Source: Methanobrevibacter sp. V74
GTDB taxonomy: Archaea; Methanobacteriota; Methanobacteria; Methanobacteriales; Methanobacteriaceae
Assembly: GCF_963082495.1 (NCBI RefSeq)
Contig: NZ_CAUJAN010000005.1
Coordinates: forward strand, 1 to 64,000
Length of the DNA: 64,000 nucleotides
Direction: 5' to 3'
In this document: one piece after another, positions 1 through 64,000 of the stretch
Layout of the letters: each line of letters starts with the position of its first letter
Position numbering within the stretch: position 1 is the first letter of the stretch
The notes under the pieces: generated by a model
What the model was told of the DNA's origin: nothing
Database searches by the model: none
What the model saw: only the letters and a program-made list of their open reading frames with translations
Position numbers and translations under genes: made by a program

Positions 1-93
1 ATCAATGTTTTATTCAAACTAATAAAACTAGACATACCTGACCTCTTATCAAACGACCCCAAAGAAAAAAAGACGCCGTTAAAAGAATACTAA
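1..93 (+). CDS. C-terminal end of a truncated gene, unknown product
   Basis: An open frame enters from the left edge and ends in TAA at 91-93. The visible 30 residues finish with SNDPKEKKTPLKEY and hold a short hydrophobic/basic stretch (NVLFKLIKL) before an acidic-basic tail. There is no in-frame stop before position 91, so this is most likely the end of a real gene whose body lies outside the window. The fragment is too short to assign to a family. The 94 bases between it and the next gene hold the SD and an AT-rich promoter region for that gene. Confidence 0.5.
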   Translation: MNVLFKLIKLDIPDLLSNDPKEKKTPLKEY

Positions 94-187
94 ACACAGC
101 ACAATCAAATTTAGTAGAAAAAAATAGAAAATTATATTAACTAAATTAAATAAAGTATTAAAATAAATCTAAAAAAAAGGTGATAAT

Positions 188-592
188 ATGGGATTACTCG
201 ATAAAGTAGTAGGACATGCAGAAATAGGTGGAGACACAGCAATCGTAGAAGAATACCTCGCTCCAGGCGAAGAAATTATCCAATCATTTCATTTCATAAG
301 AGATGCAGTCATATTAACCAATTACGGAATATATGATATTGATGTACAAGGATTAAGCGGTAAAAAAGTGCAAGTTAAATTTTATCCTAAAAAAACAATT
401 AAAACCATTTCTTTTGAAACAGCAGGATCTCTTGATTTTGATGCAGATATCAAAATAGGAGTAAGTAACAATCCAATTGTTTTAATGGAAGGTGGAGCAA
501 TGAATGTACCAATATCATTTAAAGTTCCAAAATCCCAAGCTGAAGAAGCAAAACAAATCATACACTTAGTAAAAGAACACTATTTATTATAA
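188..592 (+). CDS. PH-domain protein (bacterial PH / DUF1696 type)
   Basis: A 134-residue soluble protein with no signal peptide or membrane span. The pattern of a short N-terminal helix (GLLDKVVGHAEIGG), then EEYLAPGEEIIQSFHFIRDAVILTNYGI and later KKTIKTISF, is what I know from the bacterial pleckstrin-homology family formerly called DUF1696 (PF08000). The whole protein is about one such domain long. The start is set by AGGTGAT six bases before ATG. It stands alone, with a hairpin terminator at its stop codon. The biochemical role of this family is not established, so no function is inferred beyond a probable PH-like binding or oligomerisation fold. Confidence 0.7.
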   Translation: MGLLDKVVGHAEIGGDTAIVEEYLAPGEEIIQSFHFIRDAVILTNYGIYDIDVQGLSGKKVQVKFYPKKTIKTISFETAGSLDFDADIKIGVSNNPIVLMEGGAMNVPISFKVPKSQAEEAKQIIHLVKEHYLL

Positions 593-620
593 GCTAATTA
601 CTAGCTTATACTCTTTTTTA
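590..620 (+). terminator. hairpin plus T-run terminator of the PH-domain gene
   Basis: TAAGCTA and TAGCTTA form a 7-bp stem around ATTAC, starting on the stop codon itself. It is followed by a T-rich run (TCTTTTTTAATTTT). Confidence 0.7.
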
Positions 621-992
621 ATTTTAAATAACACAAGAGGATTTGAATTTAATTACTTTAAGTAATGCATTCGTTAAATTTAGACAAATAATATCATCAC
701 AATCATAATGAACCTGACAATCCATTTCCATTGATTACTTTGTTTTTGATGAATTATAAAAATGTTTATCCTCAATAGTTAAGAATTAACTCTTAATGGA
801 GCATATCCCGTCCCACAAGAAAAAGGAGAGAAATAAAATCAAATTGACTTATTCAAACTACCAAATCTGTAAAATTACAGTTATAACTGCAATACACTAC
901 ATATACAAACCTAAAAATGATATACAAAAAACAAACAGAATGCAGAATGAAAAATATTCAAAACCAAATAATTTCAGCCAACACTCCAAATT
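621..992. other. non-coding stretch between two convergent genes
   Basis: About 370 bases of AT-rich sequence between the PH-domain gene and the 3' end of valS. An open frame of 118 codons at 796-1152 runs antisense into valS, has low-complexity composition and no SD, and is rejected as a gene. I see no RNA-like GC-rich block, repeat or operator here. Confidence 0.5.
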
Positions 993-1028
993 AAAAAAAA
1001 GATATGGAAGTAATTATCTTATTACTTC
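993..1028 (-). terminator. terminator of valS
   Basis: On the minus strand GAAGTAAT and ATTACTTC form a perfect 8-bp stem with a 6-base loop that overlaps the valS stop codon. A run of eight T follows (A run at 993-1000 on the plus strand). Confidence 0.75.
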
Positions 1029-3728
1029 AACAATCATATCTAAGTTTTCAGATTGTAGGATATCTACTTTTTTACCAGATGCTCCAACAATCTCTTTTTT
1101 GATATTTAACATGTCTTGGGAAACTACAATCTCACCAATTGCAAGTTCATGATTAGCATCTAAAACATCCCCAATTTTATTGATTGGAGTGGATTTTAAA
1201 TATCCAATGATTTTACCCGCATCCCCTTTGAATTTAGGTCCAATTTGAGACATGTCCGGTTCTACTTCAATGATTTTTTCATGAACTTCAGGTTTTCCAG
1301 AGCCAATAGCTAATTTATTGATTTTTAAAGTTCCTTTCAGATCATCTTCAAATTCATTGAATATGACCGCCAAACCTTCATCTGAAGTATAAACATTTAC
1401 TTCAGAAAGTTCTGCATTCAATGGTATTTTTGAAGCTGATTTAAATCTTCTAACTTCATCAATTAACTCAACAGTGGTTTCGCCTTTCCTTTCCATTTCT
1501 TCGTTGATTAACTCCTCATGTACTTCAGGCCATAAAGTAGTGTGAATTGATTCATCTGAGAAGTATTGGTAAACTTCTTCTGTAAAGAACGGTGCAATTG
1601 GAGCCAATAATTTTAAAGAAGTTTCAACAACTGTTTTTAAAGTGTATTTTGCAGTTCTTCTTGATTCGTCTGAAACATCAGAGTATAATCTGTACTTTAC
1701 AGCTTCAATATATTCATCACAGAAATCATGCCAGAAGAATCTTTCAATAGAAGTTATAGTTTCAGCAAAGTTATATTCTGCAAATGCCTTATCAACAGTT
1801 TTATTTAATTTGTTTAATTTTGACAACATCCATAAATCCAATGGGTTGAAGCTGTCTTTAACTTCATCATATGTAATTTCCTCGTCAAATATCTGCATGC
1901 TAATAAACCTAAATGCATTCCAGAATTTTCTAAGGAATCTGTAACCATGCTTGATGTCCTTCCAATCAAATATTACATCAGACCCCGGAACACTGTTAGC
2001 GGCCCAGGTTCTTAAAGAATCGGCGCCGTATTTTTCAATGACCTCTTCAGGTCCGACTACAAACTCAGGCCTTGATTTACTCATTTTGTTTCCGTCTTCA
2101 CCAAAAACCATTCCATTGATTACAATATCATCAAACGGTTTTTCTCCAGTTAAAGCTAAGCATCTAAGAGTAGTGTAAAATGCCCATGTACGGATAATGT
2201 CGTGACCTTGTGGACGTATGTTTGATGGGAAGTGATTTGCATAATCCTCATCAGGCCATCCTGCAATAGACAATGGTGAAATAGATGAGTCCATCCAAGT
2301 ATCCAGAACATCCTCTTCAGGGATAAATTCCTCACATCCGCATTTGCATGGATGCTTAGGTTTATCGGATGTTGGATCTACTGGCAAATCTTCTGATTCT
2401 GGTAAAATTACCTCCCCACAATCTTTACAATACCAAACAGGAATTGGAGTTGCAAATATTCTCTGTCTTGAAATGCACCAGTCCCATTCCATGGAATCCG
2501 CCCAGTTCATCATACGGGATTTCATGTGTTCAGGCACCCAGTTCATTTCATCTGCCGCAACCTTGGTTTTTTCGATTAGTTCGCGAACTGCTACAAACCA
2601 CTGTTTCTTAACAAGAATCTCGATAGGAGTTTTGCATCTCCAGCATTGACCTACATTTTGATCCACTTGTTCTTGTTTAACTAAGTAACCTTCACTATCC
2701 AAGTCTTCAATAGTTTGCTTTTTACAAGCCTGCAAGTCCATTCCTTCATATCTTCCAGCAGCTGCAGTTAATGTGCCTGTTTCGTCAATAGCATTGATAA
2801 TTTCTAAATCGTATTTTTGAACCCAGCTTACATCTGTTTTATCCCCAAAAGTACAAATCATTACTGCACCGGTACCGAATTCAGGATCCACTTCCCCATC
2901 TGCAATAATTTTTACTTTTTGATGAGATAGGGGAACTTCAACATATTTATCCAAAAGATGAGTGTATCTTTCATCTTCTGGGTGAATTACAACTGCCACA
3001 CATGCGGACATTAATTCCGGACGAGTAGTTGCAATTAAAATGCCCTCATCTTTAGGGTTCGCTTGCTTGCCTGAAGCTTGTGAGGATACAATTCCATCAT
3101 ATACGTCCCCAGTAGCTGGCGGGAAGTTAACATAGTTTAAAAATGTAGTATTATCCGAATATTCAACTTCAGCAAATGCAATGGCTGTCTCACAGCGAGG
3201 ACACCAATTTACAGGGTGAATTCCTTGATAAATTAATCCATCTTCATACATTTTTAAAAATGAATATTGGGTTTTTCTCATGTACTCAGGAGTCATTGTA
3301 ACAAACTCACGAGTCCAATCTTGGGAATAACCCATTGCCCTCATTTGCGCTTTCATTTTTGAAATATTACCAATAGTTAAATCAACACAATACTCTCTGA
3401 ATTTAGTTCTTGAAACATCATTTTTCTTGATGCCATGAGTTTCTTCAACTTTCACTTCAGTCGGAAGACCGTGACAATCCCATCCTTGTGTAAATAGAAC
3501 ATCCGCACCTTTTTGTCTTCTATATCTTGCGTTCATATCAATGTAAACCCAGTTTAAAACATGACCTAAATGAATTGAGCCTGTTGGGTATGGTGGGGGA
3601 GTATCAATAATGTATCTAGGACGTGAACCCTCTCCAATGTATTTGTAGATGTTTTCATCTGCCCATTTTTCCTCCCATATCTTCTCTTTTTTAAAATCAT
3701 AGTCTTTAGGAATTTCTTCATTTGACAT
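1014..3728 (-). CDS. valS: valyl-tRNA synthetase
   Basis: Charges tRNA-Val with valine in the cytoplasm. At 904 residues it has the usual length for this class I synthetase. The HIGH-type signature is seen as PTGSIHLGH near residues 48-56, the KMSKS loop as GNKMSKS in the middle, and the editing (CP1) insert with TTRPELMSA before it. Two zinc-binding Cys clusters (CPRCET; CGEVILP followed by CKCGCEE) are present, and the tRNA-binding helical C-terminus is complete. The start has AGGAGA upstream (AGGAGAAAATAT then ATG). It is transcribed alone, divergently from the small membrane protein gene at 3868. Family assignment is secure. Confidence 0.98.
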
Positions 3729-3867
3729 ATATTTTCTCCTAATTAATCTAAGTAAGAATAATATTATTAGGTATGTAGCTTATTATTTAAAAAGATTTAT
3801 AGATAACTATATTATATAATAAAATTAGAATAATAATATTATGAATTAAAAAAGGATTGTGTGAGAA
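3729..3867. promoter_or_regulatory. divergent promoter region valS / small membrane protein
   Basis: The 139-base gap between divergent genes holds TATA-like tracts (TTTATAGATAA and ATTATATAATAA). It also holds two similar near-palindromes, AATAATATTATTAGG near 3758 and AATAATATTATGAA near 3833. This is the only place promoters for both genes can lie. No specific regulator is implied. Confidence 0.5.
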
Positions 3868-4224
3868 ATGGAATTACTATGGTTTTATATTGCAGTTGTA
3901 TTAGCTGTAAGTGATGTATTGCACACCACTTTAATGTGGAAAGTATTAAATAACTTCTACATACTATTAGGTGGTTTAATTCAACAATCCACCCATTCTA
4001 CATGGCAAACTTGGCTTTCCCATGAAGCGATGGAAGCTGGATTTCATTTTATAGTATTGTCAATAGTTTTCTTAAATCCGGTTATTGGAATACTAGGAGC
4101 ACTAGTCCACTTTACAATTGATGTAACCCATACTGTCTTTATACGAGATATGGGTGAATTAGAACATAGAGCTCTTCACTTTGTAATTGAGTCTCTATTT
4201 TTCATTTTAATATATGGATTATAA
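3868..4224 (+). CDS. small multi-span membrane protein, function unknown
   Basis: 118 residues with three to four hydrophobic segments: residues 3-18, 26-38, about 58-85 and 103-117. Several His residues sit at segment edges (VLHTTLMW, QSTHSTWQTWLSHEAMEAGFHF, VHFTIDVTHTVF, LEHRALHFVIES), which is unusual for so short a protein and could bind metal or haem. I do not recognise a named family. It begins 20 bases after GGATTGTGTGAG-like SD sequence. It lies 24 bases upstream of pheT on the same strand, so the two are probably co-transcribed. A role linked to the synthetase cannot be inferred from this. Confidence 0.75.
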   Translation: MELLWFYIAVVLAVSDVLHTTLMWKVLNNFYILLGGLIQQSTHSTWQTWLSHEAMEAGFHFIVLSIVFLNPVIGILGALVHFTIDVTHTVFIRDMGELEHRALHFVIESLFFILIYGL

Positions 4225-4248
4225 TAAATTAATTAATGGAGTTATTGA

Positions 4249-5904
4249 ATGCCAGTTATAACATTTAAATATAAAGATTTAAGAGATTTAGGTATCAACA
4301 TGGAAAAAGATGAATTAATAGACACTTTACCAATGATGTCCAGTGATATTGAGGACTTTGATGATGAAGAAATCAAAGTAGAATTCTTCCCAAACCGTCC
4401 GGACAATTTATCTGTTGAGGGAGTGGCTAGATCTTTTAAAGGTTTTATTGGTCAGGAAGTAGGATTAGCAAAATATGAAACAATCCATTCAAATGAAGAG
4501 GTAATTGTTGAAAACGAAGTTGCCGAAATCAGACCATACATTGCTTTTGCTAAAATCGACAATGTTGATTTTGCTGGTGATAAACTCAAATATATTATGG
4601 ATTTCCAAGAAAACCTTCACTGGGTTATTGGAAGAGATAGGAAAAAAGTAGCTATCGGCATTCATAATGCGGATGTTGTTGAAGCTCCATTCAGATATAT
4701 TGCTACACCAAAAGATGAAAATGCTTTTGTTCCGCTGGAAAAAGACTTGGAAATGACTCCTGAAGCAATTTTAAAAGAGCATGAAAAAGGTAAAGATTAT
4801 GCCCATTTAATTGACGAATTTGACAAATACCCATTAATTCTGGATAAAAACAACAATGTCTTATCTATGCCTCCGATTATTAACGGAGAATTAACAAAAC
4901 TCCATGAGAGCACAAAAAACATTATTGTCGATGTAACTGGAACTGATGAGAAAGCGGTTAATCAAACATTAAACATCATTTGCTCTTCATTTGCTGAAGT
5001 TGGAGGTCAAATCAAAAGCATGGAAGTTAAATATGATGATAAAATAATTGTTAGTCCGGATTTGACTCCACAAGAAATGAACATTCATGTTGATACTGCA
5101 AATGAATTAATCGGCGGAACTAATTTAACTGCCAAAGATATTGAAGGTTTGCTTAAAAAAGCTCGTTTTGATGCTGAAATATTAAATGATAATGAAGTTA
5201 AAGCCATTATCCCCCCTTACAGAATAGATATTTTACATGAAGTTGATATTGTTGAAAATATTGCGGTGCAATACCGCATTAATGATGTTGTAGCAAAATT
5301 GCCTGACATCAATACTGTTGCTTATGAAAACAATTGGTTTAAATCAGAAAGCAGCATTCGTGATGTGATGGTTGGCTTAGGTTTCCAGGAAGTAATGAGT
5401 CTAATGCTTACAAGCGAAGAATCACATTACAGAAACATGAATCAGGAAGAAAAACCTCATGTGCAAGTTGCAAAACCAATTACAATTGATAGAACCATGA
5501 TTAGAACTAGCCTAATCAATAGTTTAATGGAATTTTTAGAAGACAACAAACATGAGGATCTGCCTCAAAAAATATTCGAAATTGGGGACGTTTTATACTT
5601 AGATGAAAGTAAAGAAAATAAAACCGTTTCTTCCAAAAAATTAGCTGGAGTAATTTGTCACTCAACTGCCAACTTTACCGAAATAAAATCTGTTGTAACT
5701 AGTGTTTTATCTAACCTTGGTTACTCAATGGAAATTAGGGATAGTGAAAATAAGACCTTCATTAGCGGTAGAGTGGCCGATGTTGAAGGTGGTGCAGGCA
5801 ACCTTTCTGTTAAAGGTTTCTTTGGTGAGGTATCCCCTGAAGTAATCAGTAATTTCACCCTTGATTATCCTGTTATTGCATTTGAAATTGAATTTTTAAA
5901 TTAA
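4249..5904 (+). CDS. pheT: phenylalanyl-tRNA synthetase beta subunit
   Basis: Beta chain of the (alpha-beta)2 phenylalanyl-tRNA synthetase, which charges tRNA-Phe. At 551 residues it has the length and layout of archaeal PheT, which lacks the N-terminal EMAP domain of bacterial PheT. It starts [15 protein letters not shown] and has the B3/4 editing domain with [18 protein letters not shown]. It then has B5-type DNA-binding-like repeats (about residues 280-350) and a catalytic-like core ([41 protein letters not shown]). The alpha subunit gene is not in this window. It follows a small membrane protein gene in a likely two-gene unit. Confidence 0.97.
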
Positions 5905-5913
5905 AATTCTTTT

Positions 5914-6054
5914 TCAATACCATAATTTTCGCATTTGTGTTTCAATATAAGAGTAATTATCCCCAGTTGGAGAAGCATCATAATTATTGAAAGCAAATAT
6001 CATAATTAACAATACAATTATAATTACTACTAAAATTATCACCCCTCTTCTCAA
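5914..6054 (-). CDS. 46-residue single-span membrane protein
   Basis: A short frame starting at TTG with a GGTGAT SD four bases upstream (6059-6064). The product begins MRRGVIILVVIIIVLL, a positively charged N-terminus followed by one 18-20 residue hydrophobic span. It ends in a polar tail (NNYDASPTGDNYSYIETQMRKLWY), the layout of a small N-in membrane protein. An internal GTG at 6040-6042 is a less likely start. It lies tail to tail with pheT, 9 bases apart. The function is unknown. The SD and topology argue that it is real, although it has only 46 codons. Confidence 0.55.
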   Translation of the reverse strand: MRRGVIILVVIIIVLLIMIFAFNNYDASPTGDNYSYIETQMRKLWY

Positions 6055-6109
6055 TTAAATCACCAATACATTGAAAAAATAGCATCAATCTACAAGTTTA
6101 GCTAAGGAG

Positions 6110-6355
6110 TCAATTTATATTTTCTCTATTTTTACGTTTTTCCTCATTTTCACATACAACTACACCACATTCCTTAAGTTCGCGCAAAACTTTAGAAACA
6201 TGATTTGTTCTAATTCCAATATCCTCTGCCAAATCTGTTGGAATTTTCTTACCATCACTTAAGGATTTAACCGATTTTTCCCTGTAGGATGAACTAATTA
6301 CATAACCATATGCTTTAAGTGTTTCATCATCCATAAAAATAACCTCATTATCCAC
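6110..6355 (-). CDS. short wHTH transcriptional regulator, probably C-terminally shortened
   Basis: 81 residues containing a winged-helix DNA-binding core: MDDETLKAYGYVISSSYREKS, then IPTDLAEDIGIRTNHVSKVL as helix-turn-helix, then RELKECGVVVCENEEKRK. This pattern is familiar from small methanogen MarR/ArsR-like regulators. Those usually continue after the EEKRK-type motif with a wing strand ending in a short YRLT-G-type segment. Here the frame stops at KNRENIN, so the wing appears cut short. The downstream bases in the other frames do not restore a clear match. It is transcribed alone, with target unknown. The initiator may be either Met 1 or Met 8; Met 8 (MDDETLK) resembles the family start. 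Confidence 0.7.
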   Translation of the reverse strand: MDNEVIFMDDETLKAYGYVISSSYREKSVKSLSDGKKIPTDLAEDIGIRTNHVSKVLRELKECGVVVCENEEKRKNRENIN

Positions 6356-6680
6356 ATATTAATAATATATTATTCCCCAAGTACTATTAAACTTATGGTT
6401 CCATTACTTCTAGACCCATCAAGTTATATAAAAAAAATACAGACTACCAGTTTCCCAAATCCATTTTAAAATTATGCTTTCACTTGAAGAGAGTAAAAAT
6501 GACTTTAAATATGATGAATCATTATTATCAATGATTTCATGATTACACTGATATTTATATCACCCAATACAAATTTTAAATCATTCAACAACCCACATTC
6601 CTTTTCATTAACCGTAATAGCTGAATTTTAAAGATCATATGTTAAAAGTAGCCAATAAATAAAAAAAAAAGAAAAAGAAT
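6356..6680. other. non-coding stretch upstream of the short wHTH gene
   Basis: About 325 AT-rich bases between the regulator gene and the 3' end of the first adhesin gene. A TATA-like element (TATTAATAATATATTATT) lies just upstream of the regulator start, near 6356-6375. I see no gene, strong hairpin or repeat in the rest. Confidence 0.4.
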
Positions 6681-8420
6681 TTAATCGCAGTTATCTCTAC
6701 GCCAGTATCCGTAAATAAGCATTCCCATAATGGAAATAATACTTAATACCACAAGACCTGATGTATCGGTGATTTCTTTTGAAATCTTGCTTTGAGGTAC
6801 GACTTCATATGCTTCCCCTTCTTTAGATACTTCACCTTCACTTGCATCTCCTGCATCAATATCCCCATTTGTCAAGGCACTTTCACCATTATCAGATGAA
6901 TCCCGATAACTGCCAGATGCATTAGTTCCATAAACTCCTGATTTATCAGAATTTGCATAATGTGCACTGTTGGAAGTTCCATTCCCCCCATTGCCTTTAG
7001 CAACACCAGAACTTGAACTTGTGGAAGTTTGCGGATTAGAACCTGATGATCCTTTTTTTCCACCAGTATGGTCTGTGGTAGAAGAGTCTTTATTTTCACC
7101 AGTTTTGCCAGAAGCAACTTTATATTTAAAAGTTACAGGTTTTCCACCAATATTAACTTCAATATCATATTCCCTATCAGGATCTAAATTTGCATCGATT
7201 GTGGCTTTGCCATTTACAAATTTCGCAGTGTAGGTATTACCATCAACATTTACTGTAGTATCAAATGTTCCAAACTCCTTTACAGGCTGGCCTTTAGTAT
7301 CATACATCTGAAGACCTATACCGTTTTTAACAGATACTGTTCCCATTTTCATAATGCCCGCCAAAAGCATAGGGCAGACAAAGGTATTCTCATCATCAGT
7401 AGAATCGAACCAATTTTCTCCAAGTTTGAATGTCGGCAATTCAGGATTATTTTTAGCTTGATAACCTTCATTATGTGCTAAAACATTATATTTAACTTCC
7501 AATCTAGCAGAACTATCTTCTTTGGAAGTTCTGAAGTTCTCTCCAAAAAGTAAACCATTACCAGATTCAAAAGCACCTAATTCATAATCTGTGTCTTTTC
7601 GATTGTGGATAAATGAATTTGCATTTATAACATCATATGAAGATTTTGAATTAATATAAATGCCATTTGGATTTTCATAAGCCTGATTGTGTTTAATTAC
7701 ATTTCCATAAGATATATTGAACAATGAAATTCCATTAAAATTATTATGATGAACAGCATTATTAGTTATTTCACAATGATAAATATTTGAAGATTCAATT
7801 CCTGATCTTTTATTGTGAGAAATATCGTTTTTTGAGATTAACGAGTTATAAACATTCTGAAGTTGAATTCCATTTGCTGTTGCTTTTGAAATATTGTTAT
7901 TTATTATAGTAATGTCTTGGGAGGTTTTAATTAAAATGCAATTTTTACCACCCGCAATTACATTATTATTGATTGTTACATTTCTAGCTGAATCAACAAT
8001 TATTCCGCAATCGCTATTTGAAGAGACAATGGTAATTCCCGATAAAACACTGCCTGCACCAGCAGATGTGAAGTAAAATCCAAAGGAACTAGTGATTCCT
8101 AATTTTCTTGCACTGTCACTTAGCTGACTTGAAGTATAAACTTTAGAATTGCAATTAGATACAATATTCAGCTTTTTATCCACAATTAAAGACATGTCAT
8201 TATAATTGGAATCTGTAAACTCGAATGTATCCCCATCACTAGCTCCATCAAACATACTTTGAACATCATCATTTGACAAATCAGAAGTAACTTGATAGTG
8301 GGTATCAAAACCGGCAATTGCATTATTGGTTTTACTTTCATCAGCTGCTGCGCTAACTGCCGAAATTAGAAATAAACTAATTAGACATATGAACAAAATT
8401 ATTGAAAATCTCTTATCCAT
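6681..8420 (-). CDS. adhesin-like protein A: beta-helix with C-terminal membrane anchor
   Basis: 579 residues from the ATG at 8418-8420, which has a GGAG SD. A longer frame to 8462 lacks an SD, and MDKRFSIILFICLISLFLISAVSA is a clear signal peptide. Residues about 60-330 are right-handed parallel beta-helix (PbH1/NosD-type) repeats of the form NNVIAGGKNCILIK, NNISKATANGIQLQN, KNDISHNKRSGIESS. A beta-sandwich-like domain follows, then a Ser/Gly/Asn-rich linker (about 450-545). It ends with one membrane span (LVVLSIISIMGMLIYGYW) and the short tail RRDNCD. A surface protein held in the membrane by its C-terminus is inferred, with the helix as ligand-binding part. It is divergent from adhesin B. 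Confidence 0.9.
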   Translation of the reverse strand: MDKRFSIILFICLISLFLISAVSAAADESKTNNAIAGFDTHYQVTSDLSNDDVQSMFDGASDGDTFEFTDSNYNDMSLIVDKKLNIVSNCNSKVYTSSQLSDSARKLGITSSFGFYFTSAGAGSVLSGITIVSSNSDCGIIVDSARNVTINNNVIAGGKNCILIKTSQDITIINNNISKATANGIQLQNVYNSLISKNDISHNKRSGIESSNIYHCEITNNAVHHNNFNGISLFNISYGNVIKHNQAYENPNGIYINSKSSYDVINANSFIHNRKDTDYELGAFESGNGLLFGENFRTSKEDSSARLEVKYNVLAHNEGYQAKNNPELPTFKLGENWFDSTDDENTFVCPMLLAGIMKMGTVSVKNGIGLQMYDTKGQPVKEFGTFDTTVNVDGNTYTAKFVNGKATIDANLDPDREYDIEVNIGGKPVTFKYKVASGKTGENKDSSTTDHTGGKKGSSGSNPQTSTSSSSGVAKGNGGNGTSNSAHYANSDKSGVYGTNASGSYRDSSDNGESALTNGDIDAGDASEGEVSKEGEAYEVVPQSKISKEITDTSGLVVLSIISIMGMLIYGYWRRDNCD

Positions 8421-8798
8421 ATTTTTACTCTCCAATATGTAATTGTAATCAATACATGCCATTCAGTTATATTATTATATGAAATTAATTGACTATTGAT
8501 AATGAACTATCCAATTTAAAGGCATAATCATACACTTAAATTAACGAGTTAACCGAACATGAATATTGATTATACAATAGAATATCATAGCAATAATATA
8601 TAAACTTTATTAAAAAAATCAAAAAATATGGATTTAAAAGTGTTTAAATTATGTTTTACAAATATTAACAGTGTTATATAGAAATTTTAAGACATTTTAA
8701 TTTAAATATAATGAAAAATACACTATATCATAAGTTGCTTAATCTTAATTTTATGAATTTCTAAGCAATGGTTAAAATTTAAATAAAAGAGTGAAATA
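8421..8798. promoter_or_regulatory. divergent promoter region between adhesins A and B
   Basis: 378 AT-rich bases. TATA-like tracts occur near 8596-8606 (AATATATAAACTTTATT) and 8655-8720. An inverted repeat with 7-base arms, TTGCTTA (8735-8741) and TAAGCAA (8762-8768), sits 30-60 bases before the adhesin B start, where it could form an mRNA hairpin or an operator. The adhesin B start follows GAGTGAAATA. Confidence 0.5.
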
Positions 8799-11753
8799 AT
8801 GAATAGAAAGAATTTTATTCTAGCTATTTTATTAGTATATGTTGTAATATTAAGTTTAAATTCTGTATTTGCTGAAGAAATTACAGAAGATGTTCAGTTA
8901 CATCAAACTAATGACATAGCAACAATAAGTCAAAGCGACGATGATATGTTATCATCACAACAAACTATTACAGCAGGTTCAAATAGCTCTGTAATCCAAG
9001 AAAAAATCAACGGTATGCACGATGGTGACACATTATCATTCGAAAGTGGAACATATAATGACATCTGCATTTACATTGACAAAAATATTACAGTAAACGG
9101 CAATGGAGCAAAATTAGTAGGATACGATACCCCTTCCAAAAATAACACACCTGAACTCATTTGGGGAAACACCAGTGGTGGAGGATATTCTATTAAAAAC
9201 TTTGCAACATTATACATTTTAAAGACAACCGGAGTGACTATTAATGGATTAACTATTGTCGGAGGTGCAAACAGCTCTTCGAATTATTTAAATACTTTAG
9301 TATATGCCTATCAGGCAAAGAATTTGACTTTTGAAAATAATACCCTGGACGGATCCTCCTGGGGATTATATTTCCAATTTTGTGAAGATGGAATTGTGAA
9401 AAAAAATACTGTTAAAAATCAGGCAGTAACAGGATTTTTAAATTTCGGATCTGCCAAAACTTTAATTGAACAAAATAAAGTCTCCAATGCCATAAACCAC
9501 GGTATTGATGTGAGACATGGTACTGGACCAAATGTGAAAGTTATAAATAATACAGTAATTGGTTCTAAAGAAGGAATTTACTTAATGCATTCAAAAGGAC
9601 ACACAGCATCTTATAATACATTGATTAACTGTACCATAAGTTCTATTACTTGTTATGGATCATCAAACATAAATATCTATAACAACACTATGAAAAAATC
9701 CCGAATTGGAGTATTGTTAGGTGGGGGATACAACAATATCGCCATTGGTGAAAATGAATTTGATTTAGATAACCTGCCAATGCCTCCAACCTTTGTATAT
9801 TATGTTGCAGAAGCAAAATCTGATTATCAAGACACTGCAGATATAATGGGTACCTATTCTGACAGTTCAAGTTACAGTCCAACTTACACTGAATACAGTG
9901 AAATTAAAGCTCCTGCAGGAATCGGCATTGATTATGCTACAATTTTAGAAAAGACTGGAACTATATACACCGTTCCAATTGGAACATCCAGTGCTGAGAT
10001 TCAAACCATAATCGGCTCAATGAATGACAAAGACACATTAGAATTCGAAGCAAATGGAATTTATGAAAACATTTCCATCTACACTGATAAAAACATTAAA
10101 ATAATCGGCAACAATGCAACTTTAATTGGATATAACAATATCAGCTTAAATTACATTCCTGAAAAAGTAAGGGCAAGCACTAACAATGGAGGATATTCAG
10201 TTGCATACCGTGCAGTATTATATGTATTAAATAACACCAATGCAGTTGTCAGCAATTTGAATATCATTGCATTATACCCAGGATATGATACAACAAAGGT
10301 AACACCAAAAACAGATGAATATAAGACTTCCGGCCTTTATGCTGAGTCTACAGTTAATTTAACAATTACAGGTTGTGATATCAAAGGCGCATCCTGGGGT
10401 ATTTTCCAACAACATTGTAACCACAGCATTATTACAAACAATAATGTACATGACCAATACACAACAGGCATAATGAACTTTGGTTCCCCTTACAGTACCA
10501 TTGCAGGCAATACAATTACTAATGCCATAAACCATGGCATTGATGTAAGGCACGGAACCGGACCCAATGCAACCATATTTAACAACATCGTCTCAGGTTC
10601 CAAAGAAGGAATTTACTTAATGCACTCAAGAGGACATGCTGTATACAACAACACCATTTTAAACTCTAAAATTGCTTCCATCACATGTTATGGCTCAGGC
10701 AATGAATGTTTATTTAATAATACATTAAAAGGAAGCAGAATTGGTATTTTACTTGGTGGAGGATATTACAATGTAACAATCGGTGCAAACACATATAACT
10801 TAGACTCATTACCATACCCTCCTACTTTTGCAACTTATCTTGCAAAAGCAGAAAACAAATATCAATCTGAGGATAATGTAGTGAGAACCTACTCCGATAA
10901 AGAAACTGTAACTATCGATGCGGCTGATGTGACTGTTGGTTATAAGAAAGGAACTCTTGAAATTACACTGATTGATCAAAACAACAAAGCGATTCCAAAA
11001 CAAACTGTGATTGTTACAATTAACGGAGTTAACTACACAACCGCCACTAATGCCAATGGTATTGCAACAGTCAATTTAAGTTTAACCGCCGGCACTTATG
11101 AAGCAGCAATTAGATATGAAGGTAATGACAATTATGCATCTGCAAGTAGAAATGCTTCAATTACCGTGAAAGATGATAGAGCTGCATCTGCTTTAACTGC
11201 CGTTAGCAAAACTGTTCATTTAAAATCTATTGCTTCAGGTTACAAATATACTGTAACCCTTAATGATGCTAATGGAAAGGTTTTGACCAATAAAGTTATT
11301 ACCATAGTATTCAACGGTAAAACCTATAAGGGAACAACCAACTCAGAAGGTGTTGCTACCGTAACCTTAAAAGCTATTTCAACCGGATTTAAAAAAGCCT
11401 TTGTTACTTTCTCTGGAGACAATGCCAATAAAGCTGTAAGTAAAACAACAACTATTAAAATCACCAAAGAAGCAAGCAAAATAACTGCCAAAAAGAAAAC
11501 ATTCAAAGTAAAAACTAAAAATAAAAAATATACAATTGTTCTGAAATCAAAAACCGGTGCGAAAATTGCTAAAGCAAAAGTTGCCATCAAAGTTAAAGGT
11601 AAAATTTACTATGCTAAAACCAATTCTAAAGGTAAAGCTACCTTTAAAATTAACAAATTAACTAAAAAAGGTAAATTTGAAGCTAAAATTACTTTTAAAG
11701 GCAATAAATACTATAGCAAAGTAACCAAACAGATTAAGATTAAAACAAAATAA
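8799..11753 (+). CDS. adhesin-like protein B: duplicated beta-helix plus Ig-like repeats, Lys-rich C-terminus
   Basis: 984 residues with an N-terminal signal peptide (MNRKNFILAILLVYVVILS...VFA). Two homologous beta-helix modules (about residues 55-345 and 390-690) share near-identical blocks: NAINHGIDVRHGTGPN, GSKEGIYLMHS-GH, SITCYGS and SRIG-LLGGGY. They are followed by three Ig-like (Big_1-type) repeats, each with a TN-xG-A motif (TTATNANGIATVNL, GTTNSEGVATVTL, AKTNSKGKATFKI). The last repeat is extremely Lys-rich and ends TKQIKIKTK with no membrane span. It is exported, and I infer surface retention through the basic C-terminal repeat binding anionic wall polymer. The ligand is unknown. 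A strong terminator follows at once. Confidence 0.92.
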   Translation: MNRKNFILAILLVYVVILSLNSVFAEEITEDVQLHQTNDIATISQSDDDMLSSQQTITAGSNSSVIQEKINGMHDGDTLSFESGTYNDICIYIDKNITVNGNGAKLVGYDTPSKNNTPELIWGNTSGGGYSIKNFATLYILKTTGVTINGLTIVGGANSSSNYLNTLVYAYQAKNLTFENNTLDGSSWGLYFQFCEDGIVKKNTVKNQAVTGFLNFGSAKTLIEQNKVSNAINHGIDVRHGTGPNVKVINNTVIGSKEGIYLMHSKGHTASYNTLINCTISSITCYGSSNINIYNNTMKKSRIGVLLGGGYNNIAIGENEFDLDNLPMPPTFVYYVAEAKSDYQDTADIMGTYSDSSSYSPTYTEYSEIKAPAGIGIDYATILEKTGTIYTVPIGTSSAEIQTIIGSMNDKDTLEFEANGIYENISIYTDKNIKIIGNNATLIGYNNISLNYIPEKVRASTNNGGYSVAYRAVLYVLNNTNAVVSNLNIIALYPGYDTTKVTPKTDEYKTSGLYAESTVNLTITGCDIKGASWGIFQQHCNHSIITNNNVHDQYTTGIMNFGSPYSTIAGNTITNAINHGIDVRHGTGPNATIFNNIVSGSKEGIYLMHSRGHAVYNNTILNSKIASITCYGSGNECLFNNTLKGSRIGILLGGGYYNVTIGANTYNLDSLPYPPTFATYLAKAENKYQSEDNVVRTYSDKETVTIDAADVTVGYKKGTLEITLIDQNNKAIPKQTVIVTINGVNYTTATNANGIATVNLSLTAGTYEAAIRYEGNDNYASASRNASITVKDDRAASALTAVSKTVHLKSIASGYKYTVTLNDANGKVLTNKVITIVFNGKTYKGTTNSEGVATVTLKAISTGFKKAFVTFSGDNANKAVSKTTTIKITKEASKITAKKKTFKVKTKNKKYTIVLKSKTGAKIAKAKVAIKVKGKIYYAKTNSKGKATFKINKLTKKGKFEAKITFKGNKYYSKVTKQIKIKTK

Positions 11754-11754
11754 G

Positions 11755-11789
11755 AAGAGATTTAAATAATCTCTTTTTCTCTTTTTTTT
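11755..11789 (+). terminator. terminator of adhesin B
   Basis: AAGAGATT and AATCTCTT form a perfect 8-bp stem with loop TAAAT, followed by TTTCTCTTTTTTTT. Confidence 0.8.
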
Positions 11790-11795
11790 AAAAAA

Positions 11796-12011
11796 TTAAT
11801 AATATTTTTTTCTGCGGTCAACTGCAGCATAAATAATAAACAATCCAATGATTATCAATACTACCTGTGGAAATATAGCTGCAACAATCGCCGGGATTAC
11901 CCCCAATGTTACAAGCAACCATAAAATACCATAAAGGACTACTAAAGCACCGAAAACGATCGCCAGTTTATAGGTTAAATCTATTATGTCTGGAATATCA
12001 AACATAGACAT
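11796..12011 (-). CDS. small two-span membrane protein, function unknown
   Basis: 71 residues: a short polar start (MSMFDIPDIIDLTYK), then two hydrophobic segments (about 15-38 and 42-62), then a basic tail DRRKKYY. A GGTGAT SD stands three bases before ATG. It is the last gene of the egsA-UPF0179-rpiA-linked unit, 8 bases after the rpiA stop, so it is probably co-transcribed. No family is recognised. The length, SD and topology support a real gene. Confidence 0.75.
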   Translation of the reverse strand: MSMFDIPDIIDLTYKLAIVFGALVVLYGILWLLVTLGVIPAIVAAIFPQVVLIIIGLFIIYAAVDRRKKYY

Positions 12012-12019
12012 GTTATCAC

Positions 12020-12706
12020 CTATAATTCTTTTGTACCCTCTTTGGTTCCAACAATTACTTTATCAACCATTTGTGAGAAGATTCCATTTTCAACTACTCC
12101 AGGAATTGAGTTCAAATCAATCTCTAAGCAATCCGGAGATTCTATTTTATCAAATTTAGCATCTATTACAAAATTACCATTATCAGTTATTACAGGCCCG
12201 TCTTTTCTTTGCGCCATTCTTATCTCACAATTTGCACCCATATCCTCTAAGGTTTGAATTACCATACGAGATGCATCAGGCAGGACTTCCACAGGTACTG
12301 GAAATGATCCAAGCTCTTCCACACATTTTGATTCATCAACAATTACTATGAATTCCTCTGCAGCATAATCCACTATCTTTTCTTTTGTGTGAGCCGCGCC
12401 TCCACCTTTAATTAAATTAAACTCAGGATCTACTTCATCAGCACCATCTACTGATAAATCAATATCATGTTCTTCCAAAGTGGTTACTGGAATATTCCAC
12501 TGTTTAGCAATTAATAATGATTGAAATGATGTTGGAATTCCCATTACATTAATTCCTTCTTCTTTGATTCTCATGCCTACTTTTTCAATAAAGTAATGAG
12601 TTGTAGAACCTGTACCAAGTCCTAAAACCATTCCATCACAAACATATTCAGCAGCCTTATAACCTGCATTTTTCTTACTAGAATCATTACTACCAGCATT
12701 TTTCAT
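12020..12706 (-). CDS. rpiA: ribose-5-phosphate isomerase A
   Basis: Interconverts ribose 5-phosphate and ribulose 5-phosphate. In methanogens this supplies ribose phosphates, made here without an oxidative pentose pathway. 228 residues, the usual length. Family motifs visible are [17 protein letters not shown] near residues 28-44, [11 protein letters not shown] and [14 protein letters not shown] (phosphate and active-site loops, with the catalytic Asp/Lys pattern), and FIVIVDESK. The ATG follows the UPF0179 stop codon directly, so translation is probably coupled. Confidence 0.97.
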
Positions 12707-13144
12707 TTATACCACAAATCCTAAAGTTAACTTATTAAGTTTATAACCTTTTTTACATTTTCCTTCATGTTTGCCATCATTTTTTAAAACAAGGCATTTA
12801 TCATTTTCCACCAAACCATCAGGGAAACATAAATCATGAAATTCGCAAATCTCTTCACAATTTGGAGAATTATATGTGAACGTTGAACCTTCAAATATAT
12901 TTTTTGAATTGGTAAGTAAACCAATTGATGCTTTTTCCACTTCTACAGGCACTACCTTACCTTCACCATGTATAAGACATTTTTGTTCGTTATCACGAAC
13001 ATCAGTGACCACATATTTTCGATTTAACTCCAATTTGCTTACACAAGATGATTTAAATCTACATTCTTCACATTCGGGTGCTGGACCTAAAAATAGAAAT
13101 TCTTGGCCTTCTTTTGCAATTTCTATACCAATTAATGTAATCAT
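12707..13144 (-). CDS. UPF0179 family cysteine-rich protein
   Basis: 145 residues with eight or more Cys in two clusters (CEECRFKSSCVSKL; NCEEICEFHDLCFPDG followed by CKKGYKLNKL), as in the archaeal UPF0179 family. The spacing suggests metal or Fe-S binding. No enzymatic function is established for the family. It overlaps the egsA stop by four bases (ATGA) and abuts rpiA, so it is the middle gene of a tightly packed operon. The same neighbourhood with egsA is familiar from other Methanobacteriales. Confidence 0.85.
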   Translation of the reverse strand: MITLIGIEIAKEGQEFLFLGPAPECEECRFKSSCVSKLELNRKYVVTDVRDNEQKCLIHGEGKVVPVEVEKASIGLLTNSKNIFEGSTFTYNSPNCEEICEFHDLCFPDGLVENDKCLVLKNDGKHEGKCKKGYKLNKLTLGFVV

Positions 13145-14187
13145 TCAATCACTCCAGTCTTTTGAGCTAAATCATAAGCCGCCTCTTCAGAGATTCCGTT
13201 ATCTCCAAGTATTGTGTATCTGGCAGGCCTGATTTTATGAGCCATCATTAATGCTTCAATAATGTCCTCATCAGCAATACCCACTTCACGGGCAGTAGTT
13301 GGAGCTTTTACACCCTCAAGTGCTTTTTTTATCGCTCTCCAATCCCCACTATGAAGATACATCATCATTATTGTGCCTATACCACATTGCTCCCCGTGCA
13401 ATGCAGGTTTATCTAAAATCTTATCTAGAGCATGGGAGAATAAATGCTCGGATCCGCTTGCAGGTCTTGATGAGCCAGCAATGCTGATTGCCATTCCGCC
13501 ACTGAATAATGACTTCATCACAATTCTTGCACTAGGTTCGAGATTGGGTTTAATATTAGCTATATTGTCAGTGATTAAATGAGCAGACATTATTGATAAT
13601 GCTGCTGCAGATTCACTAAACGACTCATGTTTAAGTCTATGGGCCAGTTCCCAATCTTTAATAGCTGTAAAGTTCGAGATTAAATCTGCACAACCTGCAG
13701 AAAGTAATCTGAATGGAGACTGTGCAATAACTTCTGAATCAGCAATGACCGCTATTGGCGAGTGTGCACTAGCGGATATTGAGGTTTTTGGATTTTTTAT
13801 TGATGCCAAAGGAGATACGATGCCGTCATGAGAAGCTGTTGTTGGCATAGATACAAAATATACATCCTGATTATATGAAGATATTTTAGCCACATCAATA
13901 ACTTTTCCTCCACCTACACCTAAAACGGTAGTGTCAGGTGTAATGAATTCTTCAACTTCGGATATTGAGTCGTAAGATGCATTGTCCACTTTAACAACGT
14001 CACATGCAATATCTGCTTTTTCAAGGCTTTCAATTACTGGTTTTGCACCGATATAGTATGTATGAAAACCAGTAACAATTAAAATCTTTTTATCCAAATG
14101 CAAAGACTTGCAAATATCCCCAGTGTCTTTGATAATACCAGGATCAATGTAAACTTCACGAGGCATTTGTATTTTCCTGTTACTCAT
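13141..14187 (-). CDS. egsA: sn-glycerol-1-phosphate dehydrogenase
   Basis: Reduces dihydroxyacetone phosphate to sn-glycerol 1-phosphate, the step that sets archaeal lipid stereochemistry. 348 residues, the normal size for this Zn-dependent NAD(P)-linked enzyme. Visible motifs are VLGVGGGKVIDVAK (nucleotide binding), MPTTASHDGIVSPLAS, LSAGCADLISNFTAIKDW with the metal Asp, SRPASGSEHLFSHALD and LHGEQCGIGT with metal His. It is the first gene of a unit with UPF0179 and rpiA. The promoter lies in the AT-rich 140 bases upstream (TATTTATAAATATA). Identification is secure. Confidence 0.96.
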   Translation of the reverse strand: MSNRKIQMPREVYIDPGIIKDTGDICKSLHLDKKILIVTGFHTYYIGAKPVIESLEKADIACDVVKVDNASYDSISEVEEFITPDTTVLGVGGGKVIDVAKISSYNQDVYFVSMPTTASHDGIVSPLASIKNPKTSISASAHSPIAVIADSEVIAQSPFRLLSAGCADLISNFTAIKDWELAHRLKHESFSESAAALSIMSAHLITDNIANIKPNLEPSARIVMKSLFSGGMAISIAGSSRPASGSEHLFSHALDKILDKPALHGEQCGIGTIMMMYLHSGDWRAIKKALEGVKAPTTAREVGIADEDIIEALMMAHKIRPARYTILGDNGISEEAAYDLAQKTGVIE

Positions 14188-14329
14188 AATATCTCCTAAA
14201 AATAATTATACATCATTATATTTATAAATAGTAATTATAAATAGATTTTTATAATGTGATAATTCTGACTTAAATTAACCTACTTAAATAAAAATTAACT
14301 CAAGAAATTATGCTAATTTAAAAAAATAA

Positions 14330-14653
14330 TCAAACTTGAAGCATTAAAATCCTTAAAATAGAATATCTTTTTCTTCTTTTTTGTTCAACAATTTCATCAG
14401 TAATTTTTCGACCTATCTTTGAAACTCCATAGTTTTCAGGCCTATACATTACAATTATCCCACTTGTACATAAATTAGAAAATGCATGATTATAATTTTT
14501 TAAATCCTCATTACTTAACTTCTTTTTCAATGTTTTCTCATTAAAATTCTTTTTAACGGAAATTCGCATTTTTCCCAAAATATACAAAATATTTTTTTCG
14601 GATGCCGATAATTCTTTGATTATCTCTTTTGGATCCTTATCAATATTTATCAT
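14330..14653 (-). CDS. small wHTH-like DNA-binding protein
   Basis: 107 residues, basic. It begins MINIDKDPKEIIKELSASEKNILYILGKM. A helix-turn-helix/wing-like arrangement follows (AFSNLCTSGIIVMYRPENYGVSKIGRKITDEIVEQ), and it ends RRKRYSILRILMLQV. The pattern of one recognition region followed by G-SK-GRKIT is typical of winged-helix regulators, but I cannot name a family. It is the third gene of a trio with a DUF3467-like protein and another wHTH protein, 24 bases downstream of the former. DNA binding is inferred only from the predicted fold. Confidence 0.7.
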   Translation of the reverse strand: MINIDKDPKEIIKELSASEKNILYILGKMRISVKKNFNEKTLKKKLSNEDLKNYNHAFSNLCTSGIIVMYRPENYGVSKIGRKITDEIVEQKRRKRYSILRILMLQV

Positions 14654-14677
14654 ATTGCCTCCAAAAAAATCAAAAAA

Positions 14678-14944
14678 TTAGCCATCACCATATTTTTTTA
14701 ATTCTTTATCTAATAAATCTCTTAACTGCTTTGCAACTATAGGAGACATGATAATTTCAGTTTTAGCTGTGCGAACCATTCCCACTTTTGAACCATCTAA
14801 TATATTATTGTTTCTTTCAAGTTCATCTGTAAATAAAATTAATCTCAGGTCAACAGGAGAAGAGGCTATTGCCCCACCTGTAATATAATATTCGGTTAAC
14901 TCTTCTGGGATTAACATATTCAATTCTTGTTTTTCATTATTCAT
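14678..14944 (-). CDS. DUF3467-like protein
   Basis: 88 residues from the ATG at 14942-14944, which has GGTTGAT upstream; the frame to 14953 lacks an SD. The sequence has the DUF3467 pattern: YYITGGAIASSPVDLRLILFTDE in the first half, and a second half with KTEIIMSPIVAKQLRDLLDKELKKYG ending one residue from the end. The family is small and of unknown function, often encoded near regulatory genes. Here it lies between two winged-helix genes on the same strand with gaps of 24 and 14 bases, which suggests that the three form one regulatory unit. Confidence 0.7.
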   Translation of the reverse strand: MNNEKQELNMLIPEELTEYYITGGAIASSPVDLRLILFTDELERNNNILDGSKVGMVRTAKTEIIMSPIVAKQLRDLLDKELKKYGDG

Positions 14945-14958
14945 AATTATCAACCCGA

Positions 14959-15360
14959 TTATAATGTTGTTGAAAACTCTAAAATAGGTGCTTCGTCAAA
15001 TAACAATTCCACTTGATTGAAATCTGAATATGTTTTAATATTTTCAGAAGAGCTGATTTCGCTGATTTCAAATGATAACTCTAATCTCTCAGACCTTCTT
15101 AAAAATTCATTAGCTTCAATCAATCCTAATGCCAATACCCTTTCATCATTAGCATCTAGTTTGAATTTCTTAGCTCCTTTCTTTTCAACATCCAATATTC
15201 CAATTTCTTCTAATTGATTCATATGAATATAAACTGTTTTTATAGAAACATCTGACATCCTAGATATCTCATCTGCAGTTAAAAATGAATCAACATATGT
15301 TAATAATTCCTCCAATATTTTTATCCTCGCATTTTCACCAAACAATTCATTTAATAACAT
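14959..15360 (-). CDS. wHTH transcriptional regulator with C-terminal extension
   Basis: 133 residues. Residues 1-75 form a clear winged helix: ELFGENARIKILEELLTYVD, LTADEISRMSDVSIKTVYIHMNQLEEIGIL, then wing KKGAKKFKLDANDE. The remaining part, about 55 residues, holds helices (ERVLALGLIEANEFLRR) and an acidic segment (ELSFEISEISSSENIK). It is the first gene of a trio with DUF3467-like and wHTH proteins. Upstream, at 15452-15473, GTAAT and ATTAC arms flank a repeated ACTTCTAAAAA motif, a candidate autoregulatory site. The target genes are unknown. Confidence 0.8.
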   Translation of the reverse strand: MLLNELFGENARIKILEELLTYVDSFLTADEISRMSDVSIKTVYIHMNQLEEIGILDVEKKGAKKFKLDANDERVLALGLIEANEFLRRSERLELSFEISEISSSENIKTYSDFNQVELLFDEAPILEFSTTL

Positions 15361-15635
15361 TAAATCATCTCATATCCTAAGCTAAACTATATATTATAAT
15401 TTCACAACAATGATATAAATATTTTTACTTTTACTTCTAAAAAAATTGTAATATACTTCTAAAAATTACATTGTATTGAGAGAATTGATAAGGCAATTGG
15501 AAATGAAAATTAATTGTTACATAATTAAAAATTTAAATAAAATAAATCCCCATTACCCTTTTAAATAGCAAATAAATAACTTTAATACTTATTAAAAACA
15601 GAATAATTTATATTATAAAATGTTATTTAGGTGAT
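15361..15635. promoter_or_regulatory. divergent promoter region wHTH trio / proS operon
   Basis: 275 AT-rich bases. The motif ACTTCTAAAAA occurs twice near 15435 and 15456, and TTGTAAT/ATTACAT arms bracket the second copy. This would suit a site for the adjacent winged-helix regulator. A TATA-like TTTATATTATAAAA lies near 15607-15620, before the proS start (SD TAGGTGAT). Confidence 0.45.
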
Positions 15636-17039
15636 ATGGTGGAAAATTTTGATGAATGGTTTCATGACATATTAGAAAAAGCGAATATTACAGATTCAAG
15701 ATATCCTATTAAAGGAATGGCAATTTGGATGCCATACGGTTTTCAAATAAGAAAACACACAATGGAAATAATTAAAAAATTACTGGATAAAGATCACGAA
15801 GAAGTATTGTTTCCAATGCTTATTCCTGAAACTGAACTTGCAAAAGAAGGGATACATGTAAAAGGATTTGAAGAGGAAGTATACTGGGTTACCAAAGGTG
15901 GGCAAAGTGAATTAAACGAACAGCTAGCTTTGAGACCGACCAGTGAAACTGCAATTTATCCAATGTATGCTTTATGGATTAGATCACATATTGACCTTCC
16001 AATTAAATACTACCAAATTGTAAATACCTTTAGATATGAAACAAAACACACAAGACCTTTGATAAGAGTTCGTGAAATCACTACTTTCAAAGAAGCTCAT
16101 ACTGCTCATGCAACTAAAGAAGAGTCAGACGAGCAAATTCAAGACTTCATTGAAATATATAAAGAATTCTTTGATGATTTAGGATTGCCATATCTAATTT
16201 CAAAAAGACCAGAATGGGACAAATTCCCAGGTGCAGATTACACTATGGCATTTGACATCATTATGCCAAATGGTAAAACATTACAGATAGGAACAATCCA
16301 TAATTTAGGCCAGACATTTGCAAAAACATTTGACATTACCTTTGAAGACAAAGATGGAGAGCACAAATTAGTTTACCAAACATGTGCTGGACTTTCAGAC
16401 AGAGTTATTGCATCCATTATTGGAGTTCATGGTGAAGAAAAAGGATTACGTTTACCACCTAAAGTATCACCAAATCAAGTAACCATCATTCCAATAATAT
16501 TTAAAAAAGGAAAAGAAGAAGTTTTAACTAAGTGTATGGAAATTAAAGAACAATTAGAAGCTAAAGGTCTAAGAGTCAATATGGATGACAGAGACATTAG
16601 GCCCGGTAAAAAATTCTTCGATTGGGAAGTTAAAGGAACCCCTGTTAAACTTGAAATCGGACCGCGTGATTTGGAAAACAATATTGCAATAGCCATGAGG
16701 AGAGATGAAGAAGAAAAAATAGAACTTCCTCTTGACGACAGCCTAGCAGATGCAGTTGTGGAGTTATTAGATAAAACAACTGAAAAATTATCTGATACTG
16801 CATGGAACTTCCAAAAAGAACATGTCAAATTCACAGAAAACATTGCCGAAATCCCGGAACTTGTTGAAGCGGGCAATGTTGTCAAGTTCAGATGGTGTGG
16901 AGACGAAGAGACAGGTAAAGAAATTGAAGAAAGAACTGGCTATGACCTTTTAGGCATTCAAGAGGAAATCTCAGAAGGCAAATGTATAGCCAGTGATAAT
17001 GATGCTAAATTCATGGCTTTAATTGCTAAAACTTATTAG
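15636..17039 (+). CDS. proS: prolyl-tRNA synthetase, archaeal/eukaryal type
   Basis: Charges tRNA-Pro. 467 residues, the short archaeal form without the bacterial editing insertion. Class II motifs are seen in order: motif 1 region [20 protein letters not shown], motif 2 [20 protein letters not shown] and [17 protein letters not shown], and motif 3 region [27 protein letters not shown]. An anticodon-binding domain ([19 protein letters not shown]) follows, then the C-terminal Zn-type domain ([16 protein letters not shown] ending in aromatic KTY). SD TAGGTGAT precedes ATG. It heads a three-gene run with cofC and thiD. Confidence 0.97.
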
Positions 17040-17046
17040 TGATAAT

Positions 17047-17721
17047 ATGGACAACATTTATGCAATAATTCCAGTTTCTAAATTCAAAAATGCAAAAACC
17101 CGATTATCCCCTTTTTTATCAGAGGAGGAAAGGGAAAAACTATTGAAAGTGATGCTTAGAGATGTAACCGACTCGTTAAAAAAATATGTTGATAAAATAT
17201 TCATCATAAGCAACGATGATGATGTTTTAAGTTATGCTAAAAGCTTAAACTTGAATATCATTCTTGAAAATGAAAAATCAAACTTAAATAAAGCATTAAC
17301 TCAAGCAATGAAATACTGCAAAGGAAAAACTAGAAAAGTCCTTATTGCCCCTAGCGATGTTCCTTTAATTGGAAAAACTAATGTGCAAATGTTAATTGAT
17401 GCATCTAAAAACCTAGAATTCATCATTGTTCCATCTAAAGGTGGCGGAACAAATATGATAATTATGAAGCCTATGGCAATACGTACCAAATTCGAAGGTT
17501 TTAGCTATACAGAACATGTAAATGCTGCTGAGAATAAAAAATTAAATCCGCAAGTCCATGATTCCTTTTTCATGGCATTGGACGTCAATACTGCTGAAGA
17601 TTTAGGCGAAATCATGATTCATGGTGAAAAAACCCACACAAGACAATACTTAAAAGAGTTAAAGGTCAAATTTGAACCATATAGAGGCAGTGAGCGAATA
17701 AAAGTAACAAGAGATGATTAA
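17047..17721 (+). CDS. cofC: 2-phospho-L-lactate guanylyltransferase (F420 synthesis)
   Basis: Activates 2-phospho-L-lactate (or phosphoenolpyruvate) with GTP for coenzyme F420, the deazaflavin used throughout methanogenesis. 224 residues from the ATG at 17047, which has GTGAT just upstream; a longer frame starts at 17023 inside proS without an SD. The start MDNIYAIIPVSKFKNAKTRLSPFLSEEER is the CofC signature. IIVPSKGGGTNMIIMKP and FEGFSYTEHVNAAEN are further nucleotidyltransferase-type motifs. It follows the proS stop by 7 bases, and thiD follows with no gap. Confidence 0.95.
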   Translation: MDNIYAIIPVSKFKNAKTRLSPFLSEEEREKLLKVMLRDVTDSLKKYVDKIFIISNDDDVLSYAKSLNLNIILENEKSNLNKALTQAMKYCKGKTRKVLIAPSDVPLIGKTNVQMLIDASKNLEFIIVPSKGGGTNMIIMKPMAIRTKFEGFSYTEHVNAAENKKLNPQVHDSFFMALDVNTAEDLGEIMIHGEKTHTRQYLKELKVKFEPYRGSERIKVTRDD

Positions 17722-18465
17722 ATGATTGTAATGAGCATTGCAGGTGTTGATCCGTCAGGAGGAGCAGGTGTTTTAACCGATATTAAAACGTTTCAAGCTA
17801 TTGGTGTTTATGGAACCGGAGTGGTAACAGCCTTAACTGCTCAAAATCCTTATAAATTCTTTTCCACATTGCCAATTGATGAAAATTATATCTGCGAACA
17901 AATTGACAGCGTTTTTGATTCTTATGAGATTGAGTTTATAAAAACAGGTATGCTTTATTCCCCTGAAATTATTAAATTAGTAGCTAAAAAAATCGATGAA
18001 TATAATCTGAAGGCAGTAGTTGACCCTGTTATGGTGGCAACTTCAGGTGGAGATTTAACTAAAAAAGACATTGCACGAGTCTTAAATAAATATCTACTTC
18101 CAAAATCAATTTTAACCACACCAAATATTTCTGAAGCTGAAAAATTAGCAAACATGCCCATTAACACAAAAGAAGACGCCATTAAAGCATCAGAAAAAAT
18201 TGTTTGCAATAACATTATTACTGGAGGCCATTTAGATGGAATAAACACTATTAACATCAATGGTGAAATTTCAACCATAAAACAAGAATTAATTGAGACT
18301 GATAATCTTCATGGAACTGGTTGTAATTTATCCGCTGCAATAACCGCATACCTAGCAAAGAATAATGATTTGCACACAGCTATTTCGAAATCTCTAGATT
18401 ATATATATGAAAGTATAAAAAACGGAAATTACGGAACATTAATACAGCAAAACGTAAAAGAATAG
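17722..18465 (+). CDS. thiD: hydroxymethylpyrimidine / phosphomethylpyrimidine kinase
   Basis: Phosphorylates HMP and HMP-P for thiamine diphosphate synthesis. 247 residues, a single ribokinase-like kinase domain without the ThiN fusion seen in many archaea. Motifs: SIAGVDPSGGAGVLTDIKTF at the N-terminus with the substrate-binding GVDPSGGAG, VVDPVMVATSGG, TTPNISEAEKLA and the anion hole/catalytic LHGTGCNLSAAITAYLA. ATG follows the cofC stop codon directly. It is convergent with an ABC transporter pair whose substrate may be a related precursor, an idea treated in the findings. Confidence 0.95.
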   Translation: MIVMSIAGVDPSGGAGVLTDIKTFQAIGVYGTGVVTALTAQNPYKFFSTLPIDENYICEQIDSVFDSYEIEFIKTGMLYSPEIIKLVAKKIDEYNLKAVVDPVMVATSGGDLTKKDIARVLNKYLLPKSILTTPNISEAEKLANMPINTKEDAIKASEKIVCNNIITGGHLDGINTININGEISTIKQELIETDNLHGTGCNLSAAITAYLAKNNDLHTAISKSLDYIYESIKNGNYGTLIQQNVKE

Positions 18466-18480
18466 TCACATGCATAATTA

Positions 18481-18518
18481 AAAAAAGAAGTTTGAAAATT
18501 AGTTAATAGTTAACTAAT
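18481..18518 (-). terminator. terminator of the ABC transporter unit
   Basis: ATTAGTTAA and TTAACTAAT make a perfect 9-bp stem with a three-base loop at 18498-18518. On the minus strand it is followed by a T-rich run (CTTCTTTTTT). Confidence 0.75.
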
Positions 18519-19275
18519 CTCCCATGTCCAATTTTTCTACAATACCTTCCTGAAGGTCAATGAATTCTTGGGACTCACGTTTTCTTGGTCTTTCAATGTC
18601 AACTTCAATTATTTTTGAGATTCTGCCTGGATTTTTATCGAGAATAACGATTTTATCTGCAAGATAAACCGCCTCATCAACATCATGAGTTACAAAAACT
18701 ATTGTGTTTTTGAATCTTTTCCAAACCCCAATAAGTTGTTCTTGAAGTTTATGTCTATTTTGCATATCCAATGCAGAAAATGGTTCATCCATAAGTAAAA
18801 TTGGAGAATGGTTAAGCAGAGAACGAATAATTGCAACCCTTTGTTTCATGCCCCCTGAAAGTTCATGAGGATAACTATCTTTAAAGTCTATTAAGCCAAC
18901 ACTTGTTAAGTATCTTTTAGCGGCAGCAATATTTTCCTCTTTAGAATCTTTTTTAGTCATTTCCAAACCAAAAGTAACATTCTGCAATACTGTTAACCAT
19001 GGAAATAGGGAGTATTGCTGGAAAATTACCGCTCTATCCCCTGAAGGTTTTGTAACTTTTTCTCCATTAGCAATTATTTCCCCAGAGGTAGGTTGTTCAA
19101 GACCTGCAATCAATCTTAAAAGAGTTGTTTTGCCACAGCCAGATGGGCCTAAAAGACAAATTAACTCCCCATCATCAATATTTAAATTAATATCTTCTAA
19201 AACAGATAACTTATTAGTTTTTTTACTATTAAAAGATTTATTAATATTTTTAATTTCAATTGGAATACTTAACAC
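18514..19275 (-). CDS. ABC transporter ATP-binding protein, nitrate/sulfonate/taurine type
   Basis: Energises an importer of the NitT/TauT class (SsuB/TauB/ThiZ relatives). 253 residues. Walker A GPSGCGKTT near 43, Q-loop FQQYSLFPWLTV, signature LSGGMKQRVAI, Walker B ILLMDEPFSALD and switch VTHDVDEA are all intact. The frame opens with GTG directly after the permease stop (TAG GTG), with no in-frame ATG until far inside, so translation is coupled. No substrate-binding protein gene lies with the pair. The substrate cannot be told from the sequence. Confidence 0.92.
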   Translation of the reverse strand: MLSIPIEIKNINKSFNSKKTNKLSVLEDINLNIDDGELICLLGPSGCGKTTLLRLIAGLEQPTSGEIIANGEKVTKPSGDRAVIFQQYSLFPWLTVLQNVTFGLEMTKKDSKEENIAAAKRYLTSVGLIDFKDSYPHELSGGMKQRVAIIRSLLNHSPILLMDEPFSALDMQNRHKLQEQLIGVWKRFKNTIVFVTHDVDEAVYLADKIVILDKNPGRISKIIEVDIERPRKRESQEFIDLQEGIVEKLDMGD

Positions 19276-20025
19276 CTACCAGAATATCTTCTCTTGAGCT
19301 TTGGTGAATACATAATCAAATATGATACCAATTAACCCAATATCTAACATACCAACAACTGTTGTACCTGGATCGAATAAACTTGTTGCTGTAAGAATCA
19401 TATAACCTAAACCACTACTTGAACCAACCATTTCAGCAGAAATAGTACACATTAAAGCAATACCAATTCCAACTTTAAGTCCTGAAATAACATAAGGGAC
19501 AACTGATGGCAATATTACTCTTTTTAATACATTCAAATCATTAGCTCCTAAAGTTTGAGCTGATTCAATTAAAACTTTGTCAGTTCTTTTAACTCCATCA
19601 ATTGTATAAACCAATATCGGAAAGACACATCCCATGAATATAATGAATACTGCAGGAAACATACCTATACCAAACCATAAAATAGAAAATGGAATCCATG
19701 CTACCGGAGGAATTGGTCTTAAAACACTGATTATCAAAGTTGCAATGTCCTCCAAGGTTTTATACCATCCAAGTAAAATTCCTAAAGGAATTGCAATAAT
19801 AGATGCTAAAATTAGACCTCCGAACACTTTATATAAAGTATCTAATGTATTTGCAAGAAGTTTGCCATTTAATATTAATTTCCAGGCAGATTCGCAAACT
19901 GTAATCGGACCGGGCAATATATATGGACTAACCATACTTAATCCTTCAGTAATTAAATACCAGAAGATTATAATGCAGATTGGTAAAATTAATGGAATGA
20001 ATTTATTTTTATAATTTTCAAACAT
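19276..20025 (-). CDS. ABC transporter permease, nitrate/sulfonate/taurine type
   Basis: 249 residues with about six membrane spans and the BPD_transp_1 (SsuC/TauC/ThiX-like) layout. The EAA loop is seen as ESAQTLGANDLNVLKRVILPSVVPYVISGLKVGIG near residues 156-190. The N-terminal span IPLILPICIIIFWYLIT and the periplasmic-side STTVV/ SLFDPGTTVVG segment fit the family. It is the first gene of a two-gene unit with the ATPase. The 70 bases upstream contain only its promoter, and the next gene upstream is the P-type ATPase, so the binding protein is encoded elsewhere or absent. Confidence 0.92.
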   Translation of the reverse strand: MFENYKNKFIPLILPICIIIFWYLITEGLSMVSPYILPGPITVCESAWKLILNGKLLANTLDTLYKVFGGLILASIIAIPLGILLGWYKTLEDIATLIISVLRPIPPVAWIPFSILWFGIGMFPAVFIIFMGCVFPILVYTIDGVKRTDKVLIESAQTLGANDLNVLKRVILPSVVPYVISGLKVGIGIALMCTISAEMVGSSSGLGYMILTATSLFDPGTTVVGMLDIGLIGIIFDYVFTKAQEKIFW

Positions 20026-20096
20026 TACATCACTTAATTAAAATTTTTACACACTAATAGTTATTAATTTAATAATATAAAAACTTTAAAAAAAAA

Positions 20097-22253
20097 TTAT
20101 GAAGCATCAGCTACCTGAATAGCTTCTACTTCAATATCATTTGAAATATCTCTGTCGGATAATACAGATTTAGTACTCATTGCACCGAATATCATTGTAG
20201 ATAAGTTATGCAACATGGAAGATGTTGCAGGTTGAATTAAACCCATAACTCCTAAAACTAAAAGGGAACCATTGAATACAAGAATATTGCGGTAGTTAGT
20301 ATTAATTTTATCCAACATTCCAACACTTAACTTTCTTAAAGTGACAAGATCATATAAATCATCGGACAATAATGAAATATCAGCTACTTCACGGGCAATA
20401 TCAGAAGAGTGCTTCATTGAAACTGATACATCAGCGGCTGCCAATGCTGGTGAATCGTTAATACCGTCACCAACCATGATAACGGTTTTACCTTCAGCTT
20501 TAAGTTCTTCAACAATTCTGGATTTGTCTTCTGGAAGTACTTGAGATCTGTATTGGGTAATACCTAATGATTTAGCTCCTGCCTTAGCACCGCTTTCACC
20601 GTCTCCTGTAAGCATTATGACATTTTCAATACCTAAGCTTTTAAGCTCTTCAATGACATATTTTGCTTCCTCCCTCACAGGGTCATCAATGCAGATCAAT
20701 CCTTCAAGTTTACCATCGATAGCTAAATAAACTACAGAGTGTTCTGCGGCTTCTTTTTCGATTTTTTTCTCTTGAGTTTTAGTTAATTTAATTTTCTCAT
20801 CATCAAATAAGAAGTGTCTGGATCCTATTACTGCACGTTTACCATCATATTCGGTTACAATACCATGAGCTACAATATATTCAACTTCACTGTGGTCTTC
20901 ATCATGTTTAAGACCTTCCTCTGCAGCTTGATTTACAATAGATGTAGCGATACTGTGTGCGAAGTGTTCCTCAATACATGCCGCCATTCTTAAGATTTCA
21001 TCACGCTTATATCTTCTAGACATTGGAATTACATCAACAACTTTTGGAGTTGCATTAGTTAAAGTTCCGGTTTTATCAAATACAATTGTGTCAGCATTTG
21101 CATAGTGTTCAAGGAATTTACCGCCTTTAACCATCATTCTATTATCAGATGCTTCACGCATTGCAGAAATTACGGATAATGGAGTAGTTAATTTAATTGC
21201 ACATGAGAAATCGACCATAAGTACTGATAGTGCCTTGGATGCATTTCTTGTAATTAAATATGTTAAAGCAGTGGCAAGGAAACTATATGGAACAATTGAA
21301 TCAGCTAATCTTTCAGCTTTGCCTTGTGTTTCAGCTTTTAGATCTTCTGAGTTTTCGATTAAATCAATGATTTTGTTTAATCTAGTCTCTTTATTCATTG
21401 AGTAAACTTCAACAACAATGTTTCCTTCTTCCATAACAGTTCCCGCATGAACTGTTTTTCCATTTGTTTTATGAACAGCCAATGGTTCTCCAGTCATTGA
21501 AGCTTCATTAACCATACCTTCACCATCAACTACTTTTCCATCCACAGGAACTACATCGCCCATGCGAACTTTAATTCTATCTCCCTTATCAATGTCCATT
21601 GCTGGAACTTGTTTCTCTTCACCATCATCGTCAACTAGCCAGACTGTATCAATATTTAAAGCCAAACTATCTTTTAATGTACTTTTAGCTTTTTGTACAG
21701 TATAATGTTCTAGTTCATCGGAGATGGATAATAAGAACATCATGGAACTTGCAGGGTCATATTGTCCTTGTAATAAAGCACCAGTTACTGCAGCACCATC
21801 AAGTAAAGCAACATCGACACGGAAACTGGTCAAACTATCCAAACCGTTCCAAATATATTTTATAGCCCTATATAAAGTTATTGCATTTCTAATTGGCATA
21901 GGCAAGAACCATTTTCCAAGTAACCTACGTCCAATCATTCCACTTATGTTCCAATAGAAATCATCAGTAATTTCTTTTGAAACTTGAGTTTGAGTTGGTT
22001 CGGCTTCAAATAAATCATCGATTGTGATTCCGTCTAAAATATCGAATATCCTTTGTTTGTTTTCAACTTCCCCATCATAATAAATTAAAATACTACCATT
22101 TCTGTAAGAAGTGAAAACATCATGAATAAAATCTTGATCTAAAAGTAATGAAGCGAGACCATAGCCCTCTTCTTTAGTGAAAGCCCATTGACCAGCACGG
22201 ACTCTTAAACGAGGTCCACTATCATGCATTACTTGATATTTCATATTTATCAC
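20097..22253 (-). CDS. P1B-type metal-transporting ATPase with non-CPC ion site
   Basis: A 718-residue P-type ATPase. TGEP (ASMTGEPLAVH), DKTGTLT phosphorylation site, TGDGESGAK and MVGDGINDSPALAAADVSV are intact. The HP-type motif is altered to EEHFAHSIA. The N-terminus lacks a CxxC metal-binding domain and instead has a basic segment (GPRLRVRAGQWAFTKEEG). The membrane ion-site motif is VDFSCAIKLTTPLSVISAM, Ser-Cys-Ala in place of CPC. P1B ATPases with such motifs form separate groups of uncertain metal specificity, so the metal is not assigned. Export is likely. Its partner DUF6110-like gene precedes it by 18 bases, and a palindromic operator lies before both. The first Met or Met 4 could be the start. 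Confidence 0.9.
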   Translation of the reverse strand: MINMKYQVMHDSGPRLRVRAGQWAFTKEEGYGLASLLLDQDFIHDVFTSYRNGSILIYYDGEVENKQRIFDILDGITIDDLFEAEPTQTQVSKEITDDFYWNISGMIGRRLLGKWFLPMPIRNAITLYRAIKYIWNGLDSLTSFRVDVALLDGAAVTGALLQGQYDPASSMMFLLSISDELEHYTVQKAKSTLKDSLALNIDTVWLVDDDGEEKQVPAMDIDKGDRIKVRMGDVVPVDGKVVDGEGMVNEASMTGEPLAVHKTNGKTVHAGTVMEEGNIVVEVYSMNKETRLNKIIDLIENSEDLKAETQGKAERLADSIVPYSFLATALTYLITRNASKALSVLMVDFSCAIKLTTPLSVISAMREASDNRMMVKGGKFLEHYANADTIVFDKTGTLTNATPKVVDVIPMSRRYKRDEILRMAACIEEHFAHSIATSIVNQAAEEGLKHDEDHSEVEYIVAHGIVTEYDGKRAVIGSRHFLFDDEKIKLTKTQEKKIEKEAAEHSVVYLAIDGKLEGLICIDDPVREEAKYVIEELKSLGIENVIMLTGDGESGAKAGAKSLGITQYRSQVLPEDKSRIVEELKAEGKTVIMVGDGINDSPALAAADVSVSMKHSSDIAREVADISLLSDDLYDLVTLRKLSVGMLDKINTNYRNILVFNGSLLVLGVMGLIQPATSSMLHNLSTMIFGAMSTKSVLSDRDISNDIEVEAIQVADAS

Positions 22254-22271
22254 TTAAAAAAAATTAATCAT

Positions 22272-22538
22272 CTATTTTTTTGATTCAACATAAACTTCTT
22301 TTTTGACATCAGCATTTTCATCTACAACAATGTCCTCAGCATTTTCTTTCATATTTTGGAAGCATTCTTCAGCATCTTTTTTAGCAGACATTACAGTTGC
22401 CATTCCTTTAGTTGCAGCATCCTTAACAGTTTTAGATTCGATTATTTTTTTACCTACAATAGCTGTTGCAATTCCTGCTGCAAAAATTAATGCATGTTTA
22501 TGTTCTACAGTTGCTTTAATAATATCTTCACGTCTCAT
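22272..22538 (-). CDS. DUF6110-like small membrane-associated protein, P-type ATPase partner
   Basis: 88 residues: a short basic start (MRREDIIKATVEHKH), one hydrophobic segment (ALIFAAGIATAIVG), then KKIIESKTVKDAATKGMATVM. An acidic helical tail contains a single Cys (KKDAEECFQNMKENAEDIVV). I recognise this as the family now called DUF6110, which I recall being encoded next to this class of P1B ATPase in methanogens and gut Firmicutes. The function is unknown; an accessory or metal-handover role is inference from the gene pair. It is the first gene of the operon. Confidence 0.8.
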   Translation of the reverse strand: MRREDIIKATVEHKHALIFAAGIATAIVGKKIIESKTVKDAATKGMATVMSAKKDAEECFQNMKENAEDIVVDENADVKKEVYVESKK

Positions 22539-22620
22539 TTTTATACCATCCTTTAAATTTTTATATTAACTGAAGTTTTGAATACTTCAATTAAATATAG
22601 TTTGTTTTTAAACATATTTA

Positions 22621-22644
22621 ATATTTTAGGACTTCCTAAAATAT
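22621..22644. promoter_or_regulatory. 24-bp perfect palindrome, candidate metal-regulator operator
   Basis: Arms ATATTTTAGGA and TCCTAAAATAT separated by CT. It lies 83-106 bases upstream of the DUF6110/ATPase operon start, next to TATA-like sequence. The core TTAGG-ACTT-CCTAA matches two more sites near 23.9 kb. It resembles half-sites of DtxR/IdeR boxes (TTAGGTTAG...CTAACCTAA). Confidence 0.7.
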
Positions 22645-22831
22645 TCATTTTTTATAACTGGAAACAAAATACTTCCAACTCAGCAAGAAAGTTTTTTGAA
22701 CCTGATCTCAAAACTTATGTAAACCTAAAAACTATACTGAGTTTACATGAGTTATCTGACAATACAATATTAATTAGTCATATTATATAAAGTAATCGAT
22801 TTTTAAGACCCTTATAGGTCAAACAAAGGAT

Positions 22832-23155
22832 TTTTATTTAGTTATACAAAAAAATAATTTACGTGAATCAAAATAATTTTTAGCAATGCCAAAAAATGTC
22901 TTAAACTTAAAAAAATGCTTAAAAACAGGAAGAACAATAAAAGGCATGAAATTTAAAAAAGCAAAGGTGTGTACTTGAGGTAAAATCATGTAAAAACATG
23001 AAGTAGCTAATTTAAATTTAAAATGCCTTAAATGTATAACTTCTGGTTATACTATTAATAAATAACTTCCTCTTCATATTTAAATTAAACGGTTTAATTT
23101 TTAATTATACCTAAAAAAACATGACAGATTTTTAGTTATACCCAAAAAAACATGG
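22832..23155. repeat. dispersed A/GTTATAC motif, two copies in near-identical context
   Basis: TTTAGTTATAC followed by an A run occurs near 22836. TTAATTATACCTAAAAAAAC with ATG follows near 23100, and TTTAGTTATACCCAAAAAAAC with ATG about 32 bases later near 23131. GGTTATAC occurs near 23052. The two longest copies share about 20 of 22 bases. The role is unknown; binding sites or remnants of a short duplication are possible. Confidence 0.5.
22941..23029 (+). ncRNA. candidate stem-loop RNA element
   Basis: AAGGCAT (22941-22947) pairs with ATGCCTT (23023-23029), and just inside it AAATTT (22949-22954) pairs with AAATTT (23014-23019). Nested within is a 6-bp hairpin TCATGT/ACATGA with loop AAAA (22986-23001). 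The strand is uncertain. This is structure seen by eye in AT-rich DNA, so it could be chance. Confidence 0.3.
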
Positions 23156-23324
23156 AAAATTATGAATAAAAATAAGATGAATTTCAAAAAAAATATATGA
23201 CAATCATGTGAAATACTTAACATATCAAAGAAATCCAAAACGAGCATTGGCCAAAATTAATCATATTTTAACCTTAAAAGAATAATAAATGTATTCTGGC
23301 AAATACTCGAAAAAAATAATTAAA

Positions 23325-23450
23325 TTATTTTTTAATTATTTCACGAACAATAAATGCGCCTAATGCAACATCACGAACCAATCCAAGAGTAGAACGTGGA
23401 CGTAAGTGAAATAAACTAGGTGATCTACCGCGTCTATGTCTGTGACCCAT
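23325..23450 (-). CDS. 41-residue basic protein, function unknown
   Basis: A short frame with a strong SD (GGAGGG, 7 bases before ATG) and its own TATA-like element upstream. The product begins with a cluster of basic residues (MGHRHRRGRSPSLFHLRPRS). It ends in a hydrophobic helix (TLGLVRDVALGAFIVREIIKK), the layout of a small membrane- or nucleic-acid-associated protein. It is followed by an independently promoted iron-sulfur gene on the same strand upstream. I do not recognise a named family. The SD, codon use and amphipathic layout make it a convincing small gene. Confidence 0.75.
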   Translation of the reverse strand: MGHRHRRGRSPSLFHLRPRSTLGLVRDVALGAFIVREIIKK

Positions 23451-23612
23451 ATAACAACCCTCCGAAATTTTAAGTTACACACCAAGTTAACTACATATAA
23501 TATGTTAAAAAATCATTATATATAAATTAAACGGATAATATGGAGTTTTTTATATAACAGAGTGATAAAAATAAGTAAAAAAAGAAATAAAATTTTTATA
23601 TGCCTAAAAATT

Positions 23613-23894
23613 TTATAAACGGACTTGTGTTAAACAATGAGTCGGACACTTAACAGCACAATTAAGGCATTGAGTACATCTCCTATTATTTAAAGTCCAA
23701 GTTTTATTATGTACACTTACGGTAATGGCATTAACTGGACAAACTGCTTGACATCTACCGCATAAGGAACATCTTTGAATTTCATTTCCAATACGCCATC
23801 TTGACTTATGTGATGATTTTAAAAATTCGGAAAATATATGCATTCCAATCTCTAATGCAGATATTGAATTACCAGCACCGTATCTACCTCTCAA
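23613..23894 (-). CDS. stand-alone 2x[4Fe-4S] ferredoxin-like protein, NuoI/EchF type
   Basis: 93 residues from a TTG start with a strong SD (GGAGGGGTG, 5 bases before). Two complete [4Fe-4S] motifs, CSLCGRCQAVCP and CTQCLNCAVKCP, are separated by a segment containing WTLNNRRC. Together with the N-terminal HIFSEFLKSSHKSRWRIG region this resembles the electron-transfer subunit I/F of NuoI, EchF and related hydrogenase complexes, not a soluble 2[4Fe-4S] ferredoxin. No hydrogenase genes are next to it. An operator-like TTAGG-TATT-CCTAA lies 22-35 bases upstream of the start, which suggests control by a metal-responsive regulator. Confidence 0.85.
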   Translation of the reverse strand: MRGRYGAGNSISALEIGMHIFSEFLKSSHKSRWRIGNEIQRCSLCGRCQAVCPVNAITVSVHNKTWTLNNRRCTQCLNCAVKCPTHCLTQVRL

Positions 23895-23915
23895 ATTACA
23901 CCCCTCCCATAATAT

Positions 23916-23929
23916 TTAGGTATTCCTAA
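23916..23929. promoter_or_regulatory. TTAGG-N4-CCTAA operator before the iron-sulfur gene
   Basis: TTAGGTATTCCTAA, within a larger A/T-flanked inverted repeat, sits just upstream of the SD of the 2x[4Fe-4S] gene. It shares the TTAGG-nnTT-CCTAA pattern with the palindrome at 22621. Confidence 0.6.
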
Positions 23930-23955
23930 TTTTATTTTCCATAGTATATAAATAT

Positions 23956-23969
23956 TTTGGAATGCCTAA
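23956..23969. promoter_or_regulatory. variant operator before the CPBP protease gene
   Basis: TTTGGAATGCCTAA (complement TTAGGCATTCCAAA) differs at one arm base from the other two sites. It lies 28 bases upstream of the ATG at 23997 and next to the TATA-like TATATAAATATTTT. Confidence 0.5.
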
Positions 23970-23996
23970 ACTTATATTAAACGAATAACATATATA

Positions 23997-24959
23997 ATGC
24001 AAAATTCAAAAAATGATATAGGTGAAAAATTGAATATCAACAAAAAGTTTTTCTCAAAAATAGGCGCTAATTATTTAATATATGTTATATTAACCTTGAT
24101 TTTTCAAATAATTCTGGTGAATATCATATCTCTAATACAACCTGAATATTTAAATGACATTAATATGCAAACTATATTATCATCAATAGCTTGTTATATA
24201 CTTCCATTTCCAATAATTTATTGGCTAATGAATAAACTAGAGCATGTGGAAATCGAAAAAAGAAGTGTTGATGCTAAAAAATTTATCATATATATCGGAA
24301 TCACATGTGTATTGATGATGATTGGAAATCAAATTGGATTAGGCATAACCGCACTATTGGGCGGTGCAATACAAAATGACATTGCAAATCCAGTTCACAA
24401 CCTAGTTAATAATACAAACATATGGTTGAACTTAATATTGCTGGGAATTATGGCTCCCATTTTTGAAGAATTAATTTTTAGAAAATTATTAATTGATAGA
24501 ACACTTAAATATGGTGCTAAAGTGTCGATAATATTATCTGCAGTATTATTTGCACTTATACATGGTAATTTAAATCAATTCTTTTATACATTGCTACTTG
24601 GCGGATTTTTCGCATATGTATATATTAAAACCGGAAAAGTTACATATACCATAATATTACATACTATTGTTAATATAATGGGATCAGTAGTCAGTTTAAT
24701 CTTTTCAAGCTCCCTGATGAATATTCAAAATAGTTACAGTACAGTTGATTTGATAATTGTAATCGGATATACCCTATTTGTATTAATATTTTTCATCATA
24801 GGAATTTACGGACTTAAAGACTTTAAGCGAGCAAGGTTTAATGGCATCAAAACTCAAATTCCACTGAAATACCCATTTAAAACAATGTTTTTAAATTATG
24901 GGATGATTTTATTTGTTGGATATTTTATATTGCAAATAACTGCACAGGCATTAAGCTAA
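23997..24959 (+). CDS. CPBP-family intramembrane glutamic protease
   Basis: A 320-residue protein with eight or so membrane spans. The CPBP/CAAX-protease (ABI) motifs are present in order: EELIFRKLLIDR (EExxxR, catalytic Glu) near residue 162, FALIHGNLNQF with its His near 183, and HTIVNIMGS (HxxxN/D) near 222. In bacteria relatives process or protect small peptides; in archaea substrates are unknown. The start is uncertain. ATG at 23997 has no SD and would be near-leaderless, while an in-frame TTG at 24030 has AGGTGA just upstream. It is divergent from the iron-sulfur gene, with a TTAGG-type site between them. Confidence 0.88.
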   Translation: MQNSKNDIGEKLNINKKFFSKIGANYLIYVILTLIFQIILVNIISLIQPEYLNDINMQTILSSIACYILPFPIIYWLMNKLEHVEIEKRSVDAKKFIIYIGITCVLMMIGNQIGLGITALLGGAIQNDIANPVHNLVNNTNIWLNLILLGIMAPIFEELIFRKLLIDRTLKYGAKVSIILSAVLFALIHGNLNQFFYTLLLGGFFAYVYIKTGKVTYTIILHTIVNIMGSVVSLIFSSSLMNIQNSYSTVDLIIVIGYTLFVLIFFIIGIYGLKDFKRARFNGIKTQIPLKYPFKTMFLNYGMILFVGYFILQITAQALS

Positions 24960-24985
24960 AAAAAATAGAAATTACAATAGATAAC

Positions 24986-25318
24986 TTATTTATCTATTGT
25001 TTCAACAACACTATTCAATATTTGTAAAGAATTAGAAAAAGCGGGCATGCCAGAAGTCAATAGTACAATTCTTAAAACATCCACTATTTCTTCTTTGGTA
25101 ATGTCCAACTCTTGAATAGCACTTTGTATTTGATTTTTAGTGGCTTTTGCATCTGAACGAGAAGCGGTAATGCCGATAGCTATTAATTTTTGAGTTTTAT
25201 AATCTAAAGTTTTACCATTCCATAAAGTTTCATTTAAAGCGTTTACAAGCTCATATAAATCAGGATTATTGTCTTTTAACTGATTAATACCTTTTCCATA
25301 ATATATTTCGCCTTTCAT
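24986..25318 (-). CDS. carboxymuconolactone-decarboxylase (CMD) family protein without the Cys pair
   Basis: 110 residues, all helical, with the CMD/AhpD-like core: PDLYELVNALNETLWNGKTLDYKTQKLIAIGITASRSDAKA, then ELDITKEEIVDVLRIVLLTSGMPA. Peroxidase-type members have a CxxC in the ITAS-R region; here it reads ASRSDAKATKN with no Cys in the whole protein. Redox activity is therefore unlikely, and the actual function is unknown. GGAGGTAT stands before the ATG. Tail to tail with the CPBP gene, it is probably transcribed alone. Confidence 0.85.
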   Translation of the reverse strand: MKGEIYYGKGINQLKDNNPDLYELVNALNETLWNGKTLDYKTQKLIAIGITASRSDAKATKNQIQSAIQELDITKEEIVDVLRIVLLTSGMPAFSNSLQILNSVVETIDK

Positions 25319-25366
25319 AATATACCTCCAAATATAATAATAGTTTTGTTTTAGAATTATAAATAA

Positions 25367-25756
25367 CTATTTAGCCCCAACAGCAACGGTTCCTTCATAT
25401 TTGCATCCCTGATATTTTCCATTACCTGCAAATGTAAAGTTGCCATAATAATTTTCACTTTGCCTATCCGGCAAATAATCAGCATGTTCTATTGTAAACT
25501 CACCATTTTCATCTGTTTGAGCTACAACTAATGTTCCTATCTCATAACTGGGTTTGTGAAAAGATATTGTTTGATTTGGAACGCCATAACCATATGCATC
25601 CATTAACATTCCAGAAAAAGATTCGTTTTCCACAACTTCAGTTTCATTAATTATTATGAGAGTTGCCACATCATTATTAAATTGGAACCAGAATACGCCA
25701 ATGCTGATTACAAGTGCAACTAATAGAATCAATAAATAATAACTCTTCTTTTCCAT
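25367..25756 (-). CDS. membrane-anchored extracellular Ig-like protein
   Basis: 129 residues: MEKKSYYLLILLVALVISIGVFWF is an uncleaved-looking signal anchor. The rest is one Ig-like (Big_1/transthyretin-like) domain, with MLMDAYGYGVPNQTISFH, VVAQTDENGEFTIEH and FTFAGNGKYQGCKYEGTVAV. The same fold builds the repeats of the large adhesins of this genome, here as a single-domain stalk on the membrane. Its ATG directly follows the stop of the RNA-binding protein gene, and the SD AGGTGAT lies inside that gene, so it is the last gene of the rpl15e unit. Confidence 0.75.
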   Translation of the reverse strand: MEKKSYYLLILLVALVISIGVFWFQFNNDVATLIIINETEVVENESFSGMLMDAYGYGVPNQTISFHKPSYEIGTLVVAQTDENGEFTIEHADYLPDRQSENYYGNFTFAGNGKYQGCKYEGTVAVGAK

Positions 25757-26179
25757 TTAACCATCACCTAAAAAAGCATTACGAACTTTATCAACTGCAA
25801 TTTGTTTTTTTGCAGGATAAGCAGTAATCTTAATTTTAAGATGTATTGCATCACCTTTATCCAGGACAGTTAATTTTTCATCCAGAGCGTCGGATTTATC
25901 AAATCTTAAAAACCAGTTTCCTTTTTCATCCATTTTACGCTCTAAATCCTCATTTAATTTATCCAAATCAACACTTTCAATAAGTGTGTTAAAAAAAGTT
26001 CTTGTGTATCTTTTTTTAGATACTTCGCCAGATAAAATTAATATTTTATCTTCAAGTAATCCTTCAGCTTCTTCCACTTCAATTTCAGCTTCAGGAAGTA
26101 AGTTTAAAATAGCTTGATTAATATCATCAATGCTTTCATTTTCATATACGAAAACTCTAAATTTAATATTATGAATCAT
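25757..26179 (-). CDS. RNA-binding protein, archaeal COG1325 family
   Basis: 140 residues from the ATG at 26177-26179 (MIHNIKFRVFVYENES). The frame to 26188 would use TTG. The sequence fits the archaeal family PF01877/COG1325, often encoded with exosome or ribosomal genes: FVYENESIDDINQAILNLLPEAE at the start and LSGEVSKKRYTRTFFNTL in the middle. It ends with FLRFDKSDALD and DAIHLKIKITAYPAKKQIA. A role in RNA metabolism is inferred from the family. It lies directly behind rpl15e, from which it is separated by 26 bases, as in related archaea. Confidence 0.8.
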   Translation of the reverse strand: MIHNIKFRVFVYENESIDDINQAILNLLPEAEIEVEEAEGLLEDKILILSGEVSKKRYTRTFFNTLIESVDLDKLNEDLERKMDEKGNWFLRFDKSDALDEKLTVLDKGDAIHLKIKITAYPAKKQIAVDKVRNAFLGDG

Positions 26180-26205
26180 TTTAATCAAAAAAGGAATGAA
26201 GAAAA

Positions 26206-26763
26206 TTATAATTTTCTTCTTCTAGCTTGTTCAGAGCCTTTTCCTTTAGATTTGATTCCACGTCCTTTGTTACCAGCACTAGTCAAGCCTCTAAGAGCTC
26301 TGTTAGTATGCTTTTTGGAACAAATCCAATTGATTTTTTTATCGTTGACGATAGAAGGACTTTGCGGATCTACTAAAATTACTTCAAAATATTTATATTT
26401 TCCGTCAGCCCATACCCAGTAGGAGTTCAATACTTCTAAATTAGGGTATTTTTTAGCTACACGTTCTTCAGCAATTCTTTGAATAGATTTTGCTTGAGTA
26501 ATTTTGTTTACACCCATTCTTTTAGGTTTACGACCATTGAAACGACGAGTTTTTCTTCTTCCACCACGTCTTACTCTAGTTCTAACTAAAACAAATCCTT
26601 TTTTAGCTCTGTAACCTAAACTTCTAGCTCTATCAAGTCTAGTAGGTCTTTCAATTCTTTGAACTGCTTTTTCTCTTCTCCATTTAGGAGCTCTCTGCCA
26701 CATGAGTTCACGTACGTAAGACTCATCTGGGTTTTTCCATGCATCTCTTATATATTTGTACAT
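26206..26763 (-). CDS. rpl15e: 50S ribosomal protein L15e
   Basis: An archaeal/eukaryal large-subunit protein without a bacterial counterpart. 185 residues, highly basic. [12 protein letters not shown] at the start, [48 protein letters not shown] in the middle and [16 protein letters not shown] near the end are conserved in the family. It heads an operon with the RNA-binding protein and the Ig-like membrane protein. The upstream 130 bases contain a TATA box and a comparatively GC-rich, foldable leader, which could carry autoregulation. Confidence 0.97.
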
Positions 26764-26895
26764 AATAACACCTTTTGTTCAGCCATGAAGGCCACATCCA
26801 TATGGGAACTTATCCCAAAAAAAGTATTTTGAAACTGTCATTAAAATAACAGTAGTCAAATATTTGTTTTATGTATTTATAAATATATCGTAAAA
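26764..26895 (-). promoter_or_regulatory. promoter and structured leader of rpl15e
   Basis: TATA-like TATATTTATAAATA lies near 26877-26892. About 25 bases downstream begins a hairpin (26828-26860, arms TTTGA..ACTGT and ACAGT..TCAAA). A second hairpin, GGGA/TCCC, follows near 26803-26815. A GC-rich block (GGATGTGGCCTTCATGGCTGAAC) overlaps a possible 17-codon ORF running past the rpl15e start. Confidence 0.45.
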
Positions 26896-26936
26896 TTGGT
26901 GAAAAATAAGAAAAAATTAAAAAATAAAAAATTAAT

Positions 26937-27239
26937 TTAACCCGATACCATTACAAGCTTGCCTGTAGTTGGATCCTCATATACCTTTCCAACTTCACTG
27001 TAGCCACTATTTTCAAGACCTCCACCAGCATCAGAGTAATTTTGAGTGAAATTATCAGCTGTTGAAACATCCTGGGTTGCTTGAGATTGGGTAATCATAT
27101 CCGGATTAGCGGACAATGACAGTATTGCAAAAATTAAAAACCCTAAAGCAAGAACAAGCATTGCATCTGAAAGATTACTTAATCCTCCCATCGGATCATC
27201 ATCCGCAGATTCTGAAATTCTTCTTTTTTTTCTAAGCAT
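26937..27239 (-). CDS. DUF2149 protein, ExbD-like partner of the ExbB homologue
   Basis: 100 residues from the ATG at 27237-27239, with GGTGATG just upstream; the longer frame to 27293 runs inside exbB without an SD. A basic, acidic-tipped N-terminus (MLRKKRRISESADDDPMGGLSNLSD) precedes one membrane span (AMLVLALGFLIFAILSLS). A polar extracellular part with a VYEDPTTGKLVMV ending follows. This is the DUF2149 layout, which mimics ExbD/TolR: short cytoplasmic start, one span, exported domain. It is the last gene of a three-gene unit. The ion-coupled energising role is inferred from the partner. Confidence 0.85.
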   Translation of the reverse strand: MLRKKRRISESADDDPMGGLSNLSDAMLVLALGFLIFAILSLSANPDMITQSQATQDVSTADNFTQNYSDAGGGLENSGYSEVGKVYEDPTTGKLVMVSG

Positions 27240-27243
27240 ATCA

Positions 27244-27885
27244 TCACCATTTATTAATAGCTTCAAGAGCTGTTTCGCAAACAGTTTCAACATCTATCAA
27301 TTCAGATTCGTACCATTGTTTTTTATATTTAGAAATTAAAAAAGCAACAGCACCGACAGATAATCCGGTGACAGTCGTATCAAATGCAATTATTAAAGAT
27401 TGGGCAAGAGTTGCAATATTCCCGGTTCCAAGTGCTGCAAGACCCGGACCTAAAGGTATTAAAGTACCTAATAAACCTAAAATAGGACCTACACGAACTA
27501 AAATATCTGTCTTATTAGTTTTTTTAATTAATTTTGTCTCTTGAGCAGATATTAACTCTCCTGCCAATGCCTTTCTTGCATCAGGCCCAATATCATAATT
27601 ATTAGCTATTCTAGTCAATATTTCTTTTTGATAATCGAATAAGTCACTATTATTTATTTCATTTTTCATTTCATCAACATTAGTTGAAAATGAAATTCTT
27701 CGGATTAAATCTTCCAAATCACCTGATTTAATTGCTTTTCTTGAAATAAATTCATTAATTAGTCCTCCGAATGCTAAGATTACAATGATTATTGAAATTA
27801 TAAGCAATATCACCACCGGCGTTAGTAAACTTTCAGAGATTATGTGAATTAATGATGTTAAAGTTTCAGTTCCCTGAATTATCAT
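27244..27885 (-). CDS. MotA/TolQ/ExbB-type proton channel protein
   Basis: 213 residues. Three membrane segments (about 18-42, 130-152, 165-190) surround a cytoplasmic loop, as in ExbB. The conserved pore segment reads GPILGLLGTLIPLGPGLAALGTGN followed by LAQSLIIAFDTTVTGLSVGAVAFLISK, which is the TolQ/ExbB signature. In bacteria it uses ion flow to drive work on the cell envelope through a TolR/ExbD partner; the DUF2149 protein downstream is the candidate here. ATGA overlaps the stop of the preceding membrane gene, so the three are translationally coupled. Confidence 0.92.
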   Translation of the reverse strand: MIIQGTETLTSLIHIISESLLTPVVILLIISIIIVILAFGGLINEFISRKAIKSGDLEDLIRRISFSTNVDEMKNEINNSDLFDYQKEILTRIANNYDIGPDARKALAGELISAQETKLIKKTNKTDILVRVGPILGLLGTLIPLGPGLAALGTGNIATLAQSLIIAFDTTVTGLSVGAVAFLISKYKKQWYESELIDVETVCETALEAINKW

Positions 27886-28532
27886 GAATTTCCCCCTTTA
27901 GTATCATTTATTAAAACACCAATGACTAAAACAACAACTATTCCTATAATAACATAGATTAACTGATATGTTGGAGTCAGTATTAAAAATGACCTGAACA
28001 TTGTGTAATCTAAATTTCTTGTTGAATTATAGGTCAATGCGAAAATAAACATCAAAACAGCGAACAATGACATATATTCTCCAATTATTACTGGATACTG
28101 TCGTTTAGCATGATGCAGTAATTTAGTGAGTTGATAAACAATAAAAATGATTATAAAACTGAATATAGAATATAACGCTGTGTTTAAAAAGTCCAAATTT
28201 GTTTGAGATGCAAATAAAACAGCAGATATCAAAAATATTGTAGCTATCGAATATAAAGCGGGTTTAAAATCATCTGTTTTAGAATAATGTATCATTGAAG
28301 CAGATATCACTATTGCAATTATCAGGAATATTAATCCTAAATAATCCAATATGAATGACAAGCCAGCATTTAAATAATTTGAAAGATACATTAAGGCAAA
28401 AGTAATAACCGAAAATATTAATGACATCAATATTGACTTAGAACTATTAAATTCATAGTTTCCGAGTATCAAAGCAATGTTTGCTGTGAATAACACTAAA
28501 AGAATTAATAAATATCCCCCAATCAAATCCAT
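27882..28532 (-). CDS. six-span membrane protein of the ExbB/DUF2149 unit
   Basis: About 216 residues with six to seven hydrophobic segments over the whole length and very short loops. A basic loop (TKLLHHAKRQYPV) lies before the fifth segment. ATG at 28530-28532 follows AGGT; TTG at 28541 is too close to that SD. It is the first gene of the unit and overlaps the ExbB homologue by four bases. In other methanogens a DUF2162-type membrane protein occupies this place, and this one may be a divergent member, but I cannot confirm the family. A structural part of the same complex is inferred. Confidence 0.75.
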   Translation of the reverse strand: MDLIGGYLLILLVLFTANIALILGNYEFNSSKSILMSLIFSVITFALMYLSNYLNAGLSFILDYLGLIFLIIAIVISASMIHYSKTDDFKPALYSIATIFLISAVLFASQTNLDFLNTALYSIFSFIIIFIVYQLTKLLHHAKRQYPVIIGEYMSLFAVLMFIFALTYNSTRNLDYTMFRSFLILTPTYQLIYVIIGIVVVLVIGVLINDTKGGNS

Positions 28533-28750
28533 TCTTTTCAAACCTATATTAATTTATCTAATTAAATATTATCCAGTTGAATATATAAACATATCGTAAG
28601 AAATAATTAAAATATAAATCAATATCTTTAAATTAACTAAATTAACTAAAAAACTATTAAAAACGAAGAAAAAACAAAATAAAGTAAAAATTTTAATAAA
28701 TATGATGAAAAAAATAATATTAAAGAATAAATAAATTACAACATGAATAT

Positions 28751-29320
28751 CTATTCTTCAATTAGTTCGTAGTAGGAACCTTCAGCACAGGAAATACAAT
28801 AAGGTTTACCTCTTTTAATAACGTGCCTTCCATCAGAAACCTTCTCACCACACTGGCAGCAAAATGTTGTGGTATAAGGCTTACCTGGCATATCCCCTTT
28901 GGATAGCTCAATTTTAACTTTATCCACTTTGAATAACTCTTCAGGAGGTGTTCTTCTAAAACGGGCAATCATTTCCCCTTTAGTTTCTTCATCTTTGAAT
29001 TTTTTATTTGCATCAGCATCGGTAATTCTTAAGGCTTCACCAGTATCCTGATTATAGAATGTTGCTGCAAATTTACCATAATACATTTGTTTTAGACTTC
29101 TTTTACCCATAGAACATCCAGTGACTGATTGAACAGCATCAGACATGCATCTGTCGATTTCTAAAAATACTATTAAATTTTTATGCCTTTGGTTTAATTC
29201 CATTCCAAGCAATTCCAGGCCATACATTGCAAGTTTTGTTCCAATAGCTATTCCGCCGCAGATATGGCCGTGAAACTCCGCAGCTTTTTCTAATTGTTCA
29301 TCATAATCTTTTTCATTCAT
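28751..29320 (-). CDS. FmdE-family protein
   Basis: 189 residues. The N-terminal FmdE domain has AAEFHGHICGGIAIGTKLAMYGLELLG and IDRCMSDAVQSVTGCSMGKRSL, with the conserved HGH-C and C-TGC residues expected to bind metal. A C-terminal zinc ribbon (CCQCGEKV then YCISCAEG) ends the protein. FmdE was named from the molybdenum formylmethanofuran dehydrogenase operon but is not a core subunit. Here it is the last gene behind a FecCD-type ABC importer, 11 bases after the ATPase gene. A role in handling the imported metal or oxyanion is inferred. Confidence 0.9.
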   Translation of the reverse strand: MNEKDYDEQLEKAAEFHGHICGGIAIGTKLAMYGLELLGMELNQRHKNLIVFLEIDRCMSDAVQSVTGCSMGKRSLKQMYYGKFAATFYNQDTGEALRITDADANKKFKDEETKGEMIARFRRTPPEELFKVDKVKIELSKGDMPGKPYTTTFCCQCGEKVSDGRHVIKRGKPYCISCAEGSYYELIEE

Positions 29321-29330
29321 AATATCGTCT

Positions 29331-30134
29331 TTATAAATTTAATTTTAAATCTGTTTTCATTGGTACACAGACTTTTCGACTGTCATCCAATTCAATGAGT
29401 TTAACATCAATTGAATATGCCTTCTTTAAGTTTTCTTCGGTTACAACACTTTCAGGACTTCCAAAATCAATAAATTGCTTATTTTTCATAATAGCTACTT
29501 TTGTCGAGCTTAAAAATGCATGATCCGGGAAGTGCGAAGACATTATAATTGACAATCCATTTTTTGCAAGATTATCAATTATTTCCAATAATCTAATCTG
29601 ATTTCCAAAATCTAAGTGTGAAGTTGGCTCGTCCAATATCAACAGGTCTGGTTTTTGACACAGTACTCTTGCAAGAAATACTAATTGGCGTTCTCCACCA
29701 CTTAAGTTAGTGTATTCTTTATTTTTCAAATCTTCAATTCCAAGAGTTTTCAAAGCATCAAAAGTGATTTCAACATCTTCCTCCTTAGGAGAGTCGGTTA
29801 AATTAAGATAAGGTGCCCTACCCATCAAAACAACATCAAACACTTTAAATGGAAATGAAGGAACATGAGATTGGGGAATATAACCAATATGTTTGGATAT
29901 TTCTCTAAATGATAATTCTTTCATATTTTTGCCATTAATTAGGATTTCACCCGTGTCAATATCATGCAAAGCATTGAGACATTTGATTAATGTGGTTTTT
30001 CCCGTGCCATTCGGCCCTAAAATACATAATACGTCACCTTTATCAACTGAAAAACTAATGTTTGAAAAAATCTCCTCATCATCATATGAAAATGATATGT
30101 TCTTAACTTCAAAGAGTTTATTGTCTATGACCAT
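29331..30134 (-). CDS. ABC transporter ATP-binding protein, iron-siderophore/B12/molybdate (FecE) type
   Basis: 267 residues. Walker A LGPNGTGKTT near 38, Q-loop YIPQSH, signature NLSGGERQLVFLARVL, Walker B LLILDEPTSHLDF and switch MSSHFPDHAF are all intact. It belongs to the BtuD/FecE/MolC group that serves type II importers. The start overlaps the permease gene by ten bases. With the permease and binding protein upstream and FmdE downstream it forms a four-gene unit. Confidence 0.93.
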   Translation of the reverse strand: MVIDNKLFEVKNISFSYDDEEIFSNISFSVDKGDVLCILGPNGTGKTTLIKCLNALHDIDTGEILINGKNMKELSFREISKHIGYIPQSHVPSFPFKVFDVVLMGRAPYLNLTDSPKEEDVEITFDALKTLGIEDLKNKEYTNLSGGERQLVFLARVLCQKPDLLILDEPTSHLDFGNQIRLLEIIDNLAKNGLSIIMSSHFPDHAFLSSTKVAIMKNKQFIDFGSPESVVTEENLKKAYSIDVKLIELDDSRKVCVPMKTDLKLNL

Positions 30135-31138
30135 TCTGAATACCCCTGTTTAAGTAAGTATAAAAATATTGGAACGCCTATGATAGCTGTCAGGATTCCG
30201 ATTGGAATTTCAATAGCAATGACTGCGCGAGATATGTTGTCGATTAACAATAGGAAACTTGCACCTAAACTCAATGATGCTGGAAGCAATATTCTATTAT
30301 CAGGCCCCACAATCATACGGGCCATATGAGGAATGATTAAACCAACCCAACCAACGATACCGCTTATTGATACTGCGGCCGAGGTCAGTAAAGTACATCC
30401 TGCGATTATTAAAAATCTAATTCTTGAAGGGTTTAATCCTAGGGATTGTGCTTCCTCATCACCCATTGCAAGTAAATTCATATGCCATCTTAAAATTAAC
30501 AGTATTGCCAATCCAATGATAACTGGTATTGCAATCATGAATAGCTTATCAGCATTAATGGAAGCTATAGATCCCATTAGCCAATAAACAATTTCTGGAA
30601 GCTTATCATCAGGATCAGCGATGAATTTAATCGCGGAAATCAATGAATTGAAAAATGCCGAAATTGCAACCCCCGACAGTACAAGTACAAGTATTCCTCC
30701 CGCATTATATGTTCTAGATATGAAATATGTAGTTGCCACTGAAATTAACCCAAAAAGAAATGCGAATATCTGAGTGATTATATTAGCTCCACTAATTAAA
30801 ATTCCTAAAGCTGCTCCAAATCCTGCACCATTTGATACTCCAAGCAAATCAGATGAAACAAGGGGGTTTTTGAATATTGATTGGAAAGCTGCTCCTGAAA
30901 TTGCAAGGCATGCTCCAACTACAATTGCTCCAATTATTCTTGGAAGCCTTATTTCAAATACGATTGTTGTAATAGTCGGAGATACTTCTAGAGATGGAAA
31001 TATTGTAGACAATAATGTACTAATCACATCGAATGGACCAATCGGATATCTTCCAATTAAAAATGAAGCAAAAAATAAAATTATTGGAAAAAAGATTAAA
31101 AGTATGATGCCCATAATCTCTTTTGATTCGCTATCCAT
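30125..31138 (-). CDS. ABC transporter permease, FecCD family
   Basis: About 337 residues, with ten predicted membrane spans, the FecCD/BtuC layout. Family motifs are RLPRIIGAIVVGACLAISGAAFQSIFKNPLVSSDLLGVSNGAGFGAALGIL (split over residues 65-115), GIVGWVGLIIPHMARMIVGPDNR and the GILTAIIGVPIFLYLL ending. The start is taken at ATG 31136-31138, because the GTG at 31147 forms part of the SD (GTGAT). The reading overlaps the end of the binding protein gene through its SD. Confidence 0.93.
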   Translation of the reverse strand: MDSESKEIMGIILLIFFPIILFFASFLIGRYPIGPFDVISTLLSTIFPSLEVSPTITTIVFEIRLPRIIGAIVVGACLAISGAAFQSIFKNPLVSSDLLGVSNGAGFGAALGILISGANIITQIFAFLFGLISVATTYFISRTYNAGGILVLVLSGVAISAFFNSLISAIKFIADPDDKLPEIVYWLMGSIASINADKLFMIAIPVIIGLAILLILRWHMNLLAMGDEEAQSLGLNPSRIRFLIIAGCTLLTSAAVSISGIVGWVGLIIPHMARMIVGPDNRILLPASLSLGASFLLLIDNISRAVIAIEIPIGILTAIIGVPIFLYLLKQGYSEWS

Positions 31139-31143
31139 ATAAA

Positions 31144-32253
31144 TCACTGTAAATTTGATTCCTTGAGTCCTGAATCTAAAAGAATCTGTTTTGCATTATC
31201 ATCGCTTAAATCGATATGATAAAAGTTGGAGTAAAATTCTTTAGTTGCATCAACCATGTCAATATCCTTATAATCATCAGGATAGATTACTTTTGCAGCC
31301 CATGGAACTCCAATAATCATATTTGCTCCAACAGGCCTATCAAACCATTTAAATGGAGATTGTGGAGATAAGTATACTTCATGATTTTTAACTGCATCAA
31401 GTTTCCCCCAATTAGAATCATTATAAACACTTGCGTAAAACTCAGGGTCATTTGTAATGATTATATCCGGATTCCAACTAATTACTTGCTCTATCGATAC
31501 TTGAACACCAGAGGTAGTGTTTCCTTGACCTAAAGAATCAACAACATTGACTCCACCGACCAAATCGATTAATTGACCATGACTAGATCCGGATGGGTTT
31601 GTTTGAAGTCCATCATCACTTTGAGCATAATAAACAGTTTTTTTATCACCCTCAGATAATTTAGATGCCCGGTCATGAACCAAATCCAAATATTTATTGT
31701 TGAAATCATTTAACTGAGAGGCTTTATCTTCAGCCCCGACAATTTCCCCCATAAATGTAATGGACTCTCCTATTTTTTCCACATCCGTAGTGTCTTTAAC
31801 TGCAACAACAGGTATTTTTCCAAATTTTTCCTGACGCTCTTCAACAGTTGATGCATCACCATCGCCGCCTTCATCAATTGACTCTATAATGATATCAGGT
31901 TCTGATGCAATAAACTCCTCATAATTTCCATCCTGTGCACCATACCATCCCCCCACAACTGGGAAGTTTTGATATTGGCTTGGAACATATTTTAATTCCT
32001 CTTCTGTCCATTGGAAGTTTACGGCTTTAAGTTTATCCGGCGCAATCATATATAACACAGTAGTCATTGGAGGACTGGTTGCCACCACATTACTTACAGA
32101 ATCAGATATTTCGATATTTCTTCCTAACATATCGGTAACATTTTTAGAGCCTTCAGTTTCCACAGTCGAAGGTGTTAAAAATAAGTGTGTAGCTACTCCC
32201 ATTATAACTAAAACAGCAAGTAGCAATATTATAACTTTGATTTTCTTTTCCAT
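31144..32253 (-). CDS. ABC transporter substrate-binding protein, type II (FecB/MolA-like)
   Basis: About 369 residues from the ATG at 32251-32253, which has GGGGAT upstream. A signal anchor (VIILLLAVLVIMGVATHLFL) is followed by a periplasmic-binding fold of the TroA/BtuF/FecB type: DMLGRNIEISDSVSNVVATSPPMTTVLYMIAPDKLKAV, VGGWYGAQDGNYEEFIASEPDIIIES, GGVNVVDSLG and SWNPDIIITND. The ligand is not certain. The family takes up siderophores, corrinoids, haem and, in MolA, molybdate or tungstate. The presence of FmdE in the operon favours an oxyanion, which is inference. Confidence 0.92.
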   Translation of the reverse strand: MEKKIKVIILLLAVLVIMGVATHLFLTPSTVETEGSKNVTDMLGRNIEISDSVSNVVATSPPMTTVLYMIAPDKLKAVNFQWTEEELKYVPSQYQNFPVVGGWYGAQDGNYEEFIASEPDIIIESIDEGGDGDASTVEERQEKFGKIPVVAVKDTTDVEKIGESITFMGEIVGAEDKASQLNDFNNKYLDLVHDRASKLSEGDKKTVYYAQSDDGLQTNPSGSSHGQLIDLVGGVNVVDSLGQGNTTSGVQVSIEQVISWNPDIIITNDPEFYASVYNDSNWGKLDAVKNHEVYLSPQSPFKWFDRPVGANMIIGVPWAAKVIYPDDYKDIDMVDATKEFYSNFYHIDLSDDNAKQILLDSGLKESNLQ

Positions 32254-32431
32254 TATTATAATCCCCAAATATAATTTTCGATAAGAATATATATTCAGTA
32301 AGTTATTTAATAACTTTTCTAAAATATTATATTAATCAGCAAAATTAACTTAAAAACTTAATATCCTATTAAAAATAGTCAATATTGGGTGATTAGACAA
32401 ATAAAAAAAGAAAATATTATCATGAAATAGA
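32254..32431. promoter_or_regulatory. promoter region of the FecBCD-fmdE unit
   Basis: A TATA-like tract (AATATATATTC) about 30-40 bases before the binding-protein gene start. The remainder lies behind the GT4 gene and shows no operator-like palindrome; the TTAGG site is absent here. Confidence 0.4.
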
Positions 32432-33622
32432 TTACAGCAATTTTTTCATTGCTTCTTCAAACTTGTCAGTGATGACTTCCCAATCATTAGATTTTACATA
32501 CTCTCTTGCATTACCTGCAATTTCGCCATATCTCCCCTCATTTAAAATCTTTTCAACCGTTGGGAGAACTTCAAAAGCTTCTTGAATGTATTCAATGCCG
32601 TTTCCATAGCCAAATTCTTTTGATAGCCCCGGCAATTCAGATGCTATAACCACTTTCTTCATGGCCAAATACTCATAAATTTTAATCGGCACGATATCTT
32701 GCATAATTGGCTCATCAATATGTGCAGGCAAAAGACAGAAGTCCGCTGAAGCTAAAAATTCAGGTATTTTTTCAAAAGCCTGTTTTCCGGTTAAAATAAG
32801 TTGATCCCCAAATCCATATTCGTCACGGATTTCTAACAGTTCATCAAATGCATCTCCATCTCCAACAACTAAAATCTTATAATTTGGATATTTGTCTTTA
32901 TTTTCACCTAATGCTCTTGCAAGCTCTTTCATACCTGCAAACTCATAAATCCAGCCCATAAAGAACAATACGATATCATCTTGAGCAATTCCATATTCCT
33001 TTCTTATTGCTGAATCATCTAAATTAGGATCATAACTATTCAAATCAATTCCAGCATCAATCAATATTGTAGAATCATGTTTTGCACCCACCGAATAAGC
33101 AAATTCGGATAGTTTTTTATTGATTGTAATAACCAAATCGGCATTTCTTATGGTTTTTTCAGTGAACCGTTGTCCAAGTTTTTGAAATGATTTTTCTGGA
33201 ATTAAAGCATAAATAACATCAATAAAGTAATATACAAATGGGATATTGTGTTTTTTAGCAATTCTTGAAGCGTTATAGGAGTTTAGGATTCCTAATGCTA
33301 AAATCACATCTGGTCTGAATTCTTCAACTTGTTTTTCAATTTCTTTTTTATGAGTAAAAAACAATGTTGCGTAGTTTAAACCTTTTATTTTAATAAAACC
33401 CGGCCTTATAACTTGAATATTTGTATCTTCTTTAATTTTTGAAACATTTTCATGGACTTCCTTGTGATAAATCAAACCGCCCACATCATCATTTGGCCAG
33501 TCTATAGGATAGTCAATGACTTTTATTTGATGACCTCTTTCTGCCATTCTCTCCATCAAATGATGTTGCTGGTGAGGATTTCTCTCTAACCAATCAGACT
33601 CTTGAACAATCAAAATTTTCAT
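32432..33622 (-). CDS. glycosyltransferase family 4
   Basis: 396 residues from the ATG at 33620-33622 (MKILIVQESDW). A longer frame to 33802 runs over the divergent gene and is not used. GT-B fold: an N-terminal domain with HQQHHLMERMAERGHQIKVIDYP, then ADLVITINKKL, and a C-terminal domain with FFMGWIYEFAGMKELARAL, ILVVGDGD, DFCLLPAHIDEPIMQDIVPIKIYEYLAMKKVVIAS carrying the E-x7-E-type donor site. It probably adds a sugar to a surface glycan or glycolipid. It is divergent from the DUF3795 gene, only 40-46 bases away. A TATA-like element 20-30 bases from ATG suggests a leaderless transcript. Confidence 0.88.
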   Translation of the reverse strand: MKILIVQESDWLERNPHQQHHLMERMAERGHQIKVIDYPIDWPNDDVGGLIYHKEVHENVSKIKEDTNIQVIRPGFIKIKGLNYATLFFTHKKEIEKQVEEFRPDVILALGILNSYNASRIAKKHNIPFVYYFIDVIYALIPEKSFQKLGQRFTEKTIRNADLVITINKKLSEFAYSVGAKHDSTILIDAGIDLNSYDPNLDDSAIRKEYGIAQDDIVLFFMGWIYEFAGMKELARALGENKDKYPNYKILVVGDGDAFDELLEIRDEYGFGDQLILTGKQAFEKIPEFLASADFCLLPAHIDEPIMQDIVPIKIYEYLAMKKVVIASELPGLSKEFGYGNGIEYIQEAFEVLPTVEKILNEGRYGEIAGNAREYVKSNDWEVITDKFEEAMKKLL

Positions 33623-33662
33623 GAGGTAATATTTATTATTGAATAAATATATAACTTTCTTT

Positions 33663-34064
33663 ATGAAAATGCCTGAAACTTTAGATTCAAAATTGCTAGC
33701 CCCATGTGGAATTAACTGCATTAGTTGTGAAAGATTCCAAAACCCTTGTGGAGGATGCTTGATAAATAATGATGGTAAAAGCAAAGCTAGTTTAAAATGC
33801 AAAATTAGGGCTTGTTTTGATAAAAAGAATTTCAGCTATTGCGGGCGTTGCAGTGAGTTTCCATGCCCTCAGATTAAAAAACATTCTAAAAAATATATTA
33901 AAAAACAAAATTTGGATACTTTAAACTCCGCCAAACGTATCAAAACTATGGGTATTGGCCGTATGATGAATGAGGATCGTGAAAAATGGTTATGTCCCAA
34001 GTGTGAAGGAGTTGTGAAATTCCAAAATAAAACCTGTTCCGAGTGCGGATTTGAGATTGATTAA
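33663..34064 (+). CDS. DUF3795 cysteine-rich protein
   Basis: 133 residues from the ATG at 33663, or 131 from 33669; the frame reaching back to 33639 overlaps the promoter. LLAPCGINCISCERFQNPCGGC, then KCKIRACFDKKNFSYCGRCSEFPCPQI, is the DUF3795 pattern, with about ten Cys for metal binding. A C-terminal zinc ribbon (CPKCEGVVKFQNKTCSECGFEI) follows. The function of the family is unknown. No SD precedes either Met, and AAATATATAA lies about 15-20 bases upstream, so the mRNA may be leaderless. Confidence 0.85.
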   Translation: MKMPETLDSKLLAPCGINCISCERFQNPCGGCLINNDGKSKASLKCKIRACFDKKNFSYCGRCSEFPCPQIKKHSKKYIKKQNLDTLNSAKRIKTMGIGRMMNEDREKWLCPKCEGVVKFQNKTCSECGFEID

Positions 34065-34189
34065 ATTGAATATCTGATTAATTATTTTAATAGTTCGATT
34101 AATATCAACTGATTTAATGATAGTTAATGGCAATGAAATGATACTTGTTTTAAAAAATAGCTTTAAGAAATATTTTATATCCATGAAAT

Positions 34190-34226
34190 AATAAAAAGGG
34201 CAAATATGTTAAAAACATGTTCACCC
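34190..34226 (-). terminator. terminator of adhesin C
   Basis: On the minus strand GGGTGAACATGTT and AACATATTTGCCC pair over 13 positions with two mismatches and a TTT loop. TTTTTAT follows. It begins inside the adhesin stop region. Confidence 0.7.
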
Positions 34227-37200
34227 ATCATTTATGAACTCATAGGAATAGGTTACTTTAAATACTCTTGATGTAGAATAAAATAAAGACCCAATGGAAA
34301 TATCAATAGTGTTATTTCCAGCAATATAGTTCTGTGAGTCTAAAGCAAATGTGCCTACTCCATTAACTACATTGAAAATAACTTCAACAGCACTCTCATT
34401 TTCTTTATTTAATGTTGCATACATATCAAACTCTGGAAGATTTGATGCCAATTCTCCATTTTTATAAAAGACAATGCTGTAACTATCATGAGAGTTACGG
34501 GTCATGTTAAAAATGATGTTTGTAGTATTAATTCTCGGACACATTGTTCCATAACCAATCACGCCAGCATCATAATCCCAAGTAACCAAATTATTTGTAC
34601 CATACCAGTTTGCTTCAAGTTGTAATTTATCCCCATCATTATATAAACCATTTCCATAGATTCCTTCAGGATTTGCACTTAACTCACCTAAAATCATCAT
34701 GCTTGGACCACGTGCATTTCTATAAATTGCATTATCAGTTACATGAGGTTCAACTGCATTTAGAGCTAAATCATAACCTGCATTAAATCTAATGCCCTCT
34801 AACACATTATCAGTTATGGTGTTTTGAGTAATCACAATACCTGTTGTGTGATTAGCATCAAGAGAAATGCCAAGATGATTTGAATAAATATGATTATGAT
34901 TAACAGTTACATTTACAGCAGAATTATTGAAAAATATTCCATAGCCGCTTGGACCTTCAGGAACTGTCATAATATACAATCCAATTTGATCGGTGATTTC
35001 ATTGTAGAGAATCTCGGTATTTGCAACACCATAACCATATTTAATACCGTAATTATTTTCTTTGAGAGTATTATTATTGACCAATAAATTTGAAGAGTAT
35101 TCAGCAAAGATTCCACTTTCAAACAAATTAATAGTGTTGTTGCTTATAGCTACATTACGCGAATTGGAAATTTCAACACCGCACCCAGGCATATTAACTG
35201 TTGCATTAAGATAACTTCTCATTTTTGATTCGTCCAACATATTTGAAATATTGTTCCCATAAATATGCACATTATCTCCATTATTAACAGATATTGCACT
35301 ATCAGAGTTTCCCCGAATTATAAATCCGCTAATATTAATATTATTTCCCGAGATTGCAAATACAGGAGTATTTGTTTTTGCAGTTAATGTAGTATTTTGA
35401 GATGAATAAACATTTAATGCATTATTAATAGTTAAAGCAATGGATGAATAATTATCTCCTAAAAATTCAACATCAGATCCATTTGAAGCACCATCCAAAA
35501 TACTTTGAATTTCGGAATTTGGAAGATTGTTATCAACAAATACTGTGTTTAATTTACCAGAAACCTTAATTTTATTAGTTTTAGAAATTGATTTATATTT
35601 GTAAGTACCTCCAAAAGTGGTTACAATATCAAATGAACCTTCTTCCAAACTATCAAGACCAATATTGGCTACACCCTTTGAATCTGTAGTTTTATTGTAA
35701 CTTCGGTTATTAATCTTAAACATGACAGATTGACTTGGAATTGCATTACCTGATTTGTCCTTTAATGTTATTCGATAATCTTTTTGACTATTTTTAGAGT
35801 AAGTTTTATCATAACTTGTAATTCGACTTGCTACTTTTGAAACAGTGACTTTTCCAGTAGCTTTTGAAGCTTTGTAAATTTTATTTCCTTTATACACGAC
35901 ATTTACGGCATATGTATTTTCACCATCAAAATTAAGACCTACACTAGCTTGGCCTTTTGAATCAGTGGTTTTAACATAAGTGTTACCATTGACTTTGATT
36001 GTTAATCTTTGTTTGGCGAATGCTTTATTATTTGCTTTTAAAGTAACAGAATATGTTTTAAATTCATTAGGAACCATAGAAATACTGGGAGCAGTGATTG
36101 AAGTAGCTGTTTTATCCACTTTAACTTTACCATTAGAAACAGCCTTTTTATATATTTTACTTCCTTTATAAACTGCTTTTACTTTATAAGTTTTTAATTT
36201 ACTAAATTTGACTTTTATTTTAATCTCGCCTTTAGAATTAGTCCTTTTAGTGAATTTTTTGCCATTGATTTTAATAATAACTTTTTGTTTAGCTATTCCT
36301 TTTGAATTTCCATCTTTCAATGCAATTTTATAATATTTAGCGATTTTTGGAGGAATAGTTATCTTTGGAGTTATCAACTTGGCGGTTTTTGAAGAATATT
36401 TAACTTTGATTTTATTTGTTTTTGAGATTGAAGCGTATTTGTTGGATCCTTTGTAAGTGATTTTAATTTTATAATTTTTATTGTTTTTATTAAATCTGAG
36501 TTTGACTTTTGCAACACCCTTATTATTAGTGGTTTTGGTGTAAGTTTTGCCATTGACTTTGAATGTAACTTTTTGATTAGTTAATACTCCACCGAATGCA
36601 TTTTTTAGAGTAATTGAGAAATATTCAGCCTTTTCAGGAATCATATTCAAATTATAAGAAATCATTTCAGTAGCTGTTTTTTTAACGACAACACTGGCAG
36701 ATGAAGTATTGCCATTATATTCCACATCATCCCCTTCGTATTTTACTTTCAGAGTATAATTTCCCACTTTTGACTCAGAGATTTTTATTTTAGCTTGACC
36801 ATTACTGTCAGTTGCAACATTACATGTTTTCGAGTTAATTGTAAATGTCAATACTTCTCCAGCAACAGCCGCTCCATATTGATCAACTAATGTAGCTATT
36901 ATTTGTTGATTTGAATTTGGATAGGTGTTTAAATTATAAACTTTAATTGAAGTGTTTAATGGAATTCCCGGAATTTCAGAATCCTTAACATTGAATGTTT
37001 TTGATACTTTAGCATCGAGTGTTGTGCCAGGTGTTGGGAAAACAGCCGTTATAACATTACCGCTTTGTGTGAATTCATCCATATAAAATCTGACAGTTGC
37101 AGTTCCATTAACCAGCATTACAGTTTTATAAATCTCCCCCTCTTGAGGAGAAACGCTATTTCCAACCTTATTAAGATAAAATGTTACTGGAACAGAGCTC

Positions 37201-38657
37201 AAGTCAGTTGCAATATTGCCTTTTGCATCTACAATTGAAATTGAATAAATTCCTTTTTTAATTTGTTTAATATTGCTTAATAGGAGTTCATAGTTTCCAC
37301 TTTTTGACCATATTTTAGCTGGAGAGTAATAAATATTCGGGCAACTTACAAATTCATTTATTTCAAATACATAACCTAAATACATTATTCCCTGATGACC
37401 GTAATATTGGCCATTGCCATCTCCAACATATACATAAACGTCTTTACTTTCATCGTAATTATAATTCCCTATATTAGGATTATATTCATAAATCTGAGTC
37501 CAAACCGGCCTATCAATATCTGCAGTACCTCCTCCACCATAGTTAATCATATAATTGTTTGTAATTACTTCTAAACTTTCTACATTCTTAAGAGATACAT
37601 CATTTATATTCAAAACATGGAAATCATTGAAAACTTCCCATAAATGATTCTGATTAAAGAAATTTCCTTTAATTTCGATTTTTGTAATGTTATAATCAAC
37701 ATAAACTCCATTATTTGTATTGAAAGCGATGTAATTACTTAAAATATATGCATAGTTAGAACAAGTCAAATTAATTCCATTAAGATTACTTGTAATATTA
37801 TTATAATTTACAGTTAAATGTTTACCATTTCCTGAAAATGCAATTCCCGAAACTGTATTGCCGGAAATATCGTTATAGGCAACCGATGTTGATATGGAAT
37901 TGATTATTTTAACTCCAATTTTTGAATTTTTAATGCTGGAATTTTTTACATTGAATCCCTGACAATCAACAATTCTAATTCCATTGTTAGCATTAAAAAG
38001 AGTCACATTTTCAACTAAAGAATTTTTTGCATTTTCAAACCTTATAGCATCTGAAGAACCCCTGTGGACAATTGTACAATTTCTTATTATAACATCAGAT
38101 GCTCCATTTACAAAAACGCCATAATCATCTGCATTTGAAACATCATTATTGATTGAAAAACCCTCTATAACTGTTCCACTAGCACTTGGAGATATGTAAA
38201 ATATCCCATGATGTCCTGAACCTTGAGTATTGCTTGGACAAACCTTCATAGTAGTTCCAACATTGCTTAGAATTGTTAACTTTTTATCAATTACAAAATG
38301 GCAATGAACATAACTTTTTCCATTGACAATAATTGTATCTCCAGCACCAGCCTTATTTATTGCAAGTTGAATTGTTGAATCCGTCATCTCATTGTGATTT
38401 TCTTCAACTTCATCAACAACCCATGTTTTAGAAGAAGACAATGTAAAATTATTTTCACTAACACTGCCCAACACATCATCATTATTTTTTAAGTCTTCAT
38501 TTAATATGTCATCATCCTGATTCACCTCTAAATTAATATTAGATGAATCAGTAGTTAAATTATTATCCATATTCCCATCAACTGCCATGACAGACCCCAT
38601 GAATAAAAATATAATTAATAAAAATGACAACACAACTAACCTTTTATTAAAATTCAT
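34221..38657 (-). CDS. adhesin-like protein C: beta-helix, Ig-like array, second beta-helix
   Basis: 1478 residues from the ATG at 38655-38657, with GAGGT upstream. Signal peptide MNFNKRLVVLSFLLIIFLFMGSVMA. The first parallel beta-helix covers about residues 80-400. A region of beta-sandwich type follows, then about six Ig-like repeats (about 560-1050). Each repeat carries K-T-NSKG-A/I-motifs such as TKTTNNKGVAKVKL, TKRTNSKGEIKIKV and VKTTDSKGQASVGL. A second beta-helix (about 1060-1380) and a final beta domain end the protein without a membrane span or Lys-rich tail. With helices at both ends and the Ig array between them, it differs from the other adhesins. Export is clear; anchoring is not visible. 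Confidence 0.92.
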   Translation of the reverse strand: MNFNKRLVVLSFLLIIFLFMGSVMAVDGNMDNNLTTDSSNINLEVNQDDDILNEDLKNNDDVLGSVSENNFTLSSSKTWVVDEVEENHNEMTDSTIQLAINKAGAGDTIIVNGKSYVHCHFVIDKKLTILSNVGTTMKVCPSNTQGSGHHGIFYISPSASGTVIEGFSINNDVSNADDYGVFVNGASDVIIRNCTIVHRGSSDAIRFENAKNSLVENVTLFNANNGIRIVDCQGFNVKNSSIKNSKIGVKIINSISTSVAYNDISGNTVSGIAFSGNGKHLTVNYNNITSNLNGINLTCSNYAYILSNYIAFNTNNGVYVDYNITKIEIKGNFFNQNHLWEVFNDFHVLNINDVSLKNVESLEVITNNYMINYGGGGTADIDRPVWTQIYEYNPNIGNYNYDESKDVYVYVGDGNGQYYGHQGIMYLGYVFEINEFVSCPNIYYSPAKIWSKSGNYELLLSNIKQIKKGIYSISIVDAKGNIATDLSSVPVTFYLNKVGNSVSPQEGEIYKTVMLVNGTATVRFYMDEFTQSGNVITAVFPTPGTTLDAKVSKTFNVKDSEIPGIPLNTSIKVYNLNTYPNSNQQIIATLVDQYGAAVAGEVLTFTINSKTCNVATDSNGQAKIKISESKVGNYTLKVKYEGDDVEYNGNTSSASVVVKKTATEMISYNLNMIPEKAEYFSITLKNAFGGVLTNQKVTFKVNGKTYTKTTNNKGVAKVKLRFNKNNKNYKIKITYKGSNKYASISKTNKIKVKYSSKTAKLITPKITIPPKIAKYYKIALKDGNSKGIAKQKVIIKINGKKFTKRTNSKGEIKIKVKFSKLKTYKVKAVYKGSKIYKKAVSNGKVKVDKTATSITAPSISMVPNEFKTYSVTLKANNKAFAKQRLTIKVNGNTYVKTTDSKGQASVGLNFDGENTYAVNVVYKGNKIYKASKATGKVTVSKVASRITSYDKTYSKNSQKDYRITLKDKSGNAIPSQSVMFKINNRSYNKTTDSKGVANIGLDSLEEGSFDIVTTFGGTYKYKSISKTNKIKVSGKLNTVFVDNNLPNSEIQSILDGASNGSDVEFLGDNYSSIALTINNALNVYSSQNTTLTAKTNTPVFAISGNNINISGFIIRGNSDSAISVNNGDNVHIYGNNISNMLDESKMRSYLNATVNMPGCGVEISNSRNVAISNNTINLFESGIFAEYSSNLLVNNNTLKENNYGIKYGYGVANTEILYNEITDQIGLYIMTVPEGPSGYGIFFNNSAVNVTVNHNHIYSNHLGISLDANHTTGIVITQNTITDNVLEGIRFNAGYDLALNAVEPHVTDNAIYRNARGPSMMILGELSANPEGIYGNGLYNDGDKLQLEANWYGTNNLVTWDYDAGVIGYGTMCPRINTTNIIFNMTRNSHDSYSIVFYKNGELASNLPEFDMYATLNKENESAVEVIFNVVNGVGTFALDSQNYIAGNNTIDISIGSLFYSTSRVFKVTYSYEFINDG

Positions 38658-38930
38658 TTTATACCTCAACTTATTTTTTCAAACATTGAAATTATCAATA
38701 TATACATATATAACTATCGATATATATTAAATATTTCTATTTGATTAAAAAAACAAGGAAAAATAAGAAGATTAAAAAAATGAAATGAAAATAAGTACAT
38801 AAAGATAAATAATATTCACACAATTATTTAAATTTAAGTTGGTTTTAACCTTTGATTAACAGCCATTTTATATTTACCGACTTTTAAGTTTTAAAAACAA
38901 ACAGCTGCAATGCCTTATTTATGGGTTTAA
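38658..38930. other. non-coding stretch upstream of adhesin C
   Basis: About 270 AT-rich bases. TATA-like ATATATAACTATCGATATATATT lies near 38699-38730, some 45-70 bases before the adhesin start, as expected for its promoter. I see nothing else recognisable. Confidence 0.4.
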
Positions 38931-38970
38931 CAAAAAAAATAAGTGAAGCATTTGAAAATGCTTCCACTTA
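38931..38970 (-). terminator. strong hairpin terminator
   Basis: TAAGTG and CACTTA, then AAGCATTT and AAATGCTT, form a 14-bp stem with one bulged base and a GA loop. On the minus strand eight T follow. It overlaps the stop codon of the small membrane remnant. Confidence 0.8.
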
Positions 38971-39099
38971 AACAAGTTTATCGTATATTTTTTTACCTAA
39001 AGCTGCAGCTAAAGCCAAACCTATTATACCAATTGGCCTAAGTGAATCAACGTGATTATCCACAGCATCTCCAAAAATCAATATTAATATTATTGACAT
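38968..39099 (-). pseudogene. remnant of a small membrane protein cut by the IS630-like element
   Basis: From the ATG at 39097-39099 the frame gives 43 residues: MSIILILIFGDAVDNHVDSL, then RPIGIIGLALAAALGKKIYD and a short end. Open frame continues upstream as hydrophobic sequence (VTISIIIVFLLLLA) until it enters the insertion sequence 36 bases further on. No SD precedes the ATG or the upstream TTG. The neat terminator directly behind it shows that a real gene ended here. I infer that its 5' end was lost when the neighbouring element inserted or rearranged. Family unknown. Confidence 0.4.
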
Positions 39100-39134
39100 T
39101 GCAAGAAGCAACAGAAAGACAATAATTATACTTA

Positions 39135-40507
39135 TAGTTACTAACCAAACTTTTATTATAGATGTCGGATAAATTATAAAATATGTCTGGAAAATCTAAA
39201 ATTAATGTTTTTAACAAAATGACAAAAATCGCTTTGGATGAAGAAATCAGCAATTGTGTGGCTTACCATAGGTATTATCAAAGGCTAATTGCAGTCAAAA
39301 TAGTTAGTGAAGGAAATACCATAACTAATACCGCAAATATATTGGAAAATCCTACCAAACAGTTCACAGATGGATTAAAACATGTGAATCTGATAGGATT
39401 AGAAAGTTTAAAACCATCTTTTAGTGGTGGAAGACCATCAAAATTAACTTATGATCAACTAATTGAATTAGATAAACTCATTGAAAAAACACCCAATATG
39501 TCAATGAAAGACGTACATAAACTTGTTAATGAAAAATTCAATGTAAATTATAGTTTAAAGCAAATAGGAAAAATTATAAAGAAATTAGGATACAATTATA
39601 GCAAAGCATATCCTAAATTTTCAAAATCCCCTGGATGCTGAAGAACAGTTAAAAAAAAAACTTAGAAGAATATAACGTAACAACAAACGATATTATAGTC
39701 TTATTTGATGAAGCATCATTCCAAAATGAATCCTATACTCAAAAATCACTATATAAACAAGGAACAAAACACACACAAACTGTAAATCCATACAAATTCA
39801 AAATCAACACCACAGGGCCACTAACAATAAATAGAAATTCAACCATCACAATCACAAATTCATCAACAGCACCAGAAATTGCAATAACACTTTTAAAATT
39901 AAGAATAGCAAATACAAACAACAAAAATACAGTAAAAATATTAAACAAAATAATATCCAATGTTAATCTAACTGATAAAGACATAAACAAATTATTAATG
40001 GAAAATAACGAAAATAATGAAATTTTTACAGCAAAAATTTTAAAAACATTAGAAAAAATATAAAGACAATACAACATCCACAATCACTAGAATCATTGGA
40101 AAACACAGCAATAGAGAATCCCTCAATAATGTGAAAAAAAGAAGAGAAATAAGAAGAAAAATAACATTAAACCTATTACAAAAAGAAGACATAATAACAA
40201 AAATACAAACCGAACAAAGAATATGTTTAATTCTAGATAATTACAATGTCCACAAATCCGTATTTATCAAAAAAAATAGCATTATATCTTAATATTGAAC
40301 TAATATACCTTCCACCATACTCTCCTCACCTAAATCCAATCGAACAAATATGGAGACAAATTAAAAAAGAAATAAAACATTATTACCTTAAATCAAAAGA
40401 ATTTCTACAAGAATTAACTATAAAAACATATAATGAATCGATTTCTGGAACAAAAGTTTATGACAAATGGCTCGAAACATTTATACCAAAAGTTTAGTAA
40501 TTAACTA
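39135..40507 (+). mobile_element. IS630-like insertion sequence, decayed
   Basis: The ends carry matching 20-base terminal inverted repeats beginning TAGTTA and ending AAACTTTT, 17 of 20 positions alike (39135-39154 and complement of 40488-40507). TA at both outer edges fits the TA target duplication of IS630/Tc1 elements. The single internal gene is a broken DDE transposase. The right end forms part of the stop codon of adhesin D (TA from the target plus G from the element). Confidence 0.75.
39183..40497 (+). pseudogene. IS630-family transposase, frameshifted
   Basis: The N-terminal helix-turn-helix part is intact for 152 codons (39183-39641) and includes VSEGNTITNTANIL, GGRPSKLTYDQLIELDKLIE and VHKLVNEKFNVNYSLKQIGKI. 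It ends after FSKSP by frameshift, and a second shift lies in a run of ten A near 39651. The catalytic part continues in other frames: NDIIVLFDEASFQNES with the first Asp, CLILDNYNVHKS with the second, and LIYLPPYSPHLNPIEQIWRQIKKEI with the Glu (in the frame 40246-40497). At least three frame changes make it inactive. Between the first and second Asp there is an unusually long Asn/Thr/Lys-rich stretch. Confidence 0.85.
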
Positions 40508-41498
40508 TAAATCAAGATATTGTTCTTTTGAAATATTATAACCCAAAATCACCAAATTATCCGGCAAATTATGATAATTTTCAATATGTTTTTTAATCTC
40601 ACAAGCAGATGTTTCAATGTCATCTAAACCAAAAGAAATAGCTTTAGAAGAATTTCCCATTATTTTAACATCACAGGATTTACTAGAAGCAGCATAACAA
40701 TTATCATCATTAAACTTAATAGTTGGATTATATTTTCCTGGATCCATATTAATTCTAATTGATGTTTTACCTGCATTATCTGTAGTTCCACTACCATAAC
40801 TAACACTACCCACCATTAATGAAACAGTTTTACCATTAAGAGGCGTGTTTTTATTATCATATAAATAAACAATAAAACTACTCCCATCACCATAAACCAT
40901 GTTCACATTATTAACTACCAATTTTATACTTCTTTTTGTAACTTTTACTGTTACTGTTTTACTAGATTTTGCATAACCTGATGCACCTGCAAAAACAATA
41001 GAAGTAGAATAACTTTTAGAATCAAGTTTCAACGGCAAATACACATATCCTTTGGAATTTGTAGTTTTACTATATGACTTACCATTTATTGTTATCTTAA
41101 GCGTTTTACCAGAAACCGCTTTATTAGCACTTGTTAATAAACAAACAGTTAATGAATCACCATAAACAACAGAAGTACTACTAACAACAATTTTAGTTGA
41201 AGTTGTAGAAGCACTCAAAATTTTATTATCATTGATTGACAAAGACAAACTACCATTATCTTCATGATTTAATAATAATTTATCATTAAATTTCTGATAA
41301 TGGAAATTATCCGAAACATTACATTCATCATTAATTTCTATATTATCATTTTGATAACTATTATCCATCTTCATATTATCCGATGAATTAGCAGATAAAT
41401 TATTATCCACATTGCCAGCAGCAGAAACTGAACCAATAATAATCAAAAGACAAAAAAAATATTAGAATTAAAAATAATTTATCAATATTTTTATACAT
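40505..41498 (-). pseudogene. adhesin-like protein D with pseudomurein-binding repeat; signal peptide frameshifted
   Basis: The start ATG at 41496-41498 has a perfect GGAGGT SD and gives MYKNIDKLFLILIF. A run of eight T (41452-41459 as A) then shifts the frame. With seven T the signal peptide would read on into LLIIIGSVSAAGN, and the remaining 313 codons are open. Two Ig-like repeats (KTTNSKGYVYLPL, GTTDNAGKTSIRI) follow a Ser/Asn/Asp-rich linker. The C-terminus (about 38 residues: ETSACEIKKHIENYHNLPDN then LVILGYNISKEQYLDL) is a pseudomurein-binding repeat (PF09373 type). The stop codon is created by the IS630-like element. It may be off-phase, decayed, or a sequencing error. Confidence 0.75.
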
Positions 41499-41632
41499 AT
41501 AAATACCTCCAAAAAAATAAATTAAACAAATTCAAGCAATTAAAACTAAAATAACCATCAAATAATGATAATTAACTTAAATTAACCACATTAATATTTA
41601 ATTTTAAAAATATATAAAATTAACCAACAATT

Positions 41633-41814
41633 GGCTCTTGTCTCTTTCAAAAACTTGTGTGATAAATAGTTTATTCGATTAATCTATTCATTTAAAATTT
41701 TCAAAATAACTGATAAATTAGCTTTAAATTATTAAAAATAACTCCAAATATTAAGAAAAAGTTTTTAATAAAAAAACTTGCAGATATTTAAATCCCTAAG
41801 TTTTTGAAAGAGCC
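41633..41814. mobile_element. MITE-like element with inverted repeat ends
   Basis: GGCTC-TTGTCTC-TTTCAAAAACTT at the left (from 41633) and AAGTTTTTGAAAGAGCC at the right (41798-41814) are inverted copies, apart from a seven-base insertion in the left arm. The 182 bases between them have no gene. The same left-end sequence occurs at 59890-59915. The ends resemble those of ISL3-type elements, but no transposase of that kind is seen here. Confidence 0.5.
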
Positions 41815-41825
41815 GGATTTTGGAC

Positions 41826-42756
41826 TTAAAATTAACAATGAAACTCAAGAAGAAAAACTATTTTTCATTGCTAAACATGAAAATATGCTGTTAAATTTTG
41901 TTGAATTAACCTATAACTATTTCCAAATGGATTTTTCCAAAGTATTCCTGTGATTACAGCAATCATTTGTACGATCAACCACAATTATTCACTATTTTAG
42001 CAATGAAAACTTATTTAAAGACAACCTATCGCGAGATAATTGAATGTTTGGAACTTATGGATAAAATAAGAAAATTCCTAGGTCTTAATAAGCTACCACA
42101 CTTCACAACTATTCAAAAATTCTTTGTAAGAATGTCAGACACCATAATTAAAAGATTTAAATGACTTAATTAATTTTTATGCATCCATCAGAATGTAAAA
42201 TTAGTTGCCATTGGATGGAACTGGGCACACAAGCGACTATGCTGATAAAATTATTATGCACAAATAAGAGGCAAATCACGAAAAAGCTTACATTAAAAAC
42301 CAATATTGCAATCAAATGTTGACACACGAATGATCCTAAAATTACGCAGCAAATAAAAGTCCAAAACATGATACACAATTCGCATTACCTTCAATTAGAC
42401 AATTAATACCATACAAACCCCCTATTACATACTAGCAGACAAAGCCATATGATTTCCGAAGAAATAAGAAAAATGCATAAAATGAAGAAGTAGGAGCATT
42501 CGACCAAATACCATTAAAAAAAAGGTGCGACAACAGGACATTATAGATTAAATAGCGCTACAATCTTCTGGCATGATGTCTATGCACGAAGAATGAATGT
42601 TGAAAGCGTAATTTCCGTAATAAAAAGAAGAATTTAATGGCGTTAATTTTAGTAGAAGTACAAGACTACAGAATAAAGAAACAAAACTCAAAGATGTATT
42701 ATATAACATTTATAGCCATACAAGTTTTTTAGAAGAGGGTTTCTACAAGGTTATTA
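41826..42756 (+). pseudogene. IS5-like transposase remnant, copy 1
   Basis: The sequence matches, in broken frames, the transposase of the element at 59965-61220. GLKINNETQEEKLFFIAKHENM is followed by LLNFVELTYNY. Then come DQPQLFTILAMKTYLKTTYREIIECLELMDKIRKFLGL (frame 41967-42164), GTGHTSDYAD-like, GHYRLNSATIFWHDVYARRMNVESV and an ending before TTTCTACAAGGTT (42739-42756), the terminal repeat of that element. Many small deletions and stops make it inactive. The left terminal repeat is missing and the MITE-like element abuts it. Confidence 0.75.
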
Positions 42757-42847
42757 TTTAAATAAAAAAAGCAAAAAAATTCGATATTAATCTAAATTTA
42801 AACATGGTTTCTACAATGTTCAAAATAATTAATTTTGACAACATCCA
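42757..42847. repeat. second IS5-like element end, opposite orientation
   Basis: CATGGTTTCTACAATGTT near 42803-42820, together with the preceding AAGCAAAAAAATTCGATATT, resembles the 5' end of the element at 61165-61220 (AAGCAAATATTAACGATATT...CATGGTTTCTACAAGGTT). Only the end is left, so the region is a nest of remnants. Confidence 0.5.
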
Positions 42848-42890
42848 ATTAAAAAAATAAAAAGAAAATAGTTATTTTTTAACAACTATT
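42848..42890 (-). terminator. terminator of adhesin E
   Basis: AATAGTT and AACTATT make a 7-bp stem over the stop codon, followed on the minus strand by TTCTTTTTATTTTTTT. Confidence 0.65.
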
Positions 42891-44692
42891 TTACCAGTTT
42901 TTGATATTGCTTTGTAGGTAGCGTCACCAGCAAAGTTAACTTTGTATTTGAAAGTGCCTTTTTTCTTAAGTACAACTTTAAATGTGACTTTACCTTTAGA
43001 ATTAGTAATACCATAGTAGGTTTTACCTTTAACTTTAAGAGTGACTATTTTACCTTTAATAACATTACTGACAGTTTTTAAAGTAATTACAACTTTTTTA
43101 GTCTTTTTAACTTTAAATGTCTTATTAGGAGCAGTGAGTTTAGTTGTTTTTAAAGTTGGTGTAACAGTCTTAGTATTTAAAGTAATTGCTGTTTGGGAGC
43201 CTGCATATTTACTAGTTTCAGCGAAATTAATAGCAACTTCTTTACCAGATTGTCCAGTAATTGTGAAAACACCATTTTCATTAGTAGTAATAGTTTGAGC
43301 ACTTCCACCACCAATAGTATAAGTAATATTTTGGTTGTTTAAAGCCTTACCATAAATATCTGTTAAAGTAGCAGTAATTATCATGTCTTTTACATTGGTT
43401 ACTTTAATTTGAGTTTGAACTAAATCAGCAGCAGGAATTACAATATCATCGCCGTTTTCGGTACCCCATTCAGTAGACCATACAACAACGACATTTACAC
43501 CTTTAGCAACATCATTTCCAGTAACTGTAATATTAGCATACGGGTTTAAAACACTTTTTTTACAATTAATATGTAATAAAATGATAGAACCTGCAACAAC
43601 ATCACTACTGTTTAAAGTTACTTTGTTATTAGTTACATTAATGTCACCAAGACTACTTGCATAACCATGAGCAGTGTTACCTTGTTCAGCAGCAATTAAG
43701 AAGTTATTATTGATTGCTTTAAATGTGTTATTGTCAATGTAAACCCCAGATGCAGCTTTTTGAATACTGATTACCGGGAATTTGTCCCAGTAAATACTAT
43801 TTTCTTTAAAATAACCGCAAGTATCAAATATGTTATTTTTAATAAAAGTGCCCTCGGTTGATGCTCCACCGAAGAAAATTGAATAGACATTATTTATAAA
43901 TTTGTTTCCGATGATTTTAGCATCTCCACTACCTCCTGCAATAGAAATTGCATCAAGTACTGAACCATTAAAAGTATTGTTCTCAATATGGGCGAAATAA
44001 GAACCCATAATACTAATTACTTTAGAGCCTTTTTCCTTGTTTACACTAGGATCATTAACAAGTTTAGTAGCATAACCACCATCAAAGTAAGAATTTTTAA
44101 CAGTGATATTGTTTGCAGATTTAACTACAACAGCCTGATTGAAGTTTTTGAAATAACAATTATCAACTACTCCACCCATAGCAGATCCTCCATTGAAATT
44201 AACACCAAAACCTGCTACAGTACCGTTATATGTAAAATTATTTTTAGGATTGTTATCTATAAATTTAATTCCTTGAATTGTGACATTTTGAGAAGTAATA
44301 TAAAAAAATCCATCATTGTCGCCATAACCAAAAATAGTTGTAGTACCATTACCTTTAATAACTAAATTATCTTTATCAGCAACCTTTATAGTATGATTCT
44401 TAATATCATAAGACGCAAAATCACTTAAATCAACTATGCCTCCCGCAGTAGCTGTATCAACTGCTGTTTGAATAGCATCTGAAGTATTAGTGGTAGGTGC
44501 AACAGGATTAGCAGCCAATACATCCGCATTATCACTTCCAGATGAGATATTCAAGTTTTCATCCATTGCCACAACATTAGAAGCATCATCTGATGATACA
44601 ACATCAGATACGTCTTCAGCTGAAACTGAACTAAGAGATAAAGCAATTAAAACAACTAAAAGGAAAGATAATAAAATCTTTTTGTTATCCAT
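42872..44692 (-). CDS. adhesin-like protein E: beta-helix plus Ig-like repeats, Lys-rich C-terminus
   Basis: 606 residues with GGAG before ATG. Signal peptide MDNKKILLSFLLVVLIALSLSSVSA, then an acidic spacer (DVSDVVSSDDASNVVAMDEN). A parallel beta-helix spans about residues 70-390 (TVKNSYFDGGYATK, IENNTFNGSVLDAISIAGG, IIGNKFINNVYSIFFGGA). An Ig-like repeat with TITTNENGVFTITG follows, and a last Lys-rich repeat (KGKIVTLKVKGKTYYGITNSKG... ending ISKTGKIVVKK). No membrane span at the end. The last repeat is close in sequence to the end of adhesin B, so both probably share the same mode of wall attachment. Confidence 0.92.
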   Translation of the reverse strand: MDNKKILLSFLLVVLIALSLSSVSAEDVSDVVSSDDASNVVAMDENLNISSGSDNADVLAANPVAPTTNTSDAIQTAVDTATAGGIVDLSDFASYDIKNHTIKVADKDNLVIKGNGTTTIFGYGDNDGFFYITSQNVTIQGIKFIDNNPKNNFTYNGTVAGFGVNFNGGSAMGGVVDNCYFKNFNQAVVVKSANNITVKNSYFDGGYATKLVNDPSVNKEKGSKVISIMGSYFAHIENNTFNGSVLDAISIAGGSGDAKIIGNKFINNVYSIFFGGASTEGTFIKNNIFDTCGYFKENSIYWDKFPVISIQKAASGVYIDNNTFKAINNNFLIAAEQGNTAHGYASSLGDINVTNNKVTLNSSDVVAGSIILLHINCKKSVLNPYANITVTGNDVAKGVNVVVVWSTEWGTENGDDIVIPAADLVQTQIKVTNVKDMIITATLTDIYGKALNNQNITYTIGGGSAQTITTNENGVFTITGQSGKEVAINFAETSKYAGSQTAITLNTKTVTPTLKTTKLTAPNKTFKVKKTKKVVITLKTVSNVIKGKIVTLKVKGKTYYGITNSKGKVTFKVVLKKKGTFKYKVNFAGDATYKAISKTGKIVVKK

Positions 44693-45208
44693 AATTTATT
44701 TCTCCATTTTTAAATTAACTAATAAAAATAAAAACTATTCATTCCAATATCATCTTTATTAATATCAGTTAATTTAATATTATATCGATATATAATATAA
44801 AGATTATTATTTATTGAAAATTTTGAAAATTCTTAAAATAAAATTAAAAATGAAATTAATTATTTTAAATACTTATTTTAATATATAAAGAAAGATATTG
44901 AATTAATATAATTATTTATTTATTTTTTTAAAGTATTTAATTAAAATAAAAAAATATACTAAAAATTAAAAATATGAAATATAATTCATAACGATTAAAA
45001 ATGGATTTATCTAAAAAATTATCCAATAATATAAAAATATAACTAATAAAAACTTATAAATATTAAATAATTTACAAAATTAATAGATTTATATAAAAAT
45101 AATTAAAAAAAAATATTTAATTAAAAAAAATCGAAGTAAAACTTATTATATAACAAGTATAAAAATTAAATTAACAAAATAAAAAGAATATTTAAAACCT
45201 AAAAGGAA
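44693..45208. other. long AT-rich divergent region between adhesins E and F
   Basis: About 500 bases with almost no G or C, containing many TATA-like tracts (TATATCGATATATAATATAAAG near 44785 is the best, on the adhesin E side). No gene or stable hairpin is seen. Both adhesin promoters must lie here. Confidence 0.5.
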
Positions 45209-45242
45209 GTGGTAAAAATAAAATTGACTAACATATTGTTTA

Positions 45243-46772
45243 ATGTTACTAATTATCCTAATATCTTTAAATTCGGTTAATGCAATGGAGGATAATCAAA
45301 CATCAACTATGAATATGAATGAAATTTCATTAGATGATAATCAAATATTAAGAAATTCGACTTTAAATCTTGAAAAAGAAATTTTAAATAGTGACAATCA
45401 TGCAACAATCAAACTTAATCCTGGAACATATTACATTAACCATCTTGAACTAACTAAAAATTTAACAATTCAGGGAAACGGCAATCCAAGAGAGATTATT
45501 ATTGATGGACAAAATAAATCTGGTATTTTTATAATAATGAATGACTCAATTCATATAACATTTAAAAATATCACATTCACAAATGCAAATAGTGAAAGAT
45601 TTGGTGGAGCAATATCTATTGAAACTGGACATGTATATGTTGATAATTGTATTTTTGCCAACAATAGAGCCGGTGTTAATGCTGGAGGCATTTCAAATTA
45701 TGGAACTGATGAAAATAAAGGTTATCTGTTAGTGAATAATTCATTATTTATAAATAATCATGCCGAACATGATGGTGGAGCCATAACAACCTGCTATGCA
45801 GATTCATATATTTATAATTCTGTTTTTATTAATAATTCAGCGCATAGAGATGGAGGGGCTATTCGGGTTAGTGTTTCCGGATATGGGAATGTTGAGGATT
45901 GTATTTTTATGTTCAACCATGCTGATGAATGGGGTGGAGCATATTATAGTTGGTCAGGCATCTCCCACATCAATAGATGTGTTTTCTTAAACAATAGCGC
46001 TGGAACAAATGGTGGAGCAGTAATGGTTTCTGGAAACTTGGATCTTAAAAACTCCATAATCATGAACAACAATGGGAAAAAAACTGGCGGATCATTTTAC
46101 ATTCAACAACCAATGTATGATGCTAAAACCATTATAAATGTACATGACAATCTCATAACAAACAACACTTCACCATATGGTCGGGAAATATTTATTAAAT
46201 GGGACGACATTGGAAATTTATATACCAAATTTAACAATAATGATTGGGGAGATGAAAATCCTAATGATTCATCCATAATAGATCCGAACAATGTTACAAG
46301 TAGAAGTAAAGTAACTTCAACTATTAAATCTGATTTATTAAAAATTTTAAACTTAAATTTATTAGATAAATACGGTGATTTGATTAATAGTTACTTCCCA
46401 AATAATTCACTTAATGAATTTAAAAGCCTATTTAATAATAAACACACAAATCAGAATACAATTGAAAGTAAACCTAAATTAAGCACTATTAACCAATCTA
46501 TTATAAATAATGAAGAAAAAACCAATATTGCTGGTAAAAATGATAATATAGATAAAGATAATAATTTCCATATTGTTAATTCCAGTGATAAAATAATTAT
46601 TGAAAACACAACCAGCCATGGCAATGATAAAGAAGTTTATGAATTAAATGAACCTGACAGTTCAGTATCTAAACAAGTTAATGTTGTTTTAAGAATATTT
46701 ATCATAGGCATGGCGGCAATGGTTATTTTATTATCAGTTGGATATAGAAAACAAAAGAATAAGAGTAAATAG
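45243..46772 (+). CDS. adhesin-like protein F: beta-helix with C-terminal membrane anchor; signal peptide start unclear
   Basis: 509 codons from ATG 45243. The frame opens MLLIILISLNSVNAMEDN, a signal peptide lacking its usual basic start. The SD AGGAAGTGG lies about 30 bases further upstream. From GTG or from the ATA after it another frame reads VKIKLTNILF and then loses phase at TTTAATG, so one base seems gained in the signal sequence. The body is a beta-helix of a type with GGAI repeats (RFGGAISIETG, HDGGAITTC, HRDGGAIRVS, EWGGAYYS, TNGGAVMVSG), as in polymorphic outer-membrane protein-like repeats. An Asn/Lys-rich linker, one span (VVLRIFIIGMAAMVILLSVGY) and the tail RKQKNKSK end it. Confidence 0.85.
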   Translation: MLLIILISLNSVNAMEDNQTSTMNMNEISLDDNQILRNSTLNLEKEILNSDNHATIKLNPGTYYINHLELTKNLTIQGNGNPREIIIDGQNKSGIFIIMNDSIHITFKNITFTNANSERFGGAISIETGHVYVDNCIFANNRAGVNAGGISNYGTDENKGYLLVNNSLFINNHAEHDGGAITTCYADSYIYNSVFINNSAHRDGGAIRVSVSGYGNVEDCIFMFNHADEWGGAYYSWSGISHINRCVFLNNSAGTNGGAVMVSGNLDLKNSIIMNNNGKKTGGSFYIQQPMYDAKTIINVHDNLITNNTSPYGREIFIKWDDIGNLYTKFNNNDWGDENPNDSSIIDPNNVTSRSKVTSTIKSDLLKILNLNLLDKYGDLINSYFPNNSLNEFKSLFNNKHTNQNTIESKPKLSTINQSIINNEEKTNIAGKNDNIDKDNNFHIVNSSDKIIIENTTSHGNDKEVYELNEPDSSVSKQVNVVLRIFIIGMAAMVILLSVGYRKQKNKSK

Positions 46773-46786
46773 TTAAAACTATTTAC
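46765..46786. terminator. bidirectional hairpin between adhesin F and the DUF3021 gene
   Basis: GTAAATAG and CTATTTAC form a perfect 8-bp stem with loop TTAAAA, overlapping the stop codon of the plus-strand gene and near that of the minus-strand gene. T-rich sequence follows on the plus side. Confidence 0.7.
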
Positions 46787-47199
46787 TTATTTACAATTTT
46801 TTTATTTAAGCTTCTCGCAAGTAAGTAATAATATATATAAAAACCACACCATGAAATAGCCGCAAATACACATGCAATTAAAATCCATGTTATTACTGGA
46901 CCAACACCTAAATTAGTAGGCATCCACTTTAAATATATTGCAACTAAAAACAATACAGTCATTCCTATAAGCATTTGGAAAATTACCTGCAAAGGCATGG
47001 TAAGATTTTCTTTTTCATATATGAATCCACTTAAAGAAAATGCCCAACCAATAACAATGCCCCCAAGGAACAAATTAATCAATTCAGTACCTGAAAAACT
47101 AATATTTTGAGGCCCTGCATGAAGAGATATTAAAACAACTGCTAAAAGACAAATAAAAGCACCTAATGCCAAATGTTTAATTAAATCTGAAATATTCAT
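46783..47199 (-). CDS. DUF3021 membrane protein
   Basis: 138 residues with four membrane segments (about 10-28, 38-58, 70-92, 100-128) and a basic end (RSLNKKIVNK). The GAFICLLAVVLISL and IVIGWAFSLSGFIYEKENLTMPLQVIFQM features fit DUF3021, whose genes in Firmicutes normally follow a LytTR regulator gene, exactly as here (8 bases downstream of it). The pair is thought to act as a regulator with its membrane partner. The presence in an archaeon suggests transfer from gut Firmicutes, which is inference. Confidence 0.85.
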   Translation of the reverse strand: MNISDLIKHLALGAFICLLAVVLISLHAGPQNISFSGTELINLFLGGIVIGWAFSLSGFIYEKENLTMPLQVIFQMLIGMTVLFLVAIYLKWMPTNLGVGPVITWILIACVFAAISWCGFYIYYYLLARSLNKKIVNK

Positions 47200-47207
47200 T
47201 TAATCAC

Positions 47208-47649
47208 CTATAAATCCAAAGCCTTTTTAAAATCAGGCAAATATTTTCTAGAGATGTTATCCTTTAAGCCATTTTTAAGTTCAATAAACATCATTCCTTT
47301 AAGTGAAGGAGCAACCCTTTTAATTCTTTTCAAATTAACAATAGTTGTTTTTGAAATTCTTATGAAATCTGAAGGCAAATCCTCCTCCACTTGATATAAT
47401 GGCTTTTTGATTTGATATTGATTGTTTTGCGTGTAAACATTAACTTGCTTATCCTCCACGCGAAACATGAATATCACCCCAAATTCTAAAAGAGTAATAT
47501 CCAAACCTTTTTTTTACAGCAAACATATCATTTGAATCCTCATTTTCAAGAATTGACATTGCTTTTGTAATATTATCAGTCAATTCATCGGTGTGAATAT
47601 CAGCATAAGGTTCTTCAACATCTCTTGAAACAAACAAATTCACTTTCAT
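47208..47649 (-). pseudogene. LytTR-family regulator, frameshifted in an A8 run
   Basis: The ATG at 47647-47649 opens MKVNLFVSRDVEEPYADIHT and continues to MFAVKK. A run of eight A (47508-47515 as T) then puts the ribosome out of frame, giving RFGYYSF and a stop at 47449. With seven A the frame would continue GLDITLLEFGVIFMFRVEDK into a complete LytTR DNA-binding domain (VNVYTQNNQYQIKKPLYQVE, DFIRISKTTIVNLKRIKRV, MFIELKNG, SRKYLPDFKKAL). It is thus one base from intact. It lies between the 2TM gene and the DUF3021 gene with gaps of 3 and 8 bases. It may be switched off, decayed, or a sequencing error. Confidence 0.8.
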
Positions 47650-47652
47650 ATT

Positions 47653-47925
47653 TTAATCACTTAATTTTTCCATTTCTTCCTGTATCTTACGTTCTCTGTA
47701 TTCCTCATCATCAAAACCATCAACAAATACAAATGCTTTTAAGAAATCAACTAAAACTCCGATTCCCCAGAAAAATAATGGGAATACTACCCACCAAAAA
47801 CTTGGTGATGAAAACCCGTTAATAACTGCTAAAATTGCATTAACAATTAAATATGCTTTAAGATTTCTATAAAATTTAATTTTTTTATCAACTCGCTCTT
47901 CAGCTCTTGCACGTGAATCCGACAT
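47653..47925 (-). CDS. 2TM-domain membrane protein
   Basis: 90 residues from the ATG at 47923-47925, with GGAGACG upstream; the frame to 48042 is not used. A basic-acidic start (SDSRARAEERVDKKIKFYRN), two spans (LKAYLIVNAILAVINGF and FWWVVFPLFFWGIGVLVDFL) and an acidic tail (DDEEYRERKIQEEMEKL) match the 2TM family (PF13239). In bacteria such proteins occur alone or fused to sensor kinases or LytTR proteins. It is the first gene of a three-gene unit with the LytTR regulator and DUF3021 protein. Confidence 0.85.
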   Translation of the reverse strand: MSDSRARAEERVDKKIKFYRNLKAYLIVNAILAVINGFSSPSFWWVVFPLFFWGIGVLVDFLKAFVFVDGFDDEEYRERKIQEEMEKLSD

Positions 47926-48270
47926 GATTATCGTCTCCAATTTAAGTTCGATAATAATACTTACTATAACTATATATAAATGAGTAATTATCAACTTTAC
48001 TAAACTGCAGAATATACAAACTGAAATGCAAAAAGAAGACAATGAAAAATATTTTTAAATTCATATAGTGTTATATACCTATTCAAAAACCATTAATAAT
48101 CAACCGGATTTTCCATTAAAACCATTGAAAAAATTCCAATTTAGGAAAAATATCTTCGTATAGATGAATTGATTAGATATAAGAAAACAAATCATGTGGA
48201 TGATATTTATAAAAATAGCTGAATAATATTGCCATTATGCTATTGATTGTTCTAAAAACATTTGAAATGT
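47926..48270. other. non-coding stretch upstream of the 2TM/LytTR unit
   Basis: About 345 bases. A TATA-like ATATATAAATGAG (as its complement) lies near 47970, some 45 bases before the 2TM start. The part from 48050 to 48260 carries no frame, repeat or hairpin that I can support. Confidence 0.4.
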
Positions 48271-48312
48271 AAAAAAAAAGGAGATTAGTAGGAGTTATAA
48301 TACAGCTACTAA
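48271..48312 (-). terminator. terminator of the kinase-like gene
   Basis: TTAGTAG (48285-48291) and CTACTAA (48306-48312) form a 7-bp stem across the stop codon. On the minus strand a run of nine T follows. Confidence 0.7.
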
Positions 48313-48993
48313 ATAATACAAAATAGAAGTTATTGCTGGAACTGTCAAATTATCAATTCCACCATAACTAAATGCTTCACAGAGCGTTGCAACTAATGAA
48401 ATCATAATTATATTAACAATATTAAATTCAGGCATTGTACATCCAATTGAAACGAAAACCATCCACACAAATACACTCATTACATTTGTTACAACAAACA
48501 TTGTAAGTGATCCTTCAATGGATTTTGTACCTCCAAATACCTTGTATTTGATTTTACCAAATTTTTGACCAATTAATGCTGCAAATCCATCACCATATAC
48601 CATTGGAACTATTGCTAAAGCAACAATCCAAATAAAGAATTTAAAATCATTTGCTGGTGAAAGCATAGAATATATTGCAATTAATAAAGTCCATATTCCT
48701 GCATAAAAAAATAACCCTAAAGCATGTCCGGATTCGGTTACACTATTGTCAATTTTAATTGGAGAATATTCTGTTAAGAAGAATAGCACTATTGTGATAG
48801 GAAGTGTTAAAAACCAAACCATTACCCATGGATCTGAGAAAAATGGCATTGCAAATATCATGTTACCTATCATAATATGTAAAAATTTACGTGAAACTTC
48901 AGGCCTAGTCTTTAAAACCATTTCAGCCACAATAAAAATAATTACTATATAGATATATACAACAATTAATGCGAGTACATCAAAGAATATCAT
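48295..48993 (-). CDS. polyprenol/phytol/diacylglycerol kinase-like membrane protein (CTP-dependent family)
   Basis: 232 residues, seven or so spans. Family motifs of the dolichol-kinase/phytol-kinase/DGK1 group are present: RPEVSRKFLHIMIGN near residue 30, VYGDGFAALIGQKFGKIKY near 133, FGGTKSIEGSLTMF near 152, and EAFSYGGIDNLTVP near the end. Relatives phosphorylate long-chain isoprenoid alcohols or diacylglycerol with CTP. It overlaps the end of the tocopherol-cyclase-like gene upstream by 14 bases, so the two are certainly co-expressed. In archaea a lipid-alcohol or archaeol-type substrate is plausible but not shown. Confidence 0.85.
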   Translation of the reverse strand: MIFFDVLALIVVYIYIVIIFIVAEMVLKTRPEVSRKFLHIMIGNMIFAMPFFSDPWVMVWFLTLPITIVLFFLTEYSPIKIDNSVTESGHALGLFFYAGIWTLLIAIYSMLSPANDFKFFIWIVALAIVPMVYGDGFAALIGQKFGKIKYKVFGGTKSIEGSLTMFVVTNVMSVFVWMVFVSIGCTMPEFNIVNIIMISLVATLCEAFSYGGIDNLTVPAITSILYYLVAVL

Positions 48994-50110
48994 TCGTCAT
49001 CATACCCCCATATTCACATCCGGCATTTTCGATTTTTACATGGTCGATTAAAGTTCCATCTTTTTTATATAATTTGAGTTCACCCCAACCATTTCCACCA
49101 TTCCATAATCGATTATGTCTCTTTTGACCATCTGGAGCTTCATAATTAAATAACATCATTTCATCACGTTTACAATAAAGAACTAACTCCATTTTAGAGT
49201 TTTTATTACTTGCATTAACATGCCAACTGTGAACTTCATCTCCCTCTTCAAAGTCAAAATTGATTTTTACAAGATTCCAGAATCTTGCAAAATTGTATTC
49301 ATACATAGTGCCTTCATAATAAAATCCAATAAGCAATTTACGTGGAATTTCAATACCAAATGCTTTTGGTCTTCCACCACCTGCCTCAAATGCAGAATTA
49401 TTTAATTTTTTACCAGATATAAGACTGGCCATATTGCATGATGAAATCCATAACCATGGAGAGGTAAAATCCCCTCCCCAGTTTTTATCAGCATAACCAT
49501 ATGATTTTTCAGGAATTACTTCATATTCCTCCCCATCCAACCAAATAGTTCCACTGTATTGAGTTTTGATTCCTTCAGCATGCCAAAACATTTCGAATGA
49601 ATTTAATTTTCTAAATATTGAACTAGCACCATATCCAACATTAAAAGTGATTTGCTTATCGATGTCTAAATCCCACATCATATCTCCAGCATCACACATG
49701 TATTCCGGGTGATTTTTAGCATCTTCTTCAGAAACTCTTGCAAATCCACTCATATGAGTTTCTGTTAAACTACAATCCCCCACCTGAATATTTAACTCAT
49801 CATCAGGACAGTTAAAGTATTTCATTGAGTAAAAATTGTGAATCTGTTTAGGGTTTTTACCCCAAGTTCCCGCTTTAATCATGCAATATGATGGTTTTTT
49901 ACCTGTTTTTTGGTTTTCCGGCAATTGTCCGAGTGTTGGTTCTTCTTCAGCTAATGCTGGATTACATACAAAGTATTCTATAAAAAATGGTCTTTCTTCA
50001 CCAGTTTTCTTATTGTAAGCCGTTAAAGAATGCCACCACCAATCATAACCTTTTTTAGCAAGTGGTCCTTTGAGCATATAATAATCTCTTTTCAAATCAC
50101 TTTTATTCAT
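48980..50110 (-). CDS. tocopherol-cyclase-like (CrtC/AttH-fold) protein
   Basis: 376 residues, no signal peptide. Features of the tocopherol-cyclase-like family (PF14249) are GYDWWWHSLTAYNKKTGEERPFFIEYFVCNPAL near the start, MSGFARVSEEDAKNHPEY, IWLDGEEYEVIPEKSYGYADKNWGGDFTSPWLWISSCNMAS with the family's Y-(A)-K-NWG motif, and a C-terminal part of strands (AFGIEIPRKLLIGFYYEGTMYEY). In plants the named member closes the ring of tocopherol. Microbial members are mostly uncharacterised, and methanogens do not make tocopherol. The coupled phytol-kinase-like gene suggests an isoprenoid substrate. Confidence 0.8.
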   Translation of the reverse strand: MNKSDLKRDYYMLKGPLAKKGYDWWWHSLTAYNKKTGEERPFFIEYFVCNPALAEEEPTLGQLPENQKTGKKPSYCMIKAGTWGKNPKQIHNFYSMKYFNCPDDELNIQVGDCSLTETHMSGFARVSEEDAKNHPEYMCDAGDMMWDLDIDKQITFNVGYGASSIFRKLNSFEMFWHAEGIKTQYSGTIWLDGEEYEVIPEKSYGYADKNWGGDFTSPWLWISSCNMASLISGKKLNNSAFEAGGGRPKAFGIEIPRKLLIGFYYEGTMYEYNFARFWNLVKINFDFEEGDEVHSWHVNASNKNSKMELVLYCKRDEMMLFNYEAPDGQKRHNRLWNGGNGWGELKLYKKDGTLIDHVKIENAGCEYGGMMTNDIL

Positions 50111-50191
50111 ATTAATCCTCCAGTAATATAATATAATATTTGTTAAAAATCGTTTTAAATAATTTATTATAAAATTAGAGTTAAAAATAGT

Positions 50192-50213
50192 AAAAAAAGA
50201 AGATAATTATCTT
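50192..50213 (-). terminator. terminator of adhesin G
   Basis: The palindrome AAGATAATTATCTT (50200-50213) overlaps the stop region and is followed on the minus strand by CTTTTTTT. Confidence 0.5.
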
Positions 50214-52303
50214 TTGGAATTCAATTCTTTAATATCATCACGATAATAAAAAGCAACAGTTAATATTATTAGCAATATTATGAATGACATGCCGGTGACT
50301 CTAAAGAAATCATCTTCATCAAGCAATATTTGCTTTACAACAGATCTGGATTGAGAACCCGAAATACTCTCATCGGAACTTCCTCCGTAACCACTATCTT
50401 GAAAAGTAGTGTCTTGTGTTTCATAATTTTGTGAAACATGATTTTCTTGGTTTTTAACATTATTACTCAAATCTTGTTTTTGACTGCGAGTACTGTTTTC
50501 CACATTATCATTATTCCCATTACTAGAACCCTGTCCTGAACCACCCTCACCATTCCCATATTCTTTACCTATATCCTCATAAAGTTGATAATGGGGAATA
50601 TTTGAATAGGAATATTTGGTTGTTTGACCATTAATGGGTTTAGAAGTAGATTTGCTATTAGAATCATATGCATTATTCACCCTAGCATCATCCACAGTGG
50701 TTTTAACAATGACTCCATTTGAAAAATCGACATTGAATGTTGCAGCCCCTCCACTAATTGTCATTGTAACTTTATGGCCGTTGTCAATCCAATAGGATAA
50801 AGTTCTATCTGGAAGCAAGCTTGCAATATTTCCGTTCGAGTCTGTAAAAGTAGCTTGGAATGTATTAGTTCCTATTTGTGATACAGTAAATTTAAGGTTG
50901 TTTGATTTGATTTTAGGGCAAATTACTCCAGCACCCCCATACCAATTATCCCCAATGTCCAATCGTTGACCATTTTCACTATAATAAGTTTCTTTAGCTT
51001 CAACTTCACGATGTCCATTACCAATGATTGCATTATAACTAATATCCTGATTTTTAGGTTTTACATAGTCGTCATTGAATTTAATTCCTACATATGCATT
51101 ATCTGCAATTACATTAGATTGAATAGAGTTGCTTCCAATAGAAGTTATTGAAATACCACTTTTAGTATTAGATTTTATGGAATTGCCTTTAATCTGGATG
51201 TTATTTCTGGCATTATAAACATGAACTCCATTATAATCATTTTTCGAAATAGTGTTTTTAGTTAAATATATGTTATCCGGACCACGGCCATAATTTACAC
51301 CATTGATCTTTTTAGCTAAATAAACACCGTTTTGATTATTATTTGAAATAGTATTTCCATGAATATAGACTTGACTAGATTTTGCTATTTGAATACCGTT
51401 TTCACCATTATTCCTAATATTATTATTGAAAATATAAGTATAAGTTGAATCAGCAAGACTTATTCCACTTTTAGTGTTTTTGGAAATATCATTTTTGGAA
51501 ATATTTAGATACTTTGTTCCTACTGCCACGATACCTTCACCACCTGAAGCAATATCATTATTAATGATTTTTACATAATCCACATCTCTGAGACTAATTC
51601 CATCACCACCGCATTTAATTTTGAATCCTTTGACTGTAGTAAGGGATGCGCTTTTTCCTTTAACTGTAATCACAGGATTTGTGGAACTTGTTAAGGTAGT
51701 GTCAACATTGCTTAATAATATTAAACTTTTGGTGATTATAAGATTGATATCTGAATAACTTGAACCTTCAAATAATATTACATTGTTTATTTTTGCATTA
51801 TCTATTATTTGTTGGATTTCCGAGCTGCTTAACCCACTTGCAACTTCACGAGTATTATCCATTGTGATTTTAGTTGTAATGGATGAAGATTTGTAGTTAG
51901 AATTTCCCGCAAATTTAGAAACAATTTTGTATGTGCCATCATTTAACCTAATTTGAAAAGAGGCTATTCCATTTGAATCCGTATTTTTGTTATAGCTAAC
52001 TCCATTTACAGTGAATGTGATTTTAGTATTTTTTAAAGCTTTATTATCCGCGTCTGTTAATTTAACTTTAAAGTAATCTCCAACAACATCAAAATCAACT
52101 GTACTGTTAACTGTAATTCGTGTATTTATCTGACCTGAAGTTTTAAGGGTTGTTTCAATTACATCACTTGTTTTTAATACATCCCAATCAATGCTGGTTG
52201 GCGAATCATCACTAGTTAAGTTATCAACTTCATTAGCCGCACTAAAATTTATTGTTAATAAAACCAACACAAGCAATGCAATAATAACCTTTTTATTTAT
52301 CAT
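50207..52303 (-). CDS. adhesin-like protein G: Ig-like domain, beta-helix, C-terminal membrane anchor
   Basis: 698 residues; GGAGGTG precedes the ATG. Signal peptide MINKKVIIALLVLVLLTINFSAA. One Ig-like repeat near residues 55-145 (NKNTDSNGIASFQI) stands before the beta-helix here, not after it. The helix covers about 155-440 (NISKNDISKNTKSGISLADS, IHGNTISNNNQNGVYLAK, KGNSIKSNTKSGIS). A beta domain, a Gly/Ser/Asn/Gln-rich linker (about 585-660), one span (FRVTGMSFIILLIILTVAFYY) and the tail RDDIKELNSKR end it. The anchor resembles that of adhesin A. A cell-surface binding role is inferred. Confidence 0.92.
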   Translation of the reverse strand: MINKKVIIALLVLVLLTINFSAANEVDNLTSDDSPTSIDWDVLKTSDVIETTLKTSGQINTRITVNSTVDFDVVGDYFKVKLTDADNKALKNTKITFTVNGVSYNKNTDSNGIASFQIRLNDGTYKIVSKFAGNSNYKSSSITTKITMDNTREVASGLSSSEIQQIIDNAKINNVILFEGSSYSDINLIITKSLILLSNVDTTLTSSTNPVITVKGKSASLTTVKGFKIKCGGDGISLRDVDYVKIINNDIASGGEGIVAVGTKYLNISKNDISKNTKSGISLADSTYTYIFNNNIRNNGENGIQIAKSSQVYIHGNTISNNNQNGVYLAKKINGVNYGRGPDNIYLTKNTISKNDYNGVHVYNARNNIQIKGNSIKSNTKSGISITSIGSNSIQSNVIADNAYVGIKFNDDYVKPKNQDISYNAIIGNGHREVEAKETYYSENGQRLDIGDNWYGGAGVICPKIKSNNLKFTVSQIGTNTFQATFTDSNGNIASLLPDRTLSYWIDNGHKVTMTISGGAATFNVDFSNGVIVKTTVDDARVNNAYDSNSKSTSKPINGQTTKYSYSNIPHYQLYEDIGKEYGNGEGGSGQGSSNGNNDNVENSTRSQKQDLSNNVKNQENHVSQNYETQDTTFQDSGYGGSSDESISGSQSRSVVKQILLDEDDFFRVTGMSFIILLIILTVAFYYRDDIKELNSKR

Positions 52304-52535
52304 ATTTTCACCTCCTTTACAATCAATTTGTAAGAATTAAATATTGAAAATAATCCTTATAATATAGTATATAATATTTAATAATATATATTATTAATTA
52401 TTTTTAAGTAAATCCAATATTTTATAAAATTAAGATATAAAAATTAATTTAATATGAAAATAATAAGTTTAATAATAAAAATAAAAAATGACATATACAA
52501 ATAGTTATATCGAAAAATAAAAAAAATAAATCAGA
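52304..52535. promoter_or_regulatory. upstream region of adhesin G
   Basis: About 230 AT-rich bases behind the cupin gene. TATA-like AATATATATTATTAAT lies near 52380-52396, some 80 bases before the adhesin G start. No operator-like palindrome is seen. Confidence 0.4.
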
Positions 52536-52877
52536 TTATAATGGATTATAATCTGCCGGAACCGGTGCAACAATACTTACAAAAATAAAGTCTTCATCAC
52601 CAGTATTAGTAGCTCCATGACAAAGTCCTTTAGGAGTTACTGCAACTTGACCTTTTTTAATTGGAATATGATCTCCAACTTCAGGGTAGAATACTCCTTT
52701 CCCCTGAATACAAATCCAAATATCATCGGAATTGTTGTGAGTGTGACAAGCTACTTCCTGACCTGGTTTTACACACCATACAGACCCACTTGTTGAATCT
52801 GTTGAATAGAATACTGTTTTTACTGCTTCTTTTCCTTCAATTGCAAATTCTAAAATATCATATACTCTTTCATCCAT
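52536..52877 (-). CDS. cupin-domain protein
   Basis: 113 residues forming one cupin barrel. Motif 1 reads PGQEVACHTHNNSDDIWICIQGKG, with two His and metal-ligand positions. Motif 2 reads PKGLCHGATNTGDEDFIFVS. A single small cupin with GGAGGTTCTATT before ATG, transcribed alone. Such proteins can be isomerases, dioxygenases or sugar/metabolite binders, and the substrate cannot be told from the sequence. Confidence 0.88.
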   Translation of the reverse strand: MDERVYDILEFAIEGKEAVKTVFYSTDSTSGSVWCVKPGQEVACHTHNNSDDIWICIQGKGVFYPEVGDHIPIKKGQVAVTPKGLCHGATNTGDEDFIFVSIVAPVPADYNPL

Positions 52878-53260
52878 AATAGAACCTCCAAGAACTAGTC
52901 AATTATTTAAATATTATTTTATAAAAACTTTTTGTTTAACCATCATATTCGCAATTATAGAATTAATATTGCCATTAATCCATCCAAGAACCATATTTAT
53001 GATATATCATTAGTATAACGGCCTAAAAATTAATTATAAAATGATATGAATCCCGTAGAAATCTTGCCTCAAAAATAGATGAATCAGACATATCATCAAA
53101 AGGATGCGACATGACTCAAAATTTCAAACTTTGTATAAATTATCTAAATAAAATTATACACTATTTAAACAATTCAAAAAAAAATATAATTAATCTTAAA
53201 AACAACACCTATGTGGATCATCACTTAAAAGAATTAAAATTAAGTGAAGATTTGACTTCA
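52878..53260. other. non-coding stretch between cupin and upp genes
   Basis: About 380 AT-rich bases. A 65-codon frame at 53111-53308 is Asn/Lys-rich, has no SD and runs into the 3' end of upp, so it is not accepted. Nothing else is recognised. Confidence 0.4.
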
Positions 53261-53887
53261 CTATTTCGTTCCATATACTCTGTCACCTGCATCCCCAAGA
53301 CCAGGTAAAATATATGCATTTTCATTCAATTGTCTATCTACAACTGCACAGAATATTTTAACATCAGGATGCTCCTTTTCGATACATCTAATTCCCTCCG
53401 GAGCAGCGACAATGCATAGTAATTTAATTTCAGTTACTCCATCTTGTTTGAGCCTTGAAATTGTCGCTGATGCACTTCCTCCGGTTGCAAGCATTGGGTC
53501 AATGACAAAGACCTCCCTTTTATCAATTCCATCAGGCATTTTATAATAATATTCAACAGGCTGAAATGTTTCCTCATCACGATAAAGACCAATGTGACCT
53601 ATTTTTGCATTTGGAATTACATTTAAAACACCTTCAACCATACCCATACCTGCCCTTAAAATCGGTACAAATGCATACCTATCTTCATTTAACATTCCAG
53701 TATCCATTTCTTCTAGCGGCGTTTTGATTGTTCCTTTTTCTAGTTTTGCATCCCTCATTGCTTCATATAGAAGAATTGTTGAGATTTCAGTTACTAATTC
53801 TCTAAATTCTTTTGTTCCAGTGTTTTCATCTCTTAAAATAGCTAATTTATGAGTTATCAATGGATGATTTAATACAAATTCATTCAT
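53261..53887 (-). CDS. upp: uracil phosphoribosyltransferase
   Basis: Converts uracil and PRPP to UMP for salvage. 208 residues, the normal length. VPILRAGMGMVEGVLNVIPNAKIGHIGLYRDEETFQPVEYYYK is the family's conserved region, and VFVIDPMLATGGSASATI the PRPP-binding loop. The C-terminus ILPGLGDAGDRVYGTK is the uracil-binding end. GGAGGAACAGC stands before ATG. It overlaps the end of the uracil permease gene upstream by eight bases, so uptake and salvage are encoded together. Confidence 0.97.
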   Translation of the reverse strand: MNEFVLNHPLITHKLAILRDENTGTKEFRELVTEISTILLYEAMRDAKLEKGTIKTPLEEMDTGMLNEDRYAFVPILRAGMGMVEGVLNVIPNAKIGHIGLYRDEETFQPVEYYYKMPDGIDKREVFVIDPMLATGGSASATISRLKQDGVTEIKLLCIVAAPEGIRCIEKEHPDVKIFCAVVDRQLNENAYILPGLGDAGDRVYGTK

Positions 53888-55169
53888 GCTGTTCCTCCGG
53901 TATTAAAAGATTTAAAAGTACGCCAATAATTGCTGCAAGAGACATTCCAGATATTGAGATGGATAAATCACCAGACACGATAGATAATGTTGCCCCACCT
54001 AAACCTAAAACAAGCATTGTTGCAGCCACTACTACATTTTTAGTATTATTAAAATCAACTTGATGACTAATTAAGATTTTAAGTCCATTTACACAGATAA
54101 ACCCATATAATAATACTGAAATTCCCCCTAAAACCGGTGCCGGAATAGCTGTTAGGAGTGCTGTCAAATGTCCTGAAAATGCAAATACAATAGCAATTAA
54201 TGCTGCAAGACCTAAAACATGAGTTGATGCTACACGAGTCATACCAACAACAGACGTATTTTCACCATAAGTAGTGTTTGCAGGACCGCCAATAACAGCT
54301 GCTAAAAATGTAGCAAGTCCATCACCAAGAAGGGTCTTATTAAGTCCCGGATCTTCGATTAAATCACGGCCAATAATTTCACTTAATACTTTATGGTCAC
54401 CTACATGCTCCACCATTGTTACTAAAGCAATTGGAACAATAGTTAAAACTGCTGCAAAGTTTAAATCATAATGCATAAATGGCAGATAGAATTTTGGAAC
54501 TTCAACAATACTTGCTGTTAAAGCTTGTGAAAAATCAACCATCCCCAATACTGCCGCTACAACATAACCTACAATAATACCTAATAAAAATGGAATAACC
54601 CTTATAATTCCTTTTCCATGAATCGCAATAATTGCAGTTGTTAAAAATGAAACAAATGCAACCAATATATTGTTCAATTGGACAGTTGTTAAATTTAATC
54701 CAATTTCAGAAATAGCTGTTGGAGCAAGTGATAAACCAATAACCATAATCATTGGACCTACAACAACAGGAGGCAATAACTTATTAATCCAACCAGGACC
54801 AGAAAGATGGATTATCAAAGCAATAATCATATAAACTATACCTACAATCATCAGTGCAGTGAATACACTTCCAGTACCTCCTATTGCATATCCTGCAACC
54901 ATTGGAGTGATGAATGCAAAAGAACTTCCCAGATAAACTGGACTTCTATTACGAGTACAAATAATGTAAATTAACGTACCTATACCTGATGATACTAATG
55001 CTACCGGAATTGACAAGATATCTGCTCCAGCCGTTGTATTGACAACAATTGGAACCAAAATTGTAGCTCCGAACATTGCACATACATGCTGAATAGCAAG
55101 TAAAATCCATCTAAGTGTAGATGGCTTATCAGCAACACCTAATATCATATTACTATTTTCTTCAACCAT
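53880..55169 (-). CDS. uraA: uracil/xanthine permease (NCS2 family)
   Basis: 429 residues from the ATG at 55167-55169 with GTGAT upstream; the frame to 55178 starts inside that SD. About 14 spans, with the NCS2 features LRWILLAIQHVCAMFGATILVPIV, GSSFAFITPMVAG and the signature VTMVEHVGDHKVLSEIIGRDLIEDPGLNKTLLGDGLATFLAAVIGGPANTTYGENTSVVGMTRV, here quoted in part by position 235-300. It probably imports uracil by proton symport. It overlaps upp, which acts on the imported base. Confidence 0.95.
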   Translation of the reverse strand: MVEENSNMILGVADKPSTLRWILLAIQHVCAMFGATILVPIVVNTTAGADILSIPVALVSSGIGTLIYIICTRNRSPVYLGSSFAFITPMVAGYAIGGTGSVFTALMIVGIVYMIIALIIHLSGPGWINKLLPPVVVGPMIMVIGLSLAPTAISEIGLNLTTVQLNNILVAFVSFLTTAIIAIHGKGIIRVIPFLLGIIVGYVVAAVLGMVDFSQALTASIVEVPKFYLPFMHYDLNFAAVLTIVPIALVTMVEHVGDHKVLSEIIGRDLIEDPGLNKTLLGDGLATFLAAVIGGPANTTYGENTSVVGMTRVASTHVLGLAALIAIVFAFSGHLTALLTAIPAPVLGGISVLLYGFICVNGLKILISHQVDFNNTKNVVVAATMLVLGLGGATLSIVSGDLSISISGMSLAAIIGVLLNLLIPEEQHE

Positions 55170-55382
55170 ACATATCACAAAATTCTCATAAATTGATCAA
55201 TAATTACCAAAAAATCTATTTAATAATATAAAAATATCTAAAATTTGTAAAAACTTATTTCAAATATAAAATAATAATTTTTGACTATTAATATATCTCT
55301 GAATAAAAGTATAAAATATTTATCTTTTTAGAAATGTGATTGAAAAATAAAAAAAAGTTGGGAAAATAAATCCCTAAAAAAT

Positions 55383-56024
55383 TTAAATTTCCACAGATTT
55401 TCCTTTTTTAGCCCACCTAACAGTCATTGAAGTAAATGGTTGAGCTATTGCACTCCAAATTAAACTTAATACCCAATGTGAAATAATCATTATTAAAATA
55501 TCCACTACAGAATATACTCCAACAAATGCCAAACCGATAAATATGAAATTATCTATTAGTTCACTTAAAGCAATAATCCCCAAGTTTTTAACAGAGGAAT
55601 ACTCCTCGCCAGCGTTTACCATAGTAGTAATTCTTGCATTTACAAAGTTACCGATTAAGTAACTAATGTAAGAAGCTATAAGAATTCTTGGAGTTTGAGT
55701 AAATACAAATGCAAGGCTTGAATCTCCAGTATAGAATGATGGAGAAGGCAAGAACAATATTAATGTTGTCATAAATACAAATAAAACATCTACACAAAGA
55801 CCTAGAATAATGGTTCGACGTGCAGTTCTCTCACCATAAACATCTGCAATTACGTTAGTTAAAATATAAACTAAAGGATAAATTAAAACTCCAGCAGGAG
55901 TTTGCATACCTATAAAGTCTATACTTATGATTTTAACAGTGATTAAGTTTGCGATTGTGAATGCCATACAGAAAAATGCAGTAATAATTACTCTTTTTTC
56001 GGTAAAGTCAAAATTCAAATCCAT
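55383..56024 (-). CDS. YhhQ/VUT-1 type queuosine-precursor transporter
   Basis: 213 residues with six spans. LITVKIISIDFIGMQTPAGVLIYPLVYILTNVIADVYGER is the family's conserved core (residues about 22-66), followed by FVFTQTPRILIASYISYLIGNFVN. The ending TVRWAKKGKSVEI is polar. In bacteria YhhQ imports preQ0/preQ1. In archaea preQ0 feeds archaeosine in tRNA, so uptake of a deazaguanine precursor is plausible. No SD precedes the ATG; a short-leader or leaderless mRNA is likely. It stands alone. Confidence 0.88.
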   Translation of the reverse strand: MDLNFDFTEKRVIITAFFCMAFTIANLITVKIISIDFIGMQTPAGVLIYPLVYILTNVIADVYGERTARRTIILGLCVDVLFVFMTTLILFLPSPSFYTGDSSLAFVFTQTPRILIASYISYLIGNFVNARITTMVNAGEEYSSVKNLGIIALSELIDNFIFIGLAFVGVYSVVDILIMIISHWVLSLIWSAIAQPFTSMTVRWAKKGKSVEI

Positions 56025-56230
56025 ACAAAATATATTAACTTTAAAAGTATTTAAATTTAATTAAACAAAACTTGACAATATTAAAGTAGAATTCAATTAA
56101 TATAACTGTTTTTAAAATAAACAATGAAATAATTTAAGGTTATAAAATAGTTTAAAAAGCAATCAAAACCCTAACTCTAAAATCATCTCATTAACCTTCT
56201 GCTTTGCCCATTTCATACACAGATTAAAAT

Positions 56231-56856
56231 GTGACTAAAACTTCAATTAGTAGAAATGATTATATTAATGAAGAAATTCCACTTTCTAAAATTCATGAAG
56301 TTAATGCTGATTTAAATCATTACATAGAATTTTGTGAACATACTAGTGAAACAGTAAAATATGCAATAGAAAACGTTGAAAAATAATTCCAATGAGGATG
56401 TTCACAGGAAGCTAATGAAAAACTGCATAATTTGAAATAAAACTATATACCATGTAGAAATTTCATCCACTCTTCACAAAAAACCAAATTGACGAATGCC
56501 TATTAAAATAAATAAGTTTTAAATCCAAAAAAGATGATTGTGAAGTTTACAGCAGCGCTTATCTTAATTTAGAAGAAAGCAAGGGAATAATTGCTGAAGC
56601 TATAAAAGTAAATAAATTAGTAACTAGTGTTCAGTGAGATTCTGCAATTTATGGTGCTGTTGGCAAGTAAATTATAGAATTAACAAACAGCATTGAATGA
56701 TCCATTATTCATGGTGTAGGTTCTTTATTTGGAACTGTTAGCATGCTTGGAACTGAATTAATCTTACAAAACGTAATTATTACAAGACCAGAAGTTAGAA
56801 CTCAAAAGCAAGATTTGAAAGCATTGCAAGCTTTTCTAAACATCATACCACAATAG
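56231..56856 (+). pseudogene. decayed gene of unknown function
   Basis: From GTG at 56231 an open frame of 51 codons (TKTSISRNDYINEEIPLSKI, then HEVNADLNHYIEFCEHTSET) ends at 56386. Protein-like sequence continues to 56856 through at least eight stops and one or two frame changes: SQEANEKLHNLK, then DDCEVYSSAYLNLEESKGII and AEAIKVNKLVTS, then SIIHGVGSLFGTVSMLGTEL and ILQNVIITRPEVRTQKQDL. Codon choice and residue mix look like former coding DNA. I recognise no family. It lies convergent to the Gtr-like cluster. Confidence 0.55.
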
Positions 56857-56864
56857 GCATCTTA

Positions 56865-57242
56865 TTATTTAAAAACAATGAATTTGCTAAAAACATAATT
56901 AACAATGACAACAATGACCTGTATTATAATTTTAGATATAAAATCATTAATAAACAATATATCAATAAATAGATACATGAGTCCGGTATCTAAAACTCCT
57001 GAAAAAACCCGACCTCCATAAAATAAAGTTGCTTCTTTAATTATATTATTGCTTTTCCGCTCAAAAACCCAAATTCTATTAGTTACATAAGCAAATAAAA
57101 CAGAAAAAAACCATGCGAAAATATTAGATATTATATAATCAATATTTAAAAACTTGGCAAAAATTAAATAAACTACAATATTAACAATTGTAGTTAAAAT
57201 GCCGAATATTAAATAAAGTATTAATTCTTTTTTCAATCCCAT
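56865..57242 (-). CDS. GtrA-family membrane protein
   Basis: 125 residues with four spans, the GtrA/DPMS-like layout: LILYLIFGILTTIVNIVVYLIFAKFL, IDYIISNIFAWFFSVLFAYVTNRIWVF, GRVFSGVLDTGLMYLFIDIL and IVVIVNYVFSKFIVFK, all typical. In phage-type Gtr systems GtrA flips a lipid-linked sugar. It closes a three-gene run with a GT39-like transferase and a GtrB-like glycosyltransferase, so a surface-glycan decorating pathway is inferred. Confidence 0.9.
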   Translation of the reverse strand: MGLKKELILYLIFGILTTIVNIVVYLIFAKFLNIDYIISNIFAWFFSVLFAYVTNRIWVFERKSNNIIKEATLFYGGRVFSGVLDTGLMYLFIDILFINDFISKIIIQVIVVIVNYVFSKFIVFK

Positions 57243-57286
57243 TACAATAACCTAGACCGCTATTAATTGATTATTAATTCAATTAA

Positions 57287-58825
57287 CTACTTATTTTTAA
57301 TAATATAAATATCACTATTTTTTCCAGAAATCTTTATAGTATCTATTTTTTCAAAATTATCATTTACTTTTCCACAACCAATATAGTAAATATTTTTATC
57401 ATTATTTTCAATAATCAATTGATTTAACTTATTTGAGTTAATATCTTTAAATTCAATGGCATTATGTAATGTATGATTATCTAACACTATTCTATTAGTG
57501 TCTCTATTAAAATTATACTCTTCAGTTTTATCTAAATATCCATGATACCTTAAAAGTGTTACTCCATCCTCATAAATAACTGTATTATCTTCCCTATTCA
57601 TTGTTTTAAATATTTTTTCATCATGAACTGTAGATTTATATATTGAAATATCTTTTGATATCGCTTGAGAAACTCCACCTATGGATAAAATTAATATAAC
57701 TATTAGAACCATTATGATATTTTTATTATTATCTATTTTTCCTATTGATATAGCAAATACCAACCATAAAACACCAATTGATGGTAAAAGATATCTATCA
57801 ATAATTATAGGTTGAGAAATTAATGAAAACCCAATTCCAATAAATATTACACCTAAAAATACACAAATTCCGGTTATAATATAAAAGTTTTCATCTTTTT
57901 TATTTTTTTTGTATTGAAAAATTACTAAAGATAAAATAATAATTAAACAAAATATTGCAAGACCATTGTCACTATATGAATTAGTTATCGCAAAAATAAA
58001 AAAGTTAATAGTTTCATCAACACCTATCGGTTTTATCCAAAAACTATCATTTACATTAATCATCTGTTGTAATAATATTGGAATCCAAGGAATATATAAT
58101 ATTATTAATGCAATAACCGAAATTATCCATTTCTTAAACTCATTTTCTCTTAATTTAGGTACAATATTATTTATTTTTCCTTTAATATCAATTCCACCAT
58201 TATCTTTATTTATTTCATCATCTTTAATAAATAAAATGTATACTAATAACAGAAAATAAATTATACTTGAAGATAATGCTACAAAATAATGAGTATATGC
58301 CCCTAAAATTGTGAATAATGTAAGAAGTACCCAAGATTTTTTATTGGATTTCAACATGACATCTTTTAAATATATAAAAGACAACACAAAAAATAATAAT
58401 GCCCAACTATACATTCTCATTATCATATAATTTATAAAAAAATCAGACATTACTCCTATAACAAATATAAAAATCCCTGCTGTAAACCAATCATAATCTT
58501 CTCTTATTTTTGTTCCAGAAATAATTAATAATATGAAATAAGGAATTACTGAAACAAATTTTGAAACAAAAATACTTTTTAATGGAATTTGTAATAAACT
58601 TACAATTTTTATTGAAAATTTTAATATTATATAATAAAGTGGAGGGTGAACATCACTAGAAGTGATTGATATTAATTGAAATATTGATGTATTAACTAAT
58701 CCTAATGTAAAATATTCATCATACATGACAAAAGGATGTTTTATCAAATAAACCATAAAACTTAATATAATCAGACTTATTAAAAATAAACTTATCCCTA
58801 CCCAATCTTTTTTAATCTTAATCAT
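57287..58825 (-). CDS. GT39/PMT-like membrane glycosyltransferase
   Basis: 512 residues with about eleven spans and a soluble C-terminus of about 115 residues. The N-terminal exported loop has YDEYFTLGLVNTSIF (acidic catalytic pair position) and SDVHPPLYYIILK, the ArnT/PMT signature. Such enzymes move a sugar from a polyprenyl-phosphate carrier to a protein, lipid or glycan outside the cell. It lies between the GtrA-like and GtrB-like genes (gaps of 44 and 18 bases), the place of the acceptor-specific Gtr enzyme. The acceptor is unknown. Confidence 0.85.
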   Translation of the reverse strand: MIKIKKDWVGISLFLISLIILSFMVYLIKHPFVMYDEYFTLGLVNTSIFQLISITSSDVHPPLYYIILKFSIKIVSLLQIPLKSIFVSKFVSVIPYFILLIISGTKIREDYDWFTAGIFIFVIGVMSDFFINYMIMRMYSWALLFFVLSFIYLKDVMLKSNKKSWVLLTLFTILGAYTHYFVALSSSIIYFLLLVYILFIKDDEINKDNGGIDIKGKINNIVPKLRENEFKKWIISVIALIILYIPWIPILLQQMINVNDSFWIKPIGVDETINFFIFAITNSYSDNGLAIFCLIIILSLVIFQYKKNKKDENFYIITGICVFLGVIFIGIGFSLISQPIIIDRYLLPSIGVLWLVFAISIGKIDNNKNIIMVLIVILILSIGGVSQAISKDISIYKSTVHDEKIFKTMNREDNTVIYEDGVTLLRYHGYLDKTEEYNFNRDTNRIVLDNHTLHNAIEFKDINSNKLNQLIIENNDKNIYYIGCGKVNDNFEKIDTIKISGKNSDIYIIKNK

Positions 58826-58843
58826 AATTTTCCCATTATATAT

Positions 58844-59785
58844 TTAATTACTCTTAAAATTTTTTTCTTTAACTAAATAAATCGGCCTTTTTTTAGTTTC
58901 AATATAGGTTTTTTCCAAATATTTACCTAATATTCCAATAGATAACAATTGAATACCGCCTAATAATAAAATAACACATATTAAAGAAGTCCAACCTTGA
59001 ACAGCATCACCAAAAACTAAATTTTTAAATACAACAACACCTATTAAAATAAAAGAAATTATTGAACATAAAATGCCCATAAATGTTGAAATTGATAAAG
59101 GAAGGGTTGTAAAAGCAACGATAGCCTCTATGGAATATTTAAATAGTGACCAAAATGACCAGCTTGTCTCACCATTTATCCTTTCAATATTTTCATATTC
59201 AAGCCATTTATTTTTAAAACCGACCCATTGAAATATTCCCTTAGAAAAACGATTATATTCATTTAATTCCAGAACAGAATTAACAACTTGTCTTTTCATC
59301 ATCCTATAATCTCTTGCACCATCGACCAAATCCACGTCTGAAAAACTCATTAATTTATAAAATAATCTTGCAAAAAATGACCTGATAATGGGTTCTCCCT
59401 TTCTTGAAACTCGTCTAGTAGCTACACAATCAAAATCTGAATCCTCAAGAATACTTATCATTTCAGGAAGTAAACTTGGAGGATCTTGTAAGTCCACATC
59501 CATTATAACTACATAATCCCCAGAACTATTTACAAGACCTGCATATAACGCAGATTCTTTCCCAAAATTTCTTGAAAATGAAATGAACTTAACATTGTTA
59601 TCTTGTTTAGATAAAGTTTTAATATTTGATAAAGTATTATCACTTGAACCATCATCTACAAAAATAAACTCATAATTAATTTCATTATTAGAAAAATTAT
59701 CTAAAATATGAGTTGTTTCCTCATAAAAATCAAAAATAGCGTTTTCTTCATTAAAACATGGAACGATAACACTAATAAGAAACAT
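58844..59785 (-). CDS. GT2 polyprenyl-phosphate glycosyltransferase (GtrB/DPM1-like)
   Basis: 313 residues. GT-A domain: SVIVPCFNEENAIFDFYEET at the start, FIFVDDGSSDNTL, ISFSRNFGKESALYAGL, VVIMDVDLQDPPSLLPEMI with the DxD, and RRVSRKGEPIIRSFFARLFYKLM. Two C-terminal spans (about 230-255, 265-290) complete the GtrB form. It loads a sugar on a polyprenyl phosphate in the cytoplasm. GTGAT lies before the ATG. It is the first gene of the trio with the GT39-like and GtrA-like genes. An IS5-like element lies 180 bases upstream. Confidence 0.92.
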   Translation of the reverse strand: MFLISVIVPCFNEENAIFDFYEETTHILDNFSNNEINYEFIFVDDGSSDNTLSNIKTLSKQDNNVKFISFSRNFGKESALYAGLVNSSGDYVVIMDVDLQDPPSLLPEMISILEDSDFDCVATRRVSRKGEPIIRSFFARLFYKLMSFSDVDLVDGARDYRMMKRQVVNSVLELNEYNRFSKGIFQWVGFKNKWLEYENIERINGETSWSFWSLFKYSIEAIVAFTTLPLSISTFMGILCSIISFILIGVVVFKNLVFGDAVQGWTSLICVILLLGGIQLLSIGILGKYLEKTYIETKKRPIYLVKEKNFKSN

Positions 59786-59889
59786 GATGCATCACAAAAT
59801 TAACCTTTATAAAAATATTACATTTTAATATTTTACTTCATCATATTTATAATTATAGTTTTACTTTCATTTTTTGATGGTTTTTGGGT

Positions 59890-59915
59890 TTGTCTCTTCC
59901 AAAAACTTGTGTGAT
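59890..59915. repeat. copy of the MITE-like element end
   Basis: TTGTCTCTTCCAAAAACTTG plus TGTGAT matches 41638-41663 at 25 of 26 positions. It lies between the GtrB-like gene and the IS5-like element. No matching opposite end is seen nearby, so this is a solitary end. Confidence 0.6.
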
Positions 59916-59964
59916 TTGAATTTCCACTAGTTTTTGAATCACGAAATTTTTTCTTTATTTTAAA

Positions 59965-61220
59965 AACCTTGTAGAAACCATCCTTTAAAATATTTGTAAT
60001 GCTCTGTAAATGTTGTATAATACTTTTTTGAGTTTTGTTTCCTTATTTTGGAGTGATGTACTTCTACTATAGTTTCCACCGCCAAATCTTCATTTTATTA
60101 CAAAAATAACACTTTCTACATTCATTCTTCGTGCGTAAACATCGTGCCAGAAGATTGTAGCGCCGTTTAGTCTGTAATGTCCTGTTTTTGCTCGTGTTTT
60201 TAATGGTATTTGGTCATGCTCCTAATTCTTCGTTAATGCATTTTTTTATGGGTTCTGTATCGTATGCTCTGTCTGCTAGGGTGTAGTGTGGTTTGTATGA
60301 TTTTAATTGTCTTATTGATGCTATTGCGAATTGTGTATCGTATTTTGGACCTCGATTTGCTGCGTAATTTAAGATCATTCTTGTGTCGACATCGATTGCA
60401 ATATGTTTTTTAATGTAACTTTTTCTGCATTTTCCCCTTATTTTTGCGTAATAATGGTCAGCATAGTCACTTGTGTGGCCAGTTCCATCCATTGCAGCCA
60501 ATTCACAATCTATTGGATGTATAAATAATATTAAATTGTTTAATTCTTTCAATTTTGTGGCTGACATTCGGACAAAGAATTTCTGGATTGTTGTGTAATG
60601 TGGTAACTTTGTAAGTTTTAGAAATTTGGTTATTTTATCAGAAACGTCTAAAAACTCAATTATTTCACGATATGTTGATTTTAAGTAAGTTTTCATTAAT
60701 AAAATAGTAAATAATTGTGGTTGATTATAAATATGATTGCTATAATCACTGGAATACCTTGGAAATATCCCTCTTGCATAGTTAAATGTTAATTCAACAA
60801 AATCAAGCAATTTATTTTGGTTTTAACCAATTTTAAATAGTTTTTCCCCATTTGTTTTTCCATTAATCTCAAGTCCAAAATGTTTAAATGTCTAGAATTC
60901 AAATAGTAATATGGAGAATAGTTTATTTTACTATACATATTAATAATTATTCTCCATTCTACTATTTATAACTTTCCATCATGTTTTTTGATTAATAGCA
61001 AGTATTATTTCAAGTGTAAAAAAATTAAAGCAATAAAATCGCTTAAACTCTAAATTTAAGCATTCTTGAAAAAATTTTTTGCGAAGAACAAAATCAAGTG
61101 TAAACCAAAAAGAAGAATAAAATATTAAAATCAAAAATAAAGAGAAAATATGAATTATCTGACAAAATAAGCAAATATTAACGATATTCACTCAAATTTT
61201 GACATGGTTTCTACAAGGTT
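59965..61220 (-). mobile_element. IS5-like insertion sequence with 17-bp perfect terminal inverted repeats
   Basis: AACCTTGTAGAAACCAT at 59965-59981 and its exact complement at 61204-61220 bound a 1256-base element containing one broken DDE transposase gene. The part from 60940 to 61203 is non-coding leader. Flanking A/T runs do not allow a target duplication to be read with certainty. Copy 1 at 41826-42756 is an older, more decayed relative. Confidence 0.8.
59972..60938 (-). pseudogene. IS5-like DDE transposase, frameshifted, copy 2
   Basis: ATG at 60936-60938 opens MYSKINYSPYYYLNSRHLNI, then a shift near 60825. The main frame (60214-60810) has QPQLFTILLMKTYLKSTYRE, AAMDGTGHTSDYADHYYAKI with the first Asp, HIAIDVDTRMILNYAANRG and LADRAYDTEPIKK with the second Asp. 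It ends at ELGA through a two-base deletion relative to copy 1 (GCATTCGAC there, GCATGAC here). The third part (GHYRLNGATIFWHDVYARRMNVESV) is in another frame. It is inactive as it stands. Confidence 0.85.
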
Positions 61221-61391
61221 AAAAATTAAAAATCAGTACCAAATCGGACACTTCCAATTTATAAATAGAATCCCCCAAAACTTAACTTTCTAGTAATGCT
61301 GAAACAAAGGGGAGATTTAAAAATAACAAAATTATGAAAAAAATTTTTCTTTTAAATGCATAGATTCGCATGGACATTTAATCACAAAAAA
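61221..61391. other. short non-coding region between the IS and the epimerase gene
   Basis: About 170 AT-rich bases. On the minus strand a T-rich tract (near 61331-61352) behind the epimerase gene could terminate its transcript. No repeat beyond the element end is seen. Confidence 0.3.
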
Positions 61392-62387
61392 TTAAAATTC
61401 AGTTGACTCTTGAATATTGTCCCAATTTTCACAGAACCACTCATGAGTCCTTTCAAGTCCCTCGTCAAATGAAACTTTAGGAGAGTATCCTAAGATATCT
61501 TTTGCTTTATCAATTGAAGATAATAACTTAGTTTTTGCATCCCAATCACGACGGGCAACATAATTAATACCTGCTTCGTTTCCAGTTAATGTATTTACCC
61601 TGTTAGCCATGTCGATTACTTTGTGATCTTTACCTGAACCTAAATTGATAGCTTCACCTATAGCTTCTTCTTCAATGCCCATAGCAACCAAACCATTACA
61701 GATATCATCGACAAAAGTCCAATCCCTTGTTTCTGAGCCATCTCCAGTAATTGGTAAAGCTTGCCCATTTTTAGACCAGTACATAAAGTTTGGAATAACG
61801 TTTCTGTATTTACCTGGAACTTCACCAGGACCAAATACATTAAAGAATCTTGCATTTACAATGTCCATATCATATAAGTTATGGAAATAATTAGTATAAA
61901 GTTCTCCTAAGAGTTTTGTTACCTGATAAGGAGTGTGAAGTGAAATTGAAATATCGTGTTCTTGGAATGGCATTTTAGAGTCAAGGCCATAAACACCACA
62001 TCCAGATGAAGAGTAAACAAACCTATCAACACCAGTAAGTTGTGCATATTGAAGTACTTTTAAAATTCCAATACCGTTAACCATTAAATCTTTTTCAGGA
62101 TTATCAACACTGTTTTGATTTGCAAAGTGGGCCGCTAAATGATATACGTAATCTGGTTTTTGTTTAAATACTCTTTTTAAAACAGCATCATCTAAAATAT
62201 CCCCTTGGATAAACTCAATATTATCTCTAGAAGGAATATTCCATTCATATGCAGATGAAAGATTATCCAAAATAATTACTTTTTCAGCACCTAAGTCTGA
62301 AAATTTACGGGTTAGATTACTTCCAACACAACCTGCCCCACCAGTTACAAGGATTGTTTTATCTTGATATTCCATATATTCTTTCAT
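61392..62387 (-). CDS. NAD-dependent sugar-nucleotide epimerase/dehydratase (GalE-like SDR)
   Basis: 331 residues from the ATG at 62385-62387, with GTGAT upstream; the frame to 62450 overlaps the CBS gene without an SD. NAD motif TILVTGGAGCVGSNLTRKF near residue 12, acidic DILDDAVL, catalytic S (YSSSGCGVYG) and Y-x3-K as YQVTKLLGELY, then ARFFNVFGPGEVPGKYRNVIP and DWTFVDDICNGL. This is an extended short-chain dehydrogenase acting on UDP- or GDP-sugars; which one cannot be told. It probably makes a precursor for surface glycans. It is the last of three genes with the CBS protein and the polyferredoxin. Confidence 0.9.
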   Translation of the reverse strand: MKEYMEYQDKTILVTGGAGCVGSNLTRKFSDLGAEKVIILDNLSSAYEWNIPSRDNIEFIQGDILDDAVLKRVFKQKPDYVYHLAAHFANQNSVDNPEKDLMVNGIGILKVLQYAQLTGVDRFVYSSSGCGVYGLDSKMPFQEHDISISLHTPYQVTKLLGELYTNYFHNLYDMDIVNARFFNVFGPGEVPGKYRNVIPNFMYWSKNGQALPITGDGSETRDWTFVDDICNGLVAMGIEEEAIGEAINLGSGKDHKVIDMANRVNTLTGNEAGINYVARRDWDAKTKLLSSIDKAKDILGYSPKVSFDEGLERTHEWFCENWDNIQESTEF

Positions 62388-62403
62388 AATTATCACTTTA
62401 AAT

Positions 62404-63039
62404 TTATTTTTTAGCTCTGCCAACTCTGCGAGCAATAACCATTTCTCCAACGGAAATTAACCCTGCAAAGAATTTTTCAAGTCCTCCTGTTGCCCAAATT
62501 GCTTCACCAAATGTAGAACTCATAATATTAGCTTCATATTCTTTAGGGGAAACTTTTTGGCCAGTTGTCTTTTTAGATACTAAAGCAGATGCCAACATTA
62601 ATTCATCCCAAGTTACTCCCTTGAGTTGGTTTTGCATCGCCTTATATAAACTTTCAACTTTAATGTCATATAAATCTGATAGCAACACCACAATATCACA
62701 AGAACGAATCATACCTATTACCTGATTATCATCATTCAATACAGGAACTGTAACAAATTTATTGTTTGCAGTTAAAATTACTGCTTTTCTTGCAGGATCA
62801 TCTTCATGAACTGTAGAAACTTGATCAGAACTATTCATTACTTCTGAAATTTTTTCATTACCTTCCCTTAGACCTTTTGTAATGTCAAATGCTGTAATCC
62901 ATCCAATTAATTGTTGTTTATCATTTACAACAGGACAAGTAAACCGTCTAACTTCCTCCATAGCTTTTGAAGCTTCAACAACACTATCATTAGCGTTTAA
63001 GTATACGAAATTTTTATCCATCAATTCTTTTGCTTTCAT
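62404..63039 (-). CDS. two-CBS-domain protein with unassigned C-terminal part
   Basis: 211 residues; AGGTGT before ATG. CBS 1 (about 7-55: VYLNANDSVVEASKAMEE, FTCPVVNDKQQLIGWITAFDI) and CBS 2 (about 62-115: VSTVHEDDPARKAVILTANN, FVTVPVLNDDNQVIGMIRSCDIV) would bind an adenine nucleotide. The last 95 residues (VESLYKAMQNQLKGVTWDEL; EAIWATGGLEKFFAGLISVG; MVIARRVGRAKK) match nothing I know. It lies 14 bases behind the polyferredoxin gene, so regulation of a redox process by adenylate state is a possibility. Confidence 0.85.
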   Translation of the reverse strand: MKAKELMDKNFVYLNANDSVVEASKAMEEVRRFTCPVVNDKQQLIGWITAFDITKGLREGNEKISEVMNSSDQVSTVHEDDPARKAVILTANNKFVTVPVLNDDNQVIGMIRSCDIVVLLSDLYDIKVESLYKAMQNQLKGVTWDELMLASALVSKKTTGQKVSPKEYEANIMSSTFGEAIWATGGLEKFFAGLISVGEMVIARRVGRAKK

Positions 63040-63053
63040 AAACAGACACCTTT

Positions 63054-63884
63054 TTATTCAATTTCAACTCTTTTAAGCGCTCCTACCGGACAATGATTAG
63101 TACATTCAACACATCTTATACATTTATCATTGTCTAAAACAACTTTACCATCCACTAATTCAATAGCGCCTGTTGGACAATTCTCTTCACATAAATAACA
63201 ATTTACACAAGATTCATGATTTACCTCAATGAATCTGGAATGTAAGACTGGTCCGATATATCTGTCTAACTCAATTGCAAAGTCATTTAGTGAGATTTCC
63301 CGACAAGCACCACATCCTATACACATTTTTTCATTGATATAGGGATATAATTCATCTTCAATTAACTCAATTCCCCAATCAATATCTAAATTTTCAAAGA
63401 ATTCTTTAAATTCAAGAGTAAATGCATTTGTAGGACATAAGTTTGCACAATCATCCCAATTATTATCATCGACTGAATAATCAATTGAAATACTGTTCAT
63501 ACGAACTACTCTATGGGCACAACTGACATTTATTAAATCATATTCAATTACTTCCCTTTCATCTTCATGATTATAACTAATCTTATTATCAATCAGTTTA
63601 ATTGCTGAAACAGGACAAGTTTGAACACAAATTTCACATTTAACACATTTTTCAGTTATTTTAGCCATTCTAAAAATATTAGCTGGTTCGATTGCATTAA
63701 CTGGACATTCTCCAACACAGGTATTACACCTTACACATCTAGGTGAAACAGCAAATATTTCTTCATCTGCACTAAAATCGTCTAGTGCAAACTGAAAATC
63801 ATCACCATCATCATCTAACTCAACAGATTTTAAAAGAACTTCACGTTCTAAGTTTTTTACCTGTTTTATAAAAGATACATTCAT
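63054..63884 (-). CDS. polyferredoxin-type [4Fe-4S] protein
   Basis: 276 residues with four complete [4Fe-4S] motifs (CVRCNTCVGECP, CVKCEICVQTCP, CVNCYLCEENCP, CIRCVECTNHCP) and two imperfect ones (CAHR..CANLCP; CIGCGACREISL without the last CP). It lies with paired motifs at both ends and a degenerate middle, as if built from three two-cluster ferredoxin units. An electron carrier for a methanogen oxidoreductase is likely, but the partner is not in the window. The gene starts at ATG 63882-63884 with a weak TTGGTAT SD and heads the unit with the CBS and epimerase genes. Confidence 0.9.
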   Translation of the reverse strand: MNVSFIKQVKNLEREVLLKSVELDDDGDDFQFALDDFSADEEIFAVSPRCVRCNTCVGECPVNAIEPANIFRMAKITEKCVKCEICVQTCPVSAIKLIDNKISYNHEDEREVIEYDLINVSCAHRVVRMNSISIDYSVDDNNWDDCANLCPTNAFTLEFKEFFENLDIDWGIELIEDELYPYINEKMCIGCGACREISLNDFAIELDRYIGPVLHSRFIEVNHESCVNCYLCEENCPTGAIELVDGKVVLDNDKCIRCVECTNHCPVGALKRVEIE

Positions 63885-63910
63885 TTTAATACCAACTAAA
63901 TAATTTATTC

Positions 63911-64000
63911 TTATAATTGTATATGATTTTCATTATTTAAAAAAAATTCCTCTAAATCTTTTAAAGTAGGAAATTTTTCCATTCCAAATCCTTCAATAGA
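63911..64000 (-). CDS. 3' end of a gene cut by the window edge, unknown product
   Basis: A minus-strand frame entering from the right edge ends at TAA 63911-63913. The last 29 residues include EGFGMEKFPTLKDLEEFFLN and end NENHIQL. The frame is open to the edge and codon use looks coding. The fragment is too short to identify. It lies 26 bases upstream of the polyferredoxin gene on the same strand and may belong to the same unit. Confidence 0.5.
   Translation of the reverse strand, partial: SIEGFGMEKFPTLKDLEEFFLNNENHIQL

Follow-up and report, generated by a model that had tools for sequence, protein, structure and literature searches.

Candidate DtxR operators of a putative iron regulon at a P1B6 ATPase locus of Methanobrevibacter

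Genes and operators of the locus

The window (the whole stretch of 64,000 nucleotides of Methanobrevibacter sp. V74 that was analysed) contains a group of four genes and three short palindromic boxes. A preliminary description of this DNA had named the gene products a DUF6110 protein, a P1B-ATPase, a 2x[4Fe-4S] protein and a CPBP protease, and had placed three copies of TTAGG-N4-CCTAA in their promoter regions. Pfam bears out the names (DUF6110, heavy-metal P1B-type ATPase, Fer4, Rce1-like/CPBP), and the copies lie where they had been placed, two of them exact (22626 and 23916) and one a variant (23956). The features are as follows.

20097..22244, minus strand: P1B6-like ATPase (start taken as the ATG at 22244; Pfam list and motifs)
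22272..22538, minus strand: DUF6110 protein, 88 aa (Pfam PF19605, 30.4 bits against a cut-off of 26, E 4e-7)
22620..22645, no strand: operator 1, palindrome AATATTTTAGGA-CT-TCCTAAAATATT with core TTAGGACTTCCTAA at 22626-22639, upstream of DUF6110 (sequence and motif search)
23613..23894, minus strand: 2x[4Fe-4S] ferredoxin-like protein (Pfam Fer4; start uncertain)
23916..23929, no strand: operator 2, TTAGGTATTCCTAA, near the expected ferredoxin transcript start (sequence and motif search)
23945..23954, no strand: TATA-like stretch TATATAAATA, flanked by operators 2 and 3 (read from the sequence)
23955..23970, no strand: operator 3, with a variant half-site, TTTTGGAATGCCTAAA (sequence, 16-mer search and relatives)
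23997..24959, plus strand: CPBP (Rce1-like) intramembrane protease (Pfam PF02517, 74.5 bits against a cut-off of 22.4)

The palindrome of operator 1 consists of two 12-bp arms around a 2-base centre. Operator 3 has a 14-bp core, TTTGGAATGCCTAA, at 23956-23969, which reads TTAGGCATTCCAAA on the opposite strand; it is bordered by the TATA-like stretch on one side and CPBP on the other, and in the ferredoxin direction it covers the upstream promoter element. The TATA-like stretch may be usable both ways, for ferredoxin in one direction and for CPBP in the other.

Exact TTAGG-N4-CCTAA occurs twice in the window against 0.03 occurrences expected from shuffling (one of 100 shuffles reached two). With one mismatch allowed there are four matches, the fourth at 22715, where 2.0 would be expected (at least as many arose in 13 of 100 shuffles); because this count is near chance, operator 3 is not significant alone and needs other support. 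The shuffle counts had suggested that operator 3 is a chance match, a reading that was dropped since the box recurs at the same place in relatives. In 24 of 30 CPBP loci of relatives a box with at most one mismatch to the 16-mer TTTAGGNNNNCCTAAA ends 16-39 bp before the aligned CPBP start. Where a ferredoxin gene stands beside CPBP (13 loci), the CPBP-side box has the TTTTGGNNNNCCTAAA form in every case, and in nine of these loci a second box lies 40 bp from it.

Among genomes that hold both genes, CPBP lies within 3.1 kb of the ATPase gene in 39 of 49, divergently in 37, and on another contig in 10. The grouping of pump and protease put forward in the preliminary description therefore stands as one of divergent neighbours (CPBP and DUF6110/P1B in 37 of 49), while its plain P1B pump is P1B6-like and is joined to feoB elsewhere. 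Together the pump, the ferredoxin and CPBP make up a genuine, movable unit with a link to iron uptake. It could still be that operators 2 and 3 both belong to the ferredoxin promoter and that CPBP is a bystander; six of the 30 CPBP loci carry no box. In four of them (genomes G040, G023, G041 and G001) the ATPase gene is part of a feo operon on a different contig; G044 also has it on a different contig, and G054 yielded no ATPase orthologue.

A separate observation concerns the minus strand at 22660-22765, just upstream of operator 1, where about 110 bases of non-coding sequence are conserved in 24 loci (10 distinct sequences). This stretch carries a degenerate box and its consensus folds with -12.9 kcal/mol; covariation in the fold is weak, two of 31 pairs having changed on both sides, and the covariation term is unfavourable. 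A search of 22540-23320 against Rfam returned chance-level matches only, with no family fitting the conserved stretch, and at gathering scores Rfam gave no match in loci L073, L097 and L015.

The box in the genome and in related methanogens

The genome (2,299,297 bases, 15 contigs) was searched with the motif and, as a control, with the same pattern read backwards. Exact TTAGG-N4-CCTAA was found 19 times against 8 for the reversed control. Sixteen of the 19 sites are free of open reading frames of at least 60 aa, while all eight control sites lie inside such frames, the frames having been called by a longest-frame rule rather than a gene finder, so that wrong-strand frames are possible. Of the other three sites, two overlap the end of a frame by 4 bases and one (22626) falls within a 70-codon TTG frame, which was taken as spurious. 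The concern that the motif might occur as often inside genes as upstream of them is thus answered by 16 of 19 ORF-free sites against none of eight for the control. The 16-mer TTTAGGNNNNCCTAAA gave 15 exact and 23 one-mismatch sites, making 38, whereas the control searched with equal tolerance gave 30, and for this reason one-mismatch sites are by themselves weak evidence; three of the 23 lie inside frames and 20 are intergenic, a share for which there is no control counterpart.

Boxes stand close upstream of genes for rubrerythrin, ferredoxin, FeoB, an ABC transporter and the window genes, as well as a 111-aa gene without a Pfam match, an LCM-type methyltransferase, another methyltransferase and a cobalt-type permease (PF09819). 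More than 200 bp separate boxes from a thioredoxin-reductase-like gene (two boxes), a 239-aa gene (three boxes), argG and an IF-2B-family gene, and two sites, C2:123396 (behind argH) and C4:118270, have no clear target. The boxes at C4:125947-126264 were considered as cbiM operators and rejected, as they lie behind cbiM and 260-564 bp before the 239-aa gene. Sites with one mismatch stand before dtxR, another LCM gene, mvhD, fdhD and mobB, and a further one separates hmd from a divergently oriented gene; some of these are bound to be chance matches. With 19 exact sites genome-wide and feoB among the targets, the regulon is not the small one of the preliminary description.

Two features of the arginine genes were recorded on the side: a box lies about 230-255 bp upstream of argG in three genomes (L097:4082, L203:1618, L211:1583), and behind argH a box follows TATATAAA in this genome (L073:4397), pointing into the antisense strand of argH.

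The survey was extended to 149 genomes of the class. Exact 16-mers number 752 against 81 for the control in 66 congeners, and exceed the control in each of the 66; the counts are 404 against 38 in 70 other genomes of the family and 15 against 1 in 13 genomes outside it. Examination of 77 exact sites from six other genomes placed three of them inside open reading frames; because these sites were picked by the exact 16-mer, their flanking T and A are partly due to selection. Recurrent neighbours of these boxes, named by protein likeness, are feoB, feoA, two kinds of ABC gene, LCM methyltransferases, argG and DUF6110; mobB and the large subunit of a [NiFe]-hydrogenase are among those met once. 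Among boxes the half-sites are fixed and the spacer varies, the sites having been chosen by the half-sites. The 19-bp two-dimer form was fitted with fewer than three mismatches by none of 101 exact boxes.

A DtxR-type regulator and the placing of the boxes

One gene with a PF02742 domain was found in the genome, outside the window at C2:136491-137201. Its product carries PF01325 (68.1 bits), PF02742 (95.4 bits) and a third domain of the FeoA type, and is related to the solved proteins IdeR, DtxR, ScaR and SloR. What we take to be the metal-ligand positions of IdeR are M10, H79, E83, H98, C102, E105 and H106. The six that follow M10 are conserved in all 30 sequences from the genus, and the ligand set is retained in orthologues from 18 genomes outside it. 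In place of M10 there is Glu, which presumably also occupies the matching place of Mn-type relatives, and the metal of this DtxR is uncertain because of it. An observation apart from these positions is that residues 128-147 of the DtxR protein (gene at L018:1192-1905), which separate the metal domain from the FeoA-like one, hold four extra cysteines (C-x8-C-x6-C-x2-C), kept in 30 of 30 genus sequences and 18 of 18 other orthologues; they may form a second metal or Fe-S site.

A single dimer of IdeR has been described as binding a half site, and in 2021 it was proposed that the 19-bp consensus be replaced by the 14-bp site TTAGGNNNNCCTAA (PMC8464063, in excerpt). Operators 1 and 2 match this site exactly. 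TTAGG/CCTAA half-sites are common to the motif here and to the iron regulons of IdeR and DtxR in Actinobacteria (PMC8464063, PMC524172), the one-dimer consensus is the same, and the regulator is a relative with most ligand residues kept. Unlike the actinobacterial sites, those described here stand in archaeal promoters, flank TATA and do not fit the two-dimer form, and the targets include P1B6, CPBP and feoB.

The gene for the regulator is itself boxed. In the dtxR promoter TTTAGGNNNNCCAAAA adjoins a TTTTTATA-type TATA box, and a variant box is present in 30 of 30 loci, with one mismatch to the 16-mer in 25 and two in five. The regulator gene and the Fe(II) uptake gene feoB thus both belong to the boxed set. 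Conservation upstream of orthologues, by which the preliminary description proposed to judge the motif, was found for DUF6110 (38 of 49), CPBP (24 of 30) and dtxR (30 of 30).

Boxes abut the upstream side of TATA in the promoters of DUF6110 and dtxR, as does the upstream box of feoB. The other placement is one promoter length downstream, and often both occur, 24 to 70 bp apart. This placing around TATA would suit repression. In operator 3 the altered arm has the sequence CCAAAA immediately ahead of the TATA of the ferredoxin direction; dtxR promoters have the same CCAAAA form, and the arm therefore probably reflects a requirement of the TFB-recognition element.

Taken together, the three window sites are very probably operators of a genome-wide iron regulon under an archaeal DtxR, which would use one-dimer sites around TATA. 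The motif agrees with the one-dimer IdeR/DtxR consensus (PMC8464063, in excerpt) and one PF02742 gene was found, in keeping with the DtxR-type metal operator proposed in the preliminary description. Its notion of a single metal regulator with a shared regulon is supported, as far as sequence comparison goes, in respect of DtxR-type control; its scope was too narrow, and iron is the likeliest metal. In the mechanism we infer, each TTTAGGNNNNCCTAAA box would bind one DtxR dimer. Since boxes occupy the upstream edge of TATA, the region of the start, or the two together, DtxR carrying Fe(II) would stand in the way of TBP/TFB or of initiation. A fall in iron would open the boxed genes together, and in the window DUF6110/P1B6, ferredoxin and CPBP would rise in step with FeoB and DtxR elsewhere. 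A methanogen DtxR is tied to FeoAB also in Methanococcus voltae, where FeoA, FeoB and DtxR rise together on pyrite; that work combines proteomics with a model, and the passages of it covered hold no operator or regulon (PMC8516115).

Three other readings of the boxes were weighed against control by this DtxR through iron. That they are hairpins or chance AT-rich palindromes is scarcely credible: the one-mismatch matches of the window are near chance and some sites lie just behind stop codons, but the excess over control extends to 66 of 66 congeners, the place beside TATA is fixed in the dtxR, feoB and DUF6110 promoters, and half-sites stay fixed as spacers vary, albeit among sites chosen by their half-sites. 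It is also very unlikely that the boxes are real operators of some other regulator. A DtxR match was obtained in 89 of 91 genomes with a completeness of 90% or more and a contamination of 5% or less; the two without one are boxed all the same (G006, 14 boxes; G099, 7), as are two with a match of only E ~3e-4 (G024, 14 boxes; G020, 7), and these four genomes speak for another regulator. So does genus g13, which has DtxR and no box excess (5 against 3 for the control in six genomes). In its reading helix, however, the Gln corresponding to IdeR Q43 is replaced by Gly in all five sequences examined, and two genomes with distant DtxR relatives only (G088, G110) have one and no box. The substitution and the few boxes of g13 fit a pairing of DtxR with the box in a way that is suggestive only, because independent events are few and the IdeR variant Q43A binds almost normally (PMC8464063, in excerpt). 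Against another regulator are further the identity of the motif with the IdeR/DtxR consensus and the boxed dtxR in 30 of 30 loci. Fur was rejected as the regulator: its two weak PF01475 matches (27.5 and 26.6 bits), in a 410-aa ATPase-like and a 133-aa winged-helix frame, were judged generic.

The same boxes and the same DtxR might instead answer mainly to Mn, Co, Ni or divalent metals generally. The Glu in place of M10, the boxed cobalt-type permease gene (PF09819) and the one-mismatch boxes before mvhD, fdhD and mobB favour such a signal, whereas the Cys kept at IdeR position 102 in 30 of 30 sequences, the recurrence of feoB as a target and the joining of the P1B6 pair to feoB oppose it; we regard it as unlikely. 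Iron remains the most likely metal of the regulon, with binding of DtxR to the boxes, the Fe(II) signal and repression all predicted.

The DUF6110/P1B6 pair and its link to feoB

P1B6 ATPases have been characterized by HN in TM6, a TM4 without CPC and a DUF6110 partner (PMC9374683, in excerpt). The ATPase of the window has an N-terminal RLRVR, SCA at 349 in the TM4 region and HN at 681 near the C-terminus, and an HMA domain is absent from its Pfam list. It shows HN in TM6, no CPC in TM4 and a DUF6110 partner, with a TM numbering that is inferred; RLRVR is an observation of this analysis and lies outside the published description. The 88-aa DUF6110 protein would accordingly be a PacL-like partner of P1B6 ATPases as described in the same source.

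An orthologue of the ATPase with at least 69% identity, in some cases partial, was found in 54 of 60 congeners. Fifty DUF6110 loci were examined, one of which (L088) was left out, its contig ending within the gene. In 38 of the 49 congeneric loci with upstream DNA a box lies in the promoter of the pair, at most 105 bp from DUF6110. The pair in the 11 loci without a box of its own stands downstream of feoB in eight and behind a ferredoxin gene with a pair of boxes in three. In the eight feoB-linked loci a small Cys-rich gene directly precedes DUF6110, feoA is listed between feoB and the pair in four (in the other four the ORF rule called a different frame at that place), and feoB is boxed in all seven loci whose contig extends far enough. 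In L281 (M. olleyae) and L279 the pair and feoA-feoB point away from each other, and six and five boxes, respectively, lie between them, those of L281 mostly with one mismatch.

A toxic-metal efflux operon was dropped as the leading reading of these genes on the strength of the feoB linkage: a plain exporter of toxic metal is not the best reading, because the protein is P1B6-like and is joined to feoB in other species. We nonetheless weighed an exporter that guards against excess metal in the manner of mycobacterial PacL/Ctp, with the box activating rather than repressing. Both systems combine a small partner with a P1B ATPase, and DUF6110, a stated relative of the PacL domain DUF1490, accompanies P1B6 ATPases (PMC9374683, PMC13043812). 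The mycobacterial system, however, exports zinc, while the pair here is joined to an iron importer, sharing an operon or promoter with feoB in 10 loci, and its box abuts TATA as in dtxR. Protection by export is thus improbable, though still to be reckoned with; repression of an iron-moving pump is preferred, and the ATPase would have Fe as its cargo.

Control together with the importer feoB makes simple iron export less likely as well, and recalls the fezAB ferrosome genes, of which FezB is presumably a P1B6 ATPase. In Clostridioides difficile fezAB is repressed by Fur and, as is predicted for the pair here, is an iron-repressed set that joins a small membrane protein to a metal ATPase (PMC12574912, in excerpt). 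The two differ in that DUF6110/P1B6 is under a candidate DtxR, and the likeness is one of description. It is conceivable, if somewhat doubtful as a whole, that gut Methanobrevibacter build ferrosome-like stores, in which an iron-repressed DUF6110/P1B6 would load FeoB-supplied Fe(II) into membrane compartments, with ferredoxin and CPBP for redox and turnover, and with DtxR acting only via one-dimer sites at archaeal promoters.

A contig scan with the ATPase returned 47 loci, and the only matches from beyond Methanobrevibacter were two from Bacillota (54 and 50% identity) and a Terrimonas P-type ATPase (28%). The two Bacillota records (L286 and L287, Sellimonas and another) also have a DUF6110-like gene before the ATPase gene, which suggests transfer between bacteria and archaea. 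A Bacillota relative bears the same P1B6 marks (HN, SCA, DUF6110 upstream). Elsewhere in this genome, on contig C8 (L069:1666-2674), four tandem DUF6110-like frames follow a CPC-type P-ATPase, from which they are separated by a box with one mismatch, TTTAGAGTTTCCTAAA; the two frames put through Pfam scored below the cut-off, and a genome search put the last one above it.

As far as our searches reach, an archaeal DtxR regulon on one-dimer sites that includes a P1B6 pump and a CPBP protease is new. In literature that mostly excluded subscription papers, we found no paper that joins Methanobrevibacter and ferrosomes, and one review that names Methanobrevibacter and DtxR, each once. In these sites there appears to be a natural instance, genome-wide, of the one-dimer site proposed for IdeR/DtxR on crystallographic grounds, and a poorly known class of pump, P1B6 with DUF6110, is tied to ferrous iron through gene order in several arrangements. 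If this reading is true, methanogens of the animal gut would gain a defined iron regulon with a named regulator and operator.
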